Source of the DNA: a virus
DNA: 25,365 bases
IMG/VR virus record: IMGVR_UViG_3300035158_000772
Location: 1 to 25,365 of that record
Strand: one strand, 5' to 3'
This document shows positions 1 through 25,365 of this stretch, piece after piece (position 1 is the first letter of the stretch; each line of letters begins with the position of its first letter). Position numbers and translations under genes: made by a program. Below the pieces are notes generated by a model that saw nothing but the letters and a program-made list of their open reading frames with translations, did no database searches and was not told where the DNA came from.

Positions 1-416
1 ACGGCCTTCTCCGGGTCGATCTCGCCGATTTTCCGGTCCACCTGCTCGACGGCCAGGGCGACGATCCGCTCCTGCGCCTGGATCGCCCGGGCCAGGTCCG
101 CCCGGCCCTGGCTCTGGAAAAAATCCGCTAGCTCCTCGAAGAAGGCCTTCCGCGCCGCCAGGATCGCTTCGCCGCCCAGGGCGGCGCCGAACTGCTCGTC
201 ACTCACGCCCGCTTCGTCGGCCTGCGGCTTGACGGCCGCGTAGACCACATCGCACAGGAGCATCACGTCAAGGCCGAGCCGCGTCAGCAAAGGCGGCTCT
301 CCCTGGTCGAGCTCCAGCAGGTTCACGCCGGCCAGCGAGCGGATGCGCTTGGCCGCGCCGATCGTCAGTTCGATCCGCCACTGCCGTCCCGTGTTGTCCT
401 TGAAGTCTTTCATCAT
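1..416 (-). CDS. Tail-assembly-chaperone-like protein (partial, runs off left edge)
   Basis: An open frame on the minus strand starts at an ATG pair (416 or 413) and runs uninterrupted to the window edge, giving at least 138 residues. The start reads MMKDFKDNTGRQWRIELTIG. The visible part begins with a short beta-rich segment and continues into a long, charged helical segment. It contains a run of hydrophobic residues (LGLDVMLLCDVVYAAVK) and an acidic, Glu/Gln-rich C-terminal region. It lies directly after the tail tube and a decoration-like gene, where siphoviruses carry the tail assembly chaperone (lambda gpG type). The size and helical character fit, but no diagnostic motif is visible, so the name rests mainly on position. 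Any programmed frameshift to a gpGT form would lie beyond the window. Confidence 0.55.
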   Translation of the reverse strand, partial: MMKDFKDNTGRQWRIELTIGAAKRIRSLAGVNLLELDQGEPPLLTRLGLDVMLLCDVVYAAVKPQADEAGVSDEQFGAALGGEAILAARKAFFEELADFFQSQGRADLARAIQAQERIVALAVEQVDRKIGEIDPEKA

Positions 417-489
417 GGCTCCGTATGCCGTGGGGCGCTTCCGTCCGGCCGGTGCGGGCGCTCCGCGCGTTGCACGTCGCCCACCGGGC

Positions 490-897
490 CTATACCGGAA
501 TCACGACCTCCGACCTGTTGATGGCCAGGTCGATCCGGTCGGCGGCGACGGCGATGCCGAGGATCGTGATGTAGTCATCCGGGCCGCGCTCGCCGATGGG
601 GCCGATCCCGCCGGGCGTGTCCGTCACGCCGTAGACTATTCCCACGGCGACGGTCGCGCCCGGATCGAGCCCGCCGGCCTTCGCGTAGGTCAGCGGCTGG
701 CCGGCCGCGGCGTCGTTGAGCGCCACGCCCGTGGCGCGGGCCTTGATCGCCGTGGTGCAGTCGGCCTTGTAGAGCTTGCCGTCGCTGGCCCGGTAGATCG
801 TCTGCCCGGCCGTGACGGCCTCGCCGGCCGTGCCGGTTTCCCTGGTGGCGCCGTCGTGGGCGAGCACGTCGGCGGCGGTGACTGTCAGGTCTGCCAT
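490..897 (-). CDS. Capsid-decoration-like phage protein
   Basis: This encodes 135 residues, starting MADLTVTAADVLAHDGATRE, with a clear AAGGAG ribosome-binding site 7 nt before the ATG. The sequence is rich in Ala, Gly, Thr and Val with a regular beta-strand pattern (GEAVTAGQTIYRASDGKLY, then ATGVALNDAAAGQPLTYA). This resembles the small beta-barrel capsid cement and DUF2190-type proteins. There are no cysteines apart from one, no signal peptide and no membrane segment. It sits between the tail tube gene and the tail-chaperone-like gene, an unusual place for a head decoration protein, so it may instead decorate the tail or act as a small fibre. A true DUF2190 protein is encoded separately at 4194-4535; the two are similar in style but only weakly in sequence. 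Confidence 0.65.
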   Translation of the reverse strand: MADLTVTAADVLAHDGATRETGTAGEAVTAGQTIYRASDGKLYKADCTTAIKARATGVALNDAAAGQPLTYAKAGGLDPGATVAVGIVYGVTDTPGGIGPIGERGPDDYITILGIAVAADRIDLAINRSEVVIPV

Positions 898-952
898 GGT
901 TCAGCTCCTTCAGGGCGCGGCGGGCGCGGAGCTCGCGGCGCTGTCTTGGGGG

Positions 953-1387
953 CTACTCGACCTCGACCCACTCGTCGAACGCGGCGAGCTTGGCCGTGAC
1001 GGACACGGTGATCGCTTCCTCCAGCGCCTCGTTGCGGCTGAAGGAAGTGATCGAGAACGAGCCCTTCGGGCCCTGCGCTCCGGCCGTCTCGCGGGCCTGG
1101 TCCAGGACGGCCAGTTCCACGGTCGTGCCCGCCAGGAACGCCGCCTTGATCGCGTCGAAGCCCGCGTCGCCCGGCTTCCACACCATCTCGAACTCGGTGG
1201 TGCACTCCCGCAGCGTCGGAGCGGTGGCCCGCCAGCCGGAGTTGGCGCGGGTCGTCACGTCCGCCTCGCCCGCTTCGAGGTTGAGCGTCACGTCGCGGAC
1301 GTTGCTCATCTCCGCAAGCGCCGCGAGCTCCGCGCCCGCCGCGCCCTGGTAGATCTTCGCGTTCATGCCCAGGATGAATGTGGCCAT
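953..1387 (-). CDS. Phage major tail (tail tube) protein
   Basis: This encodes 144 residues, starting MATFILGMNAKIYQGAAGAE, with a strong GAGGAGG ribosome-binding site 8 nt before the ATG. The pattern NVRDVTLNLEAGEADVTTR, then an aromatic-rich EFEMVWKPGD segment, then FSITSFSRNEALEEAITVSV is typical of siphovirus tail tube proteins. In these, a beta sandwich carries a long loop after the first strands and ends in a strand like VTAKLAAFDEW. Length fits the compact TP901-1-like major tail proteins. The gene follows the tail-completion cluster and precedes the chaperone-like gene, as expected for a tail tube. The subunit should polymerise into hexameric rings around the tape measure, which is not in the window. 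The family call is from pattern and position. Confidence 0.75.
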   Translation of the reverse strand: MATFILGMNAKIYQGAAGAELAALAEMSNVRDVTLNLEAGEADVTTRANSGWRATAPTLRECTTEFEMVWKPGDAGFDAIKAAFLAGTTVELAVLDQARETAGAQGPKGSFSITSFSRNEALEEAITVSVTAKLAAFDEWVEVE

Positions 1388-1408
1388 CGTTGCGGCCTCC
1401 TCGTCTTG

Positions 1409-1837
1409 TCACTTCACGCTTCCGGCCCACATCGCCGGCAGCTTGGGTTGCTCGTTCTCGAAGGCGGGGCGCATGTACGGCCGCGCGGCGATCCGCACGC
1501 GGCGCTTGCGGCCGCGGCGCCCCCGCACGGCCGACGGCCCGCCGTACTCCAGCGCGTGCGGAGCGTCGCCGATCCTGCCGGTAAGCGGCATCGGGCCGAT
1601 CACGACGCTTCGCCGGTCGCGGTCGTAGCCGAAGAAGATGAAGCGCCGCAGCAGCCCCGTGTGCGAGCTCGGCGGCTCGCCGGGGCGGCTGACCCGCTTG
1701 CGCTTGCGGATCGAGTGCTTCGCCGTGGTCCGCACGTACGCGCCGAAGCGGCTGAAGACCCGGCGCGCCGCGCGGTCCACGCGGCGCGCTACGGCCTTGC
1801 GGTCGAAGAACATCTCCTTGGTCACCATGCCGATCAT
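1409..1837 (-). CDS. HK97 gp10-like head-tail/tail-completion protein
   Basis: This encodes 142 residues, starting MIGMVTKEMFFDRKAVARRV. The start at 1837 was chosen because its ATG overlaps the stop of the upstream gene by 4 bp (ATGA) and the reading further upstream in this frame is a shadow of that gene. The protein is strongly basic, with an N-terminal helix, then RKRKRVSRPGEPPSSHTG. This is the Pro/Gly loop with a following Leu-Arg-Arg segment seen in HK97 gp10 and virion-morphogenesis proteins. A mid-region YDRDRRSVVIGP strand and an ALEYGG segment follow. The C-terminus carries ARPYMRPAFE, a motif common near the end of gp10-like proteins. Such proteins complete the neck or tail before tail joining. 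It is translationally coupled to the 230-residue gene. Confidence 0.72.
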   Translation of the reverse strand: MIGMVTKEMFFDRKAVARRVDRAARRVFSRFGAYVRTTAKHSIRKRKRVSRPGEPPSSHTGLLRRFIFFGYDRDRRSVVIGPMPLTGRIGDAPHALEYGGPSAVRGRRGRKRRVRIAARPYMRPAFENEQPKLPAMWAGSVK

Positions 1838-2526
1838 GGCGTCGCCTCGGGGCTCTCCCGCTTCACCACGCTCGTCTCGCCCTTGTAGTTGACGCTCACG
1901 TCGATGCCCGGAACGTCCGGGATGGGGTTCCTCGCCTTGACCTTGGCGATGGTCGCGTCCAGCGCGGCCTTGGCGGCGCCGCCCTGCTGCAAGGCTTCCA
2001 CCTGCTCGATCAGCGCCGGGTACGCCCGCCGTCGCCGCTGGTGTGCCAGGTACGCCTCGACCAGGGCGGCGGACACGGGGCCGTTGAGGGCGTCGATGAT
2101 GTCCCGGTCGGTCGGCCAGTCCTTGACCGTATCCCGGCGGTCCAGGAGCTTGAGGGTGACGGCCCCGCTGCCGACCGTCTCGGCGAGGACGAAGGCCTGG
2201 AGCCCGAACACCGCCCCGACGGTGCGGAACGCCGCGAGCGCCTTCTCGTAGCGCCGCTGCGTTCGGCAGGTCTCCAGCACGTGCGCGAAGTGGGGGTCGG
2301 CCGCCGCCCGCGCCTCGACCTCGGCCAGCGTGAAGGACACGTCCACCTCGTCGTGCGAGATGGTCTGGCCAGCCTCGTCCCACTGCATCGTGTTGAGCAG
2401 GAACTTCGGGCTTCGGCTCCAGTCCAGCGGCGTCCTGCCGATCAGGTAGTCGCCCGCGGCCGCTTCCGCCTTCTCGCGGTCCGTCAGCTTCGGGTGCCAG
2501 TCGATGCTGTAGGTTCTTTCCTGCAT
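1834..2526 (-). CDS. Conserved-looking phage structural-module protein, function unknown
   Basis: This encodes 230 residues, starting MQERTYSIDWHPKLTDREKA. I do not recognise the family. The N-terminal 65 residues are mixed and aromatic-rich (TPLDWSRSPKFLLNTMQWDE). A helical region follows (EVEARAAADPHFAHVLETCR), and the last third is Ala/Gln-rich helix (AYPALIEQVEALQQGGAAKA) ending in a short beta segment (IDVSVNYKGETSV). No signal peptide or membrane segment is visible. The stop overlaps the gp10-like start by 4 bp, and the ATG lies 1 nt before the end of the C1q-like gene, so this is firmly part of the head-tail/tail operon. A neck or tail-completion role is possible from position only. 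Confidence 0.75.
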   Translation of the reverse strand: MQERTYSIDWHPKLTDREKAEAAAGDYLIGRTPLDWSRSPKFLLNTMQWDEAGQTISHDEVDVSFTLAEVEARAAADPHFAHVLETCRTQRRYEKALAAFRTVGAVFGLQAFVLAETVGSGAVTLKLLDRRDTVKDWPTDRDIIDALNGPVSAALVEAYLAHQRRRRAYPALIEQVEALQQGGAAKAALDATIAKVKARNPIPDVPGIDVSVNYKGETSVVKRESPEATP

Positions 2527-2527
2527 G

Positions 2528-3049
2528 TCAGCTCCCTACCCGCGTGAGGGTCATCCCGCAGTTGTCGATGGGGTCGCTCAGGCCCGTCGTCGTGCCCTCT
2601 CCGGTGTGGTACAGGTCGATCACGTCGTTGGCGGAGCACCGTACAATGCAGGAGACCGACGCCGGTTGGCCCCCGCCGCCCGCGTCATACGCGGCCGCGA
2701 CCTCCGTGCCGTTGACGCGGACCTTCAGGAAGCCGGCGTTCTCCCGGGCGGTCCAGCCGGAGAGGTGGTACAGCCCGGCCACCTGCACCGTGTAGCGGTC
2801 CTTGTTGGTGGTGTCCCAGCCGCTCTCCGTGTCCTCGTCCACGGTGTTGAGCTTCACCCGGCCGGCCGGGTCGGGGGGGCAGCCGGACGTGGCCTGCCGC
2901 ACGCGGCAGTAGGCCAGCTCGTCTGCCATGCTCACCTTGAGCCTCCCGTCCTCGATGCAAGCGGCCAGCGCCTCCAGGGCCGATTCGAAGCTCGGCTTGC
3001 CGGCCTCGTCGGTCTCTACGTCCACGGATTGAAGCCACTTGCGGGCCAT
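2528..3049 (-). CDS. C1q/TNF-like jelly-roll fibre or decoration protein
   Basis: This encodes 173 residues, starting MARKWLQSVDVETDEAGKPS. Residues 1-60 are a short helical lead. Residues from about 64 on show the C1q/TNF-like beta-sandwich pattern: GRVKLNTVDEDTESGWD, then DRYTVQVAGLYHLSGW with the typical 'aG.Yh' strand. Next come FLKVRVNGTEVA, ASVSCIVRC and DVIDLYHTGEG (the 'GD.v.l' strand). Such domains trimerise and are used by phages as fibre tips or capsid-surface proteins that bind glycans or cell surfaces. The position between tail-completion genes suggests a neck or tail appendage. There are several cysteines (positions 31, 48, 57 and others), but no pattern that proves disulfides. 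The fold assignment is by pattern and fairly convincing; the role is inferred. Confidence 0.75.
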   Translation of the reverse strand: MARKWLQSVDVETDEAGKPSFESALEALAACIEDGRLKVSMADELAYCRVRQATSGCPPDPAGRVKLNTVDEDTESGWDTTNKDRYTVQVAGLYHLSGWTARENAGFLKVRVNGTEVAAAYDAGGGGQPASVSCIVRCSANDVIDLYHTGEGTTTGLSDPIDNCGMTLTRVGS

Positions 3050-3052
3050 GGG

Positions 3053-3490
3053 CTACCTCATCAGCCGATAGGTCACGGTCAGGACGCTGGTGAACTGCCG
3101 CAGTTCGCCCAGGTGCTCGGCCGAGTAGACCGGCTCGTTCTCCGTGCGGACCCAGGCGGCGTTCGGGGCGCCGGCCAACCGCCGCTGGCGGAGGAAGCCG
3201 GCGACCTCTTCGACCAGGGCCATCAGGGCGTCGAGCTCGGCCTTGTCGTCCGCGCTGTCGGCCGAAAGCTTCTTCTGCACGGCCACGTCGATCCGGACGT
3301 CGTCCTGCGTCAGCGCCCGGTCCGCCGCGGACATCTCCAGACCCCGCGGCACGACGGAGACGTGCAGTTCCTTCATGTCCGCAAGCTCGAAGTCCGGGCG
3401 GTACAGACGCTGCGGTACGAAGGGCAGGCTGAACGTGTCCGCCTTCAGCGCCTCGGTCACGGCCTCCGCGATGTCCACCAGCACGGCCAC
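3053..3490 (-). CDS. Tail-terminator-like protein
   Basis: This encodes 145 residues from a GTG start at 3490, starting MAVLVDIAEAVTEALKADTF. An open frame continues upstream, but that part is a shadow of the preceding gene, whose TAG stop lies 2 nt before this GTG. The layout is a first helix, a strand LHVSVVPRG, then DVRIDVAVQKKL, and a long helix DDKAELDALMALVEEVAGFL. A final strand, LTVTYRLMR, follows. This alpha/beta layout matches tail terminator (lambda gpU-like) and similar tail-completion proteins that cap the tail tube. The position just upstream of the C1q-like and gp10-like genes agrees. No catalytic motif is expected. Confidence in the gene is high, in the exact family moderate. 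Confidence 0.62.
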   Translation of the reverse strand: MAVLVDIAEAVTEALKADTFSLPFVPQRLYRPDFELADMKELHVSVVPRGLEMSAADRALTQDDVRIDVAVQKKLSADSADDKAELDALMALVEEVAGFLRQRRLAGAPNAAWVRTENEPVYSAEHLGELRQFTSVLTVTYRLMR

Positions 3491-3492
3491 AG

Positions 3493-3774
3493 CTATTCCT
3501 CGATCTCCACGTCGAGCCTGGCGCCCAACCTCACGACGTTCTTGTCCGTCCGCGACACGGTCGAAGCGATCTCCCGCAGCCACTGCTCCCGGCCGTGGCA
3601 GCGGACCTCGATGCCTTCCACGCGGGCCTTGACCAGGGCGATCTCGCCCTCGATCTGGATCAGCCGGCCGCGAAGCGCGAAGACGCCCGAGACGACCCAC
3701 CACGCGGCGCCGGTCAGGACGCCCCCGCCCAGCAGCAGCGCCGCGATTGCGAGAATGAGCTCGGCTGTCGTCAT
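3493..3774 (-). CDS. Small single-pass membrane protein with coiled coil
   Basis: This encodes 93 residues, starting MTTAELILAIAALLLGGGVL. One transmembrane segment spans about residues 5-33 and ends at a basic stop (ALRGR). A heptad-like helix follows (LIQIEGEIALVKARVEGIEV), then a mixed helix to the acidic end DVEIEE. Its ATG overlaps the upstream stop by 4 bp, so it is translated with the head-tail genes. Small N-anchored coiled-coil proteins are known among phage holin and spanin accessory factors and XhlA-type proteins, but the domain order here (membrane segment first) is not the usual XhlA order. Function unknown. A lysis or superinfection-exclusion role is possible but only inferred from topology. 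Confidence 0.7.
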   Translation of the reverse strand: MTTAELILAIAALLLGGGVLTGAAWWVVSGVFALRGRLIQIEGEIALVKARVEGIEVRCHGREQWLREIASTVSRTDKNVVRLGARLDVEIEE

Positions 3775-4157
3775 ATCTGCGTTCCCGTCTGCTTGGCGTG
3801 AATTCGTAGGGTGGTCCGGTGCGGGTCGCTCCAGCGCCAGTGGCCCTGGCCGGCCCAAGCCATCACCTCGAAGACCACGCCCTGCGCCTGTCCTGAGCCC
3901 GTCGAATGGACCACGATCTCGTCTCCGGCTTCCGGCTCGCCGAAGGCGGGCGCGAAGTCGGCGGCCGCGACCAAAAAGTCCGTCACTTCCGCGCCTACTC
4001 GCACGCCGTACTCGTCCTCGACCTCGTAGCGGGTCCGGCCGAACGTGGCCGAAAGGTCCGCTTCCGTTGCGCCGCGGCGGTAGGTGACCGTCGAGGCCAT
4101 GTGCTTGCCGCGCTGCTCTCCGAGCCACGCCGCGCCTTGTGCCAGCAGGTCCGCCAT
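3771..4157 (-). CDS. Head-tail joining/attachment-like protein
   Basis: This encodes 128 residues, starting MADLLAQGAAWLGEQRGKHM. A short N-terminal amphipathic helix is followed by a small beta-barrel-like region. Typical features are TVTYRRG, ATFGRTRYEVEDEYGVRV, DFLVAAADF and GEPEAGDEIV, with a final W-rich strand (GHWRWSDPHRTTLRIHAKQ). This resembles the gpFII-like head-tail attachment and phage joining proteins that sit between the connector and tail. It follows the DUF2190 decoration gene and precedes the membrane/coiled-coil gene with a 4-bp overlap. A REP-like repeat (3887-3909) lies inside the frame and encodes part of the loop HSTGSGQAQG, so that loop may be a tolerated insertion. 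The family call is moderate. Confidence 0.62.
   Translation of the reverse strand: MADLLAQGAAWLGEQRGKHMASTVTYRRGATEADLSATFGRTRYEVEDEYGVRVGAEVTDFLVAAADFAPAFGEPEAGDEIVVHSTGSGQAQGVVFEVMAWAGQGHWRWSDPHRTTLRIHAKQTGTQI
3887..3909. repeat. REP-like 'CCTGAGCCCGTCGAATGG' repeat inside a coding frame
   Basis: This segment matches the common environmental repeat whose core is CCTGAGCCTGTCGAA. A second, shorter match occurs at 10984-11001 inside the terminase gene. On the coding strand here it encodes STGSGQAQG; on another frame it would read the familiar PFDGLRTG. The match is to a repeat style I know from many genomes; I could not search for copies. Confidence 0.45.
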
Positions 4158-4193
4158 GCGTCCTCGCCCTTCGGGCTACGCCGTCACAAGTGG

Positions 4194-4535
4194 CTACTGG
4201 CTCAGGCGCACGCGGACCGTCGCGTCGTCGTCGCCGGCGGCCTTCACCGTCTTGCCGAGGTAGGCGTTCGCGCCCGACTCGTCGTCTTCCTTGGCCTGGG
4301 CGTCCGCCACGTCCCAGTAGACCTTCTTGCCGGCCGCGATCCCGCTGCCGACGCCGGTGGCCTTGGGGAAGTCGAAGACGCCCGTGACCGCCAGCGCCCC
4401 GAGCGTGCTGGCGGTGATGTCGCGCTTGGCGACGCCGACCAGGTCGTTCAGAACCACCACGTCGCCGGCGCTGACATCCGCGCCGGGCGTGTAGTCGATC
4501 GCGCTGCCGTCATGCACAAAGGTTGCCGTTGCCAT
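4194..4535 (-). CDS. DUF2190-family capsid decoration protein
   Basis: This encodes 113 residues, starting MATATFVHDGSAIDYTPGAD. The pattern is that of the DUF2190 capsid-cement family: DYTPGADVSAGDVVVLNDLV, LAVTGVFDFPKATG and KKVYWDVADAQA, ending in VRVRLSQ. Full length for the family is about 105-120 residues, so the gene is intact. It has an AAGGA ribosome-binding site upstream. Such proteins bind the outside of the mature capsid and stabilise it against DNA pressure. In a normal virion operon it would directly follow the capsid gene. Here the opposite-strand GNAT gene (4570-4989) has been placed between them. Confidence 0.82.
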   Translation of the reverse strand: MATATFVHDGSAIDYTPGADVSAGDVVVLNDLVGVAKRDITASTLGALAVTGVFDFPKATGVGSGIAAGKKVYWDVADAQAKEDDESGANAYLGKTVKAAGDDDATVRVRLSQ

Positions 4536-4569
4536 GTTGCCGGTCCTTTCAGGCTGCTAGGATGAGTCC

Positions 4570-4989
4570 ATGGGCCTTGAAGCAGTCGTCGAGTACGCCA
4601 CCGAGGGCGACCTTCCGTTCCTGGAGCGCAGCGATCGGTATGTCCCGGGCCCCGTTCTGCGCGACAAGATCGCCCGCAGGGAGGTGCTCGTCGCCCGGCG
4701 CGAGGGCGCCGCCGTCGGCTGGCTCCGGTTCGGTCTCTTCTGGGACACGATCCCGTTCATGAACATGCTCTTCCTGCTGGAGCCGCATCGCGGGCAGGGC
4801 ATCGGCCGGCAGCTCGTGGGCTTCTGGGAAGACGAGATGAGGCGGCTCGGACACCGGTGGGTCCTCACGTCCACGCAGGCCAACGAAGACGCCCAGCACT
4901 TCTACCGGAAGCTCGGGTACGCCGACGCCGGCGGCTTCCTGCCGCCGGACGGGCCGCTGGAGCTCATCCTCTCGAAGTCGCTCGCCTGA
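4570..4989 (+). CDS. GNAT-family N-acetyltransferase (opposite-strand cargo gene)
   Basis: This encodes 139 residues, starting MGLEAVVEYATEGDLPFLER. GNAT motif A is clear at residues 73-82 (HRGQGIGRQL, the acetyl-CoA pyrophosphate loop), preceded by the hydrophobic strand MNMLFLLEP. Motif B is represented by DAQHFYRKLGYADAGGF (residues 108-122). The enzyme should transfer an acetyl group from acetyl-CoA to an amine; the substrate is not predictable. It is one of only two genes here on the plus strand and sits between the capsid and decoration genes. Only 5 nt separate its stop from the capsid stop and 34 nt separate its start from the divergent DUF2190 start. AGGA lies 7 nt before the ATG. 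The placement is that of a moron or cargo gene expressed independently of the virion operon, perhaps from the lysogen. Confidence 0.85.
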   Translation: MGLEAVVEYATEGDLPFLERSDRYVPGPVLRDKIARREVLVARREGAAVGWLRFGLFWDTIPFMNMLFLLEPHRGQGIGRQLVGFWEDEMRRLGHRWVLTSTQANEDAQHFYRKLGYADAGGFLPPDGPLELILSKSLA

Positions 4990-4994
4990 CACGA

Positions 4995-7217
4995 TTACGC
5001 CTCGCCTTTCATCTTGATGCCGCCCTTGGGGTCCTGCAGGGCAACGCCGAAGTCGTGATAGCCGCGCATCTGGACGCCCAGGACGTTGAAGTCGGCGTCC
5101 GCCGTCTCGATGGTGGGGCTCTCCTGGCCGTTGAGGAACGCCACCTCGATCACCGGCAGGTCGTTGGGGTCGGCCAGGAGGTACCACGCCTTCGCCGAGT
5201 TGCCGGTATAGTTGCTGTTCGCCAGGTACCGGCTGACCTCGGTGCGGAACTTGCCCTGGTGGGGGTTCGCGACGGGGTACTTCGTGCTGGCCGTGGTGTC
5301 GCGGATCTCCAGGCTCTTGTAGAGCATCGTCCCGATGGCGCTGAGCGCCGTGGGCACCAGGATCACCTGCGGCATAATCCCGATGGGCTTGCCGTCGGCG
5401 TCCGTCTGCTCCAGGAACGCCACCTCCGCCTTGGTCAGCCCGTCGATCGACAGGACCGTGTCGGTGCCGGTGAGGTAGTTCTTGTTGGCGGTCTTGAAGA
5501 AGCCGGAGTTGTTCAGGAAGACGGTCCAGAACACGTCGTTGATCTTGAGGCCCGACCCGCGGCCGAGCTTGCGCGGCACGGTGGTGATGGCACCCAGGTC
5601 GTCGTTGATGATGTCCCGCCGGTCGATCGAGAGCATCAGGCCGTACGTGTCGGCCTTGTTGGTGTAGCTCTCCTCCCCGAGCGTCCCGTGCTTGAGCTCC
5701 CCGCCCGGCGCCACCTGCTCGTACTGGTCGGTGCCGATCAGCCGGTAGCTCGTGACCGTCTTGAAGTCGCTGACGTTCCGGACCGCGCAGAGGTTCCGCC
5801 AGGTCCGCTCGACGCCGAAGAACCCCTCCAGCAGGAACTTGTTCGCGACGTTGGAGAGGATGCCGCCGATATCGACGGTGCTGAACGCCGCCTGAAGCTC
5901 CGGCCGGAACGCCGCGCGCAGCACCGCCCGGCTGTCGCGGAAGTTGCGGCCGGTGTAGCCGTTCGCCCACGCCGCCTCCAGGAGCAGCTCCTGCAGGCCG
6001 ATCCCGCCGCGGAATCGCCGGCCCGCCCGCTCGACGGCGGGCTCGCCGTAGCCGGCGGCCACGTCCTCGGCGCGCAGGCCGCCGGTCAGCATGCACGCGG
6101 CCTCGAGGACCGTGCCCGTCATCGCCTCGTCGTGGACGTGCACGGGGGGCGCCTTCGGCCGCGAGGCCCGCAGGACCTCCAGCTCCGTGCGCGTGGCGTC
6201 CCAGCCTTCCTCGAGGGCCTTCGCCTCGATGTCGGGGTGCTGGCCCGCGCAGAGCTTGCGGACCGCCGCGATTCGCTTACTCTCCGCGGCCGCCTCCGCG
6301 CGGATCTCTCCGGCCGGATCGGACGCCGCGAGGGCCGGGGGCTCCGGCCGCGATCCGTCGCGCCCGGAGTCTTCCTCCGTGCCCTCGGCCGGCTTGCCGT
6401 CGGCTTCCGTGCCTTCGGTCGTCTCGACGACCGCCTTGTCGTCTTCGTCTTGCATCGCTCGTTCTCCTTGGTCCTTGGCCTGCCCGCCGAAGCCTCGCCG
6501 GAGGCGGGCCGCGACCTTCGCCGAGGTGCCGGCGTCGGCGCCGGAATCGACGAAGCTGATTTCCTTGAGGAGGGCCTTGCGCACCACGTGCACCGGGCCC
6601 TCGAACGTCTGACCGTTGACCTGCACCTTGGCGCCCCGCGGCACGAACTCGGCCTTGAGCACGGCCGCGCCGATCGACGCCTGCCAGGGGAAGCCGTTGA
6701 CCCCGCTGCGGGCCACGTCCCTCGCCCACGACGTGTCGCGGCTGATGACCCCTTCCGCCACGAGCCGGCCGCCCTCGACGCCGACCTTGTCCGTGTGCCC
6801 CACGCCCTGGCGCCGCTCGTGGTCCAGCCGGATCGGCAGCCGCTGCGACGGCACCTCCAGGCCGGCCAGGTCCACCACCACCGGGTGCGTGAAGCCCGCG
6901 ATCCGCATCAGGCCGCCGCTGTAGGCGACCATGCGGAAGCGCGGCAACTCCTTACCGTCCTCGCCGGCGCCCGCCTCGATCGTCGGCGTCGCGACCATCT
7001 CCACGAACTCAGGCGTCTTCTCTTTCTGCATCGCCGTCGCTCCTTCCTCGCCCTGCGAAGCCCCGGCCGTCCGGGGCGAAGCATGAGCCCACTGCCGCTC
7101 GCAGACCGCCCGGCGCCGCCCGGCGTCGGGGAACTCCCGCGCCACCACCGGATCGCCCATGCAGCGGTCCACAAACGCTTCGTGCGTCTCGCCTTTGCGT
7201 TTCTCAGGCAGCGGCAC
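4995..7217 (-). CDS. Fused prohead protease-major capsid protein
   Basis: This encodes 740 residues, starting MPLPEKRKGETHEAFVDRCM. Residues 1-45 are a Cys-containing lead common ahead of phage proteases. Residues 65-235 look like an HK97/Mu-type serine prohead protease, with a candidate catalytic His at 133 (RLDH) and Ser at 181 (WQASIG), followed by LLKEISFVDSGAD. Residues 240-320 are an acidic, Glu-rich scaffold-like region. Residues from about 380 on are a major capsid protein: ANGYTGRNFRDSRAVLRAAF, SNVANKFLLEGF, then YRLIGTDQYEQVAPGGELKH and DRRDIINDDLGAI. In-frame ATGs at residue 63 (nt 7031; AGGAAGGAG) and residue 255 (nt 6455; AAGGAG, 8-nt spacer) have strong ribosome-binding sites, so shorter forms are likely made too. 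Its start overlaps the portal stop by 14 nt. Confidence 0.92.
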   Translation of the reverse strand: MPLPEKRKGETHEAFVDRCMGDPVVAREFPDAGRRRAVCERQWAHASPRTAGASQGEEGATAMQKEKTPEFVEMVATPTIEAGAGEDGKELPRFRMVAYSGGLMRIAGFTHPVVVDLAGLEVPSQRLPIRLDHERRQGVGHTDKVGVEGGRLVAEGVISRDTSWARDVARSGVNGFPWQASIGAAVLKAEFVPRGAKVQVNGQTFEGPVHVVRKALLKEISFVDSGADAGTSAKVAARLRRGFGGQAKDQGERAMQDEDDKAVVETTEGTEADGKPAEGTEEDSGRDGSRPEPPALAASDPAGEIRAEAAAESKRIAAVRKLCAGQHPDIEAKALEEGWDATRTELEVLRASRPKAPPVHVHDEAMTGTVLEAACMLTGGLRAEDVAAGYGEPAVERAGRRFRGGIGLQELLLEAAWANGYTGRNFRDSRAVLRAAFRPELQAAFSTVDIGGILSNVANKFLLEGFFGVERTWRNLCAVRNVSDFKTVTSYRLIGTDQYEQVAPGGELKHGTLGEESYTNKADTYGLMLSIDRRDIINDDLGAITTVPRKLGRGSGLKINDVFWTVFLNNSGFFKTANKNYLTGTDTVLSIDGLTKAEVAFLEQTDADGKPIGIMPQVILVPTALSAIGTMLYKSLEIRDTTASTKYPVANPHQGKFRTEVSRYLANSNYTGNSAKAWYLLADPNDLPVIEVAFLNGQESPTIETADADFNVLGVQMRGYHDFGVALQDPKGGIKMKGEA
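6479..6509. repeat. REP-like hairpin repeat at the protease-capsid junction
   Basis: An imperfect inverted repeat with arms GCCCGCC and GGCGGGC encloses GAAGCCTCGCCGGA. It closely matches the copy at 9090-9123. It encodes the basic stretch ARLRRGFGGQAK between the protease domain and the acidic region, about 24 bp before the internal capsid start. It belongs to a repeat style known from planctomycete-like and other high-GC genomes; copy number elsewhere could not be checked. Confidence 0.6.
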
Positions 7218-8649
7218 GGTCCGCCTCCTTCGCGGCGCGGCCCGCGGGCGCCGCTTGGGCGTCCGCCAGGCCGAGCTCGACCATCAGTTGCCGTTCCTTG
7301 GCCCGCTGGCGTAGCTGGACTTCCCAGTCCTTGCCCTGCCTGGCGTATTCGTCCGCCAGCGTGGTGGTGTGGTTCCGCAGCCGCCGCTCCTGCGCCGTCG
7401 CCTCCTTCGCCGGGTCCACGTGCTCCGTGCCGTCCCAGAACCACTGGTGCGGCAGGGAGTTCAGGCCGCGCAGGAAGGCGAACTCGGTCAGCAGCTCCGC
7501 TTCCGCCAGCCACGCGGCCAGCAACGGCTCCAGCACCACGGCGTTCAGGTGCGCCTGCTCGACGCGGATGCTCTTGAAGTACGTCTGGTGGTCCAGCCGC
7601 CCCGAGGCGTAGTTGTGCCGGCTCGAATCGCCGGTGACGACGTTGATCGGAACCAGCAGGCAACGGGCAATCTCCCCGAGGATCTCGCGCTTGAACTCGG
7701 CGTAGCTGGTGCCCGGCTGCTCCGCCTTGATCTGCCCGAGCTTCCAGCCGTCGGGCAGGACCGTCGCCATGCGCTTCTCCAGCTCGACCACGTCCATGGG
7801 CTCGACGGCCGCGGCCTCCCCGCTGGCCGGGGCGTCGGTGAACAGCACCGCCGCGAAGTCGGCGGCGGTCTCCGCGGCGCCCAGCACCGCCAGCGTGTAG
7901 CGGCGCAGCTGGGCGAACAGCGGCAACGCCGGCGTGAGCTCGGGGACCCCGCGATGCAGGCCGGGCCGGTCCGCGCGGAACCAGTGGATCATGCTCTCGG
8001 CCGCGATCCGGTCGAAGTCGCGCCGCAGCGACGGCCGGGCCCCGCCGGGATGCTCGCGAAGGACCAGGTAGGCCTGGGGGTTGCCGTGGGCGTCGAACTC
8101 GATGCCGTCCACCGCGCTGCCGCTTGCGGGCTTGAGCTCCGGCGTCGTCACGCGGTCGGCCTCGATGAGCTTGAGGTCGAGCTTCACCGGCGACGCCGCC
8201 TCGGCGTTGTCGGTCAGCAGGCCGAACGCCTCGCCGTCGGCGCTTTTGGCCATGCGCATCGTGCGGAGCTTCCCCGCGAGCCCCACGGCCGCCGACCAGT
8301 CCGCCCACGCCGACTCGACCTTCCGGTTGGCCTCAGCGTCTTCGGTGAGAAGCTGCAGTCGCGGGCCGGTGCCGACCACGTCGTTCGCGAGCGTCAGCAC
8401 GATCCCCTTGGCGTAGGAGTTGTTCGCGACCTCGTACCGGGCGCGGTTGCGCAGGGTCCGCCGCACCGCGGCCGATGCCGCGGCGTCCGCCGACAGCCCG
8501 TCCGCGTTCGCCCAGTGCCGGGCGTTCTCCGCGTTCGTCACGGCCGCGTCGAACCGGGCGCGGAGGATGCGCGTCGCCGTCCGGGCCTTGCGGGACCGGC
8601 GCCTGCGAGGGCTTGCCGTGAGCGAGCGCAGCGAGTCGAACGGCCACAT
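7204..8649 (-). CDS. Lambda-type portal protein
   Basis: This encodes 481 residues from the ATG at 8649 (GGGAGG, 9-nt spacer). A longer open frame exists, but its first 91 codons are out-of-frame shadow of the upstream gene and tRNA-like region. The start reads MWPFDSLRSLTASPRRRRSR. Diagnostic stretches are ARHWANADGLSADAAASAAV, RARYEVANNSYAKGIVLTLA and NDVVGTGPRLQL, then SADGEAFGLL and MIHWFRADRPGLHRGVPELT. PINVVTGDSSRHNYASGRLD follows. All are typical of the gpB-like (Phage_portal_2) family. Twelve subunits form the DNA gate at the capsid vertex, bind the terminase and connect to the neck. The first codons contain a second type of short repeat (8618-8641). The C-terminal Ala/Arg-rich tail (AAPAGRAAKEADRAAA) overlaps the protease-capsid start by 14 nt. 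Confidence 0.93.
   Translation of the reverse strand: MWPFDSLRSLTASPRRRRSRKARTATRILRARFDAAVTNAENARHWANADGLSADAAASAAVRRTLRNRARYEVANNSYAKGIVLTLANDVVGTGPRLQLLTEDAEANRKVESAWADWSAAVGLAGKLRTMRMAKSADGEAFGLLTDNAEAASPVKLDLKLIEADRVTTPELKPASGSAVDGIEFDAHGNPQAYLVLREHPGGARPSLRRDFDRIAAESMIHWFRADRPGLHRGVPELTPALPLFAQLRRYTLAVLGAAETAADFAAVLFTDAPASGEAAAVEPMDVVELEKRMATVLPDGWKLGQIKAEQPGTSYAEFKREILGEIARCLLVPINVVTGDSSRHNYASGRLDHQTYFKSIRVEQAHLNAVVLEPLLAAWLAEAELLTEFAFLRGLNSLPHQWFWDGTEHVDPAKEATAQERRLRNHTTTLADEYARQGKDWEVQLRQRAKERQLMVELGLADAQAAPAGRAAKEADRAAA
8618..8641. repeat. Short repeat-like element encoding FDSLRSLT at the portal N-terminus
   Basis: The segment GTGAGCGAGCGCAGCGAGTC is the familiar palindrome-rich 'agcgagcgcagcgag' repeat of high-GC genomes, here read as FDSLRSLT within the first dozen residues of the portal. 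It forms a short hairpin. Its presence suggests that the extreme N-terminus of the portal is dispensable or newly acquired. Recognised by style, not by search. Confidence 0.4.
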
Positions 8650-8846
8650 CAGGCGGTCCCTCCCGGTGAGAGCTTCACGCGCTTGATCCCCAGCCCCGGG
8701 CGCTCCATCGCTTCCTTGCCGGCCAGGTGCTTGTCCGCCGCGATCTGGTCCGGCAGCGAGTGCTGCTGCGCGCTCACACCGTCCGCGCTCGCCTGCTTGG
8801 GCCGAGCGGCGTTCTCGCGGATCGCGTTGTCCAGGCTTTCGGCCAT
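8649..8846 (-). CDS. Small gpW-position head-completion-like protein
   Basis: This encodes 65 residues from the ATG at 8846, starting MAESLDNAIRENAARPKQAS. A GAGGAAA ribosome-binding site lies 8 nt upstream. The longer open frame upstream reads through the tRNA-like element and is not coding. The protein is mostly helical (DQIAADKHLAGKEAMERPGL) and ends in a basic turn, GIKRVKLSPGG. Its stop shares one base with the portal ATG (TGATG), which implies coupled translation. Position between terminase and portal and the size equal those of lambda gpW, the 68-residue head-completion protein. The sequence is a recognisable style of small phage protein at this place, but homology to gpW itself is not demonstrated. 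Confidence 0.7.
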   Translation of the reverse strand: MAESLDNAIRENAARPKQASADGVSAQQHSLPDQIAADKHLAGKEAMERPGLGIKRVKLSPGGTA

Positions 8847-8896
8847 GTCCGTTGTTTCCTCGCGGGCCTGCCACGCCGTAGTGGCGAAGCCACGAA

Positions 8897-8962
8897 GGCG
8901 GGAGCCGGAATCGAACCGGCAACCTTCCCTGAGGGACGAGCTACCAATTGCTCCATCCCGCT
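8897..8962 (-). tRNA. tRNA-like element (initiator-like body) with a deleted anticodon loop
   Basis: Read 5' to 3' on the minus strand the parts are as follows. The acceptor strand AGCGGGA pairs with TCCCGCC except for an A-C mismatch at 1:72. U8 and G9 follow, then D stem GAGC/GCTC with loop AATTGGTA. The anticodon stem is TCCCT/AGGGA with only one C between the arms. The variable loop is AGGTT, and the T stem GCCGG/CCGGC carries the canonical loop TTCGATT. Everything matches a class I tRNA, and the unpaired first position resembles initiator tRNA-Met, but about 6 of the 7 anticodon-loop bases are missing. The arm would fold as a 4-bp stem with loop TCA. No CCA is encoded. It lies between a terminator and the 65-residue gene. 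It cannot decode normally, so it is a relic or has a non-decoding role. Confidence 0.6.
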
Positions 8963-8970
8963 GTCTGCCC

Positions 8971-9014
8971 AAAGAAAAAGCCCGCCGGGTCGTCGTGCAC
9001 GATCCGACGGGCTT
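8971..9014 (-). terminator. Rho-independent terminator after the HEPN gene
   Basis: On the minus strand the arms AAGCCCGTCGGATCGT and ACGACCCGGCGGGCTT form a long GC-rich hairpin with two internal mismatches or bulges. A run of T's (CTTTTTCTTTGGG) follows at once. It would stop transcripts coming through the HEPN gene. Only about 8 bp separate the T-run from the tRNA-like element, so there is no room for a separate promoter between them. Confidence 0.75.
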
Positions 9015-9089
9015 CAGCTCGTCACCGAGGCTCAGGGCTGGCCGGCCCTGTTCCTTGGGCGGTATTCACTTGTCCTTGGCCACCGGGGA

Positions 9090-9123
9090 CCTGCCCGCCG
9101 AAGCCTCGGCGAAGGCGGGGCAG
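9090..9123. repeat. REP-like hairpin repeat in the 9015-9271 gap
   Basis: The arms CTGCCCGCC and GGCGGGGCAG enclose GAAGCCTCGGCGAA. It is the second copy of the element at 6479-6509, differing at a few positions. It is the only clear structure in the 257-bp gap between the terminator and the stop of the HEPN gene; I see no gene there. Confidence 0.6.
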
Positions 9124-9271
9124 CCGGCGCGCCGCGCGGCTCGGTTGTCTTGACCGATCATGACATGAGGAAATGCCGGGTCAAAGGCAATTCAGCATGA
9201 GAACCCACATTGTTACACCCGTGTACCCTGGACCGAATCCCGACCCCTCAGGGCTCGTGGTCGCGGGGATC

Positions 9272-10501
9272 TCAGAGGTCAAGGTCAAGGTCCCGGAAGA
9301 GACCTCGGAGTCCTCGGATGTCTTCACCTTTCTTCTTGTGCGACTTGTCAGCTGTAGATGGGTCTGCGTAGGCCGCGTGGAGGGAATCGCTGTACAGAAT
9401 GTGCCGAAGGGCGAGCCGGCAGAGCTCAAAAGCATCCTTCCGCACGTTCTGGGGCACCCTATCAATGAGTTTACTGCCATGCACCACCTCGCCACGTTGG
9501 CCGTAGAGAAGCTTGGCTCTCTTGAAGAGGTCACGGCGTTTTTCTTCTGGTGATGCCCCGGTAGTTGTCCCCGAAACCATCTTCGCGAAGCGCGTGGTGA
9601 TCTTGTGCGTAAGCTCGCCATGGTCCACAGTGAACAGTGTTTCAAGAACAAGGCACATGGAAAGGAAGGCATGAAGTGGGGGCAGATGTAGGCCTTCATC
9701 GTAGAGCTTCATCGCCCTTCCCAGACGAGTCCTGACCGAGAGTGCGTTTTCCTCTGCCTCGGCGAATGCTTTGCGGAACGCCTCCCTATAGAAGGGCCTC
9801 GCCGCGTCTGGATTCTTCCCCAGGTATTCATCCAATATCGACCTATCGACCTCGACCGGGAGGTGTCGCCCGAGAACCTCTGGAGCCGATTCGCCCGCCT
9901 TGCGGTCCAGATTGGCGAAGAAAGGCTCATCGAAGACCCGATCTACCCATTGGGGCAGTTGCCGCAGTTCGACTACGGCCTGCCAGAGCGCGGCCAGCTT
10001 AGTCAGATCCTCATCCCGGAAACGCTCACAATACTCAACAGACGGGCGGCTGTAGTCAGGTTCGCTGTAGTCCTCCCGGCTTGTATCGATGGTTAGCGAG
10101 CTGTTCTGAAGGCGGCCGCGGAAACTCACGGGACAGATCGCCGCTGTCTGTCGAGTCAATCGCAGGCACAAGAGAAACGAGTCAACGACAACCTGCTCCA
10201 CGCGTTCCCGGAACGACATGCCGACCTCAGCGGCGGGAACGTGATCGGCCATTTGGGGAGCAGGGACCACAAGCAACCACTGGACATCATTTTCAAACAC
10301 ATACTCGCCCGGGAACTTGGGGCACTGCTCCCGAACCTGCTCTCGCATAGCATCGAGGGCCTGTTTGTCAGCCTTGACGAGGCGTACCCCGAAGTTGAAA
10401 CAGTCGATCAGGTCTTGGCCCCAATCGGCTTCGAGGTAGATCAGCGGATATGCCCCAACACAGTCACTCCCAGGCTCTGACTTCTCAGATGAACTGGCCA
10501 T
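9272..10501 (-). CDS. HEPN (Apea-like) protein, probable defence cargo
   Basis: This encodes 409 residues from the ATG at 10501, starting MASSSEKSEPGSDCVGAYPL. A GAGGTGG ribosome-binding site lies just upstream; codons further upstream belong to a shadow of the zinc-ribbon frame. Residues 1-240 are an unrecognised alpha/beta region. Residues about 255-385 match Apea-like HEPN domains: SVRTRLGRAMKLYDEGLHLP, LHAFLSMCLVLETLFT, ELTHKITTRFAKMVSG, then LYGQRGEVVHGSKL. This includes the R-x4-H ribonuclease motif (R336, H341). HEPN proteins of this kind cleave RNA and are frequent in abortive-infection and other antiviral systems. Base composition is visibly lower in GC than the neighbours, and the gene interrupts the terminase-portal order and ends at its own terminator. 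A moron encoding superinfection immunity is the best reading; function is inferred. Confidence 0.8.
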   Translation of the reverse strand: MASSSEKSEPGSDCVGAYPLIYLEADWGQDLIDCFNFGVRLVKADKQALDAMREQVREQCPKFPGEYVFENDVQWLLVVPAPQMADHVPAAEVGMSFRERVEQVVVDSFLLCLRLTRQTAAICPVSFRGRLQNSSLTIDTSREDYSEPDYSRPSVEYCERFRDEDLTKLAALWQAVVELRQLPQWVDRVFDEPFFANLDRKAGESAPEVLGRHLPVEVDRSILDEYLGKNPDAARPFYREAFRKAFAEAEENALSVRTRLGRAMKLYDEGLHLPPLHAFLSMCLVLETLFTVDHGELTHKITTRFAKMVSGTTTGASPEEKRRDLFKRAKLLYGQRGEVVHGSKLIDRVPQNVRKDAFELCRLALRHILYSDSLHAAYADPSTADKSHKKKGEDIRGLRGLFRDLDLDL

Positions 10502-10536
10502 CGTCCACCTCTTGAGGCTAGGTACTGCCCAGCGGT

Positions 10537-10713
10537 CTAGCCACCGGCGCTCTCCCATGTGGTCATGCGCTTTCCGCAGTTCCGGCACTCCCTGCGTCGG
10601 ATCAGCTTCCCGCCGTGACCGGGGCGCGTATAGATTACGCGGAAGTGCTGGCAACCGCAATGCCGGTACGCCAGCCCTTTCTGGTCCTACTCAGGGTGCT
10701 TGGCCGCCATCAT
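10537..10713 (-). pseudogene. NrdR-like zinc-ribbon gene, second copy, with in-frame TAG
   Basis: Reading from the ATG at 10713 (ATGA overlap with the terminase stop) gives MMAAKHPE, then TAG (10687-10689). The frame then continues for 49 codons, including HCGCQHFRVIYTRPGHGGKL and RRRECRNCGKRMTTWESAGG, to a TAG stop at 10537. It is clearly paralogous to the intact 60-residue zinc ribbon at 13166-13348, with the same length and the same end. One nonsense codon is the only interruption. The first Cys of the first CxxC is Tyr (LAYRHCGC against LECRACGC), so the metal site has also degraded or changed. No good internal start follows the TAG. Most likely a recent pseudogene left beside the inserted HEPN gene; amber readthrough is the alternative. 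Confidence 0.7.
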
Positions 10714-12983
10714 GCCCGCTTCCTCCGCTGGACCTGCAGCTCGGAGAGCCGCAGCCGCTTCCGCCCGTCGCCGGCTCCGGCTTCTGTCCCCATCCGCACG
10801 CCGCAAACTGAAGCCCCGGCCGCGCAGCCGACGAGGCAGTCGAGCCAGTGGTTGTCGGGCTTCGACGGCTTCAGCCGCCATTCGTGGACGACGCGGCCGC
10901 GGCCTTCGGTGAGCGTCCACGTCTCCGAGCCGGCGACGTGCTCGGCGAAGAGCCGGTGCCCTTCCGGCTTGCGGCCGCCGCGCGGTGAGCCTGTCGAACC
11001 GAAGAGGGTCAGGCAGCCCTTATCGCCGGCGGCCGTCGCGAGCCGGGCGTGGACGAAGGTCTTCCAATAGTTCGTGTCGATCGCCACGTGCCGGAACTCA
11101 TTCGAACGGCTGACGTTCGGGACGTACCAGTGGTGCCCGTGGCGCTCGCCGGGCCGGCGCTGGTAGGCGGCCATCGGCTTGTTGCCGGCACGGATCCCGA
11201 TGCCCTTCGAGAGCATCGCGGCCGAGCCGACCTTGTGGCAGACGTTGTTGCACACGCCGGGCAGATAGCCCGAGTCGATCAGCAGCCGCTCGATCCGAAG
11301 CTCCGCGCCGTCCGTCCGCTTCCACGGCCTCCCGAGCAGGCCCGACGCGAGCTTCTCCAGGCCCGCCTGGACGGCGCCCTCGCGGCCGGCGCCGGGGCAG
11401 GCCCGGCCGAGCGTCCGCTTGGTGTCCCGCATCGTGAAGTACCGGCGCCGCTGGTCCGGGTACGTCCCGTAGTCGAGCACGTAGCCGGTGAAGCCTTCCT
11501 CCCAGCCGCAGACGCACCAGAACAGCAGCTTGTCGTGAACGTCGATGAAGGCCGTCACGTGCGTGCAGCCGAGCGGGACCTGCCCGCGCGGTCGGCCGTT
11601 GGTCTTCGCCGCGACCTGCTCCGGCGTGAGTACGTCCTCGTCGAGCTGCTCGGCGACGGGCTCGTTCTGATACTCGGCGTAGAACGCCTCCTCGTCGCGG
11701 AGCTTCAGGTTGAGCGCGTGCTGCACGGCCGAGAGCTCCGTCTTCGGGTCGTACCGGTCCGGCCAGGCGACGACGGCGCCGGCGTCCATCACTTCCCGGT
11801 GCTTGGCGTAGAACGCTGTGGCGGGCTTGAGGCCTTTCCCCGCCCGAAGGCCTTCGGCGCGGATGCGGGCGTACTCGTCCCAGAGCTTCTCGTTCTTCGG
11901 GAAGGCGTAGATCAGCTTCGTGCATTCGCCTTGCCACTCCGGATGCGCCTTGCGGTCGAGGACCTGGTCGGCCAGGTCGCCGTCGTAGATCTTCGTGCAG
12001 GTCAGCACCGCGGCGATGGACTCGCCCGGCCCGGCCATGCCCAACACGTCGCCGCTTAGAAGCTGGAGCCGGTACCTTGTCTGCGAGGGCGAGCGGGCCG
12101 ACTGCCGCGTCTGGGGGTCGTCCAGCAGGACGAGCGACGGCCGCACGACCTGCCCGTCCATCCGCGTGTGCTGCTGGCCGCGCATGTTCGCGTCCAGGCT
12201 GGTGACGGTGATGATCGAGCCGGAGCAGTCGCTTCCCTCGACCGTGGGGAACACGAGCTTGTCGGCCGCCCACGTCGAGTAGGTCGGCTTGCCGTCGATG
12301 TGCTGGCCGATCTGCCGTCGCGCGTTGTTCTGGAGGCAGCGGAGCGGATAGACCGCGGCCGGGAAGTCGGCGAGCAGCAGGTCGTTCTCCAGGGCGGCCT
12401 TGCGGATCGGGGCCAGCAGTTCGACGGCCCGCTCCTGCGACCCGCCGATGAGGCACACGAAGGCCCGGTGCCCGGCGAGAATCGCCCACAGCGCCGACAG
12501 ACGGGCGAGCGTGGTCTTGCCGGACCCGCGAGGCATGGCGAAGGCGAACAGGCCGCCTTCCTTCACAGCCCGCTCGATCTTCTCGATGACGCGGAGATGG
12601 TCTTCCGACCAGCGGCGATAGAGCGCCGCGGCGAAGTAGGTCTCACAGAAGAAGCGGAGGTTTGCGCAAGCCATCGCCCGGCGGGCCGGCTCGGCGACCT
12701 CGGGCACGGGCGCGATGTTCTGCCGCTGCCAGGTCGCCTCGTTCTTGCGGTCGAGGTCCGCGGCCCGGGCGTCCTTCCTGGGCTCCAGCGGTCGTTCGGC
12801 CTCGGCGGCGAGCCAGCGGGCGTAGTCGAGCAGGCGGATATGCCGGCCGTCGTGCCACCGCCGGCCGGCGCGGTTCATCTGCCGGTCCAGTTGCCCGCGC
12901 GTGAGGACCGGGCCCAGCAGCGTCGAGTTGAGAAGCTGGACGAGTTCGTTGCGGCTCAGCCTGCCGGGGTCAAGCGCGGGCAT
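10710..12983 (-). CDS. Terminase large subunit (gpA-like)
   Basis: This encodes 757 residues, starting MPALDPGRLSRNELVQLLNS. Residues 8-62 look like a winged-helix DNA-binding lead (RNELVQLLNSTLLG... RHIRLLDYARWLAAE), similar in layout to the separate HTH protein just upstream. The ATPase has Walker A at 151-158 (PRGSGKTT) and Walker B at 284-289 (LVLLDD), followed by TRYRLQLLSGD. The RNase-H-like nuclease begins near residue 476 (VTAFIDVHDKLLFW, candidate metal ligand D481), with further acidic positions in LLIDSGYLPG and NHWLDCLVG. It packages DNA into the prohead and cuts concatemers. The length fits gpA-type terminases with an N-terminal extension. Its start overlaps the HTH gene by 14 nt. 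A partial REP-like repeat occurs at 10984-11001. Confidence 0.93.
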   Translation of the reverse strand: MPALDPGRLSRNELVQLLNSTLLGPVLTRGQLDRQMNRAGRRWHDGRHIRLLDYARWLAAEAERPLEPRKDARAADLDRKNEATWQRQNIAPVPEVAEPARRAMACANLRFFCETYFAAALYRRWSEDHLRVIEKIERAVKEGGLFAFAMPRGSGKTTLARLSALWAILAGHRAFVCLIGGSQERAVELLAPIRKAALENDLLLADFPAAVYPLRCLQNNARRQIGQHIDGKPTYSTWAADKLVFPTVEGSDCSGSIITVTSLDANMRGQQHTRMDGQVVRPSLVLLDDPQTRQSARSPSQTRYRLQLLSGDVLGMAGPGESIAAVLTCTKIYDGDLADQVLDRKAHPEWQGECTKLIYAFPKNEKLWDEYARIRAEGLRAGKGLKPATAFYAKHREVMDAGAVVAWPDRYDPKTELSAVQHALNLKLRDEEAFYAEYQNEPVAEQLDEDVLTPEQVAAKTNGRPRGQVPLGCTHVTAFIDVHDKLLFWCVCGWEEGFTGYVLDYGTYPDQRRRYFTMRDTKRTLGRACPGAGREGAVQAGLEKLASGLLGRPWKRTDGAELRIERLLIDSGYLPGVCNNVCHKVGSAAMLSKGIGIRAGNKPMAAYQRRPGERHGHHWYVPNVSRSNEFRHVAIDTNYWKTFVHARLATAAGDKGCLTLFGSTGSPRGGRKPEGHRLFAEHVAGSETWTLTEGRGRVVHEWRLKPSKPDNHWLDCLVGCAAGASVCGVRMGTEAGAGDGRKRLRLSELQVQRRKRA

Positions 12984-13161
12984 CGGCCGCCCTCGCTTCC
13001 TCCGTGTTCAGCCAGGCGGCGTAGACAACCAGATCGACCCGCCCGTCCCGGCGCAGCGGCAAGCCGCGGGCGACGTGCTCGCGGACCGTCTCGACGGAGA
13101 GGCCGAGCAGTTCCGCCGCCTCGGCGACGGACAGCGACCGGATGTCAACTTCCTGGGGCAT
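12970..13161 (-). CDS. Small HTH protein, candidate terminase small subunit
   Basis: This encodes 63 residues, starting MPQEVDIRSLSVAEAAELLG. It carries a MerR/excisionase-like helix-turn-helix, SVAEAAELLGLSVETVREHV (residues 11-30), and a wing ending in RDGRVDLVVYAAWLN. The gene lies directly before the large terminase with a 14-nt overlap. This is the position of the small terminase subunit, and lambda Nu1 also starts with a winged HTH of this kind. It is far shorter than Nu1 (181 residues) and lacks an oligomerisation domain. It may therefore act with the N-terminal winged domain of the large subunit rather than as a full small subunit. The DNA-binding fold is well supported, the role is inferred. 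Confidence 0.7.
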   Translation of the reverse strand: MPQEVDIRSLSVAEAAELLGLSVETVREHVARGLPLRRDGRVDLVVYAAWLNTEEARAADARA

Positions 13162-13165
13162 GGAA

Positions 13166-13348
13166 TCACCCGCCCGCCTTCTCCCACGTGGTCATCCGCT
13201 TGCCGCAGTGCCGGCACTCGCGCCGCCGCAGGATCCGGTTGCCCCACGTCTTCCGCGTGTAGACGACGCGGAACTCCCGGCAGCCGCAGGCGCGGCACTC
13301 CAGGCCGTAGTCGGCCTTGGGTTCCGTTGTGGTGGTCTCTTCGCTCAT
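13166..13348 (-). CDS. NrdR-like zinc-ribbon protein
   Basis: This encodes 60 residues, starting MSEETTTTEPKADYGLECRA. Four cysteines in two CxxC pairs (C18/C21 and C45/C48) frame a basic beta-hairpin: CRACGCREFRVVYTRKTW, then RILRRRECRHCGKRMTTWE. This closely follows the N-terminal zinc ribbon of the transcription repressor NrdR (pattern RRRxCxxCgxRxTTxE), but the ATP-cone domain is absent. A stand-alone ribbon of this size in front of the packaging genes recalls Ogr/Delta-type phage late-gene activators in role, though the sequence is more like NrdR. Its ATG overlaps the radical SAM stop by 4 bp. A second copy, interrupted by TAG, lies after the terminase (10537-10713). Confidence 0.82.
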   Translation of the reverse strand: MSEETTTTEPKADYGLECRACGCREFRVVYTRKTWGNRILRRRECRHCGKRMTTWEKAGG

Positions 13349-14760
13349 CCAGGCACCCCCTGTGGCTTGGGCCACGGTCTGCCCGCACGCTTGCGGGCGA
13401 GCTCGTCGGTCCGCTGCATCTTCCCGACAGGCGTATACGCGCGGAGATAGCGAGTCGGCAGCGTCTCCCACGTGTACGCCCCGAACAGCCGGTCGATGTC
13501 CACGTGGCGGGCCAGGATCGCTTCGCGGTGCCGCATCGACGCGCCGCGGAACCTCGGCGAGGTGGCGAGCTTGGCGATGACCTCCGAGTCGTCCTCGACG
13601 CCGCGAAGGACCAGCGCGTCGAGAATGACCGTCGGCAGGCTCTCCGTGCCGTGCGACTCGCAGCCGTAGAAGCGGCCGCCCCGAAAGAACACGCTGCGGT
13701 ACTGCCGCTCGCGGCAGCCGAGTGAGCGCCCCTGGAACGTCCGGGCGATCCGGCCGCGGTAGTTGACCGGGCTCATCGGCCAGCAGGCCGTGGGCGTCGC
13801 CGGCATGGGGCGGAAGGGCGTCGAGTGGACTTCGATGCCCCACTGCGGGTCGAACCGGTCGAACTGCCGGTCCGCGGCCGCCAGGTCCTCGAGGAACTCG
13901 TACCAGTCGTCCTCCGTCTCGGTGGGGTAGCCGACGATGTTGTAGAGCTTGACGCGGTTCGGCGCCACGCCGCTGGCGGCCAGGCCCCGCAGGAACGCCC
14001 GGAGCATCTCGCGCGTGATCGGCTTGTTGACCATCCGCCGGAGGCGTTCGGAGAAACCGTCCAGACCGACGATGCGGAGCTTCGGCAGCCCCCACGTCTC
14101 GGGCTTGTCGAGGTCGAGCTCGAAGATGGTCTTCTCGGAAGAGCCGACCCAGAGCACGTCGCCCGCCCCGGCCTGGTTCTGGAGCCCGCCGAGGTGCTTC
14201 CGGTGCCACGTATACGCGCAGAACAGGCACTTCCGCTGGCAGCCGCTTGCGGCCTCCCGCCACGTCTTGCCGTTGGCCAGCGGCACCGGGTGCGGGTAGA
14301 GCTGCTTGCCCGGCTCGATGAGCCAGGTCCGGTCGGGGTCGAACTCGGCCGCGTAGCAGACCGACGGGTGCTCGTGCTTCTCGCCGGCGATCGCCGCCTT
14401 GACCAGCGGGACGACGTAGTCTTCCGCCCGGCCGAAGCAGAACACATCGCACCATCGCAGGAACGGCCGGACGTTGAGCAGCCCCGCGCCGCCGGCGATG
14501 ACCGTCGGCCGGGCCGCCTTCGGCCAGCGGAGCCGTTCCCGGACGAACGGATACCAGTCGCAGCCGGACGTGATCGACACCAGCACGACCTTGTACCGGC
14601 CGACCGTCGCGGCCGAGCAGTACCCGACCTCCATCCCGGCGGCCCGAAGCGCATGGCAGACGAGCTCCAGACCCGGCCAGGCGCGCGTGTCATACGACTC
14701 GACCTTGTAGGCCGGCTTGGCGTAGCGGGACTGGACGTAGACGGCCACTTCGGTGCTCAT
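13345..14760 (-). CDS. Radical SAM protein with B12-binding-like N-terminal domain
   Basis: This encodes 471 residues from the ATG at 14760, starting MSTEVAVYVQSRYAKPAYKV. Upstream in-frame starts at 14766 and 14775 lack a better ribosome-binding site. Using the 14775 numbering, residues 1-130 form a Rossmann-like region resembling cobalamin-binding domains (YKVVLVSITSGCDWYPFVRE, then TVIAGGAGLL). The radical SAM cluster motif is C179-x3-C183-x2-C186 (SGCQRKCLFCAYTW). TIM-barrel features follow: RIVGLDGFSERLRRMV, NRVKLYNIVGYPTETEDDWY. A late Cys pair region (LGCRERQYR, YGCESHGTE) may bind another cluster. The substrate is unknown. It stands at the head of the packaging genes, with no maturation or biosynthetic partner nearby apart from a zinc ribbon. 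Radical SAM genes of this layout are unusual in a packaging module. Confidence 0.85.
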   Translation of the reverse strand: MSTEVAVYVQSRYAKPAYKVESYDTRAWPGLELVCHALRAAGMEVGYCSAATVGRYKVVLVSITSGCDWYPFVRERLRWPKAARPTVIAGGAGLLNVRPFLRWCDVFCFGRAEDYVVPLVKAAIAGEKHEHPSVCYAAEFDPDRTWLIEPGKQLYPHPVPLANGKTWREAASGCQRKCLFCAYTWHRKHLGGLQNQAGAGDVLWVGSSEKTIFELDLDKPETWGLPKLRIVGLDGFSERLRRMVNKPITREMLRAFLRGLAASGVAPNRVKLYNIVGYPTETEDDWYEFLEDLAAADRQFDRFDPQWGIEVHSTPFRPMPATPTACWPMSPVNYRGRIARTFQGRSLGCRERQYRSVFFRGGRFYGCESHGTESLPTVILDALVLRGVEDDSEVIAKLATSPRFRGASMRHREAILARHVDIDRLFGAYTWETLPTRYLRAYTPVGKMQRTDELARKRAGRPWPKPQGVPG

Positions 14761-14780
14761 AGTCATCCCTGACACTGCTT

Positions 14781-14832
14781 GGTCAATTTGCGGTCAAGCG
14801 CGCACAGAGTGCGCTCAAGCGCGCTCATTCTG
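14781..14832 (-). promoter_or_regulatory. Repeat-bearing gap before the radical SAM gene, possible operator or promoter
   Basis: The 75-bp gap between the ParB-like stop and the radical SAM start holds two direct copies of TCAAGCGCGC at 14794 and 14815, exactly 21 bp apart (two helical turns). It also holds GGTCAA twice (14781, 14792) and an inverted pair GAGTGC/GCACTC. It is the only gap of note between the early and packaging blocks, so late-operon control could lie here. No convincing -35/-10 pair was found. Confidence 0.4.
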
Positions 14833-14835
14833 CAC

Positions 14836-15327
14836 TCACGTCGGCGCCGCGAACTCGTGCCCGCACTTCGGGCAGCGGACCGTTTCGCCGGCTTCCTCGG
14901 CGTCCGCTTCGCCGTCGTCCAGGTCGGTATCGAACTCCCGCAGGTACTCGGCGAGCTCCTTGTCCGAGAAGCCCAGGAGCTTGAGGTCCACGCCCTCGTC
15001 GCGGAGCTCCCCGAGCTCGATGGGCAGCAGTTCCACGTCCCACTCGGCCCGCTCGGCCGTCTTGTTGTCCGCCAGCCGGTAGGCTCGGCGCTGTTCCGGC
15101 GTGAGGTCCGCGGCGACGTGGACGGGCACGGTCTGGAGCCCCAGCTTCTTCGCCGCCTTCCACCGCGTGTGGCCGACGACGATCACGCCGTCTTCGTCCA
15201 CCACGATCGGCTGGCGGACGCCGAACTGGCGGATCGACTCGGCCACGGCGTCCACTGCGGCGTCATTGAGCCGGGGGTTCCCTTCGTAGGGCTTGATGCG
15301 ATCGGTTTCCCACGGTTCAATCTTCAT
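14836..15327 (-). CDS. ParB/Srx-fold protein with C-terminal zinc knuckle
   Basis: This encodes 163 residues, starting MKIEPWETDRIKPYEGNPRL, with GAGGAG 5 nt before the ATG. The ParB/sulfiredoxin-type domain covers residues 1-100: NPRLNDAAVDAVAESIRQFG, RQPIVVDEDGVIVVGHTRW (the GHTR nucleotide-binding motif at 52-55) and YRLADNKTAE. The C-terminal part has acidic DTDLDDGEADAEEAGE, then CPKCGHEF (C152/C155). In many phages this domain is fused or linked to a DNA methyltransferase; none is present here. Homologous domains bind or hydrolyse nucleotides, or bind DNA. It follows the Cys-rich gene with an 11-nt overlap and is the last gene of the early block. Function beyond the fold is unknown. Confidence 0.85.
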   Translation of the reverse strand: MKIEPWETDRIKPYEGNPRLNDAAVDAVAESIRQFGVRQPIVVDEDGVIVVGHTRWKAAKKLGLQTVPVHVAADLTPEQRRAYRLADNKTAERAEWDVELLPIELGELRDEGVDLKLLGFSDKELAEYLREFDTDLDDGEADAEEAGETVRCPKCGHEFAAPT

Positions 15328-16378
15328 TGCGTCTCCTCACTGAGGCATGGTTTCGGGGGAAGGGCTGCGAACGATGGCCGAGCGTCCTGACAACTGCCCC
15401 GAGTGCGGGGCGGCCCGAGTCGCCCAAATCCTCTACGGCTACGATTCGCTCTATGAAGAGGCCGACCTCGACGCCGGGCGGGTGGTCCTGGGCGGCTGCG
15501 TCGTCCGCGAGGACAGCCCGCAGTGGCGGTGCGCCGCTTGCGGCCACGAGTGGGGCGGCGGGGACTGGATTGCCAGCATCGAATCCGTTCCTCCGGCCCT
15601 CCGGGATAGACTCCGTGCCGTGTTTTCGCGCGCCCGAACGAAAGAAACCTGACGCGCGGCCGTTCCCGCCGCAGTTGTCTTTGCGCGGAGTTCTGGTAGG
15701 ACCCGCGAGGGAATTCGCTTGCTCTCCGCCGGTGGCGGCGTAGACTTCGCCCTCATGGGCTGGCTCTCCCCCGGCCAGCCCGCTGGTAATGGGCTCGCGG
15801 TCAGGTCCCCCCCCACCTGGCCCGAGCCCCTTCTTCGCGCTGTGGGGCCAGGCCCATACCTCGCGGCTCAGCAGCGGGCCGTCGTAGCCGGCACAGTAGT
15901 GCCAGGCTTCGGGCGGCGGATCGCAGACGTGCTCCCTCGTGCCCCAGACGAACGCCGTCCCGCCGATGCTTTTGGCGCAGTACGGCGACCCAGCCGCATG
16001 GAAGAAGTGCCGGCAGTCCGCGCACCGGCAAAGCTTCAGAACTGCGGCATTCCGGGCCGGCGCGGAGTCTCTGGAGTCTGCGTGGAGACTCGGATTGTCA
16101 GACTCCGCGCTGCAACTTCTGTTCTGGCAAAGCCTTCCATTCAAGTGTGGAGTCTCTGGAGTCTGAACGGCCGTTTCTATGCGCGCGCGTGCGCGCGCAC
16201 GCGCGCCCGCGCACGCGTAAGACAAGGAATCAGACTCCACAGACTCCACAGAGGCCGATAACTCTTTGTGATCTCTGACGTTAGCGCGTGGAGTCTCGCG
16301 TTTTGAGACTCCACGGAGACTCCACAGACTCCGCGCTTCGCGGGCCGCCAGCAGCGCGATGACCGTCGCCAGGCTCAC
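15317..16378 (-). CDS. Cys-rich hypothetical protein with inverted-repeat-encoded N-terminus
   Basis: This encodes 353 residues from a GTG at 16378 that overlaps the primase stop (GTGA). The first 100 residues are low in predicted order and are encoded by the repeat array: SASVESVESDSLS, AGARARARARIE, VQTPETPHL. Residues 115-182 form a probable metal-binding domain: CRCADCRHFF, SPYCAKSIG, EHVCDPPPEAWHYC, and GPLLSREVWAWP (Cys 117, 119, 122, 134, 152, 162). This style occurs next to primases in other phages and plasmids. After about residue 183 the sequence is Gly/Pro/Arg-rich without pattern, and residues 243-335 lie opposite the plus-strand zinc-ribbon gene. The natural end was probably earlier, and the rest may be read-on into inserted DNA. 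The N-terminal and central part is well supported, the tail is doubtful. Confidence 0.6.
   Translation of the reverse strand: MSLATVIALLAAREARSLWSLRGVSKRETPRANVRDHKELSASVESVESDSLSYACAGARARARARIETAVQTPETPHLNGRLCQNRSCSAESDNPSLHADSRDSAPARNAAVLKLCRCADCRHFFHAAGSPYCAKSIGGTAFVWGTREHVCDPPPEAWHYCAGYDGPLLSREVWAWPHSAKKGLGPGGGGPDREPITSGLAGGEPAHEGEVYAATGGEQANSLAGPTRTPRKDNCGGNGRASGFFRSGARKHGTESIPEGRRNGFDAGNPVPAAPLVAASGAPPLRAVLADDAAAQDHPPGVEVGLFIERIVAVEDLGDSGRPALGAVVRTLGHRSQPFPRNHASVRRRNED
15374..15652 (+). CDS. Opposite-strand zinc-ribbon protein
   Basis: This encodes 92 residues from the ATG at 15374 (GAAGGG 9 nt upstream), starting MAERPDNCPECGAARVAQIL. An earlier ATG at 15347 is possible. Two CxxC pairs (CPECG and CAACGHEWGG) bracket a central LYGYDSLYEEADLDAGRVVL stretch followed by GGCVVREDSP. 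This is the layout of a small family I know from many bacteria: 'CP.C...v..I.YG', then 'G.vvlGGC', then 'W.C..Cg.eW'. The role is unknown. It lies opposite to the operon, over the 3' part of the minus-strand frame 15317-16378 and divergent from the ParB-like gene, so it looks like an inserted cargo gene. Of the two overlapping frames, this one has the far more convincing protein. Confidence 0.75.
   Translation: MAERPDNCPECGAARVAQILYGYDSLYEEADLDAGRVVLGGCVVREDSPQWRCAACGHEWGGGDWIASIESVPPALRDRLRAVFSRARTKET
16064..16332. repeat. Dyad array of GGAGTCT boxes around a GC-alternating tract, candidate origin
   Basis: GGAGTCT occurs at 16064, 16073, 16149, 16158 and 16290, and its complement AGACTCC at 16100, 16232, 16241, 16306, 16317 and 16326. 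A one-mismatch box, GGAGACT, is at 16084. All twelve boxes pair exactly as mirror images about 16198. The boxes form doublets 9 bp apart, with successive doublets 83-85 bp apart (about eight helical turns). The centre is an alternating purine-pyrimidine GC tract (16179-16206 and 16208-16219) that favours Z-DNA or melting transitions. Outside the boxes the arms match only partly. It lies directly downstream of the primase-helicase gene and inside the 5' part of the Cys-rich gene. Iteron arrays of this kind mark replication or partition sites. Confidence 0.75.
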
Positions 16379-18744
16379 TCGATCCCCTCCAGGTGGTACT
16401 TCGAGGCGTTCCCGCAGGAGGTCGCCCGGATGAACCACTCCCCGACGGGCGTGTCGGCATGGCGCCGCAGCATCCGCCCGAAGGCCACGCTGACGGCCTG
16501 CTCGCTCCGCTTCGCGAAGATGTAGCCGAACAGCTCGTTCGCAGCGGCCAGGTCGCGAAGTTCTTTCGGCGCGACATCGGCGGCGCCGTACGCCTCGTGC
16601 CACGCCCGGACGAAGGCCTCCATCTCCGCGCCTTGCGGGTCGGCCAGTTTCCGCCAGTCGGCCTCGTTCGTCCGCCAGGCGCGGAAGCCGCCCGCCGCGA
16701 GAATCCCGCCGACCGTTTCCGACCAGCTCTCAAAGCCGCCCAGGCGGTTCGGGTGCTTCGGCCGGCCGGCGGCCAGCCACGTCTCGACGAGCCCGAGCAG
16801 GCATTCGAGCACGACCCGCCTCTGGCGCCGGACGTAGGCCCGCAGGTCGGGGTGCTGGAAGTCGGACCGGGCCTCCGGGTGTGCCGAGGTCGGCTCGATC
16901 AGGACGGGCACGATCCGCTTGGCGATCTCGCCGGAGGCGGCGACGTTGTTGCCCGTCCCGACGACGGTCAGGTGGTTCGCGAGCTTCACCGTCCTCGAGA
17001 CGCCCAGGACGCGCCCGCCGAAGACGTGCGCCGTCAGCAGGCTCGACAGCGAAGCCGAGTCGACGTAGTGCGGAAGGTTATCGAGGTGCATCAGCGTCTC
17101 GCCCTGGAGCAGCATGGCGAGGATCCGCTTCTCTCGTTCCTCCTCGCGCTCCGTGATCTGCATCGAAGGCGTCTGCCGGCCGATCAGGACGCCGCCGAAG
17201 ACCTCGTTGACGAGCTTGCTCTTGCCCGTCCGCTCCAGCGGCGAGTTCACCAGATGCATCGGGCGGCTGCCGTCCAGGGCCGGGCCGACGATGGGCGTGA
17301 GCAGCAGGCCGAAGAAGTTCTCGCGGTCCGCGTCGGTCTTGAACGGGAAGTCCACGACGAGTTCGTCCAGAACGCCGTGGATCACCTCGGCGTCCCGTTC
17401 TGGCTCCAGCCCTGCCAGTTCCGGCGGCTCGTCGTAGTACAGGCCGTCCCGCCAGCCCGGCTCGATCCGGACGAAGCCCGGGCCGTACACCGGATAGCCG
17501 ACCATCAGGTCGAGCTCGCGAACGCCCTCGGCCTGCCGCGCGTGGGCGATCACGACGCCGGCGGCGTCCTTGCCGCACGGCTGGTAGAGCATCACCTGCT
17601 CTTTGCTCTGGCGGGACGTGACCCACTTGCCGAGCTTCATCCGTGAATCGACCGCCAGCCGCATGCGGTCCGGGCCGAACTCGACCCAGCGGCGCCGGCC
17701 CGCGACCCCCAGGATCTCGCCGGGGATGAACTCCTTGCGGTAGACGGCCTCCTCGGGCAGGCGGGCGAGCACGTCGCCGGCGAAGTCGGCGTTCGACTGC
17801 TCGGTATAGCGGTCCCGGTCGTCATGGTGGGCGCCGGGGACGAGGACGTACTCGCTTGCGGGAACGTCGGCCGGTTCTTCGCCGGGTTCTTCGCCCGGTT
17901 CGTACGGCGACGCCTGCTCGGCCAGCTCGACCAGCCGGTCGGCCGTGCCCCCGGCGGCGAGCCAGTCTGAGGCGTCCTTGCCGTCGCCGGGCAGTTCGAG
18001 GACCTTGAGCTCCCCCGCCTTGCCCGCCAGGCGACGGGCAACGTCCCGCGCGTGCTTTCGGCCCGCGTCGTCCTTGTCGGGCAGGATGGCCACGCGGCGG
18101 CCGTGCAGGGGCGAATCATCCGAGAGCTTCGACCAGTTGCCGGCCCCCATGGGGTTGGTGGTGGCGACCAGCCCCAACTGGGCCAGGCTGTCGGCGTCCT
18201 TCTCGCCCTCGACGACGAACGCCCAGCCTTCGGGCCCGGCGGCGAGCAGACCGGGTAGGCGGTAGAGCACCCGGGGGACGGCCTCGAACCGCCGGCGCGG
18301 GGCGCCCGCGGCCGCCTGCCCGTTCGCCTTGTACCAGTCGCCGTCGCCGCGCCGGGCATACTGGCCTTCGCTCAGCCCCCAGACCCAGTGATCCCCGCCG
18401 TCGGGGCGCCGCTGGCGGAACTGCTTCGGTTCGAGGCGCACGACCTGGTAGAGCAGTTCCCCGTCCGCGCCGCGGTAGTCGTAGGCCGCGATGATCTGCC
18501 GGGGCGTCCGCCCCTTCGCCCCCGGCGGGAACAGGGCGCGAAGCGGCAGCTGCAGCGCCTTGCAGACCGCCGGCGGCGAGCAGCCGGCGTGGCAGTGCAG
18601 CAGCGCCCGGCCGTCCGCGCCGCGGGCGACGCTGAGGCTGGCGTGGCGGTCGTCGTGGGCGGGGCATTTCGCCTGCCACTGGCCGGGCTCGCTGCCCTTG
18701 ACGCCCTGGAGCCGCTCGAGGATGTCCTGGACGGGGTCATTCAC
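16375..18744 (-). CDS. Phage DNA primase-helicase
   Basis: This encodes 789 residues, starting MNDPVQDILERLQGVKGSEP. A zinc-binding primase head lies at residues 27-55 (CPAHDDRH, then LLHCHAGC; ligands C27, H30, C51, C55). A TOPRIM primase domain follows, with FVVEGEKDADSL (E179) and AILPDKDDAGRKHA (D223). A Glu/Pro linker near 281-300 leads to a helicase/ATPase domain with Walker A at about 501-509 (SPLERTGKSK), Walker B LMHLDN (551-556) and a sensor segment VVGTGNN. The protein should synthesise primers and unwind the fork at the phage origin. The C-terminus, with HADTPVGEWFIRATSCG, resembles the wing of other phage primase-helicases. Start and stop overlap the neighbouring genes by 8 and 4 bp. 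No DNA polymerase is encoded in the window, so host polymerase is probably used. Confidence 0.9.
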   Translation of the reverse strand: MNDPVQDILERLQGVKGSEPGQWQAKCPAHDDRHASLSVARGADGRALLHCHAGCSPPAVCKALQLPLRALFPPGAKGRTPRQIIAAYDYRGADGELLYQVVRLEPKQFRQRRPDGGDHWVWGLSEGQYARRGDGDWYKANGQAAAGAPRRRFEAVPRVLYRLPGLLAAGPEGWAFVVEGEKDADSLAQLGLVATTNPMGAGNWSKLSDDSPLHGRRVAILPDKDDAGRKHARDVARRLAGKAGELKVLELPGDGKDASDWLAAGGTADRLVELAEQASPYEPGEEPGEEPADVPASEYVLVPGAHHDDRDRYTEQSNADFAGDVLARLPEEAVYRKEFIPGEILGVAGRRRWVEFGPDRMRLAVDSRMKLGKWVTSRQSKEQVMLYQPCGKDAAGVVIAHARQAEGVRELDLMVGYPVYGPGFVRIEPGWRDGLYYDEPPELAGLEPERDAEVIHGVLDELVVDFPFKTDADRENFFGLLLTPIVGPALDGSRPMHLVNSPLERTGKSKLVNEVFGGVLIGRQTPSMQITEREEEREKRILAMLLQGETLMHLDNLPHYVDSASLSSLLTAHVFGGRVLGVSRTVKLANHLTVVGTGNNVAASGEIAKRIVPVLIEPTSAHPEARSDFQHPDLRAYVRRQRRVVLECLLGLVETWLAAGRPKHPNRLGGFESWSETVGGILAAGGFRAWRTNEADWRKLADPQGAEMEAFVRAWHEAYGAADVAPKELRDLAAANELFGYIFAKRSEQAVSVAFGRMLRRHADTPVGEWFIRATSCGNASKYHLEGIE

Positions 18745-19105
18745 GGCAATGAGCTCTTTCGATCTGCCGGCGCACGTCCCGGGCGCTTCGCGCCAGGACG
18801 TAGAGGCCGTTGCGGCTGCGGATCTCGCCTTCCATTCGCTTCTGCGCCGGCGACTGCCGGCCGCCTTCGGCCTTGCACTCGACGCCCACGAAGCGGCCGT
18901 TGGGCAGCAGGCCGGTCAGGTCCGGCCAGCCGCGGGGGACGGCGTCGCCGAAGAACGCCCCGGCGCGGTACGCGGCGCCCGCGTCGGTCACGGCGACCAG
19001 CGCGCCGAGCCGGCGCAGCTCGGCCAGGCACGCCTTGACGACGGCCCGCTCGGGCCTGCCGCGCCGGCGCCGCGGCCGGAACACGTCGGCTTCCCGCAGG
19101 CTCAC
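18737..19105 (-). CDS. VRR-NUC nuclease
   Basis: This encodes 122 residues, starting MSLREADVFRPRRRRGRPER. It shows the PD-(D/E)xK core of the VRR-NUC family: GWPDLTGLLPNG (D62), then RFVGVECKAEGG (E76, K78), then QSPAQKRMEGEIRSRNGLYV (Q84, Q88). Stand-alone VRR-NUC proteins of phages act as structure-specific or Holliday-junction nucleases in replication and recombination. The length (about 95-125) is normal. The gene overlaps the primase by 8 bp and the upstream gene by 4 bp, fixing it in the replication operon. All catalytic positions expected for the family appear intact. Confidence 0.9.
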   Translation of the reverse strand: MSLREADVFRPRRRRGRPERAVVKACLAELRRLGALVAVTDAGAAYRAGAFFGDAVPRGWPDLTGLLPNGRFVGVECKAEGGRQSPAQKRMEGEIRSRNGLYVLARSARDVRRQIERAHCRE

Positions 19106-19365
19106 AGGTCGCCCTCCCGCAGGTCGCGGACGAAGTCGCCGCCCGGGCCGAACCGGCAGACCGGCGGGGGCGAAGTCTCCCGCTGCTCCTGCTCCGCGTA
19201 CGCCCGGCCGGCGGCCCAGCAGGCGTGGGGCTCACTGCCCGCCTCGTGCGGGTTGCTCGCCTTGCCCTCGCGGGCGGCGCGGTAGCCGCGGTAGAAGGCG
19301 TACCAGCGCCGCCCCTCGCGGCCGATATCGGCCAGGTCGATCCGGATTCGCCGTCTTCTGGACAT
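19102..19365 (-). CDS. Small protein resembling the Rmf/CrpP fold
   Basis: This encodes 87 residues, starting MSRRRRIRIDLADIGREGRR. The central part has an aromatic helix, RWYAFYRGYRAAREGKASNP, followed by SEPHACWAAGRAYAEQE. The NP turn followed by a W-x2-G helix is the layout seen in ribosome modulation factor and CrpP-like small proteins of bacteria and phages. The C-terminus is Pro/Gly-rich and acidic (DFVRDLREGDL). The similarity is by pattern only. A ribosome- or RNA-binding role is therefore possible but unproven. It has a 4-bp overlap with the VRR-NUC gene. Confidence 0.6.
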   Translation of the reverse strand: MSRRRRIRIDLADIGREGRRWYAFYRGYRAAREGKASNPHEAGSEPHACWAAGRAYAEQEQRETSPPPVCRFGPGGDFVRDLREGDL

Positions 19366-19380
19366 CCGTACCCCTTCCCG

Positions 19381-19563
19381 TCACCTCTCGCGGCTTCGGT
19401 GCGGCAGCCACGCGATCCTGCCCGTGGTCGCGACCTGCCGGGTGTAGATCCGCACCCGGCGGGCGATCTCCGCGCTGTCGGCGTCCGTCCGCTGGACGCC
19501 GCGCTTCGCGGACGCGAGATACGCGCCCAGGCGCTTCGCGCGGATCGGTTCGGTGGCGGCCAT
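19381..19563 (-). CDS. Small basic hypothetical protein
   Basis: This encodes 60 residues, starting MAATEPIRAKRLGAYLASAK. It is strongly basic with a helix DADSAEIARRVRIYTRQVAT and the end AWLPHRSRER. No domain is recognised. It fills the space between the DUF669 gene (stop 11 bp before this ATG) and the Rmf-like gene. There is no clear ribosome-binding site; the context TGACCCATGG is shared with the ParB-like start at 23074. Support comes from its fit in the operon and from having no better frame. Confidence 0.55.
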   Translation of the reverse strand: MAATEPIRAKRLGAYLASAKRGVQRTDADSAEIARRVRIYTRQVATTGRIAWLPHRSRER

Positions 19564-19574
19564 GGGTCAGTGGG

Positions 19575-20375
19575 TCAAAACGGCACGATCCGGCCCGGGC
19601 CCTCGGCGAGCATCACGCCCCACTCGGCCGGCGTGAGCTGCTCGGGCTGCTTGCCGGGGAACAGCTCCGCGAGGATGCGGAACCATTCCTTCTCGATCGC
19701 GGCCTGGTCCCACTTGCCCTCCGGCGGCGCCGGGCACTGCTCGACGAACGCTCCCCACGCCTGCTCCATCGTCGCCGGCTCCGAGCCCTGTCGAGGGGCG
19801 GGCACGGGCTTCCCGGCCGTCGCGGCCGCAGCCTTCGGCGGCGCGGGCCTGCCCGCCGGTTCCGGGGCGTTGGCGGGCCTGCCCGCCGGCTTCGGGGCGT
19901 TGGCGGGCGTCCCGCCGGCCGCGGCGCGGAGCTTCGGCCCGAGCCGATGGCCGATCGACTTCCGGGCGCCGTCGTCCCCGCGGCGCACGCCCCCGGCAGG
20001 CGACGCGCCGTAGGGGTTGAGGAAGAGGACCTTCAGCCGCTGCTGGCCCTGGTACTCCTCGTACCCGAGCTTGACCTGCACCGGCTGCTGCGCAAGGTCT
20101 GTCTCCTGCAGCCAGAACGGGTCGCGCCCGTCCCAGCCCAGCGCGGCCTTGAGCGACTCGATGGCGACGGTGTTCAGCGCCCCGTCGCGCTTCTCCAGGT
20201 AGAAGTAGCCGGTGATCTCCAGGCCCTCGTCGTGGATGTCGATCCAGTCGCCCTGGACGAGCTCTTCAAAGAGCGCGAAGCGGATGCCGCACGTGGCCAG
20301 CTTGTTCGGGCCCGTTTCGTCCATGCCGATCTCGACGAGGTACGCGTGAAAGAGTCCTGCTCGATTCGCCATCAT
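19575..20375 (-). CDS. DUF669 protein, SSB-like partner of the Sak4-like ATPase
   Basis: This encodes 266 residues, starting MMANRAGLFHAYLVEIGMDE. Residues 1-120 show the DUF669 pattern: NKLATCGIRFALFEELVQGD, GLEITGYFYLEKRDGALNTV, and VQVKLGYEEYQGQQRLKVLF ending in NPYG. DUF669 proteins sit beside the AAA-type phage ATPase and are thought to bind single-stranded DNA. Residues 150-195 are an Ala/Pro linker containing a 10-residue duplication (PANAPxPAGR), encoded by a 30-bp tandem repeat. The last 60 residues form a separate helical piece (ATMEQAWGAFVEQC, then LTPAEWGVMLAEG). An AAAGGA ribosome-binding site precedes the ATG pair (20375/20372). It follows the ATPase gene by 28 bp, so the two are likely made together. 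Confidence 0.82.
   Translation of the reverse strand: MMANRAGLFHAYLVEIGMDETGPNKLATCGIRFALFEELVQGDWIDIHDEGLEITGYFYLEKRDGALNTVAIESLKAALGWDGRDPFWLQETDLAQQPVQVKLGYEEYQGQQRLKVLFLNPYGASPAGGVRRGDDGARKSIGHRLGPKLRAAAGGTPANAPKPAGRPANAPEPAGRPAPPKAAAATAGKPVPAPRQGSEPATMEQAWGAFVEQCPAPPEGKWDQAAIEKEWFRILAELFPGKQPEQLTPAEWGVMLAEGPGRIVPF
19841..19915. repeat. 30-bp tandem repeat in the DUF669 linker
   Basis: Two copies of a 30-bp unit (19841-19870 and 19871-19900) and a partial third differ at a few positions. They encode the PANAPxPAGR repeats of the linker. The unit contains GGGCCTGCCCGCC, which resembles half of the REP-like element seen at 6479 and 9090. Confidence 0.7.
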
Positions 20376-20403
20376 GGTGGGGGGTCCTTTCCGTTGTTGG
20401 GGG

Positions 20404-21285
20404 TCAGTCGTTGGGATCCTTGCCGAGAAGTTCGCGCCACAGCTCGTCGTCGTGCCTGACGGCCACGACGGGCTCGGCGAGCGTGCGGCTCTTGGCCATG
20501 CAGTGCGGCTGCTCGGTGGGATAGACCGTCCGCGTCTGGCACGAGCGGCTCGTCGCCTTGCCCTCCTCGACCGACACGTCGTAGCCGAGGAACAGCACGT
20601 GGTCCGCCCACTCCCGCACCCGCAGCCGGATGGAGTTCTTCCCCGAAGACGGCGCCTGCAGCCGCGGCTCGTACCGCAGCCAGTCCTCGCCCGCGGGGTT
20701 CGGCACGGTCGAGGTGCAGTCGTGGCAGATGAGGATCACGTGCCGGCCGGCCCGGGCGTGGGCGTCGAGGTCGCCCAGCAGCCGGACGAACGACTCGTAG
20801 ATGTGCGTGTAGCCCTTGCCGTAGGGATAATCCTCGATCCGCTCGATCCGGTTGCCCTTCTCGTGGGGGATGTTCTCGATCACCCACGCCGTGGCGAGCT
20901 CCTCGGCCCGCGTGGCCGAGTCGACCACGATCGTGCGGACCTCGTCCCAGCCGGGGGCGGCGAGCGCGTCGCGGATCGCCTGCCAGTCTTCGTCCACGGC
21001 CACGGGGCGCAGGTCGAGCTCGGGCAGCTGGCCCCGCAGGACGCCGAGGGAGTCGTCGAGGTCGAAGAAGGCCACCGGCCCGGGCGCCAGGCAGGCCAGC
21101 GTCGTCTTGCCGATCCCGCCCGGGCCGTACAGGACGATCCGGTGGCCGGCCGACGGGCGGATCCGCCCGAAGGCGACGGGGGACGGCTGTCGCCCCTGGG
21201 GCTTCGGTTGAGCTTGAGGCCTTGGGGCCGGGCGGTGCGGCAGGCGCGGCCGGTTCGCGGGGGGGGCCATTGTTGCAGTCGTCAT
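20404..21285 (-). CDS. Sak4-like AAA ATPase (AAA_24), recombination
   Basis: This encodes 293 residues from the ATG at 21285 (GGGAGA, 6-nt spacer), starting MTTATMAPPANRPRLPHRPA. A Pro-rich lead of about 35 residues precedes a RecA-like core. Walker A is at 54-61 (GPGGIGKT) and the DLDDSLG segment follows. Walker B is at 118-123 (TIVVDS), followed by TRAEELATAWVIENI. HVILICHDC forms the next strand, and the C-terminal strands include ADHVLFLGYDVSV. This is the AAA_24 family of phage ATPases that includes Sak4-type single-strand annealing or RecA-like proteins, which work with an SSB. The DUF669 gene immediately downstream fits that partnership. A nearby RecB-like nuclease would supply single strands. 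Confidence 0.87.
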   Translation of the reverse strand: MTTATMAPPANRPRLPHRPAPRPQAQPKPQGRQPSPVAFGRIRPSAGHRIVLYGPGGIGKTTLACLAPGPVAFFDLDDSLGVLRGQLPELDLRPVAVDEDWQAIRDALAAPGWDEVRTIVVDSATRAEELATAWVIENIPHEKGNRIERIEDYPYGKGYTHIYESFVRLLGDLDAHARAGRHVILICHDCTSTVPNPAGEDWLRYEPRLQAPSSGKNSIRLRVREWADHVLFLGYDVSVEEGKATSRSCQTRTVYPTEQPHCMAKSRTLAEPVVAVRHDDELWRELLGKDPND

Positions 21286-21299
21286 GTTCGTTCTCCCAG

Positions 21300-22175
21300 T
21301 CAGTTGAGGTTGTTGAGGTTGATGTCGGATTCCGAGCGGACCCGCAGGCGGCCCGCCGCCTCCTTCGGCAGCGGGAACAGCTCGCAGGTCGCCGCGTACA
21401 GCCGGGTGATCGCCTCGCCCCGCAGGTAGGCCAGCAGCGCCCGCTCCGTCTTGGCGTACCGCTCCAGCCGCTGGGCCCGGCCGCCGGCGGGGCGGCCCAG
21501 CAGGAACTGCCACAGCAGCACCGCCGGCCGGTCCGCCTCGCGCCGCGCCATCCCGCCGACCAGGACCTCGCAGAACGCCGCGATCCGCTCCCGGTCGGCC
21601 GAGTACCACGCCCGGGCGATCACCGCGCGGCTGTCGGCGCTGGCGATCCCCCGAAAGCGCGTCCCCCTGGGCAGGCACGTCAGGGCGAAGGCGATCGCCT
21701 CGCGGTGGCGCTGCAGGCCTTCCGCCGCCTCCGCGGGCGTCAGCGCCGGCGGCGTGAGGAAGCCCCCGAGCATCGCCCGCAGAACGGCGAGCTCGCGGTT
21801 CCCCACCCGGTCCATCCCCCCGCCGAGGGTCAGGATGTCCGCCAGCGACCGCGGCCGGCCGTTGTCGATCGCCATCAGGGCGTCCGGCGGGACGTTCAGC
21901 CAGACGTAGAGCTTCACCGCCCGGTTGGCCAGGACGATCGCCCACAGGCGGTGCTGGCCGTCCAGGAGCACGCCGTGGGGGTCGAAGGCGATCCCCTCGT
22001 GGGTCATCTTCCAGCGGCCGTGGCGGATGTCGCGGGCCAGCCGCTCGGCGTAGCGGTCCGAGAGCCTGCGGTTGCGGTTGTTGGCGCCCTCCAGCCAGCG
22101 GGCGGCCATCGACGGCGTGACGGCCATCAGTTCGACGCGGGGGCTGGATTTGAGGGAGGCGGCGGCCTGGGTCAT
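21300..22175 (-). CDS. ParB-fold protein (DGQHRL type)
   Basis: This encodes 291 residues, starting MTQAAASLKSSPRVELMAVT. The ParB/Srx-type domain covers residues 12-110: MAARWLEGANNRNRRLSDRY, then LARDIRHGRWKMTHEGIAFD and GVLLDGQHRLWAI (D72-L77, the nucleotide-binding loop). VWLNVPPDALMAIDNGRPRS follows. Beyond 120 it is a long helical region with Arg/Ala-rich repeats and a hydrophobic stretch AVLLWQFLLG. It belongs to a common phage and plasmid family of uncharacterised ParB-like proteins. Its ATG overlaps the stop of the other ParB-like gene by 4 bp. No ParA is encoded nearby, so a role in regulation or replication is more likely than classical partition. Confidence 0.85.
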   Translation of the reverse strand: MTQAAASLKSSPRVELMAVTPSMAARWLEGANNRNRRLSDRYAERLARDIRHGRWKMTHEGIAFDPHGVLLDGQHRLWAIVLANRAVKLYVWLNVPPDALMAIDNGRPRSLADILTLGGGMDRVGNRELAVLRAMLGGFLTPPALTPAEAAEGLQRHREAIAFALTCLPRGTRFRGIASADSRAVIARAWYSADRERIAAFCEVLVGGMARREADRPAVLLWQFLLGRPAGGRAQRLERYAKTERALLAYLRGEAITRLYAATCELFPLPKEAAGRLRVRSESDINLNNLN

Positions 22176-23074
22176 GAGGGGGCTCCTTCAGCCAGGGAAG
22201 ACAGGGAATCACAAAGCCCCGCCCGCGCCTCCGCCGGCAGGCCGGCCAGGAGTTCGCGGACCAGGGCGACGAGGTAGTCGCTGTCGAAGACGCTCAGCAG
22301 CGTGCGGGCGCCCATCTTCGGATCGTGCGGCATCGACAGCGCGGTCTTGGGCTCCGGCCGGCTGTGGCCGCGGACGGGGCGGAAGGCGTCCTTCGAGATC
22401 CCCCCGCGGCTGCGGCGCTGCCGCGCGAGCTTCGCGGCGCGGGCCACCTCGCGCGCCCCCCGCGAGACGAGCCGCTCCTGCCGCGCCCGCGGCAGGCGGG
22501 CGACCTCCGCCGCGGCGGAGACGGAGACTTCCCCCTCGCGGACGGCCCGCTGGAGTGCCTCGGCGCCCTTCTCGCGGACCGTCCGGGCCGCCTGGACCAG
22601 CCGCGGCGAGACGTTCATCGCCGACGCGGCCTCGTCGCGGGCCTTGGCCGCCGCGCAAGGTGGTGGCAAATTTGCCACCACCTTTGCGCCGACCTTCTGG
22701 CCCGGCCTCGCTCTGGTTGCCTGCTGCCTGGCCTTGGCCTCGACGGCGCAAAGGTCCGCCAGGGCCGCGGCGAGCAGCGCCCGTTGGGATTCGCTGAGGT
22801 TCCGCCGGCCCAGCTGGTTGCGGATCACCCACGCCTGCGCCGCTTCGCGGGAGGGAAGCTCGATCTCGCGGACTTCGCACGCGATCCCGTGCCGGCGGCA
22901 CAGCTCGTGGCGGTTGTGCCCGTCCAGCAGGACGTTCTTCCCGCGCCAGACGAGAAGGGGGCTCAGGCACCCGTCGGTAAGCAGGCCCGCCTCCAGGTCG
23001 CGGCGCTCCTCGTCCCGCAGCGGCGGGATCAGGCCGGCAAACTCCGGGTCGATGACGATTCGGTCCAGATCCAT
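22172..23074 (-). CDS. ParB/KorB-like DNA-binding protein
   Basis: This encodes 300 residues, starting MDLDRIVIDPEFAGLIPPLR. The ParB N-terminal domain contains LSPLLVWRGKNVLLDGHNRH (D51-R55) and EAAQAWVIRNQLGRRNLSES. A DNA-binding helix-turn-helix follows at about 145-165 (DEAASAMNVSPRLVQAARTV) and again near GEVSVSAAAEVARLPRARQE. The C-terminus is unstructured-looking up to a final helix, DYLVALVRELLAGLPAEARA. This is a full ParB-type DNA-binding layout. A perfect 28-bp palindrome (22657-22684) lies inside its own coding sequence, which could be its binding site (autoregulation). There is no clear ribosome-binding site, and its start is 3 nt after the nuclease stop, so coupling is probable. 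Confidence 0.85.
   Translation of the reverse strand: MDLDRIVIDPEFAGLIPPLRDEERRDLEAGLLTDGCLSPLLVWRGKNVLLDGHNRHELCRRHGIACEVREIELPSREAAQAWVIRNQLGRRNLSESQRALLAAALADLCAVEAKARQQATRARPGQKVGAKVVANLPPPCAAAKARDEAASAMNVSPRLVQAARTVREKGAEALQRAVREGEVSVSAAAEVARLPRARQERLVSRGAREVARAAKLARQRRSRGGISKDAFRPVRGHSRPEPKTALSMPHDPKMGARTLLSVFDSDYLVALVRELLAGLPAEARAGLCDSLSSLAEGAPS
22657..22684. repeat. Perfect 28-bp palindrome inside the ParB-like gene
   Basis: The left arm AAGGTGGTGGCAAA and right arm TTTGCCACCACCTT are exact reverse complements with no spacer. Allowing one extra T on the right, the symmetry extends into flanking GCGC on both sides. It codes for AKVVANLPPPC in the ParB-like protein. A perfect 28-bp dyad is far beyond chance in 25 kb. 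It suggests a protein-binding site or a cruciform. Confidence 0.85.
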
Positions 23075-23077
23075 GGG

Positions 23078-24085
23078 TCAGTTGCCCTCCTCGCCGGCCG
23101 GGTCGGCCGTGTTCGCGGTAGGATGCTCGCGCGTGTCGCGCGAGAGGCGTTCGAAGCCGGCCGGCGGCTGCTCGGGGTCGATGTGGACAGCGTTCAGGCA
23201 CAGCTCCGCGAACTCGCAGCCGCGGCAGCTGACGCGCGAGACGTTGCGGTACCAGGCGTGGGCCGGGTCGGCCAGCCGCCGCGCCCGGCGCCTGAACTCC
23301 AGCAGCTGGCGGCCCTGCTGCCACAGCTCCGCCTGGAACGCGGCAAGCTCGTCCTCGAGGCGCGGGACCTCGCGGCGCTGGAAGTAGAAGCCCGGCCGCT
23401 CGCCGATGTCCGCCAGCAGCCGCTCGCCGTACGCCTCCGGCGTCTCGCCTCTCCGCAGCCGGATCGTCGGCTTGCGGGTGACGTCATACAGGACCGTCGC
23501 CGCGTCGAAGCCCAGCGCCCGCGCCGCCAGGACGTACAGGCTGATCTGCCCGTCGCAGCGCAGGCGAAGCCAGTACTCCCCGTCGGGGGCGATGTCCTCG
23601 CCGGCGGTCTTGGATTCGAGGACGGCGGCCCGCCCGTCGCTCAGGCGGACCAGCGCGTCGATCCGCCCGGCCACGCGCAGGACGCTGCTGCGCGCGCCGG
23701 TCGCGGGGTTGTGGAGCGGCAGGTCGAAGGCCTGCTCGACGGCCGCGTACTCCAGGTCGTCCTGGCCGTAGCGCCAGAAGTGCCCGGCCAGCAGCGCCCG
23801 GACCTGCTCGCGCTCGACCGCCCAGGCCTGGGGCTCCGCCCAGTCGGGGCAGCTCTCGTAGTCCGCCGTCGCCGCCTGGATCGCCAGCTCGCGGCTTTGT
23901 CCCGAGCGCCGAAGCTCCAGCCCGCAGTGGAACGCCGAGCCGAACCGAAGCGGCGCCGCCTTGCGGACCCGTGCGAGCCCCAGCTCGTAGCGCAGGTAGT
24001 ACTGCCGCGGGCAGCGGCGGAAGCTGGCGAGCCGGGTGGCCGACAGGAGCAAGACGCCGGCAGAATGGCGCTGCTTGCCGCTCAT
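23078..24085 (-). CDS. RecB/Cas4-like PD-(D/E)XK exonuclease with Fe-S cluster motif
   Basis: This encodes 335 residues, starting MSGKQRHSAGVLLLSATRLA. C25 lies in SFRRCPRQYYLRYEL. GSAFHCGLE carries the motif I His (H53). The active-site core is VAGRIDALVRL (D143) and AVLESKTAG (E157, K159). QISLYVLAARAL is motif QxxxY-like. The C-terminus has three further cysteines, SCRGCEFAELC (C287, C290, C296). These with C25 give the four ligands of the 4Fe-4S cluster seen in AddB, Cas4 and related phage nucleases. It should degrade or process DNA ends to start recombination by the Sak4-like protein. It overlaps the DUF1580 gene by 4 bp. There are no nearby CRISPR arrays or cas1/cas2, so it is a phage recombination nuclease rather than a CRISPR one. 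Confidence 0.9.
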   Translation of the reverse strand: MSGKQRHSAGVLLLSATRLASFRRCPRQYYLRYELGLARVRKAAPLRFGSAFHCGLELRRSGQSRELAIQAATADYESCPDWAEPQAWAVEREQVRALLAGHFWRYGQDDLEYAAVEQAFDLPLHNPATGARSSVLRVAGRIDALVRLSDGRAAVLESKTAGEDIAPDGEYWLRLRCDGQISLYVLAARALGFDAATVLYDVTRKPTIRLRRGETPEAYGERLLADIGERPGFYFQRREVPRLEDELAAFQAELWQQGRQLLEFRRRARRLADPAHAWYRNVSRVSCRGCEFAELCLNAVHIDPEQPPAGFERLSRDTREHPTANTADPAGEEGN

Positions 24086-24414
24086 GCCCCGGCCTCCTCC
24101 AGCTGCCGCTCCAGGGCCTGGAGCTCGCGTTCTTCGCGCTTCCGGCTGTACCGTTCAGGGACGGAGGCCGCGGTCTCGGCCTCAATGTCGAAGTACGCGG
24201 CGTCCGCATCCGCCAGCCGCTGGCCGAAGTCGTTGAGCCACTCGGCCGTCGTGTAGATCTTGCCTCCGATCCGCACGTGCCGCAGTCGCACGCGCCGGCC
24301 CCCGCGGGACAGCACGCCCCGGCGGCACCACCGCCAGATGCAGTTGGTCGAAGGCCGGCCCGGCGACAGCTTCGTCGCCTGGGTCAGCGTGAGGTACTCG
24401 GGGATCTCGTGCAT
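24082..24414 (-). CDS. DUF1580-type HTH protein, first gene of the early operon
   Basis: This encodes 110 residues, starting MHEIPEYLTLTQATKLSPGR, with a strong GGAAGGA ribosome-binding site 6 nt before the ATG. Residues 8-75 match DUF1580: TLTQATKLSPGRPSTNCIWR, then WCRRGVLSRGGRRVRLRHVR and IGGKIYTTAEWLNDFGQRLA. This is a MerR-like helix-turn-helix with a wing. The family was defined mainly from planctomycete genomes, which supports the host call. The C-terminus is a charged helix (RKREERELQALERQLEEAGA). It stands first in the early operon beside probable operator boxes, so it may regulate it, or act as an excisionase-like factor. The fold is clear, the role inferred. Confidence 0.82.
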   Translation of the reverse strand: MHEIPEYLTLTQATKLSPGRPSTNCIWRWCRRGVLSRGGRRVRLRHVRIGGKIYTTAEWLNDFGQRLADADAAYFDIEAETAASVPERYSRKREERELQALERQLEEAGA

Positions 24415-24426
24415 CGGTGTTCCTTC

Positions 24427-24443
24427 CGGCCGCTTGCCGGCCG
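24427..24443 (-). promoter_or_regulatory. Hairpin just upstream of the first early gene's ribosome-binding site
   Basis: On the transcript CGGCCG, a GCAAG loop and CGGCCG form a 6-bp hairpin whose 3' side adjoins GGAAGGA. It could control translation of the DUF1580 protein or stabilise the mRNA 5' end. Confidence 0.45.
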
Positions 24444-24482
24444 TGAGTCCGATGCACGCTTTGTAGAGCCCCCCGGCCGGGC

Positions 24483-24620
24483 GTTACTCCCGCGCGCCGG
24501 GTAACAGCCAGTAACGCGCCGAGTAACAACGCTCCCGACGCGCAAGGCACGACGGCCCATGGCGTTGGGGATTCGAGAGAAATCTGCCGAATTCTTTGCG
24601 GGGCGCAAGTTGCGTTACTG
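24483..24620. promoter_or_regulatory. Cluster of GTTAC/GTAAC boxes, probable early-operon operator region
   Basis: GTTAC occurs at 24483 and 24614, and GTAAC at 24501, 24511 and 24523, mostly within AGTAAC or GTTACT. The last copy is the spacer of the inverted repeat AGTTGC/GCAACT. Such repeated half-sites before an early operon suggest a repressor-operator region. No well-formed promoter could be pinned down. Confidence 0.5.
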
Positions 24621-24891
24621 CAACTGGAAGTATCCCCAAGCCCCGGCAGCAGAAAGGAAGCTTGAGTGAGAAGGCCCAAGGTCTGCCGAAGGCCCGTGAG
24701 ACTGCCGGGCTTCGCTCTGAGCGGGGGTAAGACTGCCGAGCTGCTCACTGGCGGTCAGTCTGTGGCTTCATGTCGCCAGGAGGGTGAGCGATCCAACTGC
24801 CGGCCGCGGCGCCGAACATCCTGGAGCAGATCGGTCCGCCTGCAGAGCTCGACATCCGACGCGGGGCGGCACGCTTCTTCCGACCCCCGCG

Positions 24892-25050
24892 TCACATCGG
24901 CCACTTCGCCAAGTATCCAGCCCAGGCCAAGAGGGCATGTGATGCCTGGACGATCACGGGCGCCACCCAGCCCCATCGCGGGTAGCGTATCCCAACGTAC
25001 CAGTGGGTGAACACGACCAGGAACATACCGGCGTACGCGAAGGTCAAGGC
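24892..25050 (-). pseudogene. C-terminal fragment of a small membrane protein
   Basis: This frame, ending at 24892, reads GMFLVVFTHWYVGIRYPRWG and then WVAPVIVQASHALLAWAGYL. These are two hydrophobic stretches with membrane-protein composition, unlike the random shadows around it. It joins the transposase end in another frame at about 25050 and has no start or ribosome-binding site of its own. It looks like the 3' remnant of a host gene truncated by the transposon. I do not recognise the family. Confidence 0.35.
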
Positions 25051-25365
25051 GGGCCAACACGCGCGGCGATCTTGATCAGCCGCGAGCGGATCGTCTCCAC
25101 CGAGGCCGTCTCCAGCTCCGTCCCGGCCAGCATCTGGCGGTAGGCCCGCATCAGGTTGTACCCCACGGCCGTCAGCACCAGCCGGAAGGCGTTGGCGACA
25201 AATCGCCGGCAACTGAGCCGGTCCATGGACAGGCCGTTCTTGAACTCGTCGATGAACGTCTCGGCCGTGCCGCGGTCGTCGTAGATCGGCCAGAGCTGCT
25301 GCGGCGTGCCTCGGCAGTTGGTCACGACGAACCGGCGGTTGGTGCCCTGGTCGTTGACCTCGACC
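25044..25365 (-). mobile_element. IS1380-family transposase, C-terminal part, 3' truncated
   Basis: The frame runs off the right edge; 106 residues are visible. IS1380-type signatures are YDDRGTAETFIDEFKNGLSM (the last catalytic Glu is in this AE..I.E block), CRRFVANAFRLVLTAVGYNL, and SVETIRSRLIKIAARV. After ARV, where family members normally continue for some tens of residues, it ends at once in GPP and a stop. The end therefore appears cut at about 25050, where the membrane-protein fragment begins. No terminal inverted repeat could be identified. The DDE enzyme is probably inactive in this copy. Confidence 0.85.

Follow-up and report, generated by a model that had tools for sequence, protein, structure and literature searches.

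What is the role of a dense array of short repeats just downstream of a phage primase-helicase gene? The window (the whole stretch of DNA that we analyzed, 25,365 nucleotides) is a 25-kb fragment from an IMG/VR virus record and is probably from a planctomycete phage. An earlier note on this DNA suggested that the array might be an origin of replication, a partition centromere, or a regulated cruciform. We argue that it is the phage's replication origin, with iterons that bind the initiator, directly 3' of the initiator's own gene; we put the probability of this at roughly 88%. Below, W is the locus in the window and L-numbers are the loci of relatives of its helicase.

Twelve boxes in a perfect dyad

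The array is built from these elements:

16064-16332, no strand: twelve-box dyad with its axis at 16198, the proposed iteron origin (from box positions and mirror sums)
16064-16106, plus strand: outer element of one half, with boxes at 16064-16070 (+), 16073-16079 (+), and 16084-16090 (+, GGAGACT), and an inverted box at 16100-16106 (-)
16149-16164, plus strand: inner doublet of the same half, with boxes at 16149-16155 and 16158-16164
16232-16247, minus strand: inner doublet of the other half, with boxes at 16232-16238 and 16241-16247
16290-16332, minus strand: outer element of the other half, with an inverted box at 16290-16296 (+), then boxes at 16306-16312, 16317-16323, and 16326-16332 (-)

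Counting both strands, the window contains 13 exact copies of GGAGTCT, while 3.6 were expected from shuffled sequences and none of 100 shuffles reached 13. Eleven of the 13 lie within 16064-16332; under a Poisson model, 0.026 copies are expected in these 269 bp, and the probability of 11 or more is about 1e-25. The twelfth box, GGAGACT, has a single mismatch. Thus, our recount agrees with the earlier note, which had reported eleven perfect copies and one imperfect copy where chance predicts almost none. The note's claim of exact mirror pairs holds as well: all six pairs (16064+16332, 16073+16323, 16084+16312, 16100+16296, 16149+16247, and 16158+16238) sum to 32396, with zero spread. It was also right that the center at 16198 falls in an alternating GC tract and that the array is immediately downstream of the primase-helicase gene: in the direction of that gene (minus strand), the first half-site begins 42 bases past the stop codon. 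The 9-bp spacing it gave for doublets does not extend to the whole triplet, where the spacing is 9 and then 11 bp.

Outside of the boxes, the two arms match poorly, as had been noticed before. A regulated cruciform is possible in principle, but the arms between the boxes are not conserved. Scans of the array region with Rfam and for tRNAs gave no match, and the GC skew of the window has no clear switch at the array.

Relatives keep the geometry and change the box

We collected relatives of the helicase by scanning viral contigs and planctomycete MAGs. Of the close relatives, 18 had sufficient DNA downstream of the helicase gene, and every one of these carries a linked box array on that gene's 3' side. 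In L109, the array is intact about 700 bp from the helicase, behind an inserted ORF (L109:7491-8156, 222 amino acids, without a Pfam match). Relatives that keep the protein and lack the boxes, which the note had named as evidence against its reading, did not turn up among the close relatives. The most frequent 8-mer 3' of the helicase usually exceeded all shuffles and all control windows from its own locus. At each locus, the boxes gather in one main cluster, with few stray copies (L120 and L127 have extra boxes late in the coupled ORF), and there was no second origin-like cluster in the loci we scanned.

The box itself differs among these loci (we assigned consensus and orientation locus by locus). 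GGAGTCT is the box of W and L104; GGAGAATC of L106, L107, and L113-L115; GGATATTC of L108; GGAGACTC of L122; GCAGAGGTT or close variants of L105, L120, L124, L126, and L127; GCCGAGGTT of L128; GACGAGGT of L109; GACCTATA of L125; and GCAACCTT of L110 and L130. Farther relatives have GCAACCTC, GGAACCTT, GCAATCTC, ATCCTTGCA, GCCCAACCT, or GCCCAATCA.

The arrangement of the boxes is retained. In a half-site, three direct boxes at intervals of about 10 bp are followed after 7-9 nt by an inverted box, and a pair of direct boxes lies about 49 bp beyond it. Whatever the box word, the offsets in aligned half-sites are 0, 8-11, 19-21, 34-37, 84-86, and 93-98 (the half-site of L122 is longer by about one helical turn). 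Complete mirrors are present in W, L109, L110, and L130, with sums that spread by 0-2 bp, and L189, L191, and L208 also have sets of 12 boxes. In most loci, the half-site template was matched better by the actual boxes than by the same boxes placed at random (p <= 0.001); L107, L124, L125, L128, L201, and L204 match it only partly. So the suggestion that the boxes are what is conserved has to be reversed: across relatives, the positions are kept and the box sequence varies.

Because one geometry carries unrelated box words, these arrays are not copies of one mobile element. A mobile palindromic repeat (a MITE or a protein-coding palindromic element) would account for a long imperfect palindrome that is in frame with an ORF. 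But when we searched for the array as a dispersed repeat, as the note had proposed, 392 sampled planctomycete genomes matched only the GC tract (query positions 111-168) and never the boxed arms, and a DNA similarity search of plasmids gave no match. We consider a mobile repeat to be extremely improbable.

An array of this kind is missing downstream of the gene in more distant relatives of the helicase (from Caulobacter, Ruegeria, Phaeobacter, and Mesorhizobium phages; L195-L200; and others). The relatives from cultured phages that we examined also lack arrays, except for the archaeal virus vir525 (L158), which has about 11 ATACCCGCA boxes flanking an AT-rich center. Box arrays 3' of related helicases are also present in L167 (pGP6), L164 (pA32H2), L162 (pCM32), and L165; counting vir525, these arrays belong to a virus and a plasmid of archaea and to plasmids of bacteria, and most of them have other layouts. 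A scan of IMG/VR for GGAGTCTNTGGAGTCT found mostly unrelated loci with few boxes.

The box changes with the helicase's winged helix

The protein features that matter here are:

16375-18744, minus strand: primase-helicase of 789 amino acids, the proposed initiator (TOPRIM N terminus and phrog_10537-like helicase)
16378-16602, minus strand: C-terminal winged-helix domain (CTD), residues 715-789, the proposed box reader (AlphaFold2, winged-helix neighbors in PDB, and covariation with the box)
16462-16503, minus strand: recognition helix, residues 748-761, within the winged-helix domain
16384-16437, minus strand: wing of the winged-helix domain (from the same CTD model)

AlphaFold2 predicts a winged-helix fold for residues 690-789 (pLDDT 82). 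VIA-align related this model to many winged helices (Z of 6-8), which is a common fold; Foldseek gave no match to the model at E <= 0.001, and sequence searches of PDB with the helicase and the CTD gave no meaningful match. The AlphaFold model of the 527-aa helicase is poor outside of the CTD (mean pLDDT 50), and its ATPase part was not used.

Loci with similar boxes hardly tend to have ATPase cores of higher identity (rho = 0.07 across 20 loci and 0.17 across 26 loci). Across the CTD, the correlation peaks in the winged helix (rho = 0.62 for residues 751-775, 20 loci). For the recognition helix, the partial rho with the box is 0.54 (26 loci; label-permutation p = 0.0005, with phylogeny not fully modeled). 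For instance, W and L105 have cores that are 85% identical, CTDs that are 48% identical, and different boxes; for W and L104 the values are 79% and 76%, and the box is the same. In all 17 rows of the two large classes, GGA-type boxes occur with FGR and GAGGT-type boxes with FGK. The tree of the core shows 11 changes of box class, and in a strict test of independent pairs all four agree (p = 0.125, with just four pairs). We propose, from these sequence comparisons, that the winged helix of the CTD reads the boxes; the pattern is the trace that would be expected if a DNA-reading module were exchanged together with its sites. With more than 10 box words and their matching winged helices, these loci form a ready data set on origin recognition by a replication initiator and on changes of specificity at fixed geometry.

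The covariation of the boxes with the helicase CTD also argues against a partition centromere that is bound by the operon's ParB-like proteins. A ParB_N protein is encoded nearby in W and in 16 relatives with arrays. The earlier note had counted three ParB-fold proteins in the operon; we found one clear ParB_N protein (14836-15327) and a second, weaker ParB-like match (22172-23074), but no third. However, the ParB-like protein has just 163 amino acids and matches ParB_N only, with no HTH match. There is no ParB match in eight loci with arrays (L110, L122, L189, L191, L192, L201, L204, and L208, whose length is limited) and no ParA among the proteins scanned (part of the ORFs). Downstream of the array in L104, a single protein combines the ParB_N domain with an N6/N4 DNA methylase (L104:8289-9326), so the operon's "ParB" may belong to DNA modification instead of partition. 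Finally, in plasmid pWTY27 (see below), the boxes are bound by RepA, which is not a ParB (PMC3583192). Of the note's options, the origin is strongly supported, and partition is disfavored and seems very improbable.

The primase half of the protein varies in another way. The N terminus of W's helicase is a TOPRIM primase, and tested relatives of that helicase have Prim-Pol (PF09250). Unrelated types of primase thus appear to be swapped on one helicase.

The core is GC rich and alternating

Between the inner doublets is a 67-bp core with two features:

16178-16206, no strand: alternating purine/pyrimidine (Z-prone) run of 29 nt inside the 67-bp core (from run-length comparison)
16203-16221, minus strand: core motif CTTACGCGTGCGCGGGCGC, recognizable in most close relatives, where its distance to the inner doublet is similar

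The 29-nt run is perfectly alternating and almost all G+C; the longest alternating run in 160 control windows was 14 nt. Long runs recur in the cores of L110 (58 nt), L189 (43 nt), and L208 (29 nt), and in most loci the run in the core exceeds that in every control window (L105, L106, L108, and L109 are exceptions). Most close relatives also have a motif resembling CTTACRCGTGCGCRGGCGC between the inner doublets. To judge from its composition, the core of W may be prone to form Z-DNA. Most origins have an AT-rich element that melts, and we counted the GC-rich core of W against the origin reading. Since the alternating GC core recurs, one may ask how melting occurs at an origin that has no AT-rich element.

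Comparison to known origins

RepA of the Streptomyces plasmid pWTY27 is among the relatives of the helicase (tblastn, E = 6e-23; profile, E = 1.6e-44), and the CTDs of the two proteins have weak sequence similarity (E = 0.024). RepA binds GTGGGAAC repeats beside repA, as shown by gel shifts and DNase footprinting, and the replication locus, which comprises repAB and the repeat region, replicates bidirectionally by the theta mode (PMC3583192). We found that these boxes form a perfect dyad of 10 (71/295, 82/284, 98/268, 138/228, and 147/219; every sum is 366). As in W, direct and inverted boxes lie directly 3' of the gene for a homologous helicase, in a perfectly mirrored dyad whose outer elements include an inverted box and whose inner elements are doublets. 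Unlike W, pWTY27 is an actinomycete plasmid with 10 boxes instead of 12, another box word (GTGGGAAC), an alternating run of only 12 nt in the core, and a noncoding array; also, its primase (Prim-Pol, RepB) is on a separate gene, while W's helicase is fused to its TOPRIM N terminus. The pWTY27 array scores poorly on the six-box half-site template because one box is missing and the inner doublet lies nearer by about one turn.

The helicases Rep of SaPIs and Cch2 of SCCmec recognize downstream iterons with their C-terminal domains (PMC7581432). The putative Cch2 origin resembles W in this respect, but it has three AAGTG iterons and no large dyad (PMC7581432). According to PMC6092414 and to Ubeda et al. 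2007 (cited by PMC7581432), the PICI/SaPI origin lies immediately 3' of the Rep helicase gene and has two sets of iterons around an AT-rich center. W shares the two sets 3' of the gene with a center between them, but its 67-bp center contains the alternating, mostly G+C run, and the helicases may belong to different families. Also, PICIs are satellites that rely on the structural genes of helper phages, while W has its own portal, capsid/protease, and terminase genes. In phage lambda, the iterons of the origin are nested in coding sequence, within the initiator gene O itself; in W they are in the next, coupled ORF.

Because RepA is homologous to the helicase and the boxes that it binds are 3' of its gene, we class the array as a proposed iteron origin of the pWTY27/PICI kind. 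This layout has been described as unique to PICIs, and it would extend to phages and plasmids with homologous helicases. What is new relative to pWTY27 and PICIs is the fixed 12-box geometry, the interchangeable boxes, a core that is Z-DNA-prone instead of AT rich, and the nesting in a coupled ORF. The binding of boxes by the initiator and the need for the locus in bidirectional replication are taken from a published distant homolog (pWTY27); our own data show that the array exists, that it is linked to the helicase gene, that its geometry stays fixed while the words change, and that box and winged helix covary.

In the mechanism we propose, the C-terminal winged helix of the helicase would read boxes of 7-9 bp, and each half-site would seed one helicase assembly. 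On either side of the alternating GC core, the mirrored halves would position two assemblies that face each other head to head; the core would then open, so that phage replication would initiate at the array and proceed bidirectionally (theta type). There would then be a defined and testable origin for phages whose host phylum has hardly been studied. More tentatively, and with considerable doubt on our part, W might represent a widespread class of origins that have a fixed 12-box scaffold, a box word that is swapped along with the initiator's winged helix, and opening from a Z-DNA-forming alternating GC tract in place of an AT-rich element.

An ORF through the array

The array is probably nested in a gene that is coupled to the helicase:

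15317-16378, minus strand: coupled ORF that overlaps the helicase stop codon (GTGA), runs through the array, and has a Cys-rich segment, CRCADCRHF...WHYCAGYDGP (from ORF reading)

Of the 19 array loci that we examined, 16 have an ORF that begins at the helicase stop codon or close to it, usually with an ATGA or GTGA overlap, and reads through the array; most of these ORFs finish in a Cys-rich segment. In L109, the ORF begins after the inserted gene. L108, L110, and L130 keep the array and its geometry but have no such ORF, which implies that encoding this protein is not the reason for the array.

An array inside a coupled ORF, with a transcript that is predicted to fold strongly (z = -9.7), might instead be an operator or RNA-level element for the replication operon: the initiator could bind it for autoregulation, or it could be an accessory site like crr of P4, with synthesis starting elsewhere. 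However, the array follows the initiator gene instead of preceding it; its geometry persists in the three contigs without the ORF; there is one main cluster of boxes per locus and no second origin-like cluster; and the repeat region of pWTY27 is part of the replication locus (PMC3583192). We consider a regulatory element or accessory site in place of an origin to be quite unlikely. Autoregulation and a crr-like accessory role are both compatible with binding by the initiator. Iteron sites often serve in autoregulation as well as in initiation.

We also noticed other features in the window. A radical SAM protein without a PHROG match is encoded in the phage operon between the ParB-like and terminase genes (13345-14775, minus strand). 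There is also a DUF1580 gene (24082-24414), and the edge of the window holds a transposase fragment (25044-25325). Between the array ORF and the ParB-like gene is an element of about 62 nt, GGTCCTTCCG...GCGGGAACGG...GGTTTNTT (15642-15703, minus strand), which is in the same place in L105, L113, L120, L124, L126, and L127 and is possibly a packaging (cos-like) site or a terminator.
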